Below are positions 1 through 64,000 of a stretch of DNA of 64,000 nucleotides, piece by piece. Every line of letters starts with the position of its first letter. Within the stretch, counting starts at the first letter, position 1. Made by a program: the position numbers and the translations under genes. Source of the stretch: Nocardia australiensis (GTDB lineage: Bacteria; Actinomycetota; Actinomycetes; Mycobacteriales; Mycobacteriaceae); assembly GCF_020733705.1 (NCBI RefSeq), contig NZ_JAJFZM010000001.1, forward strand, positions 2,170,001-2,234,000. The letters are read 5' to 3'. Under the pieces are notes generated by a model that saw nothing but the letters and a program-made list of their open reading frames with translations, did no database searches and had not been told where the DNA came from.

Positions 1-1
1 G

Positions 2-1501
2 TCCACCGCGCGGGTGCGTGGCCTGGTCACGCTCGGCTCGGAGGCGATCACCTCGATGAGCGAGCGACAGCTCACCGCGCTGCGCGGCGGTGCCATCTCG
101 ATGGTGTTCCAAGAACCCGGTCTCGCCCTCGACCCGCTCTTCACTGTCGGGTTCCAAATCGGCGAGGCATTGCGGGCGCACGGTGATATGAGCCGCAAAG
201 CGGCTAAAGCCCGTGCGGTGGAATTGCTTCGTCTGGTCGGGCTGCCCGATCCGGAGCATCGGGTCGACTACTACCCGCATCAACTCTCCGGTGGGCAGAA
301 GCAGCGCGTGGTGATCGCGATCGCCATCGCGTGTGAGCCCAAGGTGATCATCGCGGACGAGCCGACCACCGCACTCGATGTCACGGTGCAGGCCGAAATC
401 CTGGAGTTGCTGCGCGATCTGCGCGACCGCATCGGCAGCGCCATCGTGCTCATCACCCACAACATGGGCGTGGTCGCCGACCTAGCCGACCGGGTCGTAG
501 TGATGCGCGACGGCAAGGTGGTGGAGGAGGCGTCGGTCGACGAGCTGTTCGCGAATCCACGCGCCGACTACACGCGCGCGTTGCTCGCGGCGGTCCCGCA
601 TCTCGGCACCGAACAGCTCGCACATGGTCCTGCGGAGGACACCACCATCACTGGTGATCCGGTGCTGGAGGTGACCGATCTGGTGGTCCAGTTCCCCGGC
701 CCATTCGGCCGCCCGCCTTTCCGTGCGGTGGACCAGGTCAGCCTGAGTATCCAGCCCGGCGAGACGCTCGGACTGGTCGGTGAATCGGGCTCAGGCAAAT
801 CGACCATCGGACGCTGTGTCGCCGCCCTGCAACGCCCGACCTCGGGCATTGTTCGGGTCCGTGGGCGCAACATTGCCGGACTGTCCCAGCGGCAATTGCG
901 CCCGATCCGGCGTCGCTTCGGCTTCGTCTTCCAGGATCCGGCCAGTTCGCTCAATCCCCGGCTCACCGTTGGTGAGTGTGTCGCGGAGCCACTGATCGTG
1001 CACAAGACGGGCAGCACCGCCCAGATTCGCGATCGGGTGCGGCAATTGCTCGACGATGTGCAGCTACCCTCTGGCACCGACGGCAGATACCCGCATGAGC
1101 TGTCCGGTGGCCAACGCCAGCGTGCCAGCCTCGCCAGGGCCCTCGCCCTCGACCCCGACCTGCTCGTCGCCGACGAGCCGACCAGCGCCCTCGACGTTTC
1201 CGTGCAGGCGGCCGTGCTCGAGTTGTTCGGGCAGTTGCAACGCGAGTTCGGCTGGGCCTGCCTGTTCATCAGCCATGATCTGGCCGTGGTCGACCAGTTG
1301 GCCGACCGCATTGTGGTGCTGCGCGATGGCGCGGTGGTCGAACAGGGCGACCGTGACCGCATCCTGCGGGCACCGGAACAGGAGTACACCCAGCGCCTGG
1401 TCGCCGCCGTACCGGTGCCGGACCCGGTCGAGCAACGCAGAAGGCGAGCGGAGACAGCGGCGTTGTTCGCGACCGAGCCGGATCAACCCGAGGCAAAATG
1501 A
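2..1501 (+). CDS. Peptide/nickel ABC transporter, fused double ATP-binding protein (5' partial)
   Basis: Cytoplasmic ATPase of a DppD-DppF/OppD-OppF type importer with both nucleotide-binding domains on one chain. The reading frame is open to the window edge, so the true start and first Walker A lie outside. NBD1 shows a Q-loop (VFQEP), signature LSGGQKQRV, Walker B IIADEPTTALD and switch His (ITHN). NBD2 (from about residue 220) has Walker A GESGSGKST, Q-loop FVFQDP, LSGGQRQRA, LLVADEPTSALD and FISHD, so both sites look catalytic. The permease and solute-binding genes are presumably upstream. The substrate cannot be read from the ATPase. Confidence 0.9.
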   Translation, partial: STARVRGLVTLGSEAITSMSERQLTALRGGAISMVFQEPGLALDPLFTVGFQIGEALRAHGDMSRKAAKARAVELLRLVGLPDPEHRVDYYPHQLSGGQKQRVVIAIAIACEPKVIIADEPTTALDVTVQAEILELLRDLRDRIGSAIVLITHNMGVVADLADRVVVMRDGKVVEEASVDELFANPRADYTRALLAAVPHLGTEQLAHGPAEDTTITGDPVLEVTDLVVQFPGPFGRPPFRAVDQVSLSIQPGETLGLVGESGSGKSTIGRCVAALQRPTSGIVRVRGRNIAGLSQRQLRPIRRRFGFVFQDPASSLNPRLTVGECVAEPLIVHKTGSTAQIRDRVRQLLDDVQLPSGTDGRYPHELSGGQRQRASLARALALDPDLLVADEPTSALDVSVQAAVLELFGQLQREFGWACLFISHDLAVVDQLADRIVVLRDGAVVEQGDRDRILRAPEQEYTQRLVAAVPVPDPVEQRRRRAETAALFATEPDQPEAK

Positions 1502-1815
1502 CGGTGTGACACTTGATTTCGCGCCTGAGATCCCATTCGGCAGCACCGATTGCCCAATCCTCGTCGCATCCGGTTGTCGACCGTAGACGCGAAGTGGCGG
1601 CCGGGCACCGGGGTGGATCGCCCTGGTACGGCCGGACTCGCCTGCACTCGACCACCGGGCCATGACCTGTCCGAACCCGTACCCGATGACCGGTACGGGG
1701 TGTGGGAGTTCGGCAAAAGTCGCGGCGAGGCGGATGAGGCTGCATGCTCGTTATCCGGCTCCGGTAGCGTGATCTGGCATCTATCCGCCGATTCGGTTTG
1801 GAGCTTTCCCCGAAA
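1502..1815. other. Intergenic, no gene recognised
   Basis: 314 bases between the ABC ATPase stop and purM. No convincing coding frame is seen. An inverted repeat at 1676-1683 and 1692-1699 (CCCGTACC / GGTACGGG) could form a short hairpin but has no following T-run, so it is not called a terminator. Confidence 0.4.
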
Positions 1816-2895
1816 ATGACTGAACAGACACCCAGTGTCGCCGGTGCCTCCTACGCCGCAGCGGGCGTGGACATCGAGGCCGGCGACCGCGCCGTCGAGT
1901 TGTTCGGACCATTGGCGAAGAAGGCCAGCCGTCCCGAGGTCCAGGGTGGCCTCGGTGGATTCGCCGGACTGTTCGCGCTGAAGGGTGGCTATCGCGAGCC
2001 ACTGCTTGCCGCCTCCACTGACGGCGTCGGTACCAAGATCGCGGTCGCGCAGGCGATGGACAAGCACGACACCCTTGGGCTCGACCTGGTCGCTATGGTC
2101 GTCGACGATCTGGTCGTCTGCGGTGCCGAGCCGCTGTTCCTCCAGGATTACATCGCGGTCGGCAAGGTTGTGCCAGAGCGGGTCGCGGAGCTGGTCTCCG
2201 GCATCGCGGAGGGCTGCGTCCAAGCGGGCTGCGCGTTGCTGGGCGGCGAGACCGCCGAACACCCCGGCCTGATGGATCCCGACGACTACGACCTGTCCGC
2301 GACGGGTGTCGGCGTGGTCGAGGCCGATATGGTGCTCGGCCCGGACCGGGTCCGCCCCGGCGATGTCGTGATCGCCATGGGCGCCTCCGGCCTACACTCC
2401 AACGGCTACAGCCTGGCCCGCAAGGTGTTGCTCGATATCAGCCGGATGTCGCTGACCGGGCACGTGGAGGAGTTCAGCCGCACACTCGGCGAGGAACTGC
2501 TCGAGCCGACCCGGATCTATGCCAAAGATTGCCTCGCCCTGATCGCCGAGACCGATGTGCGCACCTTCGCCCACGTCACCGGCGGCGGGCTGGCCGCCAA
2601 CCTGGCCAGGGTGTTGCCCGTCGGTTTGGTCGCCGAACTCGATCGTGGCACCTGGAATCCCGCGCCGGTCTTCAAGATGATCGCCCAGCGTGGCCGGGTC
2701 GAGCGCGTCGAGATGGAGAAGACCTTCAATATGGGCGTCGGCATGGTCGCCGTCGTCGCGCCGGAGGACGTGGACCGTGCACTGGCCGTGTTGACCGCCC
2801 GGCATATCGAATGCTGGACGCTGGGCACCGTCAAGAAGGGCAAGGACACCGACGCGCTGCGGGCGATCCTGGTCGGCGAGCACCCGAGGTTCTGA
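1816..2895 (+). CDS. purM: Phosphoribosylformylglycinamidine cyclo-ligase (AIR synthetase)
   Basis: ATP-dependent ring closure of FGAM to AIR, step five of purine biosynthesis, in the cytoplasm. Typical PurM features are the N-terminal SYAAAGVDI, the STDGVGTK nucleotide loop, a GGETAEHPG segment and ASGLHSNGYSL. Length (359 aa) is normal. The ATG at 1816 is preferred over an in-frame TTG at 1798 because GGAG lies at 1800-1803. In mycobacteria purF precedes purM and a DUF3073 gene follows; the second half of that order is kept here. Two strong hairpins follow the stop. Confidence 0.96.
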   Translation: MTEQTPSVAGASYAAAGVDIEAGDRAVELFGPLAKKASRPEVQGGLGGFAGLFALKGGYREPLLAASTDGVGTKIAVAQAMDKHDTLGLDLVAMVVDDLVVCGAEPLFLQDYIAVGKVVPERVAELVSGIAEGCVQAGCALLGGETAEHPGLMDPDDYDLSATGVGVVEADMVLGPDRVRPGDVVIAMGASGLHSNGYSLARKVLLDISRMSLTGHVEEFSRTLGEELLEPTRIYAKDCLALIAETDVRTFAHVTGGGLAANLARVLPVGLVAELDRGTWNPAPVFKMIAQRGRVERVEMEKTFNMGVGMVAVVAPEDVDRALAVLTARHIECWTLGTVKKGKDTDALRAILVGEHPRF

Positions 2896-2927
2896 CAGCC
2901 GAGTCCTACACAGACCGTTCCAACAAC

Positions 2928-2960
2928 AGAGTCCCGCATCGGCCGATACGGGACTCTATT
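2928..2960 (+). terminator. Hairpin after purM
   Basis: Perfect 9-bp stem AGAGTCCCG / CGGGACTCT (2928-2936, 2949-2957) enclosing the palindrome ATCGGCCGAT, followed by ATT. Probable rho-independent stop for purM. Confidence 0.6.
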
Positions 2961-3016
2961 GCTGCTAGCTATGTGGTTGCGCCCTGGCGACACGAGGTCA
3001 CTGGACGCATGAAAGC

Positions 3017-3042
3017 GGGGGAGGCGACCGCCTCCCCCTTTT
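3017..3042 (+). terminator. Strong G+C hairpin with T-run between purM and the DUF3073 gene
   Basis: Stem GGGGGAGGC / GCCTCCCCC (3017-3025, 3030-3038) with a GACC loop, then TTTT. It sits between convergent genes and is oriented for purM read-through, but the stem could also end leftward transcription. Confidence 0.75.
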
Positions 3043-3057
3043 GTACGTTGACATGTG

Positions 3058-3273
3058 TCAGCGGCGCCAGTCGTCGTACTTGTCGTCGCTGTCCCAAGAG
3101 GATCGCGACTCGTCGACGTCATGCTCGTCGGAGATCACATCACTGCGCTGCGCGGCGGGAGCACTGCTGCCCGCCAATTCGCGCTGAAGGCTCGTGAAGT
3201 CGGTCGACGGAGAGCTGTACTTCAGCTCGCGTGCGACCTTGGTCTGCTTTGCCTTAGCCCGGCCACGGCCCAT
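3058..3273 (-). CDS. DUF3073 domain-containing protein
   Basis: Small, highly charged protein of 71 aa; its function is not established. It starts MGRGRAKAKQTKVARELKY, the conserved opening of the actinobacterial DUF3073 family, and ends in an acidic stretch (DSDDKYDDWRR). The ATG at 3273 is preceded by an AGGGGG ribosome-binding site, so longer upstream readings of the frame are rejected. Its position convergent to purM matches Rv0810c next to Rv0809. The basic N-terminus with an acidic tail suggests nucleic-acid or ribosome contact, but that is inference. Confidence 0.9.
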   Translation of the reverse strand: MGRGRAKAKQTKVARELKYSSPSTDFTSLQRELAGSSAPAAQRSDVISDEHDVDESRSSWDSDDKYDDWRR

Positions 3274-3447
3274 GGCTGACCCCCTCGCGTCACTGCGGGG
3301 CGGCCTGGGGTGGTTTGGCGGCCCCGTTCGAATTGATATCTTCCTGACAGACACTTTAGCGTGTGTCCGGCGGTCTCGCTTCCAGGAGTGGGCGAAGTAC
3401 CAATCAACCGACACCGTTTGCCCGTGTGTCGCCGTCCGGGCGGACGC

Positions 3448-4401
3448 TCACAGCACCCCGGGAATGGCCCGGATCACACCGACTCGGGCGCCGCCGCCGA
3501 GTACCGCGGGGGCCGCCAACTCGGTGTGCGCATCGGTCCATTCGATGCCCATTCGGTGCAGAATGGCCAGCGTCAGGGGGATTCGTGCCCGATCGTGGCC
3601 GTCATCGATCTTGTAGGCGAACGCCATTCCGTCCGGCAGCGCGCCCGCGTGCACGCCGTCGGCGCCGATCTTGCAGACCAAACCGGGGGTCGCCCGCATA
3701 GTCAATAAATCCGGTGCGTTCGTGCCGGAAATCACTCGCGGATGGGCGCGGATGGCGTCGGCTACCCGCCGTTCGGGGGCGCTCGGCGCGGCCGTCGCCA
3801 TGGTCGCGAACGCGTGCGCCAGGTTCACCAGCGAAACCGGGATGATCGGCAGCCCGCAGCCGTCGATGCCGAGATCGGACTCCGGCTCACCGGTGAGTTC
3901 GGTGATGGTGGCGACCACCGATTTTTGCAAGGGATGCGACGCGTCCAGGTAGCCCTCGGTGGGCCAGCCATTGATCGCGCAGGTTGCCAACATTGCCGCG
4001 TGCTTGCCTGAGCAGTTCATATAGACCCGGCGCGGCCCGGCCGGATCGGCGAGCGCGTCGAGCCTGGCACGTTCGTCCGAGGGCAGGTCGGGCGGACATT
4101 CGAGCGCGTCCTCGTCGAAGCCGAACCGGTCGAGCAAGCGCCGCACCAATGCGACATGGTCTGGCTCGCCGTAATGCGAAGCCGTGGCGATGGCCAGCTC
4201 CGCGTCGTCGATTGGTTCGAAACCGTTGCGCAGCAGTGTGATCGCCTGCATCGGCTTATTGGTGGAGCGCGGAAAGATCGGTAGATGCACCTCGCCGAGT
4301 GTGAGGCTGGGTGCCCCGTCGGGGGCGATGATCACCGCGGAGCCGCGATGCACGCATTCGCGGAAGCCGGAACGGACCACCTCGACGAGCTCAACGCTCA
4401 C
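3448..4401 (-). CDS. L-asparaginase II family protein
   Basis: Probable asparagine amidohydrolase of the actinobacterial/Rhizobium AnsA-type asparaginase family (PF06089), unrelated in sequence to E. coli AnsA/AnsB. Family segments visible are the N-terminal VEVVRSGFRECVHRG, STNKPMQAITLLRNG, YMNCSGKHAAMLATC around the proposed active site, and GIDGCGLPIIPV. It is full length (317 aa) with no signal peptide, so it is cytosolic. It lies 55 bp upstream of nothing co-directional on its 3' side and 55 bp after the MOSC gene, so MOSC-asparaginase co-transcription is possible. Product family is confident; substrate is inferred. Confidence 0.88.
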   Translation of the reverse strand: MSVELVEVVRSGFRECVHRGSAVIIAPDGAPSLTLGEVHLPIFPRSTNKPMQAITLLRNGFEPIDDAELAIATASHYGEPDHVALVRRLLDRFGFDEDALECPPDLPSDERARLDALADPAGPRRVYMNCSGKHAAMLATCAINGWPTEGYLDASHPLQKSVVATITELTGEPESDLGIDGCGLPIIPVSLVNLAHAFATMATAAPSAPERRVADAIRAHPRVISGTNAPDLLTMRATPGLVCKIGADGVHAGALPDGMAFAYKIDDGHDRARIPLTLAILHRMGIEWTDAHTELAAPAVLGGGARVGVIRAIPGVL

Positions 4402-4456
4402 GATCGCACCTCGCTGATATCCGGCGCGATCGTGGCCGCGCGCATCGCTTGCTTAC

Positions 4457-5296
4457 TCATCGAGTGGCACCCTTCGCGGAGTCACCGGTGTGCTGTTGTC
4501 GGGCGCGCTCGGCGTTCGCATGGCGGCGCGCGTGCCGTTCGACCTGCATCCGCACGCCCGCCGATACCGACGGCTCGTCTCTAAGCAGCAGTTCGAGCCG
4601 GTCCTGGTCGTTACCGGTGAACAGATCACGGACGGTGACACCGTGCTCCGGGACGTATTCGACCCGCACCTCGTCACCCGCTCCGATGCTGCCCTCGGTC
4701 AGTACCCGCAGGTAGGCGCCGGTATCGCTCTGAAGTGTGAAGCGCTTGACCCACTGCGCCTCGCCGGACCAGTGCTGGAAGGTCGCACACGGCACCCGCG
4801 GCGCACTCACCTCGAACACCGCGTCACCGATCGCCCAGCGTGCGCCGATCACGGCATCACTGACCGCGAGGCCCGCGATCCGCAGATTCTCGCCGAACCA
4901 TCCGGCGGGGAGTTCGCGGCCGAGCTCACCGGCCCAACGTTCGGCATCGGCCTGGGCGTAGGCATAAACGGCCTGGTGGGTGCCGCCGTGGTTCGTGGTG
5001 TCGCACACGTGATCACCCTCGAGCCCGAGCGTTCGCACCGCCACTCGACCAGGCTGGGGACGCTTGTCGATCGCGGTCCGCCCGATCTGGCCTTGCACAT
5101 CGAGTTCGGCGTGAACAACGCATACCGCGAGCACTGCGCTGATCGGCGTCGCGTGTTCGCGAGTGGCCGCGCGGTCGAGTCCTGCGGCTTCGTCGCCTTG
5201 CTCGGGCCACTCGGCCTCGAGCTGACTACCGACGTCGCTGGTAGGACTGGCTGCGCTAGGGGTCGGTGCGGTGTGGCCGGGATTACTGTGTGTCAC
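4457..5296 (-). CDS. MOSC domain-containing protein (YiiM-like)
   Basis: MOSC domains bind molybdenum cofactor or act in thiol/N-hydroxylated-base detoxification. The MOSC core runs from about residue 50 (ISAVLAVCVVHAEL) to 215, with TLGLEGDHVCDTTNHGG, WFGENLRIAGLAVSDAVIG and the conserved Cys in PRVPCATFQHW; a C-terminal three-helix segment (GVTVRDLFTG) follows. The first ~48 residues are a low-complexity extension not typical of the family, so the true start may be internal, but no better start codon is obvious before the core. It is 34 bp downstream of the YgfZ gene and probably co-transcribed with it. Confidence 0.85.
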   Translation of the reverse strand: MTHSNPGHTAPTPSAASPTSDVGSQLEAEWPEQGDEAAGLDRAATREHATPISAVLAVCVVHAELDVQGQIGRTAIDKRPQPGRVAVRTLGLEGDHVCDTTNHGGTHQAVYAYAQADAERWAGELGRELPAGWFGENLRIAGLAVSDAVIGARWAIGDAVFEVSAPRVPCATFQHWSGEAQWVKRFTLQSDTGAYLRVLTEGSIGAGDEVRVEYVPEHGVTVRDLFTGNDQDRLELLLRDEPSVSAGVRMQVERHARRHANAERARQQHTGDSAKGATR

Positions 5297-5330
5297 AGAG
5301 GCTCCGATCGGCTGCTCTGAGGTGGGCCGC

Positions 5331-6443
5331 TCAGCGTCCGCGCAGGCGGTCGACCGCGAGCCTGCCTGCCTGGGGCGCGTCGTCGGCGGGCACTGAATCG
5401 GGGTCGATGGCGGCGGCGGTCGGTCCGGCGATCAACGCGGTATCGGCCGGGATGGTGCGTTTGATCAATGCCAGGGCGATCGGGCCGAATTCGTAGTGGT
5501 CGATGACGGTGCCGAGCCTGCCGACCGCGCGTCCACCCGCGGTGACGTTCTCGCCCGGCGTCGGGCGTGCGTCGGCGGAGCCATCGAGGTGCAGCAGCAC
5601 CAGATGGCGCGGTGGTTTCCCGAGATTGTGCACGCGGGCAACGGTTTCCTGCCCGCGGTAGCAGCCCTTGTCGAGGTGGACCGCACCGTGTTCGGCGATC
5701 CCGCCGATCCAGTGCGCCTCGTGCGGAATCGTCCGCTCGTCGGTGTCCAACCCGACGCGGGGGCGCCGCGCCGCGACGCGCAACGCCTCGAAGGCCCACA
5801 TGCCCGCGGGCTGGGCGCCCGCGGTGGTCAGCCGGGTCCACAGGACGTCGAGCTGTTCGCGCGGGATCACGAGATCAAAGGAGTCATCGGTCGGCCACGG
5901 CATCCGGCGCAGGAAACCGCCGCCGGGCAGCGGCACCGCCTGGTAGATGCCGGGTAGCGGACCGGTGATGCCCAATGCCTCGGTCAGTTCGCTCACCTGC
6001 GGGCCGAGCAGGCTCAATACCGCGTGATCGGCCGCCGCCTCGGGCTTGGCATCGGCCCAGAAGACCATCTTCCGCAGGAATTCCAGCAGCGTGGGCCCAC
6101 GGTCGGCCTCGGTGTCGATCCACAGGGTGCCGTCGATATCGGTGAGCACGAAATGGTGCAGTACCCGGCCATTGAGATCGAGGTCGAGGTCTTCGGCCGA
6201 CTGCCGGTCGCCAAGGTTTGCGATGTGCTGGCTGCTGATGGTGTGCAACCAGCTGAGTCGCTCGGCGCCGGTGACAGTCAATACGAACCGGTGCGACCGA
6301 TCGACGATCGCTACCCGTTGTGTGGCCGCGCGTTGTTCAGCGAATGGATCACCGTAATGCCAGGCGACGGCGGCATCCGGCGAACCGGGTGCTCCAGCGA
6401 CGGCATCCGGAACAGCGAGGATGGGACTGGGTACTACGACCAC
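5331..6443 (-). CDS. ygfZ: Folate-binding iron-sulfur cluster assembly protein YgfZ (GcvT-like)
   Basis: Tetrahydrofolate-dependent factor for maturation or repair of Fe-S enzymes; GcvT fold without glycine-cleavage activity. The YgfZ signature with its conserved Cys, KGCYRGQETVARVHNLGK, is present, as is the N-terminal VDRSHRFVLTVTGAERLSWLH region. The frame is open much further upstream but would overlap pabC; the GTG at 6443 is chosen because GGAGG lies 8 bases before it (a GTG at 6449 is too close). Divergent from pabC, as Rv0811c and Rv0812 are in M. tuberculosis. Confidence 0.9.
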   Translation of the reverse strand: MVVVPSPILAVPDAVAGAPGSPDAAVAWHYGDPFAEQRAATQRVAIVDRSHRFVLTVTGAERLSWLHTISSQHIANLGDRQSAEDLDLDLNGRVLHHFVLTDIDGTLWIDTEADRGPTLLEFLRKMVFWADAKPEAAADHAVLSLLGPQVSELTEALGITGPLPGIYQAVPLPGGGFLRRMPWPTDDSFDLVIPREQLDVLWTRLTTAGAQPAGMWAFEALRVAARRPRVGLDTDERTIPHEAHWIGGIAEHGAVHLDKGCYRGQETVARVHNLGKPPRHLVLLHLDGSADARPTPGENVTAGGRAVGRLGTVIDHYEFGPIALALIKRTIPADTALIAGPTAAAIDPDSVPADDAPQAGRLAVDRLRGR

Positions 6444-6567
6444 CGACACGGCCTCCACTCTAGGCGGGTGGTCGCGTGTGTGCTGAAGTCGGGCCATGAA
6501 GAGAGATCGATCGCCAACATCGCCGTGATGTAGGCGCGTCAGACCAACACCGCCTACTCTTCCTCGC

Positions 6568-7488
6568 ATGGTAGATCGAGTTCTGGTAACACTCGACGGC
6601 GCGGTCCAGGACGCGGACGCGCCGTTGTTATTTGCCGACGATATCGGCGTGCTGCGCGGCGACGGTGTCTTCGAGACAGTCTTGGTGCGCAACGGCGATC
6701 CTTGCGCAATCGAATTTCACCTCGGCAGGCTGCGTCGTTCCGCCGAGGCGTTGGACTTGCCCGAGCCCGAGTTGGGGCGGTGGCGTGCAGCCATCGAGCA
6801 GGCGGCGAAGGAATGGGGGGCCGATCGCGAGGGCCTGATGCGCCTGGTGTTCACCCGGGGGCGTGACACCGAACTGTCCGGCGCGAAGTCGTCGGTCACC
6901 TCCGGAGATCTCGCCGCGGCGGTTCCGGTGCCGACGGCCTACGTGCTGGTGCTGCCGGTTCCGGAGCGGGTAAAGCGGGCCAGGACGGATGGTGTCGCGG
7001 TGGTGACACTTTCGCGCGGCATCTCGGTCGATCTGGCACAGGCCGCGCCGTGGCAGTTGCTCGGTGCGAAGACGCTGTCCTACGCCACCAATATGGCGGC
7101 GCTACGGTTCGCCCACCGCATGGGCGCCGATGACGTGATCTTCACCAGCACCGAGAACCGCGTACTGGAGGGTCCGCGTTCGACCGTGGTGATCGCACGG
7201 GACAAGAAGCTCATCACCCCGCCCGCGAAGAACGGCATCCTGCCCGGCGTCACCCAGCGAGCGCTGTTCGTCGAGGCCGAAAAGGCCGGTTGGCAGTGCG
7301 AATACAAGTCGCTGTTCACCGCCGATCTGCTCACCTGTGACAGCGTTTGGTTGCTGTCGAGTGTCACGCTCGCCGCGCGGGTGAATTCGCTTGACGGACT
7401 GCGGATGATGGCGCCGGACAACGCGGAGGAGATCATCGAGCTCGTGGAACGGGCAGTGGCGCGGTCCGGGGCCATCGGCGATTGGTGA
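6568..7488 (+). CDS. pabC: Aminodeoxychorismate lyase (fold-type IV PLP enzyme)
   Basis: Converts 4-amino-4-deoxychorismate to p-aminobenzoate and pyruvate for folate synthesis. Class-IV aminotransferase fold, 306 aa. Seen: GVLRGDGVFETVLV near residue 27, the PLP lysine in LLGAKTLSYATNM (K168), and the phosphate-binding NGILPGVTQRAL. It is the orthologue in position of Rv0812. A D-amino-acid or branched-chain aminotransferase is the alternative reading of the fold, but synteny and the KTLSYA motif favour PabC. Confidence 0.85.
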   Translation: MVDRVLVTLDGAVQDADAPLLFADDIGVLRGDGVFETVLVRNGDPCAIEFHLGRLRRSAEALDLPEPELGRWRAAIEQAAKEWGADREGLMRLVFTRGRDTELSGAKSSVTSGDLAAAVPVPTAYVLVLPVPERVKRARTDGVAVVTLSRGISVDLAQAAPWQLLGAKTLSYATNMAALRFAHRMGADDVIFTSTENRVLEGPRSTVVIARDKKLITPPAKNGILPGVTQRALFVEAEKAGWQCEYKSLFTADLLTCDSVWLLSSVTLAARVNSLDGLRMMAPDNAEEIIELVERAVARSGAIGDW

Positions 7489-7556
7489 TTCGACCGGCTG
7501 AAGATCGGAGAGGATGACGCTCAGGAACCTATAGGCGTGTCGTGGCCTGAGACACG

Positions 7557-7603
7557 TTGACCAGCACAGCCTGCGGCGTAGTGTGTACTACGACATGTCG
7601 TAG
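7557..7603 (+). promoter_or_regulatory. Promoter and operator of the cyd operon
   Basis: A -35-like TTGACC (7557-7562) and -10-like TAGTGT (7579-7584), 16 bp apart, are followed by the perfect 16-bp palindrome CTACGACATGTCGTAG at 7588-7603. That places the palindrome over the expected transcription start, the classic site for a repressor. Its half-site TACGACA resembles BlaI/CopY-family operators (TACA/TGTA core); that assignment is inference. The cydA ribosome-binding site starts 8 bp later. Confidence 0.6.
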
Positions 7604-7619
7604 ATCGGCTGGAGGTCGA

Positions 7620-9119
7620 ATGAGCGTCCTTGACATCTCGCGCTGGCAGTTCGGCATCACAACCGTCTATCACTTCATTTTCGTCCCGCTGACGATCGGT
7701 CTCGCGCCGCTCGTCGCCGGCATGCAGACCGCGTGGGTGATCACCGGCAAGGAGCATTGGTATCGGCTGACGAAGTTCTTCGGGAAGCTGTTCCTGATCA
7801 ACTTCGCGCTCGGTGTCGCCACCGGCATCGTCCAGGAATTCCAATTCGGAATGAACTGGAGCGAATACTCGCGATTCGTCGGCGATGTATTCGGCGCACC
7901 GCTCGCGCTGGAGGCGCTCGTCGCGTTCTTCCTGGAATCGACCTTCCTCGGTCTGTGGATCTTCGGCTGGACGCGGCTGCCCAAAAAACTGCACCTGGCC
8001 ACCATTTGGATCGTCGCGATCGGCGTGAACGTCTCCGCGTACTTCATCGTCGCGGCCAATTCCTTCATGCAGCATCCCGTCGGCGCCAGATACAACCCGG
8101 AGCGCGGGCGCGCCGAGCTCACCAGCATTTGGGAAGTACTGACGAACAACACGACGCTCGCGGCCTTTCCACACGTCGTCGCGGGTGCCTTTCTCACCGC
8201 GGGCACCTTTGTAGCCGGCATCTCCGGTTGGTGGATGGTGCGCAACGCGCGCAGCGGAGATGAGACGAAACTTGCCGAGGCGCGCGGTATGTGGCGCTCG
8301 GCGGGGCGCGCGGGCATGTGGGTGATTGTGGTGGCCGGTGTCGCCATCTTCTTCACCGGTGACATTCAGGGCAAGCTCATGTTCGAGCAGCAGCCGATGA
8401 AGATGGCCTCGGCGGAATCCTTGTGTCACACCGCAACCGACCCCGACTTCTCCATCTTGACCGTCGGCACCCACAACAACTGCGACAGTGTGACGCACGT
8501 GCTCGAGGTGCCCTATGTGCTGCCGTATCTGGCCGAGGGCGAATTCAGCAACGTGACCCTGGACGGCGTTGTCGATTTGCAGCAGGCATACAACCAGAAG
8601 TTCGGGCCCGGTGACTACCGGCCCAACCTGTTCGTCACCTACTGGTCCTTCCGCGCCATGGTCGGCCTGTCCGCGGGCGCGATCGGACTGTGGTTGGTCG
8701 GCATGTGGATAACCAGGCGCGGTCGAATCACCGACAAGCGCTGGTACTCGTGGCTGTGCCTGATCGCCATCCCGACGCCGTTCCTCGCCAATAGCGCGGG
8801 GTGGGTGTTCACCGAAATGGGCAGGCAGCCTTGGGTTGTCGCGCCGAACCCGACCGGTGATCCACAGCTACGGCTGATGGTGCAGCAGGGTGTCTCCGAC
8901 CATGTGGCAGGCACGGTGATCACGTCGCTTGTGGTGTTCACCCTGCTCTACGGCGCGCTCGCGGTGGTGTGGTTCTACCTCATGCGCCGGTATGTCATCG
9001 CTGGACCGGAGGAGCCGACCCTCGGCCCGCCCGGTGCCGGACCCGGCGACAGCGGTGGTCCGGCCGGTCGGCATCGCGCCGAAGAACCTGCCGTCGAACA
9101 GCTTTCGTTCGCCTACTAG
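7620..9119 (+). CDS. cydA: Cytochrome bd quinol oxidase subunit I
   Basis: Membrane haem subunit that oxidises menaquinol and reduces oxygen to water with high affinity. ATG at 7620 has GGAGG 4 bp upstream. 499 aa with multiple hydrophobic spans. The haem b595 ligand His is at residue 18 (TTVYHFIFVPL), the GRQPW signature is present (MGRQPWVV), and FALGVATGIVQEFQFGMNW is typical of the family. The Q-loop is of the short actinobacterial kind. First gene of cydABDC; cydB starts 9 bp after its stop, so they are co-transcribed. Confidence 0.97.
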   Translation: MSVLDISRWQFGITTVYHFIFVPLTIGLAPLVAGMQTAWVITGKEHWYRLTKFFGKLFLINFALGVATGIVQEFQFGMNWSEYSRFVGDVFGAPLALEALVAFFLESTFLGLWIFGWTRLPKKLHLATIWIVAIGVNVSAYFIVAANSFMQHPVGARYNPERGRAELTSIWEVLTNNTTLAAFPHVVAGAFLTAGTFVAGISGWWMVRNARSGDETKLAEARGMWRSAGRAGMWVIVVAGVAIFFTGDIQGKLMFEQQPMKMASAESLCHTATDPDFSILTVGTHNNCDSVTHVLEVPYVLPYLAEGEFSNVTLDGVVDLQQAYNQKFGPGDYRPNLFVTYWSFRAMVGLSAGAIGLWLVGMWITRRGRITDKRWYSWLCLIAIPTPFLANSAGWVFTEMGRQPWVVAPNPTGDPQLRLMVQQGVSDHVAGTVITSLVVFTLLYGALAVVWFYLMRRYVIAGPEEPTLGPPGAGPGDSGGPAGRHRAEEPAVEQLSFAY

Positions 9120-9128
9120 GAGTCGACG

Positions 9129-10178
9129 ATGAGTTTGCAAGAGTTCTGGTTCATTCTGATCGGCGTACTGTTCACCGGCTACTTCGTGCTGGAGGGATTC
9201 GACTTCGGTGTCGGTATGCTGATGCCGATCCTCGGCAAGGGCAGCGACGCTCGCAGGCGGGTGGTGCTCAACACCATCGGCCCGGTGTGGGACGGCAACG
9301 AGGTGTGGCTGCTGACCGCGGCCGGCGCGATGTTCGCGGCCTTTCCCGAGTGGTATGCCAGCCTGTTCTCCGGGTTCTATCTCGCGCTGCTGCTGGTGCT
9401 CGTCGCGCTGATCGTGCGAGTCTGTGCCATCGAATACCGGAGCAAGATCAACGATCCGCGCTGGCGTTCCTGGTGTGATGTCGCGATCGGAATTGGTTCC
9501 TGGATACCGGCTTTAGCGTGGGGCTGGGTGTTCGCGAATGTGGTTCGTGGCGTCCCGCTGGACGAGAAGAAGCAGATCGTGGGTTCGGTATGGGATCTGC
9601 TCGGGCCTTACGCCCTGCTCGGCGGACTGACGACCGGGTTGCTGTTCGCATTGCACGGCGCGGTCTTCCTGGTACTGAAGACCGGCGGCGAGGTGCGTGA
9701 CGATGCGGTGCGGACCGTTCGGATTCTGCTCGCGCCGACGATGGTTGTGGCCGGCACCTTCGCGGTGTGGACGCAACTGGCCTACGGCACCGGCTGGACG
9801 TGGATCCCATTGGCGCTGGCGATAGTCGGACTCGTTACCGCGACAGCGGCCTCCTTCGCCCACCGGGACGGCTGGGCCTTCACCGGAACCGCGCTCACCA
9901 TCGCGGCGGCGACGGTACTGCTGTTCGGATCGCTGTACCCGAATGTCTTGCCCTCCACCATCAGTGACCTCTTCGACCTCACCATCGACAAGGCGTCCTC
10001 GACGCCGTACACGCTGAAGGTGATGAGTTGGGCGGCGATGATCGTCACCCCGGTCGTGTTGGGCTACCAGGGCTGGACGTACTGGGTGTTCCGCAAGCGG
10101 ATCACAGTCGAGCAGATTCCAGCGCACATCGGGCTGCCGCTGCAATCGGCCGTGCCGGTGGACGCGAGCAAGGACTGA
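9129..10178 (+). CDS. cydB: Cytochrome bd quinol oxidase subunit II
   Basis: Second integral membrane subunit of the bd oxidase, pairing with CydA. 349 aa, mostly hydrophobic. Family features are the N-terminal LEGFDFGVGMLMPILGK and GPVWDGNEVWLLTAAGAMFAAFPEWYA. The start is fixed by AGGAG 8 bp upstream of the ATG. Followed after 3 bp by cydD, so oxidase and its assembly transporter are made together. Confidence 0.97.
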   Translation: MSLQEFWFILIGVLFTGYFVLEGFDFGVGMLMPILGKGSDARRRVVLNTIGPVWDGNEVWLLTAAGAMFAAFPEWYASLFSGFYLALLLVLVALIVRVCAIEYRSKINDPRWRSWCDVAIGIGSWIPALAWGWVFANVVRGVPLDEKKQIVGSVWDLLGPYALLGGLTTGLLFALHGAVFLVLKTGGEVRDDAVRTVRILLAPTMVVAGTFAVWTQLAYGTGWTWIPLALAIVGLVTATAASFAHRDGWAFTGTALTIAAATVLLFGSLYPNVLPSTISDLFDLTIDKASSTPYTLKVMSWAAMIVTPVVLGYQGWTYWVFRKRITVEQIPAHIGLPLQSAVPVDASKD

Positions 10179-10181
10179 TCC

Positions 10182-11972
10182 ATGGCTCGCCCGCCCATCG
10201 ATCCGCGCCTATGGCGCCACGCTCGTTCGGCACGCCGCTACCTGGTGTCGAGTGTGGCGCTGTCGCTGGTGATTACGGTCTGCATCGTGATCACCGCGGT
10301 TGTGCTGGCGCGGGTACTGGCTGGGGTGGTCACCGATCCCGGCCGCGGCACCCTCGGCGCGTGGGCTACCGAACTCGTCGTGCTGGCCTGCGTTGTCGGC
10401 TGCCGGGTACTGGCCACCTGGGTGCAATCACGGTTGGCGCACCGAGCGGGTGCGACCGTGGTGACCGAGCTCGAAAGCGCGGTCCTGGCAGCAGGTGCGA
10501 AGCTCCCGCCCCGCGAACTCGAAACTCGCCGAACCGAACTCGCCGTCGTCGTCAGCACCGGCCTGAGCGGATTACGCGGCTACCTGGTCGGCTACCTGCC
10601 TGCGCTGCTGCTCGCCGTACTGGTGCCCCCGGTCGTACTGGTGGTGATAGCCGTCCACGATCCGATATCCGGCGTCATAGCGGTCGTCACGCTTCCGCTG
10701 ATCCCGGTTTTCATGATCCTTATCGGCCTGCTCACCCAGGGCCGCGCCGAAGCGACTCTCGCCGCGACCACCCGGCTGTCCGACCAGCTACTCGACCTGT
10801 TCGCCGGTATGCCGACGTTGCGTGCGCTGGGCAGGGAATCGGGCGACACTGAAAGCCGAAGGCCGGGTAGCCGGGGCGAACCAGCTCGTTCGATGGAACA
10901 CCGAGTGCGCGAGTTGGGAGACGCGTTGCGGCAGCGCACCATGCGTGCGTTGCGGATCGCATTCCTGTCCTCGATGGTGTTGGAAATGCTTGCGACACTG
11001 AGTGTCGCGCTGATCGCGGTCTCCATCGGGCTGCGGTTGGTATTCGGTGGGATGAGTCTCTACGCCGGCTTGGTAGCGTTGATACTGGCGCCGGAGGTGT
11101 ACCTGCCGCTGCGCATGGTCGGTGAGCGGTTCCACGCGGCACAGGACGGAATGGCGGCCGCCGACAAAGCTTTCGCCGTCCTCGATTCGGAACCCGCGGG
11201 CTCCGAGGATGCCTCGCTGGATTCGAGGTCGAATACCGGGGATAGTCGCGGCGACACCAGAATTGGAGATTTCGCGGGTGCCATCGAGATAGCCGATCTC
11301 GCGGTGCGTGCCAGAGACGGGTTCGCGCCTGCCGGATTGTCGGCGATGCTGCGCCCGAATACGGTAACGGTGCTGACCGGCCCCAACGGGAGCGGGAAAT
11401 CGACCGCGCTGCAAGCGATCCTGGGGTTGACCGCGCCGGAGGCGGGATCGGTTCGAGTCGATGGAACCGATGTTCGTGATCTGGATGAGGATCGCTGGTG
11501 GTCGCGGGTGGCCTGGCTACCGCAGCGTCCCGTTCTGGTGCCCGGAACGCTGCGCGAAAATCTCGAGCTGCTCGGGGCCCGCACGCCCGGCGGGTCGGCC
11601 AAGGGAGCCGCGCGAGTTGCCGATGAGCTCGAAGCCGCCTGCATCGCAACCGGATTCGACACTGTCCTCGCCGAACTGCCGCACGGCTGGGACACCGTGG
11701 TCGGCGTCGGTGGCGTCGGCCTCTCGCTGGGGCAGCGCCAACGCCTGGCACTGACCAGAGTGCTCGCCGCCGACCGCCCCGTCCTACTGCTCGACGAACC
11801 GACCGCCCACCTGGATTCCGACAGCGAAGCCACCGTCCTGCGCGCCCTGAAACAACGCGCACGTGCCGGCGCCACCGTCATCATCGTCGGCCACCGGCCT
11901 TCGGTCCTCGCCACCGCAGACCAACTCGTTCCCGTCCACGCCGCCGAACTGATGGAGGCGCAGCGACGATGA
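10182..11972 (+). CDS. cydD: Thiol-reductant ABC exporter subunit CydD
   Basis: Half-transporter of the CydDC complex needed to assemble cytochrome bd (cysteine/glutathione export and haem handling are described for the family). N-terminal about 330 residues are a six-helix transmembrane domain; the ATPase domain carries Walker A GPNGSGKST, signature LSLGQRQRL, Walker B VLLLDEPTAHLD and the switch region IIVGHRP. Start at 10182 is 3 bp after the cydB stop. All ATPase motifs are intact, unlike its partner CydC, so CydD is likely the main ATP-hydrolysing half. Confidence 0.93.
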   Translation: MARPPIDPRLWRHARSARRYLVSSVALSLVITVCIVITAVVLARVLAGVVTDPGRGTLGAWATELVVLACVVGCRVLATWVQSRLAHRAGATVVTELESAVLAAGAKLPPRELETRRTELAVVVSTGLSGLRGYLVGYLPALLLAVLVPPVVLVVIAVHDPISGVIAVVTLPLIPVFMILIGLLTQGRAEATLAATTRLSDQLLDLFAGMPTLRALGRESGDTESRRPGSRGEPARSMEHRVRELGDALRQRTMRALRIAFLSSMVLEMLATLSVALIAVSIGLRLVFGGMSLYAGLVALILAPEVYLPLRMVGERFHAAQDGMAAADKAFAVLDSEPAGSEDASLDSRSNTGDSRGDTRIGDFAGAIEIADLAVRARDGFAPAGLSAMLRPNTVTVLTGPNGSGKSTALQAILGLTAPEAGSVRVDGTDVRDLDEDRWWSRVAWLPQRPVLVPGTLRENLELLGARTPGGSAKGAARVADELEAACIATGFDTVLAELPHGWDTVVGVGGVGLSLGQRQRLALTRVLAADRPVLLLDEPTAHLDSDSEATVLRALKQRARAGATVIIVGHRPSVLATADQLVPVHAAELMEAQRR

Positions 11973-11997
11973 GCCCGACTCGTGAACGGGAAAGCAG

Positions 11998-13935
11998 GTG
12001 GTAGCGAACGTGTTCGGTGACATTCGGCGGATGTGGCGACTGCTCGGTTTGTCGCCGTGGCGTATCACGGTGGCGATCGGTTGGGGCACGCTGGCGTTGG
12101 GCAGTGGGCTCGGGTTGGCCGCGTTGGCGGCCTGGCTGATCGCGCGGGCCTGGGAGATGCCGCCGGTGCTGGATTTGAGCGTAGCCGTCGTATCGGTGCG
12201 GGCGCTGGGTATTTCGCGCGGCCTGTGCCGTTATCTGGAACGCCTTGCTACGCATGATGTCGCGTTGCGCGCGATGACGACGGCCCGCACGACCGTCTAC
12301 CGGACGCTCGCTCGATCCGACATCTGGATGCGACGGCCCGCACGCGGCATCGGTTCGCGGGTCGAGACGGCACGGACCGTTCGTGGCGTGAGTGTCGGCC
12401 ATGCGACTCCCAACTCGGCCGCCGGGAAGTTCGGCGACTCCGCTCGCGGTGCTGATAGCCGTCCCGGCGACGCCGCACAGCTGCGCCGTGGCGATCTGCT
12501 GGTTCGAATCGGCGGTGACATCGACGATCTCGGTGCGGTGGTGGTGCGCGTGCTCGTGCCGATCGCGGTGGCGATCATCCTGTCGGCTGCGGCGATCGGT
12601 CTGCTGGCCAGTATCTCGGTTGCGGCGGCGGTGATTCTGGCTGCCGCGCTGGCGGTTTCGGGAATCCTCGCGCCATGGTTGTCGGCGCGGGCGGCGCGCG
12701 ACGCCGAAACGGCGGTGCGCGCCGATCGCGCCGAGTTCACCGCGCAGGCGGTCACGGTTCTGGATCATGCGGCCGAATTACGGGTCGCGGGCCGCCTGGA
12801 CGCGGCGCTCGCGGCCGCGGACAGCGCGGCGCGACGCGCGGTGGCTGCGGAGGATTCGGCGGCCGCACGCAACGCGTGGGCGGCCGCAGCGACACCGTTG
12901 TCGATCGGTGCCAGCGTGCTCGGCGCGCTGCTCATCGGGATCACCATCTACGGCCCCAATGGCGGCGGTCCCGGCGCGATGACACCGATGGCGCTGACCA
13001 TCCTTGTGCTGCTACCGCTCTCGGCCTTCGAAGCGGTCGGGACCCTGCCGGCCGCGGCCCAGGCACTGACCACGGCCCGCGCCGCCCTGCATCGTCTGCC
13101 CCGCGTGCAGCAGCGGCAGAACGCGCATCACGATGCCCCGGCGACGCACGACCCGACCGAAGTGGCCGTAGCGAACGGCCGACTCGACCGATCGCACGCC
13201 CCGAGGGCCGTTCTCGTCGCCGCGCACGATGACTTCGGGCGGGTACGCCGGCCAACCGGCTACCCCGATGACGACACGACCGTTCGAAATCGGTTCGGCG
13301 CTTTGCGAAGCCCATTGCCGGACAACCTCCCGGACCGCCCCGAAGGCCGGCGGATCGCCGTTGTCGGCCCGAGCGGCGCGGGTAAGACCACGTTGCTCAT
13401 GCACTGGGCGGGACTCTTCGATACCCCAAAGGCGGGCGTCACATTCTTCGCCGAAGACGCGCATCTCTTCGGCACCTCTGTGCTGGAGAACCTCCGCGTT
13501 GCCCGTGGCGACCTGACCGAGCGGGAGGCCGAACTCACCTTGCGCACAGTGGGTCTCGGTGACTGGCTCGACTCGCTGCCGGACGGCGTCGACACTGACC
13601 TGATCGGCGGCGCGGCGGCCGTCTCCGGCGGCCAGCGCCGCCGCATCCTGCTCGCTCGCGCCCTCATCTCGCCGGCGCGGGTTTTGCTGTTGGACGAGCC
13701 GACCGAACATCTCGACGACGCCGCGGGCGCCCAGCTGCTGCGTGACCTCCTCGACGTCGACAGTGGCCTGGTCGAACCGAACCGAACTGTGGTGCTTGTC
13801 ACACATCGGTTACCGCCCGAGCATCATGCCGACACGATCGTGCGGGTGTCGGCATCAGGCCAGGTCACAACCGATTTCCCAACGCCGGACCGAGTCGGTT
13901 CGCCCCGCCGGGAAATTCCGTTGCCGTTGCGCTGA
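11998..13935 (+). CDS. cydC: Thiol-reductant ABC exporter subunit CydC
   Basis: Partner half-transporter of CydD, last gene of the operon, 25 bp after cydD. N-terminal transmembrane domain, then an ATPase domain with Walker A GPSGAGKTT, signature SGGQRRRIL and Walker B VLLLDEPTEHLDD. The ATPase domain is unusually short: only about 20 residues separate Walker A from FFAEDAHLFG, where the canonical fold has about 45 and a Q-loop glutamine. The linker before it is a long charged insert (about 375-450). GTG at 12010 is an alternative start. Confidence 0.9.
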   Translation: MVANVFGDIRRMWRLLGLSPWRITVAIGWGTLALGSGLGLAALAAWLIARAWEMPPVLDLSVAVVSVRALGISRGLCRYLERLATHDVALRAMTTARTTVYRTLARSDIWMRRPARGIGSRVETARTVRGVSVGHATPNSAAGKFGDSARGADSRPGDAAQLRRGDLLVRIGGDIDDLGAVVVRVLVPIAVAIILSAAAIGLLASISVAAAVILAAALAVSGILAPWLSARAARDAETAVRADRAEFTAQAVTVLDHAAELRVAGRLDAALAAADSAARRAVAAEDSAAARNAWAAAATPLSIGASVLGALLIGITIYGPNGGGPGAMTPMALTILVLLPLSAFEAVGTLPAAAQALTTARAALHRLPRVQQRQNAHHDAPATHDPTEVAVANGRLDRSHAPRAVLVAAHDDFGRVRRPTGYPDDDTTVRNRFGALRSPLPDNLPDRPEGRRIAVVGPSGAGKTTLLMHWAGLFDTPKAGVTFFAEDAHLFGTSVLENLRVARGDLTEREAELTLRTVGLGDWLDSLPDGVDTDLIGGAAAVSGGQRRRILLARALISPARVLLLDEPTEHLDDAAGAQLLRDLLDVDSGLVEPNRTVVLVTHRLPPEHHADTIVRVSASGQVTTDFPTPDRVGSPRREIPLPLR

Positions 13936-13960
13936 CACCTCGCTAAATTCATTCGTACAC

Positions 13961-14155
13961 AAGGAAGGAGGTGGTTCGAGAAATGTATTTTTCCAGGACA
14001 CGTGAGGTGGCTGCGCGCTAGCGCCACCGCTGCTGGAGGATTCCCGCGCGAGCGCTAGCGAATCCAACGCAGTCACCCGGCCCCCGAGCCCCCGGTCCAG
14101 TCCGACCGGGCCTTGTGTGAGTTGCATCCACAAGGAAGGCTCGGGGGCCGTTTCT
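13961..14155 (+). ncRNA. Candidate structured RNA or leader element downstream of cydC
   Basis: A very strong Shine-Dalgarno (AAGGAGGTGG, 13965-13974) precedes a 12-codon ORF. Then come CGCTAGCGC (from 14017) / GCGCTAGCG (14052-14060), able to pair, and a 13-bp stem CGGCCCCCGAGCC (about 14079-14091) / GGCTCGGGGGCCG (14138-14150), followed by TTTCTGT. Inside that outer stem sit two nested hairpins, CCCGGTC/GACCGGG and CCTTGTG/CACAAGG, giving a three-way junction. The layout fits an attenuator or a small RNA ending in its own terminator. No Rfam family is claimed. Confidence 0.45.
13983..14021 (+). CDS. Twelve-residue leader peptide candidate MYFSRTREVAAR
   Basis: ATG-initiated mini-ORF with an unusually strong ribosome-binding site 8 bases upstream. 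Its stop codon lies inside the first arm of a potential hairpin (CGCTAGCGC), which is the arrangement expected of a translated leader controlling folding downstream. There is no obvious run of one amino acid that would identify a sensed signal. The next candidate gene is more than 300 bp away and doubtful, so what it would regulate is unknown. Confidence 0.4.
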   Translation: MYFSRTREVAAR

Positions 14156-14164
14156 GTATCCGCT

Positions 14165-14450
14165 TGCGAATTGTCGAAGAAGTGGGTTAGCGATGCGCGT
14201 ATATCTGGAATCAAGCCATCGGACCTTGATAAAGCAAAGCGTACGGCAGACGGTATAAATCATCGGTCCGAAAATCAGACTGACGATCGAAAGCCTCCGC
14301 CTAGAAACACCTTACGAGAAGATCTGGAGAAGTCTCCCTCGAGAACCGCAGGTAATATTGCATAAGGCAACGGCCCTCCCGATGGAGGCATCGTCAAGCG
14401 TGGTCCGGATGGGAGCATTGCGAATCACTGGGATGCTGGTCAGAAAGGGT
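14165..14450 (+). pseudogene. Decayed ORF, C-terminal fragment of unknown protein
   Basis: An AT-richer stretch than its surroundings. One frame reads to a TAA at 14363 and then continues in frame as GNGPPDGGIVKRGPDGSIAN to a second stop at about 14450. The post-stop piece looks like the tail of a secreted or polymorphic-toxin-type protein, but no family is recognised. No start or ribosome-binding site is seen. It is best read as a gene relic interrupted by a stop, possibly acquired DNA. Confidence 0.3.
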
Positions 14451-14660
14451 GAAGAGGCAGGGCTATGTGCGGTCTTGGAGGTTTTGGGGCATCGGTCAGA
14501 GGACCCTGACTCCGACTACATCGCCTACCGGCTCAGGGAGTTGCAGATTTTCGACCAGGTTCCGATATTGCAGAATGCGAGACTGCTCCGGGACCTGTCG
14601 TCGGAGAATGTCCGCGACGGTTTGGGTCAATTGGAAGAGCTGTTCGGCAGGGAGGTGTAG
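14409..14660 (+). CDS. Hypothetical protein
   Basis: About 83 aa from the ATG at 14409 (later ATGs are possible). The last 60 residues (EDPDSDYIAYRLRELQIF onward) look like real helical protein with sensible codon use, but no family is recognised. It overlaps the tail of the relic before it in another frame and is followed by a second unknown gene, a layout seen in toxin-immunity remnants. That link is only inference. Confidence 0.35.
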   Translation: MGALRITGMLVRKGEEAGLCAVLEVLGHRSEDPDSDYIAYRLRELQIFDQVPILQNARLLRDLSSENVRDGLGQLEELFGREV

Positions 14661-14778
14661 TCCCGGGTGGGTGTGGCCGTACTTTGCCGATTCGGATCGG
14701 CTATGGAATGGGTGTTGCGTGCGGAGGTCGGGTAGGGCTGACTACACTCATCGTGTCCGTTCTATGAGGGGGTTGCTG

Positions 14779-15225
14779 GTGGCATCGGAGGGTCTCACTG
14801 CGACGGTTGGGCTGCGCATCGGGGCGATTCGGCGGATGTTTTATGTGTGTGGGGAAGATGTCGACCGGTCGGAGGGGCCGATCGAGTTGACGTTCGATGA
14901 CGGTTCGGTGCTGTTGCTGGATGCGGGTAGTGACGGCGAAGAACTGCGTGTTGGTTCGGTGGCGTGGCACGACCCGTTCGCGGGAGTGACGGAACCCGAA
15001 TACATCGAGTATGTCGCGGAATCCGGTAAGTACACGGCGTTCGATGTCGGCTCGGAGCACCCGTATTCGCAGCTGGTCGGCGGCCTGGTCATGTCCATCA
15101 CCGAGTCGCGATTGCGTGATGATCGACTGCGTGGCGCTGTGCTCGAGGTGAGCGGCTCGAGGCTTGCGGTCGAAACGGTCGCCGATGAACTACTGGTCAG
15201 CTGGGACCATCGTCCGGCGTGTTGA
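14779..15225 (+). CDS. Hypothetical protein, possibly immunity-like
   Basis: 148-aa acidic protein of unknown function. GTG at 14779 is chosen because AGGGGG lies 6 bases upstream; an ATG at 14764 is the alternative. It has a beta-rich pattern (IELTFDDGSVLLLDAGSDG), no signal peptide and no membrane span. Its size, acidity and place beside decayed ORFs would fit an orphan immunity protein, but nothing in the sequence proves this. It ends before a bidirectional terminator. Confidence 0.55.
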   Translation: MASEGLTATVGLRIGAIRRMFYVCGEDVDRSEGPIELTFDDGSVLLLDAGSDGEELRVGSVAWHDPFAGVTEPEYIEYVAESGKYTAFDVGSEHPYSQLVGGLVMSITESRLRDDRLRGAVLEVSGSRLAVETVADELLVSWDHRPAC

Positions 15226-15323
15226 AGCGCGGCGCCGCTACGCCGTGGCTCGCCATTTGGAATTGGCCCGCGAATCACGCTCGTGCTCAACAGATCTGGT
15301 TGACCACGGCCAGTAGAACGGGA

Positions 15324-15359
15324 AACGCCCCGTCCTCGTGTAGAGCGAGGTGGGGCGTT
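15324..15359. terminator. Bidirectional terminator
   Basis: AACGCCCC (15324-15331) pairs with GGGGCGTT (15352-15359), extended inward by CCTCG/CGAGG. It separates the rightward unknown gene from the leftward nitrobindin gene and can serve both. Confidence 0.65.
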
Positions 15360-15388
15360 GGTTCGGTTGGGCTGGAACGGGATTCGAA

Positions 15389-16087
15389 TCAGCCGATGTA
15401 GCGCTGGAGACGGGCCGACAGGCGGGGTTCGAGTGGGCCGTCGGCGACCACCCGTTCCTCGACGTAGGCGAGATCGCCGCCCTCGACGATGCCGTAGAGC
15501 CGCTTGGCGCCACCAACCACGATGCCGGATTGGCTGCGGATCACCACGTCGGTGGCAAGTTCCCAGGACGACTGGGTGAGCGCGGTGCCGTAGAAGAGTT
15601 CGACGATACCGGTGCTGTGGGTGAGCAGCAGTTCGATGACCTCGTCGTCGCCGTCGGCCCCGACTCGCCAGAATCCGTTCTCGCGCAGGTCGGGCCCACC
15701 GTAGCTGCCATCGGATTCGATGACCCAGGAACGGGACTCCCAGGACAGATAGTCGCCGCCATCATGCGAGACGATGATCTGCTGGCCGAACCGGTAGTCG
15801 CCGCGCTCCGGCGAGTTGCCCTCGCCCTCACCGCGCCACACCCCGATCATCGGCAGCAGCGCCAGCATCGAGGAACTCAGGTCCGGACCGAGCCGTAGGT
15901 TCGCGGTGTCTTCCGGCAGCGGCAAATCCGGCAGCACCGGAATATTGCGGGCACTGGTCGATTTAGCCCGCTTGGCCGCATCGGCCACGGCTTTATCGCC
16001 ACTGCGGCGAGCGGCCGGAGCGGCGCCGTTCATGTTGTCACTCGCTCGCTCGGCCGGATCGGAACCTTCGCTCGCGAGTTCGCTCAC
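15389..16087 (-). CDS. Nitrobindin-like haem-binding beta-barrel protein (THAP4/DUF1794)
   Basis: Ferric nitrobindin family; orthologous in position to Rv0813c. The fatty-acid-binding-protein-like barrel starts with the signature GVWRGEGEG at about residue 82, and the proximal-His region is near the C-terminus. Proposed roles are haem binding with peroxynitrite or NO chemistry. The first 45 residues are a charged, probably disordered extension. The GTG at 16087 overlaps the stop of a 32-codon ORF, suggesting translational coupling; an ATG 18 codons later is an alternative start. Confidence 0.85.
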
Positions 16088-16182
16088 GCCTGCGCCTCGG
16101 CCTGCGCCTCGCTGGCGCTCAGCTCCGGCGCGATCGAACGATGTTCGACTGTGCCCATTGTTCGCTCGCTCCGCTCGCTCAT
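16084..16182 (-). CDS. Small coupled ORF with SERSER-type start
   Basis: 32-aa frame starting [14 protein letters not shown]. Its ATG overlaps the stop of the membrane peptide upstream (ATGA), and its own stop overlaps the GTG of the nitrobindin gene (GTGA). The product may have no function itself; the frame could simply pass ribosomes to the next gene. The coding DNA is built from repeated GAGCGAGCG units. Confidence 0.4.
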
Positions 16183-16274
16183 GACTCGGTGAACAGCCGG
16201 TAGAAGACGTACAGGCCGAACCAGCCGATCAGCACGGACACGGCTACCAGCAGAATCTCGAAGATGAGGACCAC
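16179..16274 (-). CDS. Small single-span membrane protein, 31 aa
   Basis: GTG-started peptide with one hydrophobic span ([19 protein letters not shown]) and a short polar tail (RLFTES). Its size, hydrophobicity and clean coding sequence suggest a real membrane miniprotein. It lies between the sseC terminator and the nitrobindin gene and is joined to the next frame by an ATGA overlap. Function unknown. Confidence 0.6.
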
Positions 16275-16309
16275 ATTTGAAGTCTAACGACTGACGCGCC
16301 GCTCAGCAC

Positions 16310-16357
16310 AACGGCCCCGGTGCTCCCCGTGAATTCGCGGGAGGCGCCGGGGCCGTT
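16310..16357 (-). terminator. Terminator after sseC
   Basis: Perfect 11-bp outer stem AACGGCCCCGG / CCGGGGCCGTT (16310-16320, 16347-16357) with further imperfect pairing inside. It lies 20 bp past the sseC stop and ends the sulfur operon. Confidence 0.65.
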
Positions 16358-16376
16358 TGCGGCTTACGGTCGCTGG

Positions 16377-16682
16377 TTACTTCGCGACGGTGACCTCGAC
16401 GGGGTGGATGCCCGCGCCGTCGGGACGGATCTCCGTCGAGCCGTTGCCGGCCGAGGAGAGCACCCGTACCGTCCACGCGCCCGGTGCGGCGAAGAAACGG
16501 AAGTCACCGGTGCCCGAGGCGACAACCTCAGCGGTGAAATCGCCATTGCCGTCGAGCAGACGCACGAACGCGCCGCCGACGGGCTGGCGGTCGGCACTCA
16601 GGACGCGGCCGGTGATGACCGTTTCCTTCTCCACGTCGACTCCGGCCGGAATGGCCTGACCCTGGGTAGGTGCTGCGCACAT
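16377..16682 (-). CDS. sseC: DUF1416 domain protein SseC
   Basis: 101-aa protein always found beside the CysA2 sulfurtransferase in actinobacteria; role in sulfur metabolism is inferred from that linkage. It starts MCAAPTQGQAIPAGVDVEKE and then forms a transthyretin-like/carboxypeptidase-regulatory beta domain (ITGRVLSADRQPVGGAFVRLLD). The ATG at 16682 follows the cysA2 stop by 4 bp. Matches Rv0814c. Confidence 0.88.
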   Translation of the reverse strand: MCAAPTQGQAIPAGVDVEKETVITGRVLSADRQPVGGAFVRLLDGNGDFTAEVVASGTGDFRFFAAPGAWTVRVLSSAGNGSTEIRPDGAGIHPVEVTVAK

Positions 16683-16686
16683 GTGA

Positions 16687-17520
16687 TTAGGCTCCCAACT
16701 CGATAGGTGCACCGACGAGGGAGCCGTACTCGACCCAGCTCCCGTCGTAGTTCTTGACATTCTGGTGGCCGAGCAGCTCCCGCAGCACGAACCAGGTGTG
16801 CGAGGAACGCTCGCCGATGCGGCAGTAGGCGATGCTGTCCTTGGACCCGTTCAGGCCGGCCCCGGCGTAGATCTCGGTCAGCTCGCCGTCGGACTTGAAG
16901 GTGCCATCCTCGTTCGCGGCCTTGCTCCACGGCACGTTGATCGCGCCGGGGACGTGGCCCGGACGCTGGCTCTGCTCCTGCGGCAGGTGGGCGGGAGCCA
17001 GGATCTTGCCCGAGAACTCATCGGGCGAACGCACGTCGACCAGGTTCTTGACGCCGATGGCGGCGATGACCTCGTCGCGGAAAGCGCGGATGGTCAGGTC
17101 GGGTGCGACCGCCTTGTACTGGGTGGCCGGACGGCTTACGGAGTCGCTCGACAGCGGGCGGCCGTCGAGCTCCCACTTCTTGCGGCCACCGTCGAGCAGC
17201 TTGACGTTGTTGTGGCCGTAGAGCTTGAAGTACCAGTACCCGTATGCGGCGAACCAGTTGTTGTTGCCGCCATACAGCACAACCTCGTCGTCGTTCGCGA
17301 TACCGCGCGCGGAGAGCAGGTCGGAGAACTGCTCCTGGTTCACGAAGTCGCGACGAACCTGATCCTGCAGGTCCTTCTTCCAGTCGAGCCGGACGGCACC
17401 CTCGATGTGACCGCCGTCGTAGGCGGAGGTGTCCTCGTCTACCTCGACGAAGACGACGCCGGGGGCGTTGAGGTTCTCTTCGGCCCAGTCAACGGAGACC
17501 AGGACATCGGAGCGAGCCAT
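16687..17520 (-). CDS. cysA2: Thiosulfate sulfurtransferase (rhodanese), CysA2 type
   Basis: Transfers sulfane sulfur from thiosulfate or a related donor to a thiol acceptor. Two rhodanese domains: the N-terminal one is structural, and the C-terminal one carries catalytic Cys233 in the loop CRIGERS. Length 277 aa is normal. It is the middle gene of DUF4395-cysA2-sseC, with gaps of 29 and 4 bp. Upstream lies a cysteine-rich leader peptide, so expression is probably raised when cysteine is short. Confidence 0.93.
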   Translation of the reverse strand: MARSDVLVSVDWAEENLNAPGVVFVEVDEDTSAYDGGHIEGAVRLDWKKDLQDQVRRDFVNQEQFSDLLSARGIANDDEVVLYGGNNNWFAAYGYWYFKLYGHNNVKLLDGGRKKWELDGRPLSSDSVSRPATQYKAVAPDLTIRAFRDEVIAAIGVKNLVDVRSPDEFSGKILAPAHLPQEQSQRPGHVPGAINVPWSKAANEDGTFKSDGELTEIYAGAGLNGSKDSIAYCRIGERSSHTWFVLRELLGHQNVKNYDGSWVEYGSLVGAPIELGA

Positions 17521-17549
17521 GTTGTTCCTTTCAAAGATGACTTGCAGGG

Positions 17550-18119
17550 TCAGTTCGATGCCGGGGACCCAGCGGGGTGAGCGTCAGGCCCGGAGGCGGC
17601 AGCTTGCGTGACCATGGAGGGCCCACGAACACCGCGATTAGATCCGGTCCGGCGAAACCGGGCTACCAGGGGATAGATCTGGCAACCCAGGCAGATCCCG
17701 AACGCCGCGTTCAGGAACGCCGCGAACAGGGCGAAGCCGGCGAACACCGCGCCGACGACGGTGGAGCCGGCCAGGAAACCCAGCAGGCTGACGGCACTGA
17801 AGACCAGGCCGAGTAATTGGGCGAACCGCAGCGGTGCCACGGGTTCGGTTTCGGTCGGCGGGCCGACGCGCGGTGCGACGAGCATGGCGTAGATCCGACC
17901 GTAGGGGCTGCGCCGTGGACCGGTGGCGGCGCCGATCGCGAAGACCACCGCTTGAATGGCGATCAGCACGGTGGCGGCCGCGGTGGAGACAGCGGCAAGG
18001 ATCAGCACGACGACGAGGACAGCGCTGGTGATCCACGCGGCGAAGCGAGGTCCGCGGACGTCCACGTAGTTGGACGCGGTGGCTCGTCCGAAGGCAGTGC
18101 TACTGGTTTCGGGTGGCAT
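17550..18119 (-). CDS. DUF4395 family integral membrane protein
   Basis: 189 aa with four predicted membrane spans (about residues 28-46, 50-66, 104-122, 124-145) and a CLGCQIYPL motif after the last. Function not established; the conserved CxxC next to sulfurtransferase and thioredoxin genes suggests thiol or sulfur transfer at the membrane (inference). First structural gene after the cysteine-rich leader, 125 bp downstream of the leader stop. Confidence 0.85.
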   Translation of the reverse strand: MPPETSSTAFGRATASNYVDVRGPRFAAWITSAVLVVVLILAAVSTAAATVLIAIQAVVFAIGAATGPRRSPYGRIYAMLVAPRVGPPTETEPVAPLRFAQLLGLVFSAVSLLGFLAGSTVVGAVFAGFALFAAFLNAAFGICLGCQIYPLVARFRRTGSNRGVRGPSMVTQAAASGPDAHPAGSPASN

Positions 18120-18243
18120 TGTGTGTACTCCTGCGCTGAATGGCTCTATCGGCTGGAAAATTGCCAGTTCGCCGGGGGATCAACATGATCACTCGCACGG
18201 CGGACATTAGGTCGGCGTCAGGAAATCTGGAACGACCGACCGG

Positions 18244-18309
18244 TCAGCGGCACAGGCAGCAACAACCACCGAGGCGACACAGATCAACTGTGCGGCGTCG
18301 GGTGAGCAT
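18244..18309 (-). CDS. Cysteine-rich leader peptide (cysteine-responsive attenuator)
   Basis: 21-codon ORF beginning MLTRRRTVDLCRLGG, followed by three consecutive cysteines and one more; five Cys in total (residues 11, 16, 17, 18, 20). The RRR-x3-DLCR core matches the leader peptides found before actinobacterial sulfur genes. In M. smegmatis a poly-cysteine ORF ahead of the homologous genes controls them by ribosome stalling when cysteine is low (established knowledge). Here it precedes DUF4395-cysA2-sseC on the same strand, so the same role is inferred. Ribosome-binding site weak. Confidence 0.75.
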   Translation of the reverse strand: MLTRRRTVDLCRLGGCCCLCR

Positions 18310-18412
18310 CAGCTCATGGTTGGAATACACGAGAGGCAGTTTACCCGGTTTGGCCGGGGAATTGGACCTCGGGTTCGTCGCACTGGCTATAAGGCCTCGT
18401 GAATCGAGGTTT

Positions 18413-18850
18413 TTACACCGTCAGTGGTTCCACTGCGGTACGCAGATCGGTGGACTTGGGGACGCCGGAAATCCGGAATCGCTCCCTGCCCTCGATGTCG
18501 AAGACGAACGTGGTCGGCAGCGAGAGCACGTTCAACTCTTTGGCCAGCGCGGGCTCGGCATCGATATCGACCTCGATGTCCAGCGGCGGGTTCGGCGAAT
18601 CCGCCAGTTCGACGGCCACCCCGGAAACAACTCGCCGCACCGCGGCGCACGGGCCGCACCAGTCCGCCGAGAAATGCAGGACGGCGGGACCCGAACCGGT
18701 CATGCCCGCGGCAGCGAGTAGATCGGCTCGCGCGGACTCGGTCGGTTCGGTGACAGTGGCGGCGCGCAGCTTTCCGTCCCGGCGGCGCAGCAGTGAGCCG
18801 ACCGCGAGCGCGGCGAGCACGATCAGCACCAGGATTGTGATTTCGATCAT
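18413..18850 (-). CDS. thiX: Membrane-anchored thioredoxin-fold protein (ThiX)
   Basis: 145 aa: an N-terminal membrane span (residues 3-20), then a thioredoxin domain with active site WCGPC (Cys65, Cys68) and the cis-Pro loop LPTTF. Probably a reductase for oxidised protein or low-molecular thiols. It starts 5 bp after the lmeA stop, so both share a transcript; the gene order matches Rv0817c-Rv0816c. The sulfur genes downstream have their own leader, so they may have a separate promoter. Confidence 0.88.
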   Translation of the reverse strand: MIEITILVLIVLAALAVGSLLRRRDGKLRAATVTEPTESARADLLAAAGMTGSGPAVLHFSADWCGPCAAVRRVVSGVAVELADSPNPPLDIEVDIDAEPALAKELNVLSLPTTFVFDIEGRERFRISGVPKSTDLRTAVEPLTV

Positions 18851-18855
18851 GGTCG

Positions 18856-19662
18856 CTACAATCGGTCGAGGTCGATGGTCACGTTCTCGCCCTTCCCTTC
18901 AACCACGATCTGCCCGCCCTGCGCGTAGACCTTGGTGGGTCGCAGGCCGAACGGCAGTTCCTTGGTATCGATTGTCCGCGTGAATTGGGCGAGCACCGCG
19001 GGGCGGTCGGCTTCCGGGACGAATACGGTCGGGGTGGTTTCGGTCCCGGTGCCGAGGTAGAAACCCGTCGCGACGATTCGGACCTGGTCGCCATCGACCA
19101 ACAGATCCGCCTGCACGCTCACCTTGTCACCGCCGAGCGGCGCACCGGCCACCGTGGACGCGACCGGCGTCCCTGGCAGGGTGCCGGTGAGAACCAGCAG
19201 GCCGGCGGTCGTCATCCCGGATCCGCCCGAGCCACCCGAACCGTCGGACTTATCGGCGGGACGCGAATGCACTTGCAGGTCGGGGACATTGAAGAGTCTG
19301 CCCAGTTCGGTGGGCTCGAGGCGCATCCGTCCCTCGACGCGTTCCACCGGAACCCGCCGCACACTGCCGTCCACCAGATCATGCAGCGGCAGGTGCACCC
19401 CGGTCAGTGCCGCTTCGGTGGATACCTCACCGGGGATGTCCGGACGCATGACGCGTGCGCGGATATCGACACTCTGGAAACGGCCGTCGACGGCCTGGCC
19501 GAAGAAGGGGAAGCCGTGGATGGTGACCTCGGGATCGGCGATGAGATCGGCGCCGACCCGCAGTGCGCGCGAAACCCGATACTCGGAATAGGCGGCGGCG
19601 CCGAAGTCGATAATCACCGCCAGACCCGCCAGGCACAGCAGTCCGATGATCAGCTTGCGCAT
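18856..19662 (-). CDS. lmeA: LmeA family phospholipid-binding protein (DUF2993)
   Basis: Periplasmic lipid-binding protein; the M. tuberculosis/M. smegmatis homologue Rv0817c/LmeA is needed for mature lipomannan/lipoarabinomannan mannan chains. 268 aa with an N-terminal signal anchor (residues 3-25) and the DUF2993 fold (GFPFFGQAVDGRFQSVDIRA). A glycine/serine linker near residue 150 (DGSGGSGGSG) is a local insert. First gene of the leftward lmeA-thiX unit, divergent from glnR. Confidence 0.87.
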   Translation of the reverse strand: MRKLIIGLLCLAGLAVIIDFGAAAYSEYRVSRALRVGADLIADPEVTIHGFPFFGQAVDGRFQSVDIRARVMRPDIPGEVSTEAALTGVHLPLHDLVDGSVRRVPVERVEGRMRLEPTELGRLFNVPDLQVHSRPADKSDGSGGSGGSGMTTAGLLVLTGTLPGTPVASTVAGAPLGGDKVSVQADLLVDGDQVRIVATGFYLGTGTETTPTVFVPEADRPAVLAQFTRTIDTKELPFGLRPTKVYAQGGQIVVEGKGENVTIDLDRL

Positions 19663-19957
19663 GCTAGCCAGCCTCTCCGCGTCTTGTGCCGGTCATGGGC
19701 GCCGCGAACGCTGCATCGCGGGCCGGCGGTCGAGTATGTGGCCGGATTCTGGGCGTACCCGGTGAACTACCCATGTGCGCACGATATCGGGTGTCGCGTT
19801 GCGGGCTGATTCGTGTCTACCAGAGTGGCATGGACACCCGGAACGCATGGTCATCGGCGTTGACGCGCTAATGTTGCACTCGACTACCTGTGATTAGCGA
19901 CGTGGCTTCGGTGGTGAAGCTGTTGCCGTCGGCGCTACGAGATAGGAGGAGGGGCTT
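19663..19957. other. Divergent promoter region lmeA / glnR
   Basis: 295 bases between two divergently transcribed genes. No coding frame is convincing, and no clear operator repeat was found. It should contain both promoters. Confidence 0.4.
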
Positions 19958-20722
19958 GTGGAGCTGCTCCTGTTGACCTCCGACTCCAACCCAGAGTCGG
20001 TATTGCCTTCGCTCGCACTGCTAGCGCATAACGTGCGTCCGGCACCGACCGAGGTAGCGTCCCTGCTCGAAGCGGGCACCGCGGATGTAGCACTTGTCGA
20101 CGCGCGCACCGATCTGGCCGCCGCGCGCGGTCTGTGCCGACTGCTCGGTAGCACCGGTTCGTCGGTGCCCGTTGTCGCCGTACTCACCGAGGGGGGCCTG
20201 GTGGCAGTGAACGCCGATTGGGGCGTCGACGACATACTGCTGCCCGGCACCGGTCCGGCCGAGCTCGACGCCAGGTTGCGGCTGCTGGTCGGACGCAACG
20301 GCGGGGTGGCCAGCCCGGAGAGCAGCGGCAAGATTACCCTCGGCGAATTGGTGATCGATGAGGGCACCTATACCGCGCGTTTGCGCGGTCGCCCGCTCGA
20401 TCTCACCTATAAGGAATTCGAGCTGCTCAAGTACCTCGCGCAGCACGCGGGCCGGGTGTTCACCCGGGCGCAGCTGTTGCAGGAGGTGTGGGGATACGAC
20501 TTCTTCGGTGGCACCCGCACGGTCGACGTGCACGTGCGCCGGCTGCGCGCCAAGCTCGGCAGTGAATACGAATCGCTGATCGGTACCGTGCGCAATGTCG
20601 GATATAAGGCGGTGCGCCCGTCGCGGTCGTCGGCCAAAGGCGAGCCGGTCCCGGTCCTCGAGAGCGACACCGAGGGCACCGATGATGCTCCGCTCGAACC
20701 TGTTAACGGGTCCTTGCCGTGA
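19958..20722 (+). CDS. glnR: Orphan OmpR-family nitrogen regulator GlnR
   Basis: Actinobacterial global regulator of nitrogen genes. The N-terminal receiver-like domain begins [19 protein letters not shown] and keeps the aspartate in LVDARTD but lacks other phosphorylation residues, as usual for GlnR. The C-terminal winged helix (about 120-225) has [40 protein letters not shown] and [11 protein letters not shown] 25-residue acidic tail follows. GTG start with AGGAGG 10 bp upstream. Synteny with Rv0818 supports the name. Confidence 0.93.
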
Positions 20723-20845
20723 GCTGAGCCGTGCCCGGTGGCCGAACCGCTGTGGCAGCGGCCGCAATCGGGCCGGAATGCCCAGAGTCGCTGTGGCGTT
20801 CGCCGCAATGACACCGAAGCCGCAACCGTGGGAGGTCCGCGTCCG

Positions 20846-21754
20846 ATGACCGAGGCGACAGAGCACTGGATAGAGCAAGTCGATGCGAACACGGCGCGAA
20901 CGGTGCGCGCGTTGCTCGAACGTGCCACCGCCGCCGACGACGTCGCGCCGGTTTCCGAGCAGGCCGTGCTCTCGTTGACCAGCGCCGGTGCGGCCCGCCA
21001 TCTGCTCGTGCGCGATGACGATGCGGTCGCCGGGTACGCGAATCTTGTTCCCGCGCACGGTGAACATCCCGCGATGGCCGAGGTCGCGGTCGATCCGGCG
21101 GCCAGGGGCCATGGCATCGGCACGCGACTGGTGGCTGCCGCGCTCGCCGAGGGGGGCGCCGGAACCCGGGTGTGGGCGCATGGAAATCGACCGCCCGCGC
21201 AGGCTGTCGCGGCACGTCTCGACCTGGTGACAGCGCGCGAGTTGTGGCAGATGCGTCGCGCTCTGGCAACACCCGAGCTACCGGAACTGTCCGTCCCGGC
21301 CGGGATCGTGCTGCGCACCTATTCGGGTCCGGATGACGACGCGGAGTTGTTGCGGGTCAATAGCGCGGCTTTCGCCTGGCATCCGGAACAGGGCGCCTGG
21401 ACCGAGCGCGATATCGCGGCCCGCCGCGACGAGCCGTGGTTCGATCCGCAGGGCCTGTACTTCGCGGCCGATGCCGCCGATCCCGGCCACCTACTCGGAT
21501 TCCACTGGACCAAGGTGCATTACGACGAGGATCCGATGGTCGGTGAGGTCTATGTGGTCGGTATCGACCCGGCGGCGCAGGGGCGCGGGCTCGGTCGGTT
21601 GCTCACCCTCGCCGGACTGCGTTACCTGCGTGAACGCGAGCTTGCCGAGGTTTTGCTCTACACCGAGGCCGACAACACCGCGGCAGTTCACACTTACACC
21701 CGGCTCGGCTTTGCCGCTGCGCACATCGATGTCGCTTACGCGCCGCGAGACTGA
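20846..21754 (+). CDS. mshD: Mycothiol synthase (MshD)
   Basis: Acetylates the cysteine amine of Cys-GlcN-Ins with acetyl-CoA, the last step of mycothiol synthesis. Two GNAT domains in tandem: the first has VDPAARGHGIGTRLV, the second has VGIDPAAQGRGLGRLLT and the substrate strand EVLLYTEADN. 302 aa from the ATG at 20846, which has GGGAGG upstream; a longer reading from 20738 is less likely. Position matches Rv0819. Mycothiol confirms an actinobacterial host. Confidence 0.93.
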   Translation: MTEATEHWIEQVDANTARTVRALLERATAADDVAPVSEQAVLSLTSAGAARHLLVRDDDAVAGYANLVPAHGEHPAMAEVAVDPAARGHGIGTRLVAAALAEGGAGTRVWAHGNRPPAQAVAARLDLVTARELWQMRRALATPELPELSVPAGIVLRTYSGPDDDAELLRVNSAAFAWHPEQGAWTERDIAARRDEPWFDPQGLYFAADAADPGHLLGFHWTKVHYDEDPMVGEVYVVGIDPAAQGRGLGRLLTLAGLRYLRERELAEVLLYTEADNTAAVHTYTRLGFAAAHIDVAYAPRD

Positions 21755-21832
21755 ATAGCCGGGGCCATCTCAGGGTTAGCTGAGTAGCACTGGGGCAAAT
21801 GTCACATATGCCGGGCTTATTCGCGCCGGGCT

Positions 21833-21872
21833 GTTCACTCCCCGTTCACCCAGCTCGGTCCAACTGTCAACC
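21833..21872 (+). promoter_or_regulatory. PHO-box-like direct repeats upstream of pstS
   Basis: GTTCACTC (21833) and GTTCACCC (21844) are exactly 11 bp apart, and a related GTCAACC begins at 21866, three 11-bp steps from the first. This spacing and sequence match PHO boxes bound by PhoP in streptomycetes and by RegX3-type regulators in mycobacteria. A -10-like TACGTT lies at 21892. Phosphate-starvation induction of the pst operon is inferred. Confidence 0.65.
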
Positions 21873-22001
21873 GTGCGACTCTACGTTACTTACGGGCGGC
21901 ACAGTTGCCGCCTGGTGCGCAGGTTCCCCGCGAACGGCACCACGAAACCCGCCCGGGCCGGTGAGGGACCGGGCGTGTCGAACGCGATTCCCGGAGGAAT
22001 A

Positions 22002-23114
22002 GTGAACTTCAAGCGCAGCAGCGCCCTCGTCGGCGTGCTAGCCGTCGGCACCATGACTCTCGCCGCATGTGGCAGTGACGACAACTCCTCGACCATCGGT
22101 GCGACCGGCGCGAGCGTCGATGTCGCCTGTGGTGGCAAGCAGGCCCTCAAGGCCAGCGGTTCGTCGGCGCAGAAGAACGCCATGGAGCGCTTCATCGCCG
22201 CCTACGAGGCGAACTGTAGTGGCGACACCCTGAACTACACTTCCAGCGGTTCGGGTGCGGGTGTCAACGAATTCATCGGTGGTCAAACCGATTTCGCTGG
22301 CTCCGACTCGCCGCTGAGCGCCTCGAAGCAGGAGCCGGCCAAGGCTCAGGAGCGCTGCGGCGCCCCGGCGTGGAACCTGCCGACCGTCTTCGGCCCGATC
22401 GCCGTGACCTACAACATCGACGGCGTCACCGACCTCGTCCTCGACGGCCCGACCGCCGCCAAGGTCTTCAACGGCACCATCACCACCTGGGACGCCCCGG
22501 AGATCAAGGCGCTGAACCCGAACGCCAAGCTGCCCTCGGACAAGATCTCGGTGATCTTCCGCAGCGACGAGTCGGGCACCACCGACAACTTTCAGCTCTA
22601 CCTCGACGGCGCCTCCGACGGTGCCTGGGGCAAGGGCGCGGGCAAGGTCTTCGCAGGCGGTGTCGGCGAGGGCGCCAAGGGCAACGAGGGCACCTCGGCC
22701 GCTATCAAGAGCACCAAGAACTCGATCACCTATAACGAGTGGTCCTTCGCCAAGTCGCAGGACCTGTCGATCGCCCAGATCATCACCTCGGCGGGCAAGG
22801 ACCCGGTCCAGCTGAACGCCACCTCCGCCGGCAAGGCCATCGACGGCGTGAAGATCAAGGGCGAGGGTAACGACCTGGTGCTCGACACCTCCTCGTTCTA
22901 CAAGCCGACCACCGCGGGCGCCTACCCGATCATGCTGGCCACCTACGAGGTCGTGTGCTCGAAGTACAGCGACGCCGACACCGCCAAGGCCGTCAAGGCG
23001 TTCCTGACCTCGGCGACCAGCAACGGCCAGCAGGGTCTCGACGAAGCCGGTTACGTCCCGATTCCGGAGCAGTTCAAGACTAAGCTGACCGCCGCGATCA
23101 ACGCCATCTCCTGA
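22002..23114 (+). CDS. pstS: Phosphate ABC transporter, substrate-binding lipoprotein
   Basis: Captures inorganic phosphate outside the membrane for PstCAB. 370 aa: signal peptide with lipobox LAAC (Cys25), then a periplasmic-binding fold with the phosphate-binding loops [28 protein letters not shown] and [11 protein letters not shown]. The GTG at 22002 is fixed by GGAGG 6 bases upstream; the frame is open further 5' but that part overlaps the promoter. First gene of pstSCAB. Confidence 0.96.
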
Positions 23115-23124
23115 TCGCACTGCC

Positions 23125-24174
23125 ATGACCGTGCACCCTGAGGTGACCGCCGCGGGCTCGTCGGACTCGACGGGCCCGTCGGCGGCTGGAGATACTTTCC
23201 TTATGCCGAGTGAACCGAGCACCGAACCTGCCAAGAAGGTTCGTCCTGGCCACAACAACCGGGCCGAGACCATCTTCCGGTCGCTTGCGACCGCGGCCGG
23301 TGCGACTATCGTCGCCGCCATCGCGCTGATCGCAGCGTTCCTGCTGATTCGCGCGGTCCCCTCGGTCATGGCGAACGAGGCGAACTTCATCACCAGTACC
23401 GAATTCAACACCAGCAATGCCGACCACCTTCGGTTCGGCATCCGCGACCTTTTCATGGTGACGGTGCTGAGTTCGATTCTCGCGCTGGTGATCGCGGTGC
23501 CGATCGGTGTCGGTATCGCGCTGTTCCTGACCCACTACTCGCCGAAGGCGATGGCGCGTCCGTTCGCGATGCTCGTCGACCTGCTCGCCGCGGTGCCGTC
23601 GATCGTTTTCGGCCTGTGGGGTTTCCTGGTGCTCGCACCGAAATTGGAGCCGGCGGAGAAGTTCCTGAACACCAAGCTCGGCTGGTTGTTCCTGTTCTCC
23701 GATGGCAATGTGTCGATCTCCGGTGGCGGCACGATCTTCACCGCGGGCGTCGTGCTCGCGGTGATGATCCTGCCGATCATCACCTCGGTCTCGCGTGAGG
23801 TATTCAACCTCACGCCCGCCGCGCACATCGAGGCCGCCCACGCGCTCGGCGCCACGAAGTGGGAGATGGTGCGGATGACGGTGCTGCCCTTCGGGCGCAG
23901 CGGTGTGATCGCCGGGTCCATGCTCGGCCTCGGTCGCGCACTCGGTGAGACGATCGCGGTGCTGGTCGTGCTGCGGACCTCGGCGCAGGCGGGCGGCTGG
24001 TCGCTGTTCGACGGCGGCTACACCTTCGCATCCAAGATCGCCTCCGCCGCTTCGGAATTCAGCTCGCCGCTGCCGACCGGCGCCTATATCGCGGCTGGTT
24101 TCGTGCTGTTCGCGCTGACCTTCATCGTCAACGCGCTGGCACGGCTTGCGGCCGGCGGAAGGGTGAACGGCTGA
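23125..24174 (+). CDS. pstC: Phosphate ABC transporter permease PstC
   Basis: Integral membrane channel half, 349 aa. Six membrane spans after a hydrophilic N-terminus of about 45 residues (an ATG at 23203 could be the start instead). The ABC permease EAA loop reads [21 protein letters not shown]. It starts 10 bp after pstS and its stop overlaps the pstA start (TGATG), so the two permeases are translationally coupled. Confidence 0.95.
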
Positions 24175-25073
24175 TGACCACCACGCTGGACAAGCCCATC
24201 AAGGCTCCGACCTTTCGGCATGTGAGTACCGGCCGCCGGATCCGCAACAACATCGCCACTGGCACGGTGTGGGTGTGCTTCGCGATCGCGCTGATCCCAC
24301 TGGTATGGGTGCTGATCATGGTGGTCAGCAAGGGCTTCGACTCGATCGCCTCACTGGACTGGTGGCAGAAGTCGCAGAAGGGCATCCTGCCGGACCAGAC
24401 CGGCGGCGGTGTGTATCACGCGATCTACGGCACCATCGTGCAGACGGCCATCGCCGCGATCATCGCGGTACCGCTGGGCATCATGGCCGCCATCTACCTG
24501 GTCGAATACGGTCGCGGCTTGCTGGCCAAGACCACGACATTCATGGTGGACATCCTCGCGGGTGTGCCGTCCATCGTCGCGGCCCTGTTCATCTTCACGC
24601 TATGGATCGCCACCCTCGGCTTCCCACAGAGTTCCTTCGCGGTGTCGCTGGCGTTGGTGTTGTTGATGCTGCCCGTGGTGGTTCGCAGCTGCGAGGAAAT
24701 GCTGAAACTGGTTCCGGACGAACTGCGTGAGGCGTCGTACGCGCTCGGCATCCCGAAATGGAAGACGATCGTGCGTATCGTCGTGCCGACGGCGGCGCCC
24801 GGCATGGTCAGCGGCATCCTGCTTTCGCTGGCGCGAGTGATGGGCGAGACCGCGCCGGTGCTGGTGCTGGTCGGCTACAGCAAGTCGATCAACACCAACC
24901 TCTTCGACGGCAATATGGCCTCGCTGCCGTTGCTGATCTACCAAGAGCTGGCAAACCCGGAAGCGGCGGGCCGGGAACGGGTTTGGGGCGCGGCGCTGAC
25001 GCTGATCCTGCTGATCGCGCTGCTGTACGCAGTGGCGGCGGTCGTCAACAAACTGCTCACGCGGAATCGATAA
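24174..25073 (+). CDS. pstA: Phosphate ABC transporter permease PstA
   Basis: Second membrane channel half, 299 aa, six spans. EAA loop REASYALGIPKWKTIVRIVVP is present, as is GVPSIVAALFIFTLW. Overlaps pstC by 1 bp and is followed 18 bp later by pstB. Nothing unusual in its length or motifs. Confidence 0.95.
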   Translation: MTTTLDKPIKAPTFRHVSTGRRIRNNIATGTVWVCFAIALIPLVWVLIMVVSKGFDSIASLDWWQKSQKGILPDQTGGGVYHAIYGTIVQTAIAAIIAVPLGIMAAIYLVEYGRGLLAKTTTFMVDILAGVPSIVAALFIFTLWIATLGFPQSSFAVSLALVLLMLPVVVRSCEEMLKLVPDELREASYALGIPKWKTIVRIVVPTAAPGMVSGILLSLARVMGETAPVLVLVGYSKSINTNLFDGNMASLPLLIYQELANPEAAGRERVWGAALTLILLIALLYAVAAVVNKLLTRNR

Positions 25074-25091
25074 GAGCGAACGGATATTCGG

Positions 25092-25868
25092 ATGGCCAAG
25101 CGGATCGACGTCAAAGACCTGAACATCTATTACGGCAAATTCCATGCCGTCGCCGATGTCAAGCTATCGGTACTGCCGCACAGCGTGACCGCCTTCATCG
25201 GTCCGTCGGGTTGCGGCAAGTCCACGGTGCTGCGCTCGCTCAACCGCATGCATGAGGTGACCCCGAATGCCCGGGTCGAGGGCGCGGTGCTGCTCGACGG
25301 CGAGGACATCTACGGCTCGCAGGTCGACCCGGTGGGAGTGCGCCGCACCATCGGTATGGTGTTCCAACGTCCGAACCCGTTCCCCACCATGTCGATTCGC
25401 GACAATGTAGTGGCCGGGCTCAAACTGCAGGGCGTGCGCAACAAGCAGGAACTCGACGAGGTCGCCGAGCGCTCGCTGCGCGGCGCCAACCTGTGGAACG
25501 AGGTGAAGGACCGCCTCGACAAGCCAGGTGGCGGCCTCTCCGGCGGCCAGCAACAACGTCTGTGCATCGCCCGCGCCATCGCGGTATCGCCCGACGTGCT
25601 GCTGATGGACGAGCCATGTTCGGCGCTGGACCCGATCTCCACCCTGGCGATCGAGGACCTGATCACCGAGCTGAAGAAGGAATTCACCATCGTCATCGTC
25701 ACCCACAACATGCAGCAGGCCGCGCGCGTGAGTGACCAGACCGGCTTCTTCAACCTGGAAGCCCAGGGCAAGCCGGGCAAGCTGATCGAGATCGACGACA
25801 CCGAGAAGATCTTCTCCAACCCGGGGGAGAAGGCGACAGAAGACTACATCTCCGGTCGCTTCGGCTAG
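25092..25868 (+). CDS. pstB: Phosphate ABC transporter ATP-binding protein
   Basis: Cytoplasmic ATPase of the Pst system, 258 aa. Walker [11 protein letters not shown]-loop VFQRPNPFP (the PstB-specific form), signature LSGGQQQRL, Walker [14 protein letters not shown] and switch His VTHNM are all present. Last gene of the operon; a strong terminator lies 15 bp after the stop. Confidence 0.97.
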
Positions 25869-25883
25869 GTATTTCGGCTCGAC

Positions 25884-25912
25884 AAAAAGGCCCGCCATCT
25901 GGCGGGCCTTTT
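25884..25912 (+). terminator. Terminator of pstSCAB
   Basis: AAAAAGGCCCGCC / GGCGGGCCTTTT with an ATCT loop: a classic rho-independent terminator. The A-run opposite the T-run makes it bidirectional, but phoU ends farther away. Confidence 0.9.
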
Positions 25913-26040
25913 GTGTGAATACCTTGCATACCAGCTGATTTCGTCAGTTCGCGGGAATTCGAGCCCAGAGCGCATCTCCCCGGCCGCGCGGGCATCAATG
26001 GGCCCGCGCGGCACCGGCCGGTTGAACCGCCGGGAGGCGC

Positions 26041-26703
26041 TCAGGCCTCGGTGTCGGGGTCCGGCGGCAGCACGCCGGTGACCAGGAAGATGACCCGGCG
26101 GCCGATCTCGACGGCGTGGTCGGCGAAGCGCTCGTAGTAGCGGCCGAGCAGCGTCGCATCCACGGCGGCGGCGACGCCGTACTTCCAGTCGCGATCCATC
26201 AGCAGCGTGAACAGGTGACGGTGTAGATCGTCCATCGCCTCGTCGTCTTCGTTGAGCTGTGCGGCGCGCTCCGGGTCGCGCGTCTCGAGCACCTCCTTGG
26301 CGCCGGCGCCCATGTTTACCGCGATCCGGCCCATCTCGGCGAAGTAGCCGTTGACGGATTCCGGCAGCGCGTGGTTGGGATGGCGCCGCCTGGTGACCTT
26401 GGCCACGTGCAGGGCCAGCGCACCCATTCGATTCACGTCGGCGACGATTTGGATGGCGCTGACGACCTGTCGCAGGTCGCCCGCGACCGGAGCCTGCAGC
26501 GCGAGCAGCGCGAATGCCCGCTCCTCGGCGTCCTGGATCATTTCCGCGATCCGATCGTCTTCGCTGATCACCGACTCGGCAAGGGCGAGGTCGGCTTGGA
26601 GCAGTGACTGGGTGGCCCGATCCATGGCCGAACCCGCCAGACCGGCCATCTCGCCCAGCAGGTGGGCAAGATCGGCCATTTGCTCGTTGTAGATGACACG
26701 CAT
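26041..26703 (-). CDS. phoU: Phosphate-signalling regulator PhoU
   Basis: Couples PstSCAB activity to a SenX3/PhoR-type sensor kinase so the phosphate regulon is off in high phosphate. 220 aa, two three-helix PhoU repeats with metal-binding acidic motifs ([28 protein letters not shown]). ATG at 26703 (MRVIYNEQ) is preferred to a GTG four codons earlier. It is on the opposite strand from pst, as phoY2 is near phoT in M. tuberculosis. Confidence 0.94.
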
Positions 26704-26802
26704 AAAACCAGACACTAGTTCCCAGTGCTGACCAAGTCACAAACGGCGGATGAATGACCGGTGCTGTCGGTTAGCGGCAGCATTGCCGCAGTTGAGAGCG
26801 GC

Positions 26803-27030
26803 CTACTTGCAGCTCCTGTCGCTGGCGTTCACGTGCTCGAGATCCGAGGGCAGTGTGACCGGTGTCGCACTCGCGGACGCGCTGACCGGTACCCCGGTGA
26901 TCGCATCGCCGACCGACGTCGGTGTGGTGATCGTGCCCCCGCGAAATCGGCACCGATCACCACCCCGATAATCTCGCCGAGATCGCTGGTCTGTTCCAAG
27001 AGCGGCAGTAGCGGGGACAATCGTGGCGAG
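26803..27030 (-). pseudogene. Decayed tandem copy of the 3' end of the LCP gene
   Basis: This 228-bp block repeats 27031-27258, which codes for the last ~76 residues of the LCP protein. A 32-bp stretch is identical in both, and the two stops lie exactly 228 bp apart. The copy still reads LLEQTSDLGEIIGVVIGADF, then a frameshift, then TITTPTSVGDAIT and SDLEHVN. It directly abuts the functional stop, so it is a tandem duplication now drifting as non-coding DNA. It probably cannot be translated. Confidence 0.8.
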
Positions 27031-29547
27031 CTACTGGCAGGTTTCATCGGCGGCGTTGACGTGTTCCAGGTCCGACGGCAATACGACAGGCGTCGTGCTT
27101 GTCGAGGTGCTGACCGGAACGTTGGTAATCGCATCGCCGACCGACGTCGGTGTGGTGATGGTCCCTGTGAAATCGGCGCCTATCACCACCTCGATAATGC
27201 CGCCGAGATCGCTCGCCTGTTCCAGGAGTGCGCCGGGTATCGCAGTGGCCACTGTTGCCGCCTCCGCCTCGTTACCTGACGCGTACCGGATTTTTGAGGT
27301 CGGTGTGGTGCCGCCCGAGTAGTTACCGGTCCCGTAGATCGGGAAGCCCTGGTTGCCCAGTTTGGTGGCGGCTTTGGCGCCGGCGCCGGAGACGTCCGAA
27401 CCGTTGGACACCAGCAGCGACACCGTGTTCGGATCGACAGCGGTTAGCTTCGGTGGGGCGGGCGGAGCAGTTGTGCCCAATCCCGCAGCGGGCGCCGCCT
27501 TCTTCTCGCCGGGTAGCGGCTGGTCGTCGCGGATCGCGTTGAAGATCGCCTTGATGTCGGAGTCGCGCGGAATCTCGTTGCCGTAGGAGGTGGTGCCACC
27601 GGTCGGAATGGTGAGGAACGTCACGGCGCCCGCGTCGACCTTCTGCAGTGAACGACCCAGCGTCAGCAGGGCGTTGGTATCAACCCGGTCTACCCACGTG
27701 TGCTTGGTGAAGGCGTCGATGAAGCCACGCAGCTTGCCGGGGTCGAACAGCACTTTGCTCGACAGCGCACCGCGCAGCAATGAGGCGAGGAACCGCTGCT
27801 GCCGGTTTATCCGGTCGTAGTCGCTGCGCTCCTCGCCGACCACATGACGGGCACGTACGTAGTTGAGTGCCGTTTCGCCGCTGATGTGCTGCGTGCCCGT
27901 GGTCTCCAGCACGGTGCCGAGGATCTCATCGACGATCGGCTCGGTTGTGCAGACTTCTACGCCGCCGATCTGGTCGACCATCGCCTCGAACCCGGAGAAG
28001 TCGACGCTGATGAAATGGCCGATGTTCAGGCCGGTCATCTTCCTGATCACGTTCACGAGGCACTTCGGGCCGCCGAGGGCGTAGACGGCGTTGAGCTTGT
28101 CGCCCATGGCCGAAGGGAAGGTTTCGTCGGTGTATTGAACCTTGTCATTGTCCCAGCCGTTGCACTGCGGCCTGGTGACATCGAGGTCACGAGGAAACGA
28201 CACAACCACGACTCGCGATCGGTTCTTGGGGATATTCACCAGCATGACTGTGTCTGCGCGGGAGCCCTCGGCGTCGTCTGTCGATCCGGCGCCTAGCTGC
28301 CCGTTGGCGCCCACCCGAGTGTCGGTTCCGACGATCAGGTAGTTTTCGTCGCCGAGTTGCGCGTCTGCGTCGACGACGTCATCCGGATGGTCGTCGAGCG
28401 CGGAAACCTGGGTGAAGTTGCTGGCAATCGAACGCTGATAGCTCCAGCCGCCGCCGGTGACGAGTAGCGCCACGACCGCGAATACCGCGAGGGTGCTGCG
28501 TCCTGCGAGGCGCAGCCGCCGGTCGCGGCGCTGCCTGGCAGCCGCGAGCCGGGACAGCGGAGGGTTGCCGACAGGCTTCGGTGTTGCCGATTCGGTCTTC
28601 TCGGACTTGGTGGTCGGCCAGCCCGACGTGCGCCGTTTGGTCTTGGTGGGCTCGGCGACCGGCGGGATGACGTCGGTGACGACCTCGGGCGGATCCTGGG
28701 CGCCGGGTGCCTTCGAGGACGCGCGCCGACCGTCCTTTACTGTGCCGCGCCGGCTCGGCTCGGCTCGGCTGGACACGGGCTGCCCGCCGGTGATGTCGTC
28801 GACGACAAGGGAGGAGCCGGTGGCGCGGTGCGAGGAACCGCTCGGGGCTGGGGCGCTCGCTGCCTCCGGGGCGTGGCGAGATGTGCTCGCCGGTGGGCGC
28901 GCGGCGGCCGTACCCGCGGCGTGTGCGGGGGCACTAGCTGGGGGCGGTGCCGGGTTCTCGGACCGGCGGGTTGCGCGTCCGTCGGCGCCACTGCGCGGTG
29001 GGGCCTCACCGCGCTGTTTCGATGCACTGCGGGATGTTGCCTCACCGCGTGTTGCCTCGCCGCGTTGGGCCGGGTCCCCGCGCGATGCCGATGGGCTGCG
29101 CTGGGCCGCTGGGCCGCGTTGCGCTGTTTCGCCGCGCTGTGTTGCGTCGCCCCGTTGGATGGCCCCACTGCGTGGTGATGATGCCGCGGCGCGCTGCGCG
29201 GGGTTGCCGCGCTGTGCTTCTGCACCGCGCGTTTCTTCACCGCGCCGCGTTTCTCCACTGTGTTGCGTCGCTGCGCCGCGTTCGCTGGGCGCGCCGCCCG
29301 GCGCCGGGATATTGCCCTCGCTCGGCGTTGCTGCCCGGCGCTTTCGGCCGCCTCGTTCGTTGTCGACCTTCTGGACGAGATCCTGCACCGTGAGCGGTGC
29401 TGAGCCGGTCTCCGGGGCGCCTTCGGTATGTCTCGATCGCCGGGACGACCGGGAGCCGTCTGGTTCAGAGTCATCCGCCGTGGGATAGCGCTCCCACGGG
29501 GCACGACCTCCGGGCCGGGGCACATGCCCGTGCCGATCGTCACCCAC
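27031..29547 (-). CDS. LytR-CpsA-Psr (LCP) cell-wall ligase with LytR_C domain
   Basis: LCP enzymes attach arabinogalactan or other glycopolymers to peptidoglycan outside the membrane. About 838 aa: a ~330-residue cytoplasmic N-terminus of low complexity with many QRG/RGE repeats, one membrane span (about 345-362), the LCP domain (TDTRVGANG, SRADTVMLVNIP, VVVVSFPRDLDV, YDRINRQQRFLASLLRG) and a C-terminal LytR_C domain (VSLLVSNGSDVSGAGAKAA). Position matches Rv0822c. GTG at 29547 has AGCGAGG upstream; a TTG precedes it. The 3' end is tandemly duplicated. Confidence 0.92.
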   Translation of the reverse strand: MGDDRHGHVPRPGGRAPWERYPTADDSEPDGSRSSRRSRHTEGAPETGSAPLTVQDLVQKVDNERGGRKRRAATPSEGNIPAPGGAPSERGAATQHSGETRRGEETRGAEAQRGNPAQRAAASSPRSGAIQRGDATQRGETAQRGPAAQRSPSASRGDPAQRGEATRGEATSRSASKQRGEAPPRSGADGRATRRSENPAPPPASAPAHAAGTAAARPPASTSRHAPEAASAPAPSGSSHRATGSSLVVDDITGGQPVSSRAEPSRRGTVKDGRRASSKAPGAQDPPEVVTDVIPPVAEPTKTKRRTSGWPTTKSEKTESATPKPVGNPPLSRLAAARQRRDRRLRLAGRSTLAVFAVVALLVTGGGWSYQRSIASNFTQVSALDDHPDDVVDADAQLGDENYLIVGTDTRVGANGQLGAGSTDDAEGSRADTVMLVNIPKNRSRVVVVSFPRDLDVTRPQCNGWDNDKVQYTDETFPSAMGDKLNAVYALGGPKCLVNVIRKMTGLNIGHFISVDFSGFEAMVDQIGGVEVCTTEPIVDEILGTVLETTGTQHISGETALNYVRARHVVGEERSDYDRINRQQRFLASLLRGALSSKVLFDPGKLRGFIDAFTKHTWVDRVDTNALLTLGRSLQKVDAGAVTFLTIPTGGTTSYGNEIPRDSDIKAIFNAIRDDQPLPGEKKAAPAAGLGTTAPPAPPKLTAVDPNTVSLLVSNGSDVSGAGAKAATKLGNQGFPIYGTGNYSGGTTPTSKIRYASGNEAEAATVATAIPGALLEQASDLGGIIEVVIGADFTGTITTPTSVGDAITNVPVSTSTSTTPVVLPSDLEHVNAADETCQ

Positions 29548-29713
29548 CAACGAACCTCGCTTTTCGTTTTCGACGCTTGGCTATCCGCCACAACTGCCGT
29601 TTCGACCGGCATGACCGATTCCGCCAATGATAACGATTTCGCCACGGCGGGCCAGCTGGGTACGAAATCGGCAATGCCACCTGCGTGTTTCGGGTGGTGG
29701 CGGATGGGAGGCG

Positions 29714-30517
29714 TCAGCCGCCGCTGTGCATCAGATCGGCGCCGTCGGGCACTGCGGGATCGTCGGGCCAGCCGTGTGGCAGTGCGACCTTGCCCGGCGA
29801 ACCCTGGCGGCCCCTCGGCATCCCTCGGGAATGGAGCGGTCGGGTCGAGTTGCCCTATCAGGTCCTGCAATTCGGTGAGTCGCGACACAGTCGCGAAGGC
29901 GCGGCGCAGATCCGCGCCGACCGGGAAGCCCATCAGGTACCAGGCCATGTGCTTGCGTAGATCGCGCATTGCCTTGTCCTCGCCGAGATGCTCGGACAGC
30001 AGTGCCGCGTGGCGGTAGAGCACCTCACCGACGCGTCCCAAATTCGGTGCCTCGGGCAATGATTCGCCGCGCAGCGCCGCCTGCAATTCGCCGAACAGCC
30101 ACGGCCTGCCGAGGCAGCCGCGCCCGACTACGACACCATCGCAACCGGTTTCGTCCATCATGCGGACGGCGTCGGCGGCGGAGAAGGTGTCACCGTTTCC
30201 GAGTACCGGGATGGTCCGCACGGCCTCCTTCAGCCGGGCGATGGCCGACCAGTCGGCCTGTCCCGAATACCGCTGTGCGGCCGTACGGGCATGCAGCGCA
30301 ACGGCCTTCGCGCCTTCGGCCTCGGCGATGCGGCCCGCGTCGAGGTAGGTCAGGTGGTCGTCATCGATGCCGATGCGGAACTTCACCGTCACCGGCACAC
30401 CCGCGGGTTCGGCGCCGCTGACCATGGCCCGCACGATCCGGCTGAACAACGCGCGCTTATATGGCAGCGCGGCCCTGCCACCGAGCCGGTGACCTTCGGT
30501 ACCGGGCAGCCGGTGTC
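29714..30517 (-). pseudogene. Decayed tRNA-dihydrouridine synthase (dus) copy
   Basis: The C-terminal two thirds of a DusB-like protein, about 75% similar to the intact dus at 31532. It is 5'-truncated just before the codons for GCPVPKVT, loses one base immediately after them, and has a second frameshift near the end; beyond it the normal tail (ADLMHSGG and stop at 29714) can still be read. It lies right behind the LCP gene, the ancestral dus position, so it may be the original gene displaced by the diverged copy nearby. Confidence 0.85.
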
Positions 30518-30593
30518 AACACAATGACAATAGATTGATCGTGCCGAACCCGCAGGTAGCACAGGTGTCGGTGGCAGTCTTCCAACCCCGATC

Positions 30594-30636
30594 TACATGT
30601 CATTAAGATGGTACATGTGTTAGGGTTGGTACATGT
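30594..30636 (+). promoter_or_regulatory. Triple TACATGT operator of vapBC
   Basis: TACATGT occurs at 30594, 30612 and 30630, exactly 18 bp apart; the last two are part of the longer repeat TGGTACATGT and the third contains the antitoxin start codon. A -10-like TAAGAT (30604-30609) sits between the first two. This is the pattern expected for self-repression by a ribbon-helix-helix antitoxin. Confidence 0.65.
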
Positions 30637-30866
30637 CTTTGAAGCGGACCAATGTCTACGCCGATCCTGTCGACCTGGCCATGATCAAGGAGGCTGCGGC
30701 CAAGCGTGGCGTGTCCGAAGCCGAGATCATCCGGCGCGGTATCCACCTTGCCGCGCTGAGTACGCGGGTCTGGGGTGCGGATATGGACTTTCCGACCTTC
30801 GATGATGTCGACGAGCCAGTGGGTGAGGTGACTCGGGCGGTCGTGGAGGGGACTCGGCGCCGGTGA
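30633..30866 (+). CDS. vapB: Antitoxin of VapBC pair, ribbon-helix-helix type
   Basis: 77 aa. The N-terminal RHH motif (SLKRTNVYADPVDLAMIKEAAAKRG... continuing to IIRRGI) binds DNA as a dimer; the C-terminal half (DFPTFDDVDEPVGEV) is the acidic toxin-wrapping arm. It neutralises the downstream PIN toxin and likely represses the operon. Its stop overlaps the toxin GTG (GTGA), the usual coupling. No close ribosome-binding site is seen, so it may be leaderless or weakly translated. Confidence 0.85.
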   Translation: MSLKRTNVYADPVDLAMIKEAAAKRGVSEAEIIRRGIHLAALSTRVWGADMDFPTFDDVDEPVGEVTRAVVEGTRRR

Positions 30867-31297
30867 TCGTCATCGGTGATACCTCGGGGATCATCGAGGC
30901 ATTCGCCAAGGGGACGGAGTCACAAGCCTGCCGCTCGGTTCTCAACGATGCGAGTCTCGTGGTCATCTCGCCACTGGTGTTGACTGAGGTCGACCACCTG
31001 GCGAAGGCCCGCTTCGGCTCGAACGCCCGAGATAGGATCCTGGCGTTCGTTTTCGATCAGATCGAGCGAATGCGATTCGCGCTCCCGGATGTCTCCGGTC
31101 AAATCGCAACGGCCCGCCGGGCGAAGGAATCCTATCCGGGCCTGGACCTCGACATGGCCGATGCGTTCAACGTATGTCTGGCGGCTGAGTACCACACCGA
31201 GACGGTACTAACCCTGGACCGTCGTGATTTCCGTGCCATTCGCCCGCTGACACCGGAACATGCGCACTTTCGGTTGCTGCCCGACGACCTGACATGA
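30863..31297 (+). CDS. vapC: VapC-family PIN-domain ribonuclease toxin
   Basis: 144-aa endoribonuclease; VapC toxins cut tRNA or rRNA at specific sites. PIN acidic residues are present: Asp6 (VIGDTSG), Glu42 (LTEVDHL), Asp97/Asp100 (LDMADAF) and Asp119/Asp122 (TLDRRDF). Starts with GTG overlapping the antitoxin stop. The pair lies between a decayed and an intact dus gene, so it belongs to inserted DNA. The cleavage target is unknown. Confidence 0.88.
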   Translation: MIVIGDTSGIIEAFAKGTESQACRSVLNDASLVVISPLVLTEVDHLAKARFGSNARDRILAFVFDQIERMRFALPDVSGQIATARRAKESYPGLDLDMADAFNVCLAAEYHTETVLTLDRRDFRAIRPLTPEHAHFRLLPDDLT

Positions 31298-31531
31298 CCC
31301 GGCCACCCGGACCGGGTGGGCTCGATTACCGGGTCCAGATGATTGTGGCGAACAGCCGTCGCTTTACGGAAGGCTGCTCCACCACCGAGTTTCGTTCCTC
31401 GTTTGCCGACACTGGACTATCGGCGCAATAGGGCGACGCTGCAAGCGACGATCCAGGACAGCCAGCCGGTCCAGCCGGCCAAGCCGATCACCGCGAGGGG
31501 TTCTCGTCAGCTTCCGGCGTGGTCTGGGGTT

Positions 31532-32680
31532 CTATCCGCCGGAGTGCATCACGTCGGCGGCCGACGGGATGGTGTCGTCCTCCGGGTCGTCGAGCCAGCC
31601 TTCGGGCAGTGCCACCTTCTTCTGTGGCGAGCCCTGCCGCCCGCGCGGGCCGGTGGCGGCGTCGACGGGGAACGGAACGTCCGGATCCAGTTGTCCCACA
31701 AGGTCTTCGATCTGGTGCAGACCGGTGACGGTGGCGAAGCGGCGGCGCAGTTCGCTGCCGACCGGGAAGCCCATCAGATACCAGGCCATGTGTTTGCGGA
31801 TGTCGCGCATGGCCTTGTCCTCGCCGTCGTGTTCGACGAGCAGGCAGGCGTGGCGGATGAGGATCTCGCCGACGCGGCCGAGGGTCGGGCCGTCGGGGAT
31901 CGGTTCGCCGCGCAGGGCCGCCGACAGTTCCGCGAACAGCCAGGGGCGGCCGAGGCAACCGCGGCCGATAACGACTCCGTCGCAACCGGTTTCGGCCTGC
32001 ATGCGCAGTGCGTCGGCGGCGGTGAAGATATCGCCGTTGCCCAGGACGGGGATCGTGGTGACGGCTTCCTTGAGCCGGGCGATGGCCGACCAGTCGGCGG
32101 CACCGGAGTAGAGCTGGGAGGCGGTGCGCGCGTGCAGGGCGACTGCAGCCGCGCCCTCGGCCTCGGCGATGCGTCCGGTGTCGAGGTAGGTGTGGTGGGT
32201 GTCGTCGATGCCGATGCGGAACTTGAAGGTCACCGGGACCTCCCCGGCCGCCGCGACCATCTCCCGGACGATATTGGCGAACAGCCGCCGCTTGTAGGGC
32301 AGCGCCGACCCGCCGCCCAGCCGCGTTACCTTGGGAACTGGGCAGCCGAGATTGAGGTCGATGTGATCGGCCCAGCCCTCACCGACGATGATCCGGACCG
32401 CCTCGCCGAGGGTGGCCGGGTCCACGCCGTAGAGCTGCATGGAGCGCGGGTGCTCGTCGGCGTCGAAGGACATCATGTGCAGGGTCTTCTCGTTGCGTTC
32501 AACGACGGCCCGCGCGGTGATCATCTCGCAGATGTAGAGGGAGGTGGGGCTGCCGAATTCTCGACACAGGGTGCGGAATGCGACGTTGGTGATGCCGGCC
32601 ATCGGGGCGAGCACGACGGGCGGGTCGATCGGGTACGGGCCGACCTGCAGGTCGTGTCTGATCTCGGTGGATGTAGGCAC
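31532..32680 (-). CDS. dus: tRNA-dihydrouridine synthase (DusB-like)
   Basis: FMN/NADPH enzyme reducing uridines in the tRNA D-loop. 382 aa TIM barrel: VVLAPMAGITNVAFRTLC, catalytic Cys in LNLGCPVPKVT, FRIGIDD, ALHARTA, GNGDIF and GRGCLGRPWLF. Complete, so it can replace the decayed copy at 29.7 kb. In the M. tuberculosis order dus is next to desA1; here about 5.8 kb separate them. Confidence 0.93.
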   Translation of the reverse strand: MPTSTEIRHDLQVGPYPIDPPVVLAPMAGITNVAFRTLCREFGSPTSLYICEMITARAVVERNEKTLHMMSFDADEHPRSMQLYGVDPATLGEAVRIIVGEGWADHIDLNLGCPVPKVTRLGGGSALPYKRRLFANIVREMVAAAGEVPVTFKFRIGIDDTHHTYLDTGRIAEAEGAAAVALHARTASQLYSGAADWSAIARLKEAVTTIPVLGNGDIFTAADALRMQAETGCDGVVIGRGCLGRPWLFAELSAALRGEPIPDGPTLGRVGEILIRHACLLVEHDGEDKAMRDIRKHMAWYLMGFPVGSELRRRFATVTGLHQIEDLVGQLDPDVPFPVDAATGPRGRQGSPQKKVALPEGWLDDPEDDTIPSAADVMHSGG

Positions 32681-33144
32681 AGGCCCAGTGTCGCATTGGA
32701 TGGTTTGCGGCCTGGATCACCCTGTCGTCGATGGCTCCGGTGGGTGCCTCTCGAAAATGGTCAGCCACAATCGATCAGTTCTGCATTCTTGGCCGCTATG
32801 ATCGTGATCGGTTGCGTCTGCAACGCCTTCGACCGGCAAAGTTGGCAATCGTCGTCTCGATCAACTGATCAGAGGTAGTTCCCGGATTGTTTGTTCGATC
32901 CGGTCTGCCAGTCGATTGCCATCGTGATCCGAGACGATGTCTCGGTTGTAGACGATGTCCAAGTTCAGCTGGCCTTCGGCGCAGGTCGCGAAGATCACGG
33001 GGTGGGACCGGGCTGGTCACGATGAATCGGATGTTCTCGAAGATGACGGCTCTCGACGTGTTGTCTTGCTTGCGCCACGTGAGCTGTTGTGTACCTTTGG
33101 GATTGAGTTGTCGTGGCGAGTTTTGCCAGGACCGAAGGGGTGCC
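32681..33144. other. Intergenic, possible relic of an acyltransferase tail
   Basis: 464 bases with no intact gene. On the minus strand 32870-32999 reads VIFATCAEGQLNLDIVYNRD then about 25 more residues to a TGA, which resembles the C-terminus of condensation/wax-ester-synthase-type acyltransferases. The frame is stopped upstream, so at most this is a fragment. The assignment is tentative. Confidence 0.25.
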
Positions 33145-33906
33145 GTGGTTGAGGATGTTGCCGACTTGTTGGTTCGGACACGCGAATTGCTGGATTCCGC
33201 GCTTTCAAGGATCGATTCGACCGGAAGCGCCGCCGAGGAGACAGTAGATATCGCGCGGGTGATACCCCGGGACGACTGGGGCGAGACATTGCAACAGCGC
33301 CTGCGTGGGGTGCAGGTCGAGGTGACGATCGCGATCTCCGATCCCATCCAGGCTCGGCGGGAGTATCTCGACGCGGATGCCCTGCTCCGAGATTTCATCG
33401 CCGCTGGCAAGCGGGTACGGATCCTCGTATCCTCGCAGTACGCCGACGATCACGATCTGGAGGAATTGCTGCCGGATCATTCGTTCAGCGATCGAATCCG
33501 TGTCACGTATACCAAGTTCCACAACACGATGGTTATCGACGGCCGTCTGGGGGTGGTGTGGACACACGTGAACGGGCAACCGCAGGCGTATTTCGCCACC
33601 GAATTTGCCCTGCTGGGTGCCATCCACCAATTTGTCACCCAAACCTGGGCGACCGCACTCCCGCTGCAAGATCATGTCGCTTTGCGCCACCGTGGATTCG
33701 GCGAAATGGAAATAGCGGTCCTGCGATTCTTGAACGCCGGCGTCACCGACGAAGTGGCGGCACGCCGACTTTCGGTCTCCACCCGTACCTATCGCCGTTA
33801 TCTCGCCGACGTCATGATCCGGTTGAACGCCGCGACCCGTTTCCAGCTCGGTGCCCGCGCAGCCGAACTGGGACTGTTGAAGGAGGATGTTCGCGCGGAC
33901 GCCTGA
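33145..33906 (+). CDS. LuxR-type transcriptional regulator with phospholipase-D-like sensor domain
   Basis: 253 aa. C-terminal LuxR-like helix-turn-helix (about 190-245: EMEIAVLRFLNAGVTDEVAARRL, then STRTYRRYLADVMIRL). The N-terminal domain has one degenerate HKD-like motif, KFHNTMVIDGR, where the lysine is replaced, as in non-catalytic PLD-like regulator domains. GTG at 33145 has GAAGGGG 6 bp upstream. It neighbours two acyl-CoA ligase genes on the other strand, which are possible targets. The ligand is unknown. Confidence 0.8.
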   Translation: MVEDVADLLVRTRELLDSALSRIDSTGSAAEETVDIARVIPRDDWGETLQQRLRGVQVEVTIAISDPIQARREYLDADALLRDFIAAGKRVRILVSSQYADDHDLEELLPDHSFSDRIRVTYTKFHNTMVIDGRLGVVWTHVNGQPQAYFATEFALLGAIHQFVTQTWATALPLQDHVALRHRGFGEMEIAVLRFLNAGVTDEVAARRLSVSTRTYRRYLADVMIRLNAATRFQLGARAAELGLLKEDVRADA

Positions 33907-33944
33907 CAAGGGGTTGTGAGCTACTGGCCAGGCATCCGCGCGAA
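33890..33944. terminator. Bidirectional terminator between the LuxR gene and fadD
   Basis: TTCGCGCGGACGCCTG (33890-33905) pairs with CAGGCATCCGCGCGAA (33929-33944), 15 of 16 bases. The left arm overlaps the last codons of the regulator; the genes on both sides converge on it. Confidence 0.6.
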
Positions 33945-33950
33945 CCCTCG

Positions 33951-35573
33951 TCACCGCGGAGAGCGCTTCAGTTCGGCGTTATCCGCGGCGTGCTTCTTGG
34001 CGGCGGGGTAGTTGGCCTTGCCGCTAGGCTGGCGCATCATCTGCTCAACGATCCAATAGCCGCGCGGCGCTTTGTATCCGGCAACCTTAGTGCGCACATG
34101 CCCGTCGAGAGCGGCGAGGTCGAGTTCGAAATCACCGCTTGGCTGCACCAGCGCTGCGACCGAATTCCCGAAGCGCTCGTCCTTGATACCGATCACCAAC
34201 GCATCGAACACATCCGGGTGCGACTTGAGGGCGCCCTCGACCTCCTCGGGGAAGACCTTCTCGCCGCCGGTATTGATGCATTCCGATCCGCGCCCGAGCA
34301 AGGTGACGGTGCCGTCCTCCTCGTAGCGCGCGTAGTCGCCGGGGACGACATACCGGGTTCCGTCCACCTCGACGAAGATGGTCTTGGTCTTCTCCGGATC
34401 CTTGTAGTAGCCCAGCGGCACGTGCCCGCTGCGCGCCATCCGCCCGACCGCGCCGGGCTTGGGCTCCACCAGTTTTCCGTCGTCGTCGATGAGCGCGGCC
34501 TGCGCGCTATATTTCACCCGCGGCCCTTGGGAATGATCGGAATCCTTGCTGACCACGGCGAGTCCGGTGCTGCCGCTCTCCGAGGATCCGATCACATCGG
34601 TGATGAACAGGTTCGGGAACAGCTCGAGGTACTGCTGCTTGAGCGCCTGCGAGAACAAGGCGGCGTGGCTGCTGAACGCCCACAGCGACGACACGTCGTA
34701 GTTCTTCGCACGGTAGGCGTCGAGCAGCGGCTTGGCCATGGCGTCACCGACCACGGTGAGCACGTTGACCTGCTCCCGCTCCACCGTCCGCCACACCTCA
34801 TCGGCATCGAACCGCGGCACGAACACGACGGTGCCGCCGGAGTTCAGCGCGATGAACGCCGCCCACTGCGCAGCCCCGTGGATCAGCGGTGAAAGCGGCG
34901 CCATCACAATGCCATTGGGCGCGGACTTGGCATTGTTGGCCAGTTCCCATTCATCGGCGACGTATTCGCCGGTGACATGGTTGATGCCGCCACCGAGCGT
35001 GCGCCACACGTCCTCATGGGTCCACATGACGCCCTTGGGGAACCCGGTCGTGCCGCCGGTGTAGAGGATGTAGAGGTCATCGGATCGGCGTTCGTCGAAG
35101 TCACGGGCGGTGGACTGCCCGGCGCGCGCCTGGTCATAGGAGATGCCGTCGTAGCGCGTGTAATCCCCGTCGGTGCCGTCGTCGATGACGATGAGGCCGG
35201 TCAGCTGCGGGGTGGTCGGCGCGACATCGGCGACGACATCGGCGTACGCGCGCTCGTGGACCAGGGCTTTCAGGTCGGCGTTGTCCACGATGTAGCGGAC
35301 TTCCTCGGCCACATACCGATAGTTGACACACACCGAGACCGCGCGCAGCTTGTAGGTCGCGATCATTGTTTCGAGGGCCTCGATGGAGTTGCGCGAATAC
35401 ACCCCGACGTGATCGCCCTTGCCGATTCCTCGCGACGCCAGGTGGTGTGCCAGCTGGTTCGCGCGCTCGTCGAGTTCTCGGTAGGTCACCCGGCGATCGC
35501 CGCAGATTACGGCGATGCGATCGGGCACCGCGTCCACCGCGTGTTCGAAGAGGTCTGCAACATTGAAAGCCAT
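33951..35573 (-). CDS. Acyl-CoA synthetase, FadD19-like
   Basis: ATP-dependent ligase charging a carboxylate with CoA via an acyl-adenylate. 540 aa ANL fold: AMP loop YTGGTTGFPKGVMW (about residue 172), IGSSESGSTG, GDYARYEEDG, and the C-terminal catalytic Lys in RQPSGKANY. The opening MAFNVADLFEHAVDAVPDR and overall motif pattern resemble mycobacterial FadD19, which acts on steroid side chains; that substrate is inferred. Tandem paralogue of the next gene, 98 bp apart. Confidence 0.88.
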   Translation of the reverse strand: MAFNVADLFEHAVDAVPDRIAVICGDRRVTYRELDERANQLAHHLASRGIGKGDHVGVYSRNSIEALETMIATYKLRAVSVCVNYRYVAEEVRYIVDNADLKALVHERAYADVVADVAPTTPQLTGLIVIDDGTDGDYTRYDGISYDQARAGQSTARDFDERRSDDLYILYTGGTTGFPKGVMWTHEDVWRTLGGGINHVTGEYVADEWELANNAKSAPNGIVMAPLSPLIHGAAQWAAFIALNSGGTVVFVPRFDADEVWRTVEREQVNVLTVVGDAMAKPLLDAYRAKNYDVSSLWAFSSHAALFSQALKQQYLELFPNLFITDVIGSSESGSTGLAVVSKDSDHSQGPRVKYSAQAALIDDDGKLVEPKPGAVGRMARSGHVPLGYYKDPEKTKTIFVEVDGTRYVVPGDYARYEEDGTVTLLGRGSECINTGGEKVFPEEVEGALKSHPDVFDALVIGIKDERFGNSVAALVQPSGDFELDLAALDGHVRTKVAGYKAPRGYWIVEQMMRQPSGKANYPAAKKHAADNAELKRSPR

Positions 35574-35671
35574 GCGACCAAGCTAGGACCGGCCACAGTG
35601 CGGGACAACGGAAGTCCTGGCCGACAATTGGCAAAAAGATGACAGCGCGTATCGGCCAGGTCGCCGCCGTC

Positions 35672-37282
35672 TCAGCGCGGAGTGAGCACCGCGTCCTCGT
35701 GCTCGCTCGCGAACCGCTTGGCCCACGCGTAGTTCGCCTTTCCCGTCGCCTGCCGCTGCATGTCGGCCACCAGCCAATAGCCCCGCGGCGCCTTGTATCC
35801 GGCGATCCGATCGCGCGCGTGCGCGTCGAGGGCGGTGATATCGACCTCGGCGCCCGCCCGCGCCTGCACGATCGCGCCGACCCGCTGCCCGTATCGCTCG
35901 TCGGGCAACCCGATCACCAAGGCGTCGTAGACATCCGGATGCGATTTGAGCGCACCCTCGACCTCCTCCGGAAACACCTTCTCCCCACCGGTATTGATGC
36001 ACTCGGACCCACGCCCGAGCAACGTCACCGTGCCGTCCGGCTCGTAGCGCGCGTAGTCACCAGCGAGCACGTAGCGGATGCCGTCGATCTCGTGGAAGAT
36101 ACCGGCGCTCTTGACGGGGTCGTTGTAGTACCCGAGTGGAATGTGCCCGGTCCGCGCCACCCGGCCGACGACACCGGGCGCGGGCGACAGCCGCCCGCCG
36201 TCCTCGTCGATGAGGATCGCCTGTGCGCTGAAGTTGACCCGCGGCCCCTGTGAATGATCGGAATCGCTGGTAACCCTGCCGAATCCGGTGAACCCGCTCT
36301 CCGAGGATCCGATGGCGTCGGTGATGAGCAGATCCGGGAACGTCGCCAGGAAATCCTGTTTCACTGACTGCGAGAACAGGGCCGCGTGACTGTTCAGAAT
36401 GCGCAGCGAGGACACGTCGTAGTCGCCATCGCGGTAGGCGTCCAACAGCGGCCGTCCCATGGCATCGCCGGTGATGGCCATGGCCGCGATTCGATACTGC
36501 TGCACGAGATTCCAGATCAGGCCAGGGTCGAAGGCCGGCACCAGCACGACGGTATTGCCAACGAACAATGCTCCGAGCACGGCCCACTGCGCGGCGCCGT
36601 GGATCAGCGGGGAGATGGTGAGCCGCACGACCCCGGTGCCGACAACCGCCCGCCCCGATTGTTCCCATTCGTCGGCCGTGTATTTGCCTGTGGCGAAGTC
36701 GATTCCGCCGCCGAACACGCGCCAGACATCCTCGTGCCGCCACATCACGCCCTTGGGGAATCCGGTGGTGCCGCCGGTGTAGACGATGTAGATGTCGTCA
36801 GGACTGCGTGGCGTGAAGTCCCGCCCGGCCGTTTGCTCTGCCAACGCTCGATCGTAGTCGACTCCGCTGTAGGCGATCTCGCTGCCGTCCTCGATCACCA
36901 CCGTATGGCGCAGCCCGGGGGCAGCCTTCCGCGCGGCCGCCACCTTGTGGCTGTACTCCCGTTCGTGCACTAGCGCAACCAGATCCGCGTTGTCGAACAG
37001 GTACCGCAATTCCTCGACGACATAGCGATAGTTGACCGCGACCGACACCGCCCGCAGCTTGTAGGTGGCCAGCATCGTCACGACGGTCTCGATGCGGTTG
37101 CGCGCGTACACGCCGACGTGGTCACCGGGACCGATCCCATTGGCCGCCAGATGCTTTGCCAGTCGGTTGGCTTGCTCATCCAGCTCCCGGTAGGTGAGCT
37201 GCCGATCCCCACAGATGAGAGCGGTTCGCTTCGGTACCGCGTCCACGGCGTGTTCGAACAGGTCAGCGACGTTCAATGCCAT
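35672..37282 (-). CDS. Acyl-CoA synthetase, FadD19-like (tandem paralogue)
   Basis: 536 aa with the same layout as its neighbour: MALNVADLFEHAVDAVPKR, YTGGTTGFPKGVMW, IGSSESGFTG, GDYARYEPDG and RQATGKANY. The two proteins are clearly paralogous but well diverged, so the duplication is old or they arrived together. Together with the acyl-CoA dehydrogenase relic upstream this looks like the remainder of a CoA-thioester degradation cluster, perhaps for sterol or branched acids (inference). Confidence 0.88.
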   Translation of the reverse strand: MALNVADLFEHAVDAVPKRTALICGDRQLTYRELDEQANRLAKHLAANGIGPGDHVGVYARNRIETVVTMLATYKLRAVSVAVNYRYVVEELRYLFDNADLVALVHEREYSHKVAAARKAAPGLRHTVVIEDGSEIAYSGVDYDRALAEQTAGRDFTPRSPDDIYIVYTGGTTGFPKGVMWRHEDVWRVFGGGIDFATGKYTADEWEQSGRAVVGTGVVRLTISPLIHGAAQWAVLGALFVGNTVVLVPAFDPGLIWNLVQQYRIAAMAITGDAMGRPLLDAYRDGDYDVSSLRILNSHAALFSQSVKQDFLATFPDLLITDAIGSSESGFTGFGRVTSDSDHSQGPRVNFSAQAILIDEDGGRLSPAPGVVGRVARTGHIPLGYYNDPVKSAGIFHEIDGIRYVLAGDYARYEPDGTVTLLGRGSECINTGGEKVFPEEVEGALKSHPDVYDALVIGLPDERYGQRVGAIVQARAGAEVDITALDAHARDRIAGYKAPRGYWLVADMQRQATGKANYAWAKRFASEHEDAVLTPR

Positions 37283-37379
37283 GGCCGCAAGGTAGACCGG
37301 CAGTCGGGGGAGAACAACGGGTTGTCAGCAACCGGACTCGCTCGCCATCGAACTTGGCAAATTCTGACCGATTCCTGGG

Positions 37380-37730
37380 TAAGCGCATCCGGTTCACCGT
37401 GGACACCCGAGTCCTCGACGATCCCGAGCATCTGCTGACGGTCTTCCCGCTCGACTTTGTGTACCGCATTGTCTCCTCGGGCATCGACAGGCGAGTTGCC
37501 TTGCGGCAGGCCGAATTTCCGTTTCCGCGACTATGGAATGCGCGCGATTACGATCCCGTTTTCGCGGCGCCGCAGGTCTCGACGCCGAAACCGCCGCCTT
37601 TGTCTTCGACAGCGACCGACTGAGCGCGCCACTCGCGGACCGAGGAATCATTGATCGCCTGGAATCGCAATGCCCTGCCGACGTGCTCTGGCGCCGCGAT
37701 TACGGATCCCCGCTCTCGGAGCCTTCATAA
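37380..37730 (+). pseudogene. Frameshifted unknown ORF
   Basis: One frame reads RIRFTVDTRVLDDPEHLL through to WNARDYDPVF; after a one-base shift near 37560 it continues GAAGLDAETAAFVFDSDRL to a stop at 37730. Joined, these give about 115 plausible residues with no recognised family. No ribosome-binding site is evident. Likely a broken gene. Confidence 0.35.
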
Positions 37731-38310
37731 TTTCGCTGGTGCCGCCGTGGACCTGCTGAATGCGGGAATCGGTAAAGATCCGCGCGATGGGATATTCGGC
37801 CATGTCGCCGTAGCCGCCGAATAGCTGCGGACAGCAGTCGGTGAGGATGTTCTGCTGCTTCGTTTCGACGGCGATGATCGACAGTCCGCCCGCGCCGCCT
37901 GGTGCTCATTTGCCTGGCGGATAACGAGCACCAGGTCGGGCAGGAAGCCATTGGAGATGAAGGTCTTCGCTCCGTTGATGACGTTCGTCGCCTTCGGTCT
38001 TCGCGGTAGTGCGAATCGCCCGTAGGTCCGGGCCGGTGCTGGGCTCGGTCATCGCGACGGCGGTGACGATCTGCCGGAGGTCATCTTCGGCAGTCAGGTC
38101 GTGTGCTGCTTGTCGGTGCCGTATTCGGCGATGTAGTGCGCGTTGATCGTGCTGTGCATTAGGTTGCCGAGGCTGGGCGCCAGGGCGCGCACCTGCTCGA
38201 TGGTGATGACCGCCTCATGCCGGAAATTGCCGCCGTCACCACCGAATTCCTCCGGACGCTCGGGCATAGCAGGCCCAATTCGCCTGCCTTCAGCTAAATT
38301 TCGCGATCGA
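37715..38310 (-). pseudogene. Acyl-CoA dehydrogenase relic
   Basis: Pieces of an acyl-CoA dehydrogenase can be read in several frames. The N-terminal part reads PERPEEFGGDGGNFRHEA and IEQVRALAPSLG, and the C-terminal part reads LFGGYGDMAEYPIARIFTDS then RIQQVHGGTSEIMK. At about 600 bp it is half the normal length, with internal deletions and frameshifts; the flavin- and substrate-binding middle is mostly gone. It is on the same strand as the two fadD genes and was probably part of their pathway. Confidence 0.8.
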
Positions 38311-38386
38311 TGTGTTGTTGCTGGCCCCACCGTTCCTCGTGTGGCGTGCACTCTGAAGTAGCGCGATCGTGGCCGAGTCGGACAAT

Positions 38387-38426
38387 AAACGCGCCGCCGC
38401 CCGGAAATCCGGGCGGCGGCGCGTTT
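38387..38426 (-). terminator. Terminator of desA
   Basis: Near-perfect long stem AAACGCGCCGCCGCCCGG / CCGGGCGGCGGCGCGTTT with an AAAT loop, 18 bp past the desA stop. The A-run opposite the T-run makes it bidirectional. Confidence 0.9.
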
Positions 38427-38443
38427 GTTCGGTATTGGTGCGA

Positions 38444-39409
38444 TCAGCTCACAGCCGACGCGGTCAGCTCACGCTTCTTCGCTTCGCGGGCCAGCATGCG
38501 GTCGCGCTGCTCCTCGAATTTGACCACGTCACCGGCCAGCTTCTCGAGGAAGACGGCGAGGCGGTCGCGGACGGCCTCACCGCGCGGGGTGAAGTCGGTT
38601 CGCTCGAAGATGTTCCACTTCTTGAGGACCGGCTGTACCACCTCTTCGAGGTGCTGGCGCAGGTCGTAGATGCCGTGCTTGGCCATCAGTACGCCGTTGC
38701 GGCGGAAGTTGGGCATGCCCGCACCGGGCATCTGGAAGTTCTCCAGGATTAGCGTGATCGCCTCGATGGACTGGTCCGGCGTCAGATCGAGCGCCGCACC
38801 GCACATGTTGCGGTAGAAGATCATGTGCAGGTTCTCGTCGGCGGCGACGCGCTGCAGCATGCGGTCGGCGATCGGGTCATCGCACACCCGGCCGGTGTTG
38901 CGGTGGCTGACCCGGGTGGCCAGCTCCTGGAATGTCACGTAGGCGACCGAGTGCAGGAAGCCGGCGTCGGCCTCGGTGGGGGAGGCGAATCCGTTGGTCA
39001 TATGGATCATGCGCGCCTCTTCGAGGGCGACCGGGTCGACACCGCGGGTGACCACCAGGTAGTCGCGCATGACGATGCCGTGCCGGTTCTCCTCGGCGGT
39101 CCAGCGACCGACCCAGGTGCCCCAAGCGCCGTCTTGGGAGAAGTTCTCGGCGATCTCACGGTGATACGAGGGCAGGTTGTCTTCGGTGAGCAGATTCGTG
39201 ATCATGGCCGCCTTGGCGACCTCGCCGAGTCGGGACTGCTCGGGGTCCCAATCCACGCCGCCGAGCGCCGCGAAGTTGCGACCCTCGTCCCACGGGACAT
39301 AGTCGTGCGGATGCCATTCCTTCGCGAGGGAGAGGTGCCGGTTGACGTTTTCTTCGGCAACCGGCTCCAACTCCGTGAGCAGCTCGAGTTGAGTCAGATC
39401 CCTTGCCAT
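38444..39409 (-). CDS. desA: Acyl-ACP desaturase, DesA type
   Basis: Soluble di-iron desaturase of the stearoyl-ACP Delta9 family; mycobacterial DesA1 introduces double bonds in mycolic-acid precursors. 321 aa. Iron ligands lie in two ExxH helices, WTAEENRHGIVMRDYL and AADENLHMIFYRNM. The ATG at 39409 (MARDLTQLELL) has GAAGGGC upstream; an upstream reading to 39481 is rejected. Corresponds to Rv0824c by gene order, with inserted DNA between it and dus. Confidence 0.92.
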   Translation of the reverse strand: MARDLTQLELLTELEPVAEENVNRHLSLAKEWHPHDYVPWDEGRNFAALGGVDWDPEQSRLGEVAKAAMITNLLTEDNLPSYHREIAENFSQDGAWGTWVGRWTAEENRHGIVMRDYLVVTRGVDPVALEEARMIHMTNGFASPTEADAGFLHSVAYVTFQELATRVSHRNTGRVCDDPIADRMLQRVAADENLHMIFYRNMCGAALDLTPDQSIEAITLILENFQMPGAGMPNFRRNGVLMAKHGIYDLRQHLEEVVQPVLKKWNIFERTDFTPRGEAVRDRLAVFLEKLAGDVVKFEEQRDRMLAREAKKRELTASAVS

Positions 39410-39739
39410 GCATATGCCCTTCATGTGTACGTACGCTCTTGCAGGTCGTTCCCCACCGTAGGACCGTGCCGATGCGGCCATACCTTACGGCACCGTAAGT
39501 GTGATGCGAAGCGCATCAGTTCAACAAGCGGTGTCCGGCGATTCAAGTCATGCGCCATCATGGCGTTCGGCGGCCAACCCCGAGTGTCTGACTTCGGCCT
39601 GTTGTGTTGAGTCTCCTGCGGCGTTGGGTCTATCGCTGTCGCGAGAGGGTTGTTAGCCCGAGGTGCTCGAGGGCACATGATGTCCGCTTCCGCACTGCCC
39701 TCGGCCCGCGTTGTCCGTCTGTGGGGCGAAAACATGATC
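39410..39739. other. Intergenic, no gene seen
   Basis: About 330 bases between desA and the tRNA-Lys terminator. It must contain the desA promoter. No convincing ORF or repeat was found. Confidence 0.4.
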
Positions 39740-39765
39740 GGGCGCCCGGTGCTCACCGGACGCCC
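39740..39765 (-). terminator. Terminator of tRNA-Lys
   Basis: On the minus strand GGGCGTCCGGT-GAGC-ACCGGGCGCCC, one mismatch, then GATCATGTTTT. It lies 8 bp past the tRNA 3' end. Confidence 0.6.
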
Positions 39766-39772
39766 GACGCAG

Positions 39773-39845
39773 TGCCCCCAGTAGGGCTCGAACCTACGAC
39801 CTGCGGATTAAAAGTCCGTAGCTCTACCAACTGAGCTATAGGGGC
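39773..39845 (-). tRNA. tRNA-Lys (UUU)
   Basis: Cloverleaf on the minus strand: acceptor GCCCCTA / TGGGGGC, D-arm AGCTCAGTTGGTAGAGC, anticodon loop CTTTTAA with anticodon TTT, and T-arm GGTTCGAGCC. Discriminator A; CCA is not encoded. 73 nt. Confidence 0.95.
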
Positions 39846-40207
39846 GCGGTGGGCCAGTGTAATGGTCCGGCCGCGCATTCGGTAACCGGGGGATGGGGTG
39901 GGTTTGACGTATCCCGGCTGTGGGCGATGGGGTCGGTGTTCGAGTGGGGTGGCGGCATCGCCGTGGGGGGCCGAGATTCAGCGTGGCGCCGGGTAACAAA
40001 GGATGCGAGTGCAGCGATGCTGCCGGTAAACATCTGGTACCCAGCTTTGTTCATTTCAACGTCCCATGGATATCATCGAAACATGTTGCCTACCAAAGTT
40101 TTTGGATTTACGGTTGGCGCGGAGCTGGAGCTCGGGGGAGCGCGTCGTCGATCTGGACGGGTGTCGCGCGCCGAATGGTCACGTGTCCCACCTACCGGTC
40201 GGCTCGG

Positions 40208-40603
40208 ATGAACATGGCTGCGGCGCTGTCGAATTCTGCACTCGGGCAGGCGATCCCGGTCGATTGCGAGAGGTTTGCCGTAACAGATAAGTGGGCCGAT
40301 CCGCTGTTGGACTCTTCGGTTTGCCGCGTGTTGTATCGCGGTTACGGGTACCGTGGCGACTTGGTGAAGACCGAAAGAATCGCCGCCTTGTCGGGGGTTC
40401 CGGAATTCGGCTTATCGTTGTTGTATGCGAACGTGTCGCGGGCGGTACGACCGATCGTGACTTCCTGCGAGTCGACGCCGGGGGAGGCAGATCCGAGACG
40501 AACAAATACCCGGGTGCGCACCCCCTGCGGCGCACCCGGGCACGAAAATTGTACCAGCCGGTGTATTTCAGGTTTTTCGCAAGTTTTCGTACTGGAAGTT
40601 TGA
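40208..40603 (+). CDS. Doubtful hypothetical ORF
   Basis: 131 aa from ATG 40208 (MNMAAALSNSALGQ). The first 75 residues look protein-like (LLDSSVCRVLYRGYGYRGDL) but the last 50 are rich in Arg, Cys and Thr and run through a strong hairpin, which argues against coding. No family recognised. It may be a gene fragment. Confidence 0.25.
   Translation: MNMAAALSNSALGQAIPVDCERFAVTDKWADPLLDSSVCRVLYRGYGYRGDLVKTERIAALSGVPEFGLSLLYANVSRAVRPIVTSCESTPGEADPRRTNTRVRTPCGAPGHENCTSRCISGFSQVFVLEV
40509..40540 (-). terminator. Strong hairpin, terminator-like
   Basis: Perfect 11-bp stem CCCGGGTGCGC / GCGCACCCGGG (40509-40519, 40530-40540). On the minus strand it is followed by a T-rich TATTTGTT. No obvious minus-strand gene precedes it. 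Confidence 0.4.
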
Positions 40604-40624
40604 AACTGGGGCGAAAACCCGGTT
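40604..40624 (+). promoter_or_regulatory. Inverted repeat upstream of the TetR gene
   Basis: AACTGG (40604-40609) and CCGGTT (40619-40624) form an imperfect inverted repeat about 90 bp before the start codon, within an AT-rich promoter-like stretch. It could be the regulator's own operator. No consensus is claimed. Confidence 0.3.
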
Positions 40625-40712
40625 GAAGTATTAATAAAACTTATAACTTCGCGCCACGGGCTGCTCCTTTGGGCAGTGATTGGCGGCGAGTAGCTTCGGA
40701 GGCATTTCGAGC

Positions 40713-41378
40713 ATGGCACGGCAGCAGGAGCGGGCCCGCCGGACACGTGCGGCGATAATCAGGTCCGCCGCCGTTGAGTTCGGGAAGAGCGGCTATGCCG
40801 CTGCATCACTCAACCGCATTTTGGAAGGTTCGCGTGCCACCAAGGGCGCCATGTACTTTCATTTCGACTCCAAAGAAGATCTGGCCCGCGCCGTCCTGGA
40901 GACGGCGGTCGAACGTTACCGTGCCTCGGTCGAACGTTGGCTCACCAGAACCGATCTCGGCGCGCTGGACGTTCTGCATGGGATGACCGACGAGATCGCG
41001 TTGCGGTTGGAGCACGACATCATCGTGCAGGCCGAATACCGGTTGATCATCGAACCCGATTTCTATCGGGACGTACAAACCGGTGGTGGGCGAATCCTCG
41101 GCCGGGGCATTCGGGTACTCGCCGTCCGCGCCATCGAGCAGGGGCAGTTGCGTGCCGAGGCCGACCCCGATCGGTTCACTCGAACGCTGGCCGCCGCGCT
41201 CGCCGGTCAGCGGTACATGGTGGATCTGTTCGGCAGCAGGGTCGATCTGCGTGCCAGATTCCAGGAGGCGCTCGAGGTCATGATCGAATCCGTGGCCACC
41301 CCAGAGTGGGGTGAGAAGTTCCGTAAGGACGGCTGGCAGATCCGAGCTCGCCTCGAAGAGCTTGGTTTAGGGCTTTGA
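40713..41378 (+). CDS. TetR-family regulator, gamma-butyrolactone-receptor-like (ScbR/ArpA)
   Basis: 221 aa. The N-terminal helix-turn-helix (about 10-55: RTRAAIIRSAAVEFGKSGYAAASL, then TKGAMYFHFDSKEDLARAVLE) matches the ScbR/ArpA/CprB class, which bind small butyrolactone signals and repress antibiotic or morphological genes. No AfsA-type butyrolactone synthase is beside it, so it is an orphan here. It could respond to another ligand. Its ATG at 40713 has only a weak ribosome-binding site (GGAGG at 40698). Confidence 0.85.
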   Translation: MARQQERARRTRAAIIRSAAVEFGKSGYAAASLNRILEGSRATKGAMYFHFDSKEDLARAVLETAVERYRASVERWLTRTDLGALDVLHGMTDEIALRLEHDIIVQAEYRLIIEPDFYRDVQTGGGRILGRGIRVLAVRAIEQGQLRAEADPDRFTRTLAAALAGQRYMVDLFGSRVDLRARFQEALEVMIESVATPEWGEKFRKDGWQIRARLEELGLGL

Positions 41379-41472
41379 CCAGCCGGTTTGGGAAACTCCA
41401 CTGGTCTGTCATAAGCTAACCGAGCTCCCAACGGACACCCGTTGAAAGCCGGTCTGGAGGAATCCAGGACGA

Positions 41473-41545
41473 GCCCCCTTCGTCTAGCGGCCTAGGACGC
41501 CGCCCTTTCAAGGCGGTAGCGCGGGTTCGAATCCCGTAGGGGGTA
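41473..41545 (+). tRNA. tRNA-Glu (UUC)
   Basis: Acceptor GCCCCCT / AGGGGGT, anticodon loop CTTTCAA with anticodon TTC, and T-arm GGGTTCGAATCCC. First of three clustered tRNAs; 73 nt. Confidence 0.95.
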
Positions 41546-41574
41546 CGGTCTTCGGACCGTTGGTAGCAACGCAA

Positions 41575-41648
41575 GGCCCTGTGGCGCAGTTGGTTAGCGC
41601 GCCGCCCTGTCACGGCGGAGGTCGCGGGTTCGAGTCCCGTCAGGGTCG
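41575..41648 (+). tRNA. tRNA-Asp (GUC)
   Basis: Acceptor GGCCCTG / CAGGGTC, anticodon loop CTGTCAC with anticodon GTC, and T-arm GGGTTCGAGTCCC. 74 nt, 29 bp after tRNA-Glu. Confidence 0.95.
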
Positions 41649-41707
41649 CAAGATAAGTGCCGGAGCAATCCGGCACTTCGCGTATGGCATGCAGTACAGA
41701 TGCCTGC

Positions 41708-41781
41708 GGCCAGGTAGCTCAGTTGGTACGAGCGTCCGCCTGAAAAGCGGAAGGTCGCCGGTTCGATCCCGGCCCTGGCCA
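41708..41781 (+). tRNA. tRNA-Phe (GAA)
   Basis: Acceptor GGCCAGG / CCTGGCC, anticodon loop CTGAAAA with anticodon GAA, and T-arm CGGTTCGATCCCG. CCA follows directly in the DNA (41782-41784). Last tRNA of the cluster. Confidence 0.95.
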
Positions 41782-41786
41782 CCAAC

Positions 41787-41823
41787 TCCCCTCGACATAT
41801 TGCATGGTCGGGGGGGATTTTTT
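41787..41823 (+). terminator. Terminator of the tRNA-Glu/Asp/Phe cluster
   Basis: TCCCCTCGAC (41787-41796) pairs with GTCGGGGGG (41807-41815), then a run of seven T (41817-41823). Strong rho-independent terminator. Confidence 0.85.
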
Positions 41824-41828
41824 ATGCC

Positions 41829-41844
41829 CATACCCCGGGGTATG
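41829..41844. promoter_or_regulatory. Perfect 16-bp palindrome CATACCCCGGGGTATG
   Basis: Exact palindrome just past the tRNA terminator. The ATACCCC/GGGGTAT halves resemble operators of copper-sensing CsoR-type repressors, but no metal gene follows, so the role is unknown. The next 360 bases (to 42203) hold no recognised gene. Confidence 0.4.
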
Positions 41845-42203
41845 TGTTCACGACCGGCCGCTGTAGATCGCCGATTCCCGTCCGATATTGCACGTGGGGC
41901 TTCAGCCCGGCTTGCGGACTACCGCTGAGGCGACGATTCTCGCAGTCCCTCGAGCCGGACAACAGTCGGGTAACCGCAGGCGCTCTTGATTGTGCATGGC
42001 GGAATTCGGCTACAACCGCGCGAAGTAACGTGCGTACGCGAAGTCGACCACAGACAGGCCGCCCTTCGTAAAACGCTGGGCTTCAACAGATCTGGTCGGT
42101 GCGCTGTCGTGGGGTGTGTGTACCTCCAGCCGAGGGGCGGTGGGCATGGTCCAGGCATCGCGCCCAGGAAGGAGGTGATGGTTATTCGTCGGGGTGGGCT
42201 GTC

Positions 42204-43169
42204 CTACAGGATCTTCACCCCGTGCCATGTTGCCCCCGTCATCATGGTCTCGCCGAGTCGAGGGTTTGTGCCGGACAGGTTGGCCAGCTCCTGCGGTGAC
42301 GGGCAGTCGTTCGCTGGGCCGTTAAATCTGTCTCGCATGCTGTCGAGAAGGGCTTTGTCATAGCTGGACGCGCTGTCGTAGATCGCGTTGATGCGATCCC
42401 CGATCGAGGGGGAATAGTCCACGGCGTCCATCAAGTGCGCCGGTGTGGGGGAGAGCGATTCCTCACGGAGAGAAGCTCTGGGGTTCAGGCGGTAATCCGC
42501 TTGCGCCCAGGCGTATCCGCCCCGTTTAGTGGCCCGCAGCTCCATGCGGTGAACGTTGTTGCGGCGGTATATGTTCTCGAGTCCACTGGTCACTGACTTG
42601 CCGTAACCTTTGCCGGTTGCCGTTTCTACCAGCGCCATGTAGCTGTTGTTGACGACGATTCTGCCGTGGGAGTCGGTATAGATCTTGCGTTCGATTCGAC
42701 CGATACGGCTGCCATTTTCGTCGTGTACCGCCGCCGAGAATTTGAAGCCTGCGCGCTGCCGCGCCCGCCTCCCGCCCCGGTATACCGGGGCGTAGGACGC
42801 TTCGAGCAGTTTCAGTTGGCACTTGCCGTAGTCGCCGTCGGCCAGCATTCGAGTCAGGTGTAAACGCAACTGAGCATCATCCCGGTCCTTGGTCCGAAGC
42901 ACCCCACGTATGGTCGGTCTCGCCGAATGGCTGCTGGAGCGTGGGGAATTCTGCTCGAGGTGCGGTCGTGGAGGCGAGCCGTCATCGCGTGCGGCTCTGG
43001 CGAAAGCGTCAGCGCCGGCTCGGCTGGTTGCCTCGAGGCGTGCCGGATTGTTTTCGATCCTGCGAGCGGTGGGATGAACTACCGAGTCGACCTGGTGTCG
43101 CATGGCCGATCCGAATAGGCGGCCGAGGTGTGCGGTCATCTCGCGGAACATTCCAGCGGGACCGCTCAT
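42204..43169 (-). CDS. Hypothetical protein with GNAT-like core
   Basis: 321 aa, function unknown. N-terminal 100 residues are basic and probably disordered. The middle (about 140-235: RIGRIERKIYTDSHGRIVVNN, GKGYGKSVTSGLENIYRRNN, RMELRATKRGGYAWAQADYRL) has the strand-helix pattern of GNAT folds, with a GxGYGKS acetyl-CoA-loop-like segment. The C-terminus (NPRLGETMMTGATWHGVKIL) resembles tails of effector-type proteins. No signal peptide. It sits in the accessory strip after the tRNA cluster; an effector or phage-derived role is inference. Confidence 0.55.
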   Translation of the reverse strand: MSGPAGMFREMTAHLGRLFGSAMRHQVDSVVHPTARRIENNPARLEATSRAGADAFARAARDDGSPPRPHLEQNSPRSSSHSARPTIRGVLRTKDRDDAQLRLHLTRMLADGDYGKCQLKLLEASYAPVYRGGRRARQRAGFKFSAAVHDENGSRIGRIERKIYTDSHGRIVVNNSYMALVETATGKGYGKSVTSGLENIYRRNNVHRMELRATKRGGYAWAQADYRLNPRASLREESLSPTPAHLMDAVDYSPSIGDRINAIYDSASSYDKALLDSMRDRFNGPANDCPSPQELANLSGTNPRLGETMMTGATWHGVKIL

Positions 43170-43331
43170 CCGAAGTCGCCTGCCGCCGCCACTCGGCCCA
43201 CACTATGGCGGCCGGTGCGCGACGACGACACATCTTCCCACCGCTGGCGAGCGATGTCCCCGATGCGGGAGCGGAGATATCTGATGCCGCAAACCCGGAA
43301 CCGGGAACGGGATCGGTGGGATGCTGGGGCC

Positions 43332-43514
43332 ATGGCTGAGCGCTGGTACTACTGCCTGAAGCACAAGAGGGCCGAACAAGGGCTTCAGTGCTGGTTCCGG
43401 GATCGGATGGGGCCGTACCCGGACCGGGCGATGGCGGAGCGTGCTCTGGAGATCGTGCGTGCGCGCAATGATCGCGAGGATTCGCGCGATCGAAACTGGC
43501 GAGAGGGCGATTGA
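43332..43514 (+). CDS. Conserved small actinobacterial protein (SPOR-like)
   Basis: 60 aa starting MAERWYYCLKHKRAEQGLQC and containing DRMGPYPDRAMAERALEIV. This pattern is shared by a common small family in streptomycetes and Nocardia of unknown function; the GPYPDRAMAERAL part recalls a SPOR-type repeat. ATG at 43332 follows a G-rich ribosome-binding site. Short and self-contained, with no clear operon partner. Confidence 0.7.
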   Translation: MAERWYYCLKHKRAEQGLQCWFRDRMGPYPDRAMAERALEIVRARNDREDSRDRNWREGD

Positions 43515-43563
43515 AGTGACCGGCGCACGTCGTTGTGACACGTCGCGCGCCGCGTCATCGCCC

Positions 43564-44265
43564 TCAGACCATCGAGGGGTCGCGCAGGAGTTCGAGTACC
43601 GCATTGCCGATCAGATTGACAGTGGTCTCGTGTCCGGCCGCGAGTAAGAGGAACAGCATGGAAATGAGTTCCTGCTGGTCGAGCCGGTCGCCGTCGTCCT
43701 TCGCGATGATGAGCTCCGAGAGCAGGTCCTCGCGAGGGTTGTCGGTGCGAGCCGAGATCAGCTCCGTCAGGTAGGTGAAGAAGCTGACACCGGCGCTGGT
43801 GCGCTCCTCGATGGAAGCCGAATTGTTGACGACGTTTGCGGTCCAGGTACGAAATGCGTCCTTATCGTCATCCGGCACGCCGAGCAACTCACAGATCACC
43901 GCGATCGGCAAGGGGAACGCATAGCTGTCCAAGATGTCGGCGGTTTCCGGGGTGCTCACGTCGTCGAGCAAGGTGTCGGCGATCGCAGTGATACGCGGAC
44001 CGAGATCCTGGACCGCGCGGCTGGCGAACGCCTTCGCGACGAGGCGACGCAGCCGGGTGTGCTGCGGCGGATCGGCGAACAGCATGTTGTCGTTGATGGC
44101 TCCGTTGAACATATCCGCCGCGCCGTTCTTGGCCAGGACTGCCTGCCCCTCGGGTGAGCCATGGATATCGATGGCGAAATATCCCTGCGCCGCAAGCATT
44201 TCCGGGCGATTGTTGCACAGGTGGCTGATGGGATTGCTGAGGTTCGGCGAAAGTTCGCGGACCAT
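43564..44265 (-). pseudogene. Cytochrome P450 fragment, truncated at both ends
   Basis: The frame has the P450 substrate-recognition and I-helix region: DPPQHTRLRRLVAKAFASRA (the C-helix His/Arg pair), AICELLGVP and the oxygen-binding AGHETTVNLIGNAVLELL. It stops right after the I-helix (RDPSMV), so the ExxR motif and haem-ligand cysteine are missing, and the first ~50 residues are also absent. It cannot bind haem, so it is a relic. Confidence 0.85.
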
Positions 44266-44391
44266 GGAGTGGCGTGCGGGGAGTGCGCTCAGGCACTCTT
44301 GCGCCCGATCAAGTACGGTTCTTTGAAATCAGACGAATGCTCGGGGTCCTGTCGTGGGCTCGGGGCTACAGGTGAGCAGGGAGGGCGACCC

Positions 44392-45111
44392 TTGAGGGTT
44401 ACCGTTGTTGTGCCGACCTACAACGAGCGGGAAAATCTGCCGGTTGCGGTGGAGCGGCTGACTGCGCTGCCAGTGCCCGACCTGCACGTGCTCGTGGTGG
44501 ATGACAATTCGCCGGACGGTACCGGTGAGGTCGCCGACAAGTTGTCGGCGGAGCTACCGAACGTTGTCGGTGTGCTGCATCGCACCGAGAAGGACGGATT
44601 GGGCCGGGCTTACATCGCCGGGATCACGCTCGCGCTGGACGAGGGCGCCGACGTGGTGATCCAGATGGACGCCGACCTGTCGCATCCGACCGAGGTGATT
44701 CCGGCGATGCTGGAGAAGCTGACCACTACCGATGCCGGCGTGGTGCTCGGCTCGCGCTACGTGCCCGGCGGGTCGACCGCCGCGGAGTGGAAGTGGTACC
44801 GCAAGGCGCTCTCGGCGTGGGCCAATTTCTATGTGAACCTGATTCTGCGGCTCGGCGTGAAGGACGCGACCGCGGGATTCAAGGCGTGGAAGGCCGATAC
44901 GTTGCGCGCGATCGACGTCGCGTCGATCCGCAGCAATGGCTATTCGTTCCAGGTCGAGATGAACTACCGGACGGTCAAGCAGGGCATTGCGATCGCCGAG
45001 GTACCGATCCGGTTCGAGGAGCGCACGATCGGCGCCTCCAAGATGAGCCTCAAGGTGCAGCTGGAGTCGGCGCTGATGCCATGGAAGCTGCTGTTCGGTC
45101 GCTCTGTGTAG
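44392..45111 (+). CDS. ppm1: Polyprenol monophosphomannose synthase (GT2 family)
   Basis: Transfers mannose from GDP-mannose to polyprenyl phosphate, the donor for lipomannan and protein mannosylation. 239 aa, the catalytic (D2-type) domain only: VVPTYNERENLP, VVDDNSPDGTGEV, DXD motif in QMDADLSHPTEV and GSRYVPGG. TTG start at 44392 with GGAGGG 7 bp upstream; a GTG at 44371 is possible. The acyltransferase (Lnt-like) domain fused in M. tuberculosis Ppm1 is not present here. Confidence 0.87.
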   Translation: MRVTVVVPTYNERENLPVAVERLTALPVPDLHVLVVDDNSPDGTGEVADKLSAELPNVVGVLHRTEKDGLGRAYIAGITLALDEGADVVIQMDADLSHPTEVIPAMLEKLTTTDAGVVLGSRYVPGGSTAAEWKWYRKALSAWANFYVNLILRLGVKDATAGFKAWKADTLRAIDVASIRSNGYSFQVEMNYRTVKQGIAIAEVPIRFEERTIGASKMSLKVQLESALMPWKLLFGRSV

Positions 45112-45146
45112 CGAACGACATTTGTCGTCGTGTGGTGCTCGCGTCG

Positions 45147-46646
45147 TCAGCTCGCGTCCGGTTCCGGCCAGTTCAAGAGAGTCTCCAGATAGAGCCGCCG
45201 AACCGACTCGACCTCATCATCCATATCGTCGGGCGACCAGCCGCTCACATCGATGGGTTCCAGAATGGCGACGTCGACGGTTCCTTTGCGCGCGATCATC
45301 GAATCACGCCAAGCGATTTCACCCGCGTTGCGGATCACCACCGGTATCACCGGCACGCCTGCCTGTAACGCGATATGGAATGCGCCTTTCTTGAACGGTA
45401 GTGGGCCTGGTGTATAGGAGCGGTGACCTTCGGGGGCGATGGCGATCGACAGACCACCACGCAGCGTTTCCACCACCGGCGCCAGCGCGGCCTTCGCACG
45501 CTCGGTATTCGAGCGGTCGATGAACGTCACACCGACGAATCGCATCAGCGGGCCGAAGATCGGATTGCGGGTCAGCTCCTTTTTGCCGATGCCGGTTACG
45601 CCACCCTCCAGAACCCTCGGCACGATGATGACGTCGAATTGGCTTTGATGATTGAAAAGGAAGACGGCCGGGCGGGGTGCGCGAGCATGCGCCGCGCCGG
45701 ACAACCGGATTCGCACTCCGATGACACGCAGGGTGGCCCGCGTCGCATACGCCATCAGCCCGTCGGCCATTTCGCGACGCTGCCTGGTGTAGGACTTGGC
45801 CACGACACCGAGGGTGGCACCGCCGAGGAGCGCGGCGAATCCGGCGTAGGTCCGCACGTAATCGCCGAGCCCGGGTGCCTGCCTCGCCCGGAAGGAGACG
45901 GTCGGCCAATCCTGTTCGGCGGCGAACATGCCGAGCCGTCGATCGGGGTTCACCGGGATCGGATTACCGACGAGCGACAGCAGCGGTACGTCGGCGACGG
46001 TATTGGTGTAGGCGTAACTGCGGCCGAGATCGATACCGTTGGTGGCGGCGAAACCGCGCACGGCGTCGGCTTTGCCATTGCGCCACAGCGTTTTTCCCTC
46101 GACATATCCAGTCAGGGTGCCCTCGCTGGTCGCCATCGACGTGCACAGCACGTGCTCGATGCCGAGCGCGGCAGCCGCGGGCGCGACCTGGAATCGGGTC
46201 AGCGAACTGGCCAGGATGACGGTATGCCCGGCGGCCTCATGGGTCCGGATGAGCTGCCACGCTTCGGGATACAGATGTCCATAGATGGCGCGGCGGAATA
46301 GCTGTGCGCCGAGTTCGTCCAGGTCGGCCTCGTTCCGGCCGGCCAGCGCTCGAGTGGTCAGTTGTAGGAAGCGCTCGAACTGGCCGTCGGTGAGTCCATT
46401 GCGAATGCCCCCGAGCAGGGTGGCCGACGCGGTCCGCGCCGCGCCTGGCCGAAAGACTCGCTTGCGCAACGAGGGGTGGGTGAAACCGTCGACAATGGTG
46501 CCACCGAAGTCGAATACCGCGGCGATCTCGGCGCCCTGCGGTCCCGATCGAATTGCGGCGAGTACGGATTCGAGATCCGAGTCGATGGCCGCGCGTCGCG
46601 GCTGCCGCGCCGTCGCGGTGGGCGCGGTGTCATCCGGTTGGGCCAT
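45147..46646 (-). CDS. plsC: HAD-like / 1-acylglycerol-3-phosphate acyltransferase fusion (PlsC)
   Basis: Second acylation in phospholipid synthesis (lysophosphatidate to phosphatidate). Residues 40-250 form a HAD-IB-like domain and 290-499 an AGPAT domain with HX4D (NHQSQFD), GVTFIDRSN, IAPEGHRS and VPVIPVVIRN. HAD motif I reads FDFGGT (Asp46-Phe-Gly48), so the second catalytic Asp is Gly and phosphatase activity is doubtful. Its ATG overlaps the plsB stop by one base (TGATG). Same pairing as Rv2483c-Rv2482c. Confidence 0.9.
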   Translation of the reverse strand: MAQPDDTAPTATARQPRRAAIDSDLESVLAAIRSGPQGAEIAAVFDFGGTIVDGFTHPSLRKRVFRPGAARTASATLLGGIRNGLTDGQFERFLQLTTRALAGRNEADLDELGAQLFRRAIYGHLYPEAWQLIRTHEAAGHTVILASSLTRFQVAPAAAALGIEHVLCTSMATSEGTLTGYVEGKTLWRNGKADAVRGFAATNGIDLGRSYAYTNTVADVPLLSLVGNPIPVNPDRRLGMFAAEQDWPTVSFRARQAPGLGDYVRTYAGFAALLGGATLGVVAKSYTRQRREMADGLMAYATRATLRVIGVRIRLSGAAHARAPRPAVFLFNHQSQFDVIIVPRVLEGGVTGIGKKELTRNPIFGPLMRFVGVTFIDRSNTERAKAALAPVVETLRGGLSIAIAPEGHRSYTPGPLPFKKGAFHIALQAGVPVIPVVIRNAGEIAWRDSMIARKGTVDVAILEPIDVSGWSPDDMDDEVESVRRLYLETLLNWPEPDAS

Positions 46647-49102
46647 CACGGCTCCCGCACCAGCCGGTTGGACGGATCCAACGACGCGGCCTGCGAGATG
46701 CGGGTTCCGATGGTGCGCAGCCGGTCGGCGAATTCGATTCTGCACTCGGACAATTCGGCCCTGAGCTCGGCGGAGTCCGGTCCGACGGGTGCGAGCAACC
46801 CGTGATTGTCCGCGAGTTTCAATGCGCTGGTGAACAGTTCGATGGATACCGATTCGGGGCTGTGCAGCCGCTGTTGCAGCATCATCTGTTTGCCGACCGC
46901 GACGCATTCCGCGATGAACTGTTTTCGATCGATTTCTTCGACGGGATCCCTGGCGGCCAGCCGTTCGGCCACCACCAGCTGCGCGTCGAAGAACGAACGC
47001 AGGGTGCGGTGCGCCATCATGAATCCGGACGCGGTGAGTTTGGCCAGGACGTCCTCGCCGAAGGTGTCGGCCCGCGTGTGGCTGTGCCAATCCGGGTCGA
47101 CCAGCAGCATTTCCGCGGTCAGCTGGGCCGCGAACTCCACCCGTTTGGGGAAGAAGAAGTCGAACTTCAATAGATCGCGAAGGCGGAAAGCCTCGTCCCA
47201 CCCGGCTTTGAGCTGATCCGGCGCGGGGGCGTCGAGGGCGGACAGAATGGACAGTTCGAGAATCGCCCTGTTGATGAACCAGTGTACGGCGCTATTGCGA
47301 TAGAACGCGGCCTCCAGGTGTGCGCCTGCCTCGATCGAGTAAACCGGTTCCAGCCCACCGCGATAGACGGTGACCACCTTGGCCAGCGACAGTTGTTCCA
47401 GGACCACCGCGAGACTCTGATCATCGCGTAGTGCGTCGAGTTCGCCGTGCGGCAGATCGCGCTTCTCGATATAGCTCAATACCGGGGCGAGCACGGAACG
47501 AACCTCGCCGAGGGTGAGGGCGCGCTCGTGCACGCCGAGCAGCGCGAGGGTGGCCAATGCGTTGACCGTGACCGGGGTGACCGCATTGATGCCGACCGCG
47601 ACCTCGAAGGCGAGCCGCTGTACCGCTAAGCGCTCCTGCTCGCCGACCGCGTCCGCGCCGGCGTCGCCAGGCTCGGGCTCGGTGGGCTCGGTGCGATGCA
47701 GCGGTATCGACAGCGGCGGTGCGATGAGCGGATCACCATGTGCGGCGAGTCGATCGCGCGCCGAAAGCGGTTCACCGAAGCGAACATAGACGCGCCCGGC
47801 CGAATGCTGCTGGCTACGAACATAACGTGCCAGCCAGGCCAGACCCTCGGGCTTCTTCTTCCCGTCCACCTGTTCGGTGGCGATGGCGCCCAACTCGTTG
47901 AGCCGCTCGTAGGTGATCGACACCGGAATCAGCATGACGTCGTCGATGCGATTCGAACGGACCGCGGCGGCAAGGTAATTCAACAGCCCGTAGCGCGGCG
48001 GTCGCAATTTGCCGGTGCGGGTGCGGCCGCCCTCGAAATACCACTCCAGGTTGAAGCGTTTGGCGAGCAGGTAGGCGAAGTACTCCTCGACCACCGCCTT
48101 GTACACCTCGTCGTCGCCGAAGCTGCGCCGGATGAAGACGGTGCCGGTGCGCCGAGCGATCGGGCCCATCGGCCAGAAGCTGAGATTGGCACCGCCGATC
48201 ACGTGGTTCGGCGGAAAGTCATTGCGGGCCAATACATCGCCGAGTACGAAAGCGTCGACGTAGGAGCGGTGCGAGGGCAGGAAGACTAGCGGATAGCGAC
48301 GGTTGAGCGCCCGCAACGCGGTCAACCCGGACTCCTCGGTGTCCACCTTCCAGGTGGAGGCGTGTACCGGCCGCATCGCCTGGGTGAACAGGTCGGAGAC
48401 CAGTCGGCTCTGCGCGGCCACGAGTTCACGCAACGCCTTCTCCGCGCGCCGGTACACCTCATGCTGGTTGGCGCCGATCTGGTCGGCGATGAGGTCGAGG
48501 CGCAGCAGGAAAGCGGGTGAGTCGAGGATCTCCTCGGCCACCAGCCTCGGCACCTTGTACCGATCGCCGATTACGTTGCGCTCGGCGCGCTCGAGGGCGA
48601 CCACCGCGGCGCGCACGATGGCGCGGGCGAACGGCTCCGCGGTGCCCGTGGTCAATAGCGCTGCGGCCTCCGGGTTGTTGGCCCGTAGCTCGCTGAGTAG
48701 GGCAGGCGCCCCGGTCAGTACCACGTGCCGGTCCGGGGATTTGCCGATGAGCCTGCGCTGGGCCAGCGCGTGCGGCTTGCGAGGATTACTCAGCAAGGCA
48801 AGGTCGGCGAAGGTGACTCGGCGGACTCCGTCCCGTTCGGGCGGCAGCCACAACACCCGCACCGGGAGGACGAGCGGATCGTCATGACGCCCGACCAGCC
48901 GGGTGGCGATGGCATCGGAGTCGAGGTCGAGCTGCGTGACGGGTACGTCGATACCGAGTTCGCCGACCAGGCCACCATCGGTCAGCCAGGCGCCGATGAG
49001 CCCGCGCTCCACTCTCGATCCGGCGTCGACAAGGGCAACCACCGACCTCGGTGTCGTTGCTCGCTGAGCCGGCGCGGGTGAGTCCCCGCGGTGATCGATC
49101 AT
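46646..49102 (-). CDS. plsB: Glycerol-3-phosphate 1-O-acyltransferase
   Basis: First step of phospholipid and triacylglycerol synthesis at the membrane. 818 aa, the PlsB2 type: HX4D in LPSHRSYVD, GAIARRTGTVFIRR-like block (IARRTGTVFIRRSFGD), YFEGGRTRTGKL and MLIPVSITYER, followed by the long C-terminal domain typical of PlsB. Translationally coupled to plsC downstream. Divergent from the DUF2127 gene. Confidence 0.93.
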   Translation of the reverse strand: MIDHRGDSPAPAQRATTPRSVVALVDAGSRVERGLIGAWLTDGGLVGELGIDVPVTQLDLDSDAIATRLVGRHDDPLVLPVRVLWLPPERDGVRRVTFADLALLSNPRKPHALAQRRLIGKSPDRHVVLTGAPALLSELRANNPEAAALLTTGTAEPFARAIVRAAVVALERAERNVIGDRYKVPRLVAEEILDSPAFLLRLDLIADQIGANQHEVYRRAEKALRELVAAQSRLVSDLFTQAMRPVHASTWKVDTEESGLTALRALNRRYPLVFLPSHRSYVDAFVLGDVLARNDFPPNHVIGGANLSFWPMGPIARRTGTVFIRRSFGDDEVYKAVVEEYFAYLLAKRFNLEWYFEGGRTRTGKLRPPRYGLLNYLAAAVRSNRIDDVMLIPVSITYERLNELGAIATEQVDGKKKPEGLAWLARYVRSQQHSAGRVYVRFGEPLSARDRLAAHGDPLIAPPLSIPLHRTEPTEPEPGDAGADAVGEQERLAVQRLAFEVAVGINAVTPVTVNALATLALLGVHERALTLGEVRSVLAPVLSYIEKRDLPHGELDALRDDQSLAVVLEQLSLAKVVTVYRGGLEPVYSIEAGAHLEAAFYRNSAVHWFINRAILELSILSALDAPAPDQLKAGWDEAFRLRDLLKFDFFFPKRVEFAAQLTAEMLLVDPDWHSHTRADTFGEDVLAKLTASGFMMAHRTLRSFFDAQLVVAERLAARDPVEEIDRKQFIAECVAVGKQMMLQQRLHSPESVSIELFTSALKLADNHGLLAPVGPDSAELRAELSECRIEFADRLRTIGTRISQAASLDPSNRLVREP

Positions 49103-49224
49103 GTCTGAATCCCTCCGTAACTGACGGTCTTCCTATTGAAGCCCGCCAGGGGATTCCGCGCAGGAACTCCGGCACGCGAGTTGCCGGCGTGCTGCTATCT
49201 CGTGAATCGAACTAGGCTGCGCGC

Positions 49225-49989
49225 ATGGATTGGGCGCTGCGCGCGTGCGGTTGGCGCGGTCACTACACCTACGCGCCGGACGAAGCGCAATTGCGGGATC
49301 GGCTGTCGGTCGACACCGTTGCGGGACAAGCATGGCGTTGCCTGCGTTGCGGCACCTTCGTGCCCGGCGACCCGGTTGGCTCAGGGCCTGCCGATCATGC
49401 ACCGGAGGTCCCGCGTGGGCGGCTGCTGCGGGATCGATGGCTGATGCGGGCGTTGGCGATCGAGCGGTTGCTGCGCGGTTTATTGCTGGTGCTGGCAGCC
49501 GTCGTAGTCTTCGAATTCCGTTCCTCGCGCGAGACCATGCGTGCGGCGTTCGACAAGGATGAGCCGCTGCTGCGGCCCTTCGCCGATCAGATCGGGTGGG
49601 ACATCGATCGATCCAAGCTCGTGCGTCTGGCCGGTGAGGCGTTCGATCTTTCGAATACGGCACTGATGTGGATCGCGATCGCCATCCTTGGTTACGCGGG
49701 TTTGCAGGTGATCGAGGCGGTCGGATTGTGGCTGGTGAAGCGCTGGGGCGAGTATTTCTCGGCCGTCGCGACCAGCATCTTCCTGCCTTTGGAGATCTAC
49801 GAACTGACCGAGAAGATCACCGCGCTGCGGATTGTGGCGCTGGTCATCAATATCGCCGCTGTGGTCTGGCTGGTCTACAGCAAGCGGCTGTTCGGATTGC
49901 GCGGCGGCGGGGCGGCGTATCACGCCGAACACCATGCGGAAAGTCTGCTGAGCGTCGAGCGTTCCGCGATCGCGGTGCCTACTCAGTGA
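49225..49989 (+). CDS. DUF2127 family membrane protein
   Basis: 254 aa. N-terminal soluble part with a zinc-knuckle-like CLRCGTFVPGD (Cys39, Cys42), then a membrane domain of about four spans (LLRGLLLVLAAVVVF; ALMWIAIAILGYAGLQVI; AVATSIFLPLEIY; IVALVINIAAVVWLVY). DUF2127 function is unknown. ATG at 49225; no clear operon partner. Confidence 0.8.
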   Translation: MDWALRACGWRGHYTYAPDEAQLRDRLSVDTVAGQAWRCLRCGTFVPGDPVGSGPADHAPEVPRGRLLRDRWLMRALAIERLLRGLLLVLAAVVVFEFRSSRETMRAAFDKDEPLLRPFADQIGWDIDRSKLVRLAGEAFDLSNTALMWIAIAILGYAGLQVIEAVGLWLVKRWGEYFSAVATSIFLPLEIYELTEKITALRIVALVINIAAVVWLVYSKRLFGLRGGGAAYHAEHHAESLLSVERSAIAVPTQ

Positions 49990-50036
49990 CGCGGTGACCG
50001 GCCATCGCTGTGGCTCTCGGCACAGTCGCAGCGTAG

Positions 50037-50055
50037 TCAGGTAATGCTAACCTTA
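50037..50055 (+). promoter_or_regulatory. IdeR/DtxR-type iron box 1 of mbtI
   Basis: TCAGGTAATGCTAACCTTA matches the iron-box consensus TTAGGTTAGGCTAACCTAA at about 15 of 19 positions. It lies 38 bp before the mbtI start codon. Confidence 0.75.
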
Positions 50056-50065
50056 CTCACTAAAG

Positions 50066-50084
50066 TTAGGTCAGCATTACCTTG
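50066..50084 (+). promoter_or_regulatory. IdeR/DtxR-type iron box 2 of mbtI
   Basis: TTAGGTCAGCATTACCTTG matches the consensus at about 14 of 19 positions and ends at the ribosome-binding site. With box 1 it forms a larger inverted repeat (GGTAATGCT / AGCATTACC). Confidence 0.75.
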
Positions 50085-50092
50085 GAGGATCG

Positions 50093-51403
50093 TTGTCGAC
50101 CACGGAGCGCTTGCGCGTTGAATATGTGACCGATCCGGCGGCAGCGATGTCCCGGCTGGCGGCGGCGGACCGGTTCGGCGAGTACGTGATGTACGAGCGT
50201 CCCGGCGAATGGGTGTTCGCGGCGGACCCGCTCGGCAGCGTGGAACTGGACGCCGACGAACTGCGGGTGGTCTGGGCAGGCCGGACTACCACGAGCGGGT
50301 GGAAGGGCAGCCCGGCGGGCGTGCTCGATCGTGCGCTCGATACCTTGCCGTTGGGCGGGCGGCAGGCATACGGCTGGATCGGATTCGAATTCTGTGCGTG
50401 GGCGCTGGATGCCACCGCGCATCTGCATCCGCGAACAGCGCTGGCGCACTTGATGATCCCGCGCATCGAAGTGCGGGTCGGCGAGTTCGGCATTCGCATC
50501 TCCGGAGCCACGCCCGCTGAGACCTGCGATATTCATGACCTCATCGCGGCCTCGCAGGAGAGCGAACTGCCGCGGGCGCATCCGACCGATATCCGCCTCG
50601 ATCCCACCGGATACCGCGACCGAGTCGCCGAGGCGGTGGACGAAATCCGTTCGGGCCGTTACCAGAAGGTCATTCTGTCCAGGAAGGTCGATTTGCCGTT
50701 CGCGGTGGACGTGCCCGCGACCTACCGGCTCGGCCGGGCGGCCAATACCCCCGCCCGGTCATTTTTGCTGCGGCTCGGTGGGCTGGAGGCGGCGGGATTC
50801 AGCCCGGAGCTGGTCGCCTCGGTGGACGCCGACCGCGTCGTCACCACCGAACCGCTCGCGGGTACCCGTGCCTTCGGTTTCGGCCCCGATATCGACATGG
50901 CGGCTCGCGCCGATCTGCTGACCGATCCCAAAGAGATTGTTGAGCACGCAATTTCGGTACAAACATCGTTTGCGGAGATCAGCGCGGTCGCGGCTGTCGG
51001 CACGCCCGCCGTCTCGGACTTCATGGCGGTGCGCGAACGCGGCAGCGTCCAGCATCTCGCATCAACGGTGCGCGGCCGGCTCGCCGCCGACCGTTCCAGC
51101 TGGGACGCGCTGGAGACGCTGTTCCCTTCGGTGACCGCCTCCGGTATCCCCAAACGCGCCGGCGTCGACTCGATCTTCCGGCTCGACGGCGCACCGCGCG
51201 GCCTGTATTCCGGTGCGGTGGTGACGATTTCGCCTACCGGCATGATGGAAGCCACCCTGGTGCTCCGCGCGGTCTATCAGACAACCGAGGGCGCCTGGCT
51301 GCGCGCGGGTGCGGGCATTGTCGGACAATCCCGCCCGGATCGGGAGTTCGAGGAGACCTGCGAAAAGCTCGGCAGCATCGCGCCGTACGTGGTCAAGGCG
51401 TAA
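50093..51403 (+). CDS. mbtI: Salicylate synthase (MbtI/NbtS type)
   Basis: Chorismate to isochorismate and then to salicylate plus pyruvate, giving the aryl cap of mycobactin/nocobactin siderophores. 436 aa chorismate-binding enzyme: YQKVILSRKVDLPF, ELVASVDADRVVTTEPLAGTRA, TDPKEIVEHAISV, FMAVRERGSVQHLASTVRG and SPTGMMEATLVLRAVY. TTG start with TGGAGGA 5 bp upstream. Two iron boxes over the promoter imply repression by IdeR in high iron. A non-lyase isochorismate synthase is the alternative. Confidence 0.92.
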   Translation: MSTTERLRVEYVTDPAAAMSRLAAADRFGEYVMYERPGEWVFAADPLGSVELDADELRVVWAGRTTTSGWKGSPAGVLDRALDTLPLGGRQAYGWIGFEFCAWALDATAHLHPRTALAHLMIPRIEVRVGEFGIRISGATPAETCDIHDLIAASQESELPRAHPTDIRLDPTGYRDRVAEAVDEIRSGRYQKVILSRKVDLPFAVDVPATYRLGRAANTPARSFLLRLGGLEAAGFSPELVASVDADRVVTTEPLAGTRAFGFGPDIDMAARADLLTDPKEIVEHAISVQTSFAEISAVAAVGTPAVSDFMAVRERGSVQHLASTVRGRLAADRSSWDALETLFPSVTASGIPKRAGVDSIFRLDGAPRGLYSGAVVTISPTGMMEATLVLRAVYQTTEGAWLRAGAGIVGQSRPDREFEETCEKLGSIAPYVVKA

Positions 51404-51442
51404 CGCGTCCGGCTACCTTCGACTGAAGAGGGTTCGCCTGAA

Positions 51443-51475
51443 GAGGCCCGGCCGAGTTCGTATCGGCCGGGCCTC
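51443..51475. terminator. Bidirectional terminator between mbtI and mbtA
   Basis: Perfect 13-bp stem GAGGCCCGGCCGA / TCGGCCGGGCCTC (51443-51455, 51463-51475), loop GTTCGTA, between convergent genes. Confidence 0.75.
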
Positions 51476-51487
51476 CCGCGTGCGTCG

Positions 51488-53119
51488 TCAGAATTCGGCG
51501 CGCAGTGCCTTCTTGTCGATCTTGCCGACGGCGGTGATGGGCAGCGTTTCAGCGAAGCGCAGCAGGTCGGGGAGCTTATAGGTGGCCAGACCGCGATCGA
51601 TGAGAAAGGTCTTGATCTCGGCGAGCGTCGGTGTGGTGTCCGCGACCACCAGTATCACGCAGACCTTTTCGCCGAGTGCGGCGTCGGGCAGGCCGACGGC
51701 CGCGGCGTGGCGGACGGCCGGGTGGGCGAGGAGATGTTCTTCCAGTTCGTCGCAGGAGATGTTTTCGCCACCGCGATTGATGACGTCCTTGAGGCGGCCG
51801 GAGACGATCAGGTGGCCGCTCGGCAGGCGACGGACCAGGTCGCCGCTGCGGTAGTAGCCGTCGGGGGTGAAGGCGCGGGCATTGTGTTCAGGGGCGCGAT
51901 AGTAGCCAAGAATTGTGTAGGGGCCCTTGGTGAGTAGTTCGCCTTCGGCACCGGGCTCGACGTCGTTGCCGTCGGCGTCGACAACGCGGACCTCATCGGC
52001 GGGGGAGAGCGGTCGGCCCTGGCTCGTGCATACGATGTCGGCCGGGTCGTCGAGACGGGTGTAGTTGAGCAGGCCCTCGGCCATGCCGAATACCTGCTGT
52101 AACTTCGCGCCGAGTGCGGGTTCGACATCGCGTGCGTTGACCTCGGCCAACCGGGCGCCACCGACCTGAAGCAACCGCAGCGATTCGAGATCGGCATCCT
52201 CCCATTCGGTTGCCGCACACCATAGTTGGGCCAGCGGTGGAACCACAGCGGTCACCGTGACCCGGTGCCGCTCTATCACGGCGAAGGCGCTCTCCGGGCT
52301 CGGGTCGGTCAGGAACGCGATCGCACCGCCGACACCGATGGTGCCGAGGATGCCCGGGCACGACAGTGGAAAGTTGTGTGCCGCGGGAAGTGTCGCGAGG
52401 TAGACATCGCTCTCGGTCAGTTCGCACACCTTGGCGCTTGCGGTGGCGTTATAGACGTAGTCGTCGTGGGTGCGGGCGATCAGCTTAGGCAGGCCGGTCG
52501 TGCCGCCGGATACCAGCATCAGCGCGATATCGCTCGGATCGATCGCCGGAAGCGAATTGCCGGCGCGCGGAATCGAGTTCAGGTCGGTGAAGGTTCCGGG
52601 GTCACCGAGCACCAGCACATGGCGGAGTGTGGAGACCGACAGCTCGACCGTCGCCGCCAACTCGCGGTAATCGAAGTCGCCGAGCCGGTCGGCAATGAGG
52701 TAGGCGACCGCGCCGGAAAGCTCGGCGAGATGTTCGATTTCGGCTCGGCGGTGTGCGGGCAGGGCGAGAACCGGGATGATGCCCGCGCGCAGCAACCCGA
52801 ACAGCACGGTCGCGAATTCGGGGACGTTCGGCAGTTGTACGACTACTCGATCGCCAGGCTCGATGCCGAGCGCGAGCAGGCCGTGTGCCATGCGGTCCGC
52901 ATCGGAATCCAGTACGGCGTAGGTGCGCACGGTGTCGCCATCCAGCAGTGCGGGGCGTTGCGGGTGGTGACGCGCCGTTTCACGCAGGAGGTCACCGAGC
53001 GGGCGACCTGTCCAGTAACCCGCGGCGCGGAAGGTTTCCGCGGCGGCATCGGGGAAGGGGGCATAGCCGTCGCGATGGGAGGTGGGCGTGGGGGCTGTCG
53101 AAGTCACGGTCTGCCTCAC
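51488..53119 (-). CDS. mbtA: Salicyl-AMP ligase (MbtA type)
   Basis: Activates salicylate as the adenylate and loads it on the aryl carrier domain of the NRPS next door. 543 aa ANL fold: LMLVSGGTTGLPKLIARTHDDY, FGMAEGLLNYTRLDD, YYRSGDLVRRLPSG, RLKDVINRGGENIS and catalytic Lys in ITAVGKIDKKAL; LPAAHNFPLSCPG is typical of aryl-acid ligases (DhbE/MbtA). GTG start; divergent from the NRPS with a shared iron box between them. Confidence 0.92.
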   Translation of the reverse strand: MRQTVTSTAPTPTSHRDGYAPFPDAAAETFRAAGYWTGRPLGDLLRETARHHPQRPALLDGDTVRTYAVLDSDADRMAHGLLALGIEPGDRVVVQLPNVPEFATVLFGLLRAGIIPVLALPAHRRAEIEHLAELSGAVAYLIADRLGDFDYRELAATVELSVSTLRHVLVLGDPGTFTDLNSIPRAGNSLPAIDPSDIALMLVSGGTTGLPKLIARTHDDYVYNATASAKVCELTESDVYLATLPAAHNFPLSCPGILGTIGVGGAIAFLTDPSPESAFAVIERHRVTVTAVVPPLAQLWCAATEWEDADLESLRLLQVGGARLAEVNARDVEPALGAKLQQVFGMAEGLLNYTRLDDPADIVCTSQGRPLSPADEVRVVDADGNDVEPGAEGELLTKGPYTILGYYRAPEHNARAFTPDGYYRSGDLVRRLPSGHLIVSGRLKDVINRGGENISCDELEEHLLAHPAVRHAAAVGLPDAALGEKVCVILVVADTTPTLAEIKTFLIDRGLATYKLPDLLRFAETLPITAVGKIDKKALRAEF

Positions 53120-53158
53120 GGGTCTCGAAGATGTACTGAATGATTAGGGTCTCATAAG

Positions 53159-53177
53159 GAAGGTTAGGCAACCCTAT
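53159..53177. promoter_or_regulatory. Iron box in the mbtA/mbtB divergent promoter
   Basis: GAAGGTTAGGCAACCCTAT matches the IdeR consensus at about 14 of 19 positions. It lies midway between the two divergent start codons (132 bp apart) and could repress both. Confidence 0.7.
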
Positions 53178-53251
53178 CTCAATTTGATAGGCTACCGCCG
53201 AGCAGTCTCGATCCGCCGAATACGGTGGCAACCAAGGAGCGACAGCGGCGT

Positions 53252-56200
53252 ATGGAGTCAGCACAGCGACAGGGGGAACGATCCCGGCGGGCGTGGACAA
53301 CAGATGATTCGGCGATCGACCGGGACCAAATCCGTGCCGCAATAGCCCGGCAACTCGACGTGCCCGCGGACACCATCACCGACGACGCCGACCTAATTCA
53401 GCTGGGCCTCGACTCCATCCGGACCATGAAGCTGGCCGGCGCCTGGCGCAAACGCGGCATCGACATAAATTTCGCGCTGTTGGCCGCGAACCCGACAGTC
53501 GACGGCTGGTTCGAACTGATCGGTGGCGCTGATGAATCCGACGCCATCGCGCCAGGGTATTCGAACAATTCTTGGGGATCGAATGATGCCGCGTGGCAGC
53601 CTGATTCGACGCATTCGCGTCCGGCTGGTGGGGCCGAGGATCCGGTGACGTCCGATACCGATGACCCTCCGTTCGCGCTCGCGCCGATGCAGCACGCGTA
53701 TTGGATCGGGCGGTCGGAGTCGCATGAGCTCGGCGGGGTCGCGGCGCACCTGTATGTCGAATTCGATGGTGCGGGTGTCGATCCTGTACGGCTGGAGCGT
53801 GCGGTCGACGACCTTGTGCGGCGGCATCCGATGCTGCGAACCCGGTTCCTGCCCGACGGTACGCAGCAGACGATGACGCGGCCCGGGCGGCCGGTGTGGA
53901 CATGCACCGACCTACGTGGGCTCGATCGGCAAGAGGTCGAGCGCGCGTTGGAGTCGCTGCGGGACAACAACACCCATCAACGCATGGCGGTCGAGGACGG
54001 TCAGGTCATCGACATCGCGCTGACCTTGCTCGACAATGACCGCACCAGGTTGCACCTCGATGTCGACATGCTGGCGGCGGACGCGATGAGCTATCGCATT
54101 CTGCTCGATGATCTCGCTCGGCTGTATCGCGGCCAGACACTGCCGCCGCAGACATATACCTTCCAGCGTTACCTCGCCGATAATCCCAGTGGTGTCGGCG
54201 CCGAACATGATCGGGATCGGCAGTGGTGGCAGCAGCGGCTGCCCGAGCTGCCTGGGGTTCCGGAACTGCCGCAGGCATCCCCTGGTCCGGCCCGCGACGC
54301 GGGTGTACAGGCCGCTCACAACAAGACCGTGCGTTACCACCGCTGGCTCGCCCCCGAGGCGAAGGCGCGGGTGTTCGACGCTGCGCACGCCAGGGGGATT
54401 ACCCCCGCGATGGCGCTGGCATCGGTGTTCGCCGAGACCATCGGCGGTTGGTCGGCCCAGCGTCGGTTCCTGCTGAATTTGCCGCTGTTCCACCGGGAGC
54501 CGGTGCATCCGGAGATCGATCGGGTGGTCGGCGACTTCACGTCATCGGTACTGCTCGAGGTCGATGTGACCGAACCTGCCACCGTCACCGAACGGGCCCG
54601 CGCCCTGCAATCGAGCCTGCACACCGCCGGCGCGCACACGGCCTATGCCGGGTTGGAAGTGTTGCGCGATCTTGGTCGTTCGCGCGGCGAGCCGGTGCTC
54701 GCGCCGATTGTCTACACCAGCGCACTCAACCTCGGTGAGTTGTTCGCCGACACCATTACCGAGACCTTCGGCGATCCCGTGTGGATCATCTCGCAGGGGC
54801 CGCAGGTGCTGCTGGACGCGCAGATCACCGAGGTGCGCGGTGGCCTGTTGTTGAACTGGGACGTGCGCGAATCCGCTTTTCCCGCAGGCGTTATCGAGGC
54901 GATGTTCGCCCGCTATATCGATGCCATCATGCGGCTGGCCGGTGACGTCGAATCGGCTGATGTGAGTCAGCCCTCGGCCGCGGGCTGGGATGCGGAGGCC
55001 GCCTTGCGGATACCGCTGGAGCAGGCGCAAGTACGGGCCCGCGTCAACGCCACGGCAGGGCCGGTCACCCGACGACTGCTGCATACCGGATTCTTCGCCA
55101 GCGCTGCGACGAATCCCGATGCGCCCGCGCTGATCTGGGAGCCGGGCGGCACCGTCTCCTACGGTCGACTGGCCGCCGAGGCATTGGCTATCGCCGGTGC
55201 GCTGCGCGGCGCCGGTGTGCTGCCGGGTGATTCGGTCGCGGTGCAGCTGCCGAAGGGCCCGGACCAGATCGTGGCGACGCTCGGCGTGCTCGCGGCGGGT
55301 GCGGTCTATGTGCCGATCGGGTTCGACCAGCCAGCCGCTCGTCGTGCGGAGATCCTGCGCACCGGCACGGTGGTCGCCGCGCTGACCGTCGGGAGTCGGA
55401 GCATTCCCGAGGTGCGGACCCTCGCGCTCGCCGAGGCCCGATCCCACCCGGAACCATTGCGGCGCCCCATCTTCGGTGATCCGGAAACGATCGCTTATGT
55501 GCTGTTCACCTCGGGTTCCACCGGTAAGCCCAAGGGGGTGCAGGTCCCGCATCGTGCGGCCATGAACACCATCGACGACCTGAACGAGCGTTTCGGGATC
55601 GGCGCGCGAGACCGTGCGCTCGCCCTTTCGGCACTCGAGTTCGATCTGTCGGTGTATGACATCTTCGGCATGCTGAGTGCGGGCGGCGCCGTGGTCACGG
55701 TGGACGAGGCTCAGCGCACTGAACCCGCGCGCTGGGTGGAACTCGCAGTGCGCCACGATGTTTCGCTCATCAACTGTGTACCGAGCCTATTGGACATGCT
55801 GCTGACCGCTACCGGCGGCCTGCGCCTCGACGCGCTGCGCACCGTCATCCTCGGCGGTGACTGGGTGGAGGTCACGCTGCCGGGCAGGCTCGCCGCGGTG
55901 GCACCCGACTGCCGGTTCGCCGGACTCGGTGGCGCCACCGAAACCGCGATCCACTCGACCATCTGCGAGGTCATCGACGCGCAGGTGCCCGCCGATTGGA
56001 CCGCCGTGCCGTATGGCGTCCCGCTGCGCAATGTGCAGTGCCGTGTCGTCGGCCCCACTGGCCACGACTGCCCCGATTGGGTGACCGGTGAGTTGTGGAT
56101 CGGTGGTGCCGGCGTCGCGGCCGGCTATCGCGGCGACCCGGAGCGCACCGCCGAACGTTTCGTCGTGCACGACGGCATGCGCTGGTACCGCACCGGTGAC

Positions 56201-56899
56201 CTGGCTCGCTACCGTCCCGACGGTGCCCTCGAATTCCTCGGCCGCGCCGATCATCAGGTGAAGATCCGTGGTTATCGCGTGGAACTGGGTGAGGTAGAGA
56301 GCGCGCTGCGTCAGACGCCAGGCGTCCACCAAGCCATCGCGGCCGTGGTAGGTGCCGCCGCTCCGAAACTGGTGGCCGCCCTTGTCGCCGAACCGAACGC
56401 CGAAATCACTTCCGATGTGGTACTCGCGGCGGTCGCGGATCTCCTGCCGTCGTACATGATTCCGGCGCGCCTGGAGATACTCGCCCACCTGCCGCTCACC
56501 TCGAATGCCAAGCCGGACCGCGCGGCAATCCGTGCCCTGCACGAGAGCATCGAAACCACCGCCGAATTCGTGGCCGCGAGCACCGATTTGGAGCGTGCGC
56601 TCGCCGACATCGTCGCGACCGTCCTCGAGACCGATCGGGTCGGCGCAACCGACGATTTCTTCGCCCTCGGCGGGGACTCGGTACTGGCGACCACGGTCAT
56701 CGCCAGGATCCGTGAGTGGCTGGACGCCTCCGACACCATCGTCGCCGATCTATTCGCGGCCCGCACCGTGGCAGGTCTGGCGCACCGGCTACTCGAACGC
56801 GAGGAACGCAAGGGCTCGACCGGTCGATTGGAAGCAGTCGCCGGAATGTATCTGGAGGTTGCGGCCATGAGTGATGATGAGGTGCTCACCCAGGTGTGA
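53252..56899 (+). CDS. mbtB: Siderophore NRPS, ArCP-Cy-A-PCP (MbtB type)
   Basis: Accepts salicylate from MbtA and condenses and cyclises it with Ser or Thr to a hydroxyphenyl-oxazoline. 1215 aa in order: aryl carrier (Ser55 in LGLDSIRTM), cyclisation domain with the DxxxxDxxS motif (DMLAADAMS, about residues 272-280), adenylation domain (LFTSGSTGKPKGV, GGATETAIHSTI, YRTGDLARY, GRADHQVKIRGYRVE) and a carrier domain (Ser1143 in LGGDSVLA). No thioesterase follows. ATG at 53252 has AAGGAG 12 bp upstream; a GTG at 53225 is the alternative. A-domain specificity is inferred. Confidence 0.92.
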   Translation: MESAQRQGERSRRAWTTDDSAIDRDQIRAAIARQLDVPADTITDDADLIQLGLDSIRTMKLAGAWRKRGIDINFALLAANPTVDGWFELIGGADESDAIAPGYSNNSWGSNDAAWQPDSTHSRPAGGAEDPVTSDTDDPPFALAPMQHAYWIGRSESHELGGVAAHLYVEFDGAGVDPVRLERAVDDLVRRHPMLRTRFLPDGTQQTMTRPGRPVWTCTDLRGLDRQEVERALESLRDNNTHQRMAVEDGQVIDIALTLLDNDRTRLHLDVDMLAADAMSYRILLDDLARLYRGQTLPPQTYTFQRYLADNPSGVGAEHDRDRQWWQQRLPELPGVPELPQASPGPARDAGVQAAHNKTVRYHRWLAPEAKARVFDAAHARGITPAMALASVFAETIGGWSAQRRFLLNLPLFHREPVHPEIDRVVGDFTSSVLLEVDVTEPATVTERARALQSSLHTAGAHTAYAGLEVLRDLGRSRGEPVLAPIVYTSALNLGELFADTITETFGDPVWIISQGPQVLLDAQITEVRGGLLLNWDVRESAFPAGVIEAMFARYIDAIMRLAGDVESADVSQPSAAGWDAEAALRIPLEQAQVRARVNATAGPVTRRLLHTGFFASAATNPDAPALIWEPGGTVSYGRLAAEALAIAGALRGAGVLPGDSVAVQLPKGPDQIVATLGVLAAGAVYVPIGFDQPAARRAEILRTGTVVAALTVGSRSIPEVRTLALAEARSHPEPLRRPIFGDPETIAYVLFTSGSTGKPKGVQVPHRAAMNTIDDLNERFGIGARDRALALSALEFDLSVYDIFGMLSAGGAVVTVDEAQRTEPARWVELAVRHDVSLINCVPSLLDMLLTATGGLRLDALRTVILGGDWVEVTLPGRLAAVAPDCRFAGLGGATETAIHSTICEVIDAQVPADWTAVPYGVPLRNVQCRVVGPTGHDCPDWVTGELWIGGAGVAAGYRGDPERTAERFVVHDGMRWYRTGDLARYRPDGALEFLGRADHQVKIRGYRVELGEVESALRQTPGVHQAIAAVVGAAAPKLVAALVAEPNAEITSDVVLAAVADLLPSYMIPARLEILAHLPLTSNAKPDRAAIRALHESIETTAEFVAASTDLERALADIVATVLETDRVGATDDFFALGGDSVLATTVIARIREWLDASDTIVADLFAARTVAGLAHRLLEREERKGSTGRLEAVAGMYLEVAAMSDDEVLTQV

Positions 56900-57199
56900 C
56901 ACCAGGTTGGTGGGCGATCGTCGCATGACCCGCCACGCGTTGCCGGCAGTGCCACATGCGGGGCTCGTGACGCTCGCAGCAGGCCGATGTACTGATCAAC
57001 AATGCGACAGCCCGAATCCGCATCCACAAGGTGCTGGACTTGCCTGTGGAGCTACGGACGACCCCAATAGTTGAGAGGTGGTGAAAAGCGGCCGACGAGC
57101 CGCGCGCGATCGCTCCGGCTGTCCGCACTGCCCGCGAACTGCCGGACCGCATTAGCCTGTTCACCACCTACACAGCCCAAGCCACTGCCAAGGAGTGAG
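56900..57199. pseudogene. Intergenic with scarred fragments of the SDR gene
   Basis: 56931-56968 matches 57778-57816, just upstream of the SDR gene, with few differences (shared core CCGGCAG.GCCACATGCGG). About 12 bases on, 56980-57006 matches the SDR codons for the NNAG motif at 58106-58132. The two pieces are joined with about 290 bp missing, so this is the debris of a duplicated, internally deleted SDR 5' region. No gene is present. Confidence 0.55.
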
Positions 57200-57691
57200 A
57201 TGCCCCCGATCCAGGTCGCGGTTTGCGGACCACGGCACTGCACCGACATGGACGCGGACAATGCGCGGGAGGTCGGCCGCCTGCTGGCCGAGACCGGGGC
57301 AACTGTGCTGTGCGGCGGGGGAATTGGGGTGATGGCGGCGGTTGCCGAAGGTGCGTCATCGGAAGGCGGTTTGGTGATCGGCGTGCGGCCGGACGCCGAT
57401 CGGTCTCGCGTCTGCGACGGACTGTCCGCGGTTCTATACACGAATATGGGTGAGGCCCGGAACGCGATCCTGGTCTGGTCGGCGGATGCCGTGATTGTGG
57501 TTGGCGGCTCGTGGGGGACGCTGTCTGAGTTGGCGCTGGCGAATCGGCGTGGCGGGGTGCCGGTGGTGTCGGTCGGTGGCTGGCAGATCGTCGACGCCGA
57601 CGGCGCATCCGTAGGCGGGGGCTTCACGGCGGCGAATGCGGGCGAGGCTGTCGAATTCGCCCTAGCTCACGCCTCGGTCAGTCGATCCTGA
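57200..57691 (+). CDS. TIGR00725 family protein (LOG/lysine-decarboxylase-like Rossmann fold)
   Basis: 163-aa nucleotide-binding-type fold. Family segments: VAVCGPRHC at the N-terminus, LLAETGATVLCGGGIGVMAAVAEGA, and the GGSWGTLSELALA loop corresponding to the PGGxGTxxE motif of LOG-like proteins. Exact reaction unknown. ATG at 57200 has AAGGAG 4 bp upstream. It lies between fragments of the SDR gene and the SDR gene itself, so the duplication apparently framed it. Confidence 0.8.
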   Translation: MPPIQVAVCGPRHCTDMDADNAREVGRLLAETGATVLCGGGIGVMAAVAEGASSEGGLVIGVRPDADRSRVCDGLSAVLYTNMGEARNAILVWSADAVIVVGGSWGTLSELALANRRGGVPVVSVGGWQIVDADGASVGGGFTAANAGEAVEFALAHASVSRS

Positions 57692-57856
57692 ATCTGGCCG
57701 GTTAGCCTGATCCGCCTGTCGGTCGTGCAGGCACGGCAGATGCTCTTGACCGAGCGATCGGTTTCGTTGGGTATCCCCGCCGCGCGTTTGCCGGCAGCGC
57801 CACATGCGGGCTCGCTACCGGTTACGGCCGCGCCGTATCGGACTAGACTTCCGGGT

Positions 57857-58735
57857 ATGAGCAGGTGGGATGCCGCGAATGTGCCCGGTCAGGCCGGGCG
57901 GACGTTCGTCGTCACCGGCGCCAACGGTGGGCTGGGAGCGGCAACCGTGCGCGCGTTGGTGGCGGCGGGGGCAGCGGTGATCCTGGCCTGTCGCAATGTG
58001 GCGAAGGGTGAGTACGTCGCCGCCGCACTCGGCGAGCGGGCACAGGTGCGCAGGCTCGATCTCGCGGATCTGGCTTCCGTGCGGGAGTTCGCCGATTCGG
58101 TATCGCAGGTCGATGTGCTCATCAACAATGCTGGTGTGATGGCGCTGCCGCTCAGACGGACCGCCGATGGGTTCGAAATGCAGTTCGGCACAAATCATCT
58201 CGGCCACTTCGCCCTGACCGGGCTGCTGCTGGACAAGATTTCGGACCGAGTGGTGACGGTGTCCAGCGGCGCGCACCGCATGGGAGAGCTCGATCTGGAC
58301 GATCTGAACTGGGAGCGCCGCAAGTATCGGCGATGGGCCGCGTACGGCCAAGCCAAGCTCGCCAATCTGATGTTCGCTTACGAACTGCAGCGCCGGCTGA
58401 CCGCGGCGGGATCGCCGAAACTATCGGTCGCGGCGCACCCCGGCTATGCGGCGACCGAACTGCAGTCGCATACCGAGTCGATTCAGGACATGGTCATGGC
58501 GCTCGGTAATCGGCTACTGGCGCAGAGCGCCGAAATGGGTGCACTGCCATCACTTTTCGCGGCGACCGAAAAGGTCGAGCCGGGTGCGTACTATGGGCCG
58601 AACGGCCGGATGGGGCTGCACGGCTATCCCGGGCGGTCCGGTTCGAGCGCGGCGGCGAAGGACGAGCGGGTCGCGCGCGAGCTATGGGAGTTGTCGGAGA
58701 AACTGACCGGCGTCACCTACACCTTCGGCGGGTAA
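57857..58735 (+). CDS. Short-chain dehydrogenase/reductase (retinol-dehydrogenase-like)
   Basis: 292-aa NAD(P)H oxidoreductase of the classical SDR fold: cofactor loop TGANGGLGAATV, DLADLASVREFAD, NNAGVMALP, catalytic Ser in TVSSGAHRMG and YxxxK in YGQAKLAN. Similar to the retinol-dehydrogenase-like SDRs common in actinobacteria; the substrate is unknown. ATG at 57857 (MSRWDAANVP) is preferred over an upstream reading. Ends 4 bp from the convergent dsbB-like gene. Confidence 0.88.
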   Translation: MSRWDAANVPGQAGRTFVVTGANGGLGAATVRALVAAGAAVILACRNVAKGEYVAAALGERAQVRRLDLADLASVREFADSVSQVDVLINNAGVMALPLRRTADGFEMQFGTNHLGHFALTGLLLDKISDRVVTVSSGAHRMGELDLDDLNWERRKYRRWAAYGQAKLANLMFAYELQRRLTAAGSPKLSVAAHPGYAATELQSHTESIQDMVMALGNRLLAQSAEMGALPSLFAATEKVEPGAYYGPNGRMGLHGYPGRSGSSAAAKDERVARELWELSEKLTGVTYTFGG

Positions 58736-58738
58736 CGC

Positions 58739-59368
58739 TCAGCCCAGTATTTGCAGGTCGTAGAAGATTTGGTAGCGGTTCGGGTCGTCGGGCAGAAACC
58801 AGTGGAAACCCTCCAGCGCGAAGATAGCGATCAGATTGATCGCCAGCACGATGCCGAGGAACCACAGCGCGATCATCCCGATGATCCGCTGTGGAGTCGC
58901 CGAGATGGATGCGGCAGCAGTGCGGTGTGAAAACGACAGCACCACACCGATGGTCGCGATCGCGGCCACGAAAAGAATCAACGCCCAGACATATAGGTGC
59001 AGGCCGAGCAACGGATCGCCGTAGCCGGGGTCGCCCGGCAGGATGTGCAGCATGGTCTGGCGCCAGGAAGCGAATCCGCCTGCGACGCAGCCGACTACGG
59101 TCAGTCCCCAGCCTGCGGCGTAGTCGGTGGCCTCGATCGCCCCGTTCATGCCCTCGCGCACGATGGTCGCCGCGCCGAGCGCCGCCAGCGCCATGAACAT
59201 GCGCTGGACGACGCACAGCGGGCACGGATATTCCCATGCGCCGAACTGAAAGGCGAGCCCGCCACAGATCACCCCGGTCCACCCGAGCACGAACACCACC
59301 GCCAGCCAGTATTGAAGCTGCCCGAGCGCCGCGCGCCTACGTGTTGTCGATGCCGTAATGACCGACAT
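58739..59368 (-). CDS. dsbB: Disulfide bond formation protein B (DsbB family)
   Basis: Membrane quinone-linked oxidase that reoxidises a DsbA-like thiol oxidase. 209 aa, four or five spans; first-loop CxxC in YPCPLCVVQRMFM. The second periplasmic cysteine pair of E. coli DsbB is not obvious, so the redox path may differ. Its ATG overlaps the stop of the small DUF5993 gene (TGATG), a pairing commonly seen for this family. Confidence 0.85.
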   Translation of the reverse strand: MSVITASTTRRRAALGQLQYWLAVVFVLGWTGVICGGLAFQFGAWEYPCPLCVVQRMFMALAALGAATIVREGMNGAIEATDYAAGWGLTVVGCVAGGFASWRQTMLHILPGDPGYGDPLLGLHLYVWALILFVAAIATIGVVLSFSHRTAAASISATPQRIIGMIALWFLGIVLAINLIAIFALEGFHWFLPDDPNRYQIFYDLQILG

Positions 59369-59532
59369 CAGTAGCTCAATCCGAGTCCGAGGCCGCTGGT
59401 TATGTGATGGGCGAGCAACAGCACCGTCGCGATCAGTAGCACCCACCACGCGCCGATCACCACCCGCCGGGAGCGTTGCTGGAACAGGGCGATCATGGCC
59501 GCCAGCAAACCCGCGAAAATGAGGGTGTCCAT
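59368..59532 (-). CDS. DUF5993 family small membrane protein
   Basis: 54 aa with two membrane spans: MDTLIFAGLLAAMIALF, then RRVVIGAWWVLLIATVLLLA followed by HHITSGLGLGL. The HHIT motif and place directly upstream of dsbB, with overlapping stop and start, are typical of DUF5993. Function unknown; probably works with the DsbB homologue. Confidence 0.8.
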   Translation of the reverse strand: MDTLIFAGLLAAMIALFQQRSRRVVIGAWWVLLIATVLLLAHHITSGLGLGLSY

Positions 59533-59696
59533 GCTGCGGACCGTACCTGCCGGTGCCTCTTACCAGCGGGAATGATGCGTGGACACGCCGTAATCGGCGG
59601 CCTCGGTGGGCCGGGCTTGTCAAGACTAGGCGCCCGACGCCTGGCCCAACCGGCCCCGGCCCCGCCACGCCGCCAACGCTGAGTCGTTAGTGACTC

Positions 59697-59801
59697 ATGC
59701 CATGCCTGATCGCCGCCATCGCGATGATCAATGCCTGGAACCGGATGAACGTCATCGCCCGCACCCCCGCGGGCAGCTACGAGCCAGGCCAGTGGGGCTG
59801 A
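59697..59801 (+). pseudogene. 3' fragment of a carboxymuconolactone-decarboxylase-like gene
   Basis: 34 codons read MPCLIAAIAMINAWNRMNVI then ARTPAGSYEPGQWG and stop. AIAMINAWNR is the conserved C-terminal helix of CMD/AhpD-like proteins. The other ~80% of the gene is missing. This family is the usual partner of ECF41 sigma factors, and such a sigma gene lies 1.9 kb away. Nothing else is recognised in 59533-59860. Confidence 0.6.
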
Positions 59802-59860
59802 GACGGCCCTGAACGCGCCGTGCCCGTGCGGCGCGTTCACTGCCTGGTACTGTTTCCGAC

Positions 59861-59932
59861 GTGCAGCGCGTGTATTTCTGGTTTAGCAAGCCGGCCCCGG
59901 GTGGGTCGGTCTGCGGCAACCTGCTGCGCTGA
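59861..59932 (+). CDS. Aromatic leader peptide of aroG (Tyr-Phe-Trp-Phe)
   Basis: 23-codon ORF, MQRVYFWFSKPAPGG and eight more residues, with four aromatic codons in a row (TAT TTC TGG TTT) at positions 5-8. It sits 84 bp upstream of the DAHP synthase start. Four consecutive aromatic codons, including Tyr, Phe and Trp, ahead of the first enzyme of aromatic biosynthesis point to attenuation by ribosome stalling when aromatic charged tRNAs are low. GTG start; no strong ribosome-binding site. Confidence 0.7.
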   Translation: MQRVYFWFSKPAPGGSVCGNLLR

Positions 59933-60013
59933 CCAACTTCCACCCCGAGCCGGATGATGACCGGCTCGATGGGTATCGCATCCGTGGGTCGGCCTGATAA
60001 AAAGGAACCCACC
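59901..60013 (+). promoter_or_regulatory. Alternative-pairing region between aromatic leader and aroG
   Basis: GTGGGTCGG occurs at 59901 and again at 59984; both can pair through GTGGGT with ACCCAC at 60007-60012, next to the aroG ribosome-binding site (AAAGGAA). Between them GAGCCGG / CCGGCTC (59947-59953, 59961-59967) forms a hairpin. The second GTGGGT/ACCCAC pairing would bury the ribosome-binding site, so stalling in the leader could free it. Switch mechanism is inferred. Confidence 0.5.
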
Positions 60014-60016
60014 ACG

Positions 60017-61108
60017 ATGACTACTGCAGCCGACGTCAACGCGCGGCATTCCGATCTCGATCATCAACGCACCCTCAGCGTGAGCCCACTGCGCTCGCCC
60101 GCCGAGGTGCGCCGGGTACACCCCACCACTGACGCGCTCGCCGATACGGTCCGCGCGGGCCGCGAGCACACCGTCGATGTGCTCACCGGCGCCGACGACC
60201 GCCTCATGGTGATCGTGGGACCGTGCTCGGTGCACGATCCGGCCGCCGCACTGGACTACGCGCGCCGATTGGCCGCCAAAGCGGCCGAACTGGACGATCG
60301 GCTGCACGTGGTAATGCGGGTGTACTTCGAGAAGCCGCGCACCACCCTCGGCTGGAAGGGTCTGATCAACGACCCGCACCTGGACGGCTCTTTCGACGTC
60401 AATACCGGGCTCGGCATCGGTCGCAAACTGCTTGCCGACATCACCGCGCTCGGCCTGCCGGTGGCGTGCGAATTCCTCGACCCGATAACCCCGCAGTACA
60501 TCGCGGACCTGGTCTCCTACGGCGCCATCGGCGCCCGTACCGCGGCCAGCCAGGTACATCGTCAGCTGAGCAGCGCGCTGTCGATGCCGGTCGGCATCAA
60601 GAACGGCACCGATGGTGACGTGCAGGTCGCGGTCGACGGCGTGCGCGCCGCCGCGGCCAGCCACGTGTTCCCCGGCACCGACCTGGATGGCCGGGCCGCG
60701 CTTATCCGCACCTCGGGTAATCCCGACTGCCACGTGATCCTGCGCGGCGGCAGTACCGGTCCGAACTACGACGCGGCCTCGGTCGCGGAGGCATGCATCC
60801 GGCTGGAGAAGGCTTCGCTGCCGCAACGAATCGTGGTGGATGCCAGCCATGGCAACAGCAACAAGGATCACAACAAGCAGGTCGACGTGGTCACCGATAT
60901 CGCGGGCAGGCTGGCGGCCGGTGAGCCGGGCATGGTCGGTGTGATGTTGGAGAGTTTCCTCGTCGCCGGTCGTCAGGACCTGACCCTCGGCCGGGCCGGC
61001 GAGCTCGCTTACGGCCGATCGATCACCGACGCCTGCCTGGACTGGGAGACCACCGCCACGCAACTCGATCGCCTCGCCGAGGCCGTCGCACAGCGCCGAA
61101 ACCGCTGA
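60017..61108 (+). CDS. aroG: 3-deoxy-7-phosphoheptulonate synthase (DAHP synthase, class I)
   Basis: Phosphoenolpyruvate plus erythrose-4-phosphate to DAHP, the entry to the shikimate pathway. 363 aa AroF/G/H type: IVGPCSVHDPAAALDYARRL, YFEKPRTTLGWKGLINDP, VGIKNGTDG and VDASHGNSNKDHNKQ. Many Mycobacteriales use a class II enzyme, so this class I copy may be additional. ATG at 60017 has AAAGGAA 10 bp upstream. It supplies chorismate that salicylate synthase in the same window also uses. Confidence 0.94.
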   Translation: MTTAADVNARHSDLDHQRTLSVSPLRSPAEVRRVHPTTDALADTVRAGREHTVDVLTGADDRLMVIVGPCSVHDPAAALDYARRLAAKAAELDDRLHVVMRVYFEKPRTTLGWKGLINDPHLDGSFDVNTGLGIGRKLLADITALGLPVACEFLDPITPQYIADLVSYGAIGARTAASQVHRQLSSALSMPVGIKNGTDGDVQVAVDGVRAAAASHVFPGTDLDGRAALIRTSGNPDCHVILRGGSTGPNYDAASVAEACIRLEKASLPQRIVVDASHGNSNKDHNKQVDVVTDIAGRLAAGEPGMVGVMLESFLVAGRQDLTLGRAGELAYGRSITDACLDWETTATQLDRLAEAVAQRRNR

Positions 61109-61145
61109 CGCCCATCGGCCGTCCCGGCGAAAGCCGGGGCACCGG

Positions 61146-61598
61146 TCAGACCCCCGATGGCCAGCCTTCCGCCGGATCCGGTGGGTCGCAGGCCAACCGT
61201 CCGGCCTGCCGGCTGTCGCGGCGGATCCCGCGTTGCACGCTGCCGAGCCGAGCCATGCCCTCATAACGAAAGCCGTTGCGGCGAGCTACTGCGGCGGAGG
61301 GGTGATTGCCCGCGAAGGCGTGCCAGCCTATGCGGCCGAGGGCTAAACCGTCAGCGTGGAAGCCGAATTCGCACACCATCGTGACCGCGCGCGACATCAT
61401 CCCGCGCGAGCGGTATTCGGGTGCCGGCCAGTAGCCGACCTCACGCGCGGATTCGTCGGCCTTGCCGAGACCGATCATTCCGATGACCGGTCCGTCCGCG
61501 CGCGGACGCAATGCCCAGATCGGGTTGTTGTCCGCCCAGCCCCGCGCGACAGCGGGTGATCCTCCATTCGAGCATGGTGTCACGCGTAGTCGGTCCAC
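61146..61598 (-). pseudogene. GNAT N-acetyltransferase, 5'-truncated
   Basis: The middle and C-terminal parts of a RimJ-like GNAT are clear: ARGWADNNPIWALRPRADG, VIGMIGLGKADESAREVGYW, then SRGMMSRAVTMVCEFGF and NHPSAAVARRNGFRYEGMA. About 45 N-terminal residues of the family are missing, and only 73 bp remain before the divergent sigma gene, so there is no room for them. The first strand of the fold is absent. Likely a non-functional remnant, although the acetyl-CoA loop survives. Confidence 0.65.
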
Positions 61599-61671
61599 TC
61601 ATCGGGTTTCGCCTCGCGGTCTCACGGGAGGTGTGGTAAATGGGTCGTTCGGCAGACCGTAGAATCTGACG

Positions 61672-62592
61672 ATGGTTGCCGCTCTTCTCGCCGACTTGTT
61701 CGAATCGCATCGAGCACATCTGCTTTCCGTCGCCTACCGGTTGACCGGCAGCGTCGGCGATGCCGAGGGCGCCGTGCAGGAGAGCTGGCTACGGCTGGCC
61801 GGGACCCACCAGTCCGAGATCGAGGATCTGGGCGCCTGGCTAACCACGGTGGTGAGCCGAATATGTTTGGACCGCTTGCATAGTGCCGCTGTGCGCCGAG
61901 AAGCCTATGTGGGGCAGTGGCTACCGGAACCGGTAGTGACCGCATTGTCGCCGTCCAGCCTGCCCGACCCCCTGAATGAGCTGGTCCGCAAGCACGAATA
62001 CCGTCTCGCCGCGATGGTTGCGCTGGATAGTCTGACACCACCGCAGCGGGTGGCTTTCGTTCTACACGACGGTCTTTCGGTGCCGTTCGGCGAGATTGCC
62101 GAGATTCTCGACCTTTCCCCGGATGCCGCGCGGCAACTCGCGGTGCGCGCGAGGGAAGCGGTCGCGCAGACGCCGGAGCCGGTTCCTGATGCCGAACACG
62201 AGGCGGCGGTGCGGCGTCTGCTGGATGCCTTGAACACCGGGGATATCGGCGCGGTTACCGCTGCGCTGCACCCGAATTCGGTGATGATCGGTGATGCCAA
62301 CGGCACTACGGCGACGGCGATCGACGTGCTCTACGGTGCCGAGCGTATCGCCGGCTTCATCCTCGGTCTCCGTAAGCACGGGCTCGACGGGTCTGCGGGC
62401 ACACCGGCGATCGAATTCGAATTCGCTCTGGTCAATGGGCAATTGGGGCTGGTGCTGAAGTCGTTCGAGGCGGGCGCCCTGCCGGGGGTGTATCGGACCA
62501 GTGTGGTTGGTTTCACGGTTCGTGATGGATTGGTATGGGGTGCTTACGATCTGGCCAATCCCGATAAGCTTTCGGGTCTGCGTCTCGGGTGA
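61672..62592 (+). CDS. sigJ: ECF41-family RNA polymerase sigma factor (SigJ type)
   Basis: 306 aa: sigma2 (LFESHRAHLLSVAYRLTGS), a linker with WLPEPVV, sigma4 (LTPPQRVAFVLHDGLSVPFGEIAEIL) and a C-terminal SnoaL-like domain that replaces an anti-sigma factor and controls activity, ending with the conserved NPDKL. All are ECF41 hallmarks. ECF41 genes usually sit beside their only target, a carboxymuconolactone decarboxylase, oxidoreductase or epimerase; here only a CMD relic remains at 59.7 kb. Confidence 0.92.
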   Translation: MVAALLADLFESHRAHLLSVAYRLTGSVGDAEGAVQESWLRLAGTHQSEIEDLGAWLTTVVSRICLDRLHSAAVRREAYVGQWLPEPVVTALSPSSLPDPLNELVRKHEYRLAAMVALDSLTPPQRVAFVLHDGLSVPFGEIAEILDLSPDAARQLAVRAREAVAQTPEPVPDAEHEAAVRRLLDALNTGDIGAVTAALHPNSVMIGDANGTTATAIDVLYGAERIAGFILGLRKHGLDGSAGTPAIEFEFALVNGQLGLVLKSFEAGALPGVYRTSVVGFTVRDGLVWGAYDLANPDKLSGLRLG

Positions 62593-62633
62593 GCGACGCC
62601 AGGCCGGGCCCTCATCGATTGGCCTGGCGTCGC
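62593..62633. terminator. Bidirectional terminator sigJ / small repeat protein
   Basis: Perfect 13-bp stem GCGACGCCAGGCC / GGCCTGGCGTCGC (62593-62605, 62621-62633). It starts directly after the sigJ stop and lies between converging genes. Confidence 0.7.
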
Positions 62634-62654
62634 CGGGTTGCTACTGCTCGATCA

Positions 62655-62864
62655 CTACGGTGTGGCCGAGCCGGTGAACCAATCGCCGGTGGATGACCCG
62701 AGGCCGCCGTTGCCGGTCGACGATCCGAGACCGAAGTCCCCGGTCGAGGAGCCGTAGAACGAGTTCGCGATCAGATCGTGCGCGACGTCGCGGATGAAAC
62801 CCAGTACTGATCCGGCGACCTCCGACGCGGCCGGCTGCAGTACCAGGTCGAGATATGAGGCCAT
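62655..62864 (-). CDS. Small protein with GSSTG repeats
   Basis: 69 aa. Residues 1-37 form a likely helix (MASYLDLVLQPAASEVAG, then LGFIRDVAHDLIANSF), followed by three GSSTG units spaced by short Gly/Phe/Leu segments and the tail DWFTGSATP. Start is well supported by AAAGGGGC 5 bp upstream. No signal peptide or family recognised. The helical leader plus repeated small-residue tail could suggest a secreted or processed peptide, but this is speculation. Confidence 0.65.
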   Translation of the reverse strand: MASYLDLVLQPAASEVAGSVLGFIRDVAHDLIANSFYGSSTGDFGLGSSTGNGGLGSSTGDWFTGSATP

Positions 62865-63037
62865 ATTCGCCCCTTTCGAGAATTCGCCTCGCGGCGAGTT
62901 GTGAGGTAGAACACGGCGAGGTTAGCGGCCGTCGGGATAGCGCACAACCATGCAGGTAGAAGCCGTAATCCAAAAGTGAAACATAGCCTTTCGCTATCTA
63001 ATGGCAACGATAGCGACCGCTGGGCTACTCTCCGAAT

Positions 63038-64000
63038 ATGCTTCCGCGATCCGCCACAGTTGCCCGTTTGCGCCCCTTCGCGTCGACGATCTTCGCCGAG
63101 ATGACCGAGCTGGCCATTCGTCACAACGCGGTCAACCTCGGCCAGGGGTTCCCGGACGCCGATGGTCCCGCCGGCATGCTCGAGGTCGCCCGACGTGCCA
63201 TCGCCGACGGCATGAATCAGTACCCGCCGGGTCGCGGTATGCCGGTCTTGCGTCGCGCCATCGCCGACGATCGAGCCCGTCGTTACGGCACCCACTACGA
63301 CCCGGACACGCAGGTCCTGGTCACTGTTGGCGCGACGGAGGCGATCAGCGCCGCGATGCTCGGCCTGGTCGAGCCCGGCGCGGAAGTGGTACTGATCGAG
63401 CCCTATTACGACTCCTACGCGGCGGCCGTCGCACTGGCGGGCGCAACGCGACGCACCGCCCGGCTGGTCGCGGACGGTGACCGTTTCGTCCTCGACCTGG
63501 ATAGCTTGCGTGCGGCCATCACCCCGGCGACCCGGATGCTGGTGGTGAACTCGCCGCACAACCCGACCGGAACCATCCTGGATCGGGCAGACCTGACCGC
63601 CATTGCTGAAATAGCCTGCGAGCACGACCTTCTCGTGCTCACCGACGAGGTATACGAGCACCTCGTCTTCGACGGCGCCGAACACATCAGCCTCGCCACG
63701 TTGCCCGGAATGGCTGAGCGAACGATCGTGGTATCCAGTGCCGCAAAGACATTCAGCGTCACAGGTTGGAAGACCGGCTGGGCGTGCGGGCCCGCACGCC
63801 TCATCGATGGAGTACTCGCCGCCAAGCAGTTCATGACCTTCGTGGCGGGCGGCCCGTTCCAGCCCGCCGTGGCCCATGCGCTGAACAATGAACTCGGCTG
63901 GGTAGCGGGTCTGCGAGATAGTCTGTCGAACAAGCGTCTTCGGCTTTCGGCGGCGCTGGCCGACACGGGCTTCGAGGTAAAGGCGAGCTCCGGCGGCTAC
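63038..64000 (+). CDS. dapC: N-succinyldiaminopimelate aminotransferase, DapC-like (3' partial)
   Basis: PLP class I/II aminotransferase of lysine/meso-diaminopimelate synthesis; runs off the window after 321 codons. Seen: RLRPFASTIFAEMTELA at the N-terminus, NLGQGFPDADGP, VTVGATEAISAAMLGLVEPG, NSPHNPTGTI, TDEVYEHLVFDG and the PLP lysine in SSAAKTFSVTGWKTGW. This pattern closely follows M. tuberculosis DapC (Rv0858c). A methionine-type aminotransferase of the same subfamily is the alternative. The ATG at 63038 follows an AT-rich promoter-like stretch. Confidence 0.88.
   Translation, partial: MLPRSATVARLRPFASTIFAEMTELAIRHNAVNLGQGFPDADGPAGMLEVARRAIADGMNQYPPGRGMPVLRRAIADDRARRYGTHYDPDTQVLVTVGATEAISAAMLGLVEPGAEVVLIEPYYDSYAAAVALAGATRRTARLVADGDRFVLDLDSLRAAITPATRMLVVNSPHNPTGTILDRADLTAIAEIACEHDLLVLTDEVYEHLVFDGAEHISLATLPGMAERTIVVSSAAKTFSVTGWKTGWACGPARLIDGVLAAKQFMTFVAGGPFQPAVAHALNNELGWVAGLRDSLSNKRLRLSAALADTGFEVKASSGGY

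Follow-up and report, generated by a model that had tools for sequence, protein, structure and literature searches.

A conserved aromatic leader peptide ahead of the DAHP synthase gene aroG, and its probable role in attenuation at translation initiation in Nocardia and related genera

In the window (the whole stretch of DNA analysed here, 64,000 nucleotides) the gene aroG, which encodes a class I DAHP synthase, is preceded by a short leader peptide ORF carrying a run of aromatic codons. We propose, with a probability of roughly 0.78, that this leader controls aroG by ribosome-mediated attenuation, mainly at translation initiation. We favour this reading because the leader is conserved, two of its stall codons are rare ones, its promoter lies at a fixed spacing, the helix over the aroG start (D:E) shows compensatory changes and folding predicts a switch. 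It would be a variant form of leader-peptide attenuator for DAHP synthase, whose output in this group is most likely the control of translation initiation. The features are listed in Table 1.

Table 1. Features of the leader region and of aroG (positions in the window)
Feature	Position	Strand	Description
Extended -10 box	59845-59853	+	TGG-TACTGT; 7 nt ahead of the leader GTG
Leader peptide ORF	59861-59932	+	GTG start at 59861, 23 codons, TGA stop at 59930-59932; peptide VQRVYFWFSKPAPGGSVCGNLLR
Stall cluster	59873-59884	+	Tyr-Phe-Trp-Phe (TAT TTC TGG TTT); assigned from codon conservation
Segment A	59890-59904	+	A1 GCCGGCCC (59890-59897) and A2 GGGTGG (59899-59904); near invariant, third codon positions included
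Segment B	59940-59953	+	CCACCCCGAGCCGG; partner of A or, through its 3' half (59947-59953), of C
Segment C	59961-59967	+	CCGGCTC; 3' arm of the B:C hairpin
Segment D	59979-59994	+	CATCCGTGGGTCGGCC; 5' arm of the putative helix sequestering the ribosome-binding site
Segment E	60001-60019	+	Shine-Dalgarno AAAGGA, ACCCAC (60007-60012), start GATG (60016-60019); predicted to pair with D in the OFF state
aroG	60017-61108	+	Class I DAHP synthase (aroFGH type), 363 aa; NCBIfam TIGR00034 (483 bits), PF00793

Conservation of the leader and of its aromatic codons

The earlier note had placed a leader peptide ahead of DAHP synthase and suggested that the leaders upstream of class I aroG genes be compared. 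This comparison was made and bears out the claim: the same leader, at a similar spacing, is kept from Nocardia through Rhodococcus to Amycolatopsis. It is present in all first-copy Nocardia loci examined, at a near-constant distance from the DAHP synthase gene (84 nt from leader stop to aroG start in the window). Among named loci, Nocardia araoensis and N. xishanensis come closest to the window, with a protein identity of about 94%. It also occurs in Rhodococcus, Rhodococcoides, Prescottella and Antrihabitans and, among the Pseudonocardiaceae, in Amycolatopsis, Haloechinothrix and Actinophytocola. The genera Nocardia, Rhodococcus, Prescottella, Antrihabitans and Amycolatopsis together account for about 190 distinct leader sequences ahead of the class I enzyme gene.

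When one genome per species (84,980 species) was scanned with the leader pattern, a DAHP synthase gene was found downstream in all the matches listed with readable DNA (about 77 of 80 loci). Among 395 class-level genomes, just 6 contain the pattern in its short form, and all six belong to the window's own family. The leader is thus real, far beyond chance. Its short length alone would speak for a chance ORF without regulatory role; this explanation, to which we give practically no weight, is refuted by the conservation of the leader over several families and genera, with the same enzyme gene following each time.

The window genome encodes a second DAHP synthase elsewhere, of class II, and no leader was seen ahead of it. 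A few Nocardia-type genomes carry second copies of the class I enzyme (L050/L053, L092, L116, L117); these copies are without the aromatic leader. Other sites with YFWF codons in the window genome (L133-L136) were considered and rejected: they are either internal to long ORFs or part of short ORFs with a peptide unlike that of the leader. An Rfam search of the leader region, at the gathering score and an E-value threshold, returned nothing. Elsewhere in the window Rfam matches fall at 13957-14156 and 39024-39091 (actinobacterial sRNA Ms_IGR-5 and ASdes).

Nearly every distinct leader (178 of 181) has a TANNNT hexamer ending 6 to 8 nt ahead of its start codon (at 7 nt in 139), and the TGn extension is common among them. 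Since the -10 box sits so close to the start codon, the transcript probably starts at the leader GTG, and the leader would be translated leaderless. A gene for a DsbB-like membrane protein, recognized by eye from its translation, occupies about 58739-59400 on the minus strand. As this gene is oriented away from the leader, a separate promoter should serve the leader and aroG.

Conservation of the aromatic codons, without which the proposal in the earlier note would have failed, was confirmed over the leaders compared: the Tyr codon is TAT in 182 of 182, the Trp codon TGG in 182 of 182 and the last Phe codon TTT in 180 of 182. TAT and the last TTT are therefore near invariant in the leaders, although both are rare in the enzyme genes: with the Nocardia DAHP synthase gene as the sole reference (186 Tyr and 164 Phe codons), TAT accounts for 2.7% of Tyr codons and TTT for 0.6% of Phe codons. 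Variants of the cluster (YWF, YYWF, YAFWF) all keep Tyr, Trp and Phe. This codon pattern has the look expected of a sensor for all three aromatic amino acids, as suggested in the earlier note, though it does not prove one. Some leaders (L097-L099, L101, L126, L145, L161) begin VSATYFWF rather than MQRxYFWF; they retain, in a shifted register, a CAGCG able to pair with the stop-codon region.

On the C-terminal side of the aromatic cluster the peptide has a conserved S-x-P-A-(P/L)-G-G motif, as might be expected if the peptide itself acted, as an arrest peptide or a regulatory small protein, in place of tRNA-dependent stalling. Yet the conserved residues beyond YFWF overlap RNA segment A, in which the third codon positions are likewise fixed, and the sister leaders described below retain the aromatic residues in altered surroundings (YWRF, YWF, WRFYF). 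We therefore consider an action of the peptide itself very improbable.

RNA pairings between the leader and the aroG start

Segment A has two potential partners: D, through A1, and B, through A2 or the whole of A. The D core (GGGTCGGC) is complementary to A1 (GCCGGCCC). Folding pairs D with E as CATC-C-GTGGGT with ACCCAC-CAC-GATG, which includes the aroG start codon; the GTGGGT at 59984-59989, the second in the region, is complementary to the ACCCAC that follows the Shine-Dalgarno sequence and precedes the aroG ATG.

The D:E pairing was assayed by exchanging partners among 22 leaders picked for divergent D, a choice that reduces the effect of phylogeny rather than modelling it explicitly. The duplex reaches -8.4 kcal/mol with its own partner vs -6.3 kcal/mol with the partners of other leaders (permutation p = 5e-5, the lowest value that the test can give). 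A control with shuffled E gave a combined p of 3.6e-5, a signal that not every genus shares; Nocardia, Amycolatopsis and some others supply most of it. Compensatory changes are apparent in the pairs GTGGGT:ACCCAC in Nocardia, CGCGGGT:ACCCGCG in Amycolatopsis and GCGGG:CCCGC in L058. D:E as defined here is weak or absent in some lineages, i.e. in several g27 and g48 sequences and in Actinophytocola; some leaders with a weak D:E can hide the Shine-Dalgarno sequence through an alternative pairing. The comparison thus points to a conserved helix over the aroG ribosome-binding site and start codon, as expected of a translational attenuator, though not universal across genera. The suggestion in the earlier note that the leader perhaps acts on translation gains support from these compensatory changes.

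The note had also described a repeat able to pair beside the ribosome-binding site. The sequence GTGGGTCGG is indeed present twice (59901-59909 and 59984-59992), and the pairing of the second copy stands, with compensatory changes. The repeat as such does not: the first copy varies among relatives (e.g. GTGGGCTGG) and the two copies belong to different structural elements, so that a functional repeat was rejected. We also rejected a default-off helix between the first codons of the leader (CAGCGC) and the stop region (GCGCTG). The complementarity is kept, and covariation within groups is unsupported (p = 0.31 for YFWF leaders, 0.15 for YWRF leaders, 0.017 for both pooled).

The output could alternatively be transcriptional, with B:C ending transcription, either as an intrinsic (U-poor) terminator or with the help of Rho, and A:B serving as the antiterminator, on the model of aroR of Corynebacterium glutamicum. 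The characterized relative in C. glutamicum is indeed described as transcriptional (PMC11802643, PMC4046766), and the YWRF sister leaders have a GC hairpin and a U-tract. Moreover, in the YFWF leaders of two related genera (L058, L282) the B:C hairpin, or a hairpin containing B, is followed by T6-T7 and thus forms a terminator with a U-tract. Against this, neither the window nor the great majority of YFWF leaders has a U-tract, and D:E covaries downstream of B:C, at the start site, which termination alone does not account for. Between the leader stop codon and aroG the window contains no terminator-like site; the GC hairpin followed by a U-tract that defines a classical terminator is missing there. 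Transcription attenuation in place of translational control appears unlikely.

T-rich stretches nevertheless follow B:C in about 12 of 169 YFWF-type leaders, so termination may contribute. Both outputs could then operate jointly, B:C lowering transcription read-through (possibly via Rho if aroG is untranslated) and D:E blocking translation. L058 combines a B:C terminator ending in T7 with the GCGGG:CCCGC pairing of D:E, in line with this joint action; the window has no U-tract. We regard the joint output as possible, if on balance doubtful, and it overlaps the reading that we prefer, which is worded as control "mainly" at translation. L058 (genus g41, about 404-433), with its YFWF-type leader, its B:C hairpin before TTTTTTT and the pairing at the ribosome-binding site kept, is a possible evolutionary intermediate.

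A predicted switch decided by ribosome position

The effect of the ribosome on attenuation mainly at translation initiation was modelled by equilibrium folding, without co-transcriptional kinetics, with the RNA beneath the ribosome masked and openness taken over the aroG region -10 to +3. The mean predicted openness of the aroG start in 89 divergent leaders is 0.54 with the Tyr codon in the ribosomal A site vs 0.35 with the ribosome at the stop codon (64 leaders up, 5 down). Twelve rounds of dinucleotide shuffles gave differences of 0.02-0.11, against 0.19 for the real leaders. When the ribosome is stepped codon by codon, opening is lost once its leading edge meets segment A. The switch point falls after Trp for a footprint of 9 nt, after the first Phe for 12 nt and after Tyr for 15 nt. 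It stays within the aromatic codons for footprints of 9-15 nt, and the stall cluster is therefore placed where the model needs it. Stalls at Tyr and at the first Phe are predicted to open the aroG start, a stall at Trp does so depending on the footprint and one at the last Phe has little effect; with the ribosome further along or at the stop codon the start is predicted closed. The model thus yields mutually exclusive helices decided by ribosome position, the hallmark of an attenuator, and the predicted direction, from stall to ON, is that expected for a biosynthetic gene.

The proposed mechanism would run as follows. A leaderless transcript would begin at the leader GTG. If aromatic aminoacyl-tRNA is scarce, the ribosome would stall in Tyr-Phe-Trp-Phe, with segment A free just ahead of it. 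Free A would pair with D (A1:D), or with B, leaving C for D; in either case D would be unable to close over the aroG start, and DAHP synthase would be made. If aromatic amino acids are plentiful, the ribosome would pass over A to the stop codon and the B:C hairpin would form. D would then pair with the bases that separate the Shine-Dalgarno sequence from the AUG, turning aroG translation off. The switch and its direction are predicted by folding; the stalling, the sensing of amino acids and the relative weight of translation and termination we infer.

As to which helix would keep D from E, A1 and C are both near invariant, so that covariation cannot separate A1:D from C:D. Equilibrium folding does not favour C:D as the main anti-sequestering helix, though some leaders do fold C:D and two have apparently matched changes.

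Sister leaders, known attenuators and biological meaning

Other genera of the window's family (L256-L315) carry a leader of the form YWRF...APGGA before a class I DAHP synthase that is about 55-62% identical to that of the window. In this group segment A is GGCTCCGGGTG and segment B CACCCGGAGCC, with compensatory changes between them, e.g. ATG:CAT for GTG:CAC (p < 1e-4). In most members the GC hairpin and U-tract follow the A and B segments. The members of g24, probably Corynebacterium (genomes of 2.3-2.7 Mb), have WRFYF leaders with YWRF-like GGCTCCGG and CCGGAGCC segments. These sequences would be read most simply as descending from a single leader whose output took two forms.

The aroF gene of C. 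glutamicum, which encodes a DAHP synthase, is under the control of the aroR leader (Phe-Tyr-Phe), according to PMC11802643 (citing Neshat et al. 2014) and PMC4046766; the former, on the same authority, reports that Phe limitation raises expression and that Tyr limitation does not. This missing response to Tyr in the relative counts against the mechanism proposed for the window. One engineering paper terms this control translational (PMC7356990). Like the leader in the window, aroR is a short aromatic-codon leader peptide before a DAHP synthase gene and answers aromatic supply; the g24 leaders with an aroR-like RFYF core share the A and B segments, the C. glutamicum leader itself being compared by its description. 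They differ in that aroR is described as Phe-Tyr-Phe, transcriptional and unresponsive to Tyr, whereas the window has Tyr-Phe-Trp-Phe, lacks a U-tract terminator and carries a helix with covariation across the aroG start. The Nocardia-type leader seems related to the C. glutamicum attenuator, its output changed from a transcription stop to a translation block.

The trp and phe attenuators (trpL and pheL of Escherichia coli; trp of Corynebacterium and Streptomyces, PMC1262725) likewise have runs of end-product codons and mutually exclusive helices. The classical ones, however, devote each leader to one amino acid and act through an intrinsic terminator, and in E. coli the leader is Shine-Dalgarno-initiated. 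Actinobacterial leader peptides of cys operons, without obvious terminators, and the translational ileS T-boxes (PMC1262725) are similar in that their output may be translation initiation; they concern other amino acids and genes, and a T-box reads tRNA itself, with no leader peptide involved. Seliverstov et al. (2005) found no conserved elements upstream of aro genes in Actinobacteria and reported none of the conserved structures ahead of other amino acid pathways (PMC1262725). In the open-licence literature we found no description of a leader of the Nocardia, Rhodococcus and Amycolatopsis form.

A broader proposal is that one stall cluster with fixed rare codons integrates the supply of all three aromatic amino acids for the first common enzyme of the shikimate pathway, and that a single homologous family (Mycobacteriales and Pseudonocardiales) kept its sensor and exchanged its output, from a U-tract terminator to a sequestered ribosome-binding site or the reverse. 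We hold this tentatively, at slightly less than even odds. The leader family offers a natural series on the separate evolution of the sensor and the output of an attenuator. It also permits a sharp test of the idea that Tyr and Phe codons ending in U serve to make stalling more sensitive. In Nocardia, Rhodococcus and Amycolatopsis the leader probably sets how much flux enters the aromatic amino acids and the natural products derived from them.
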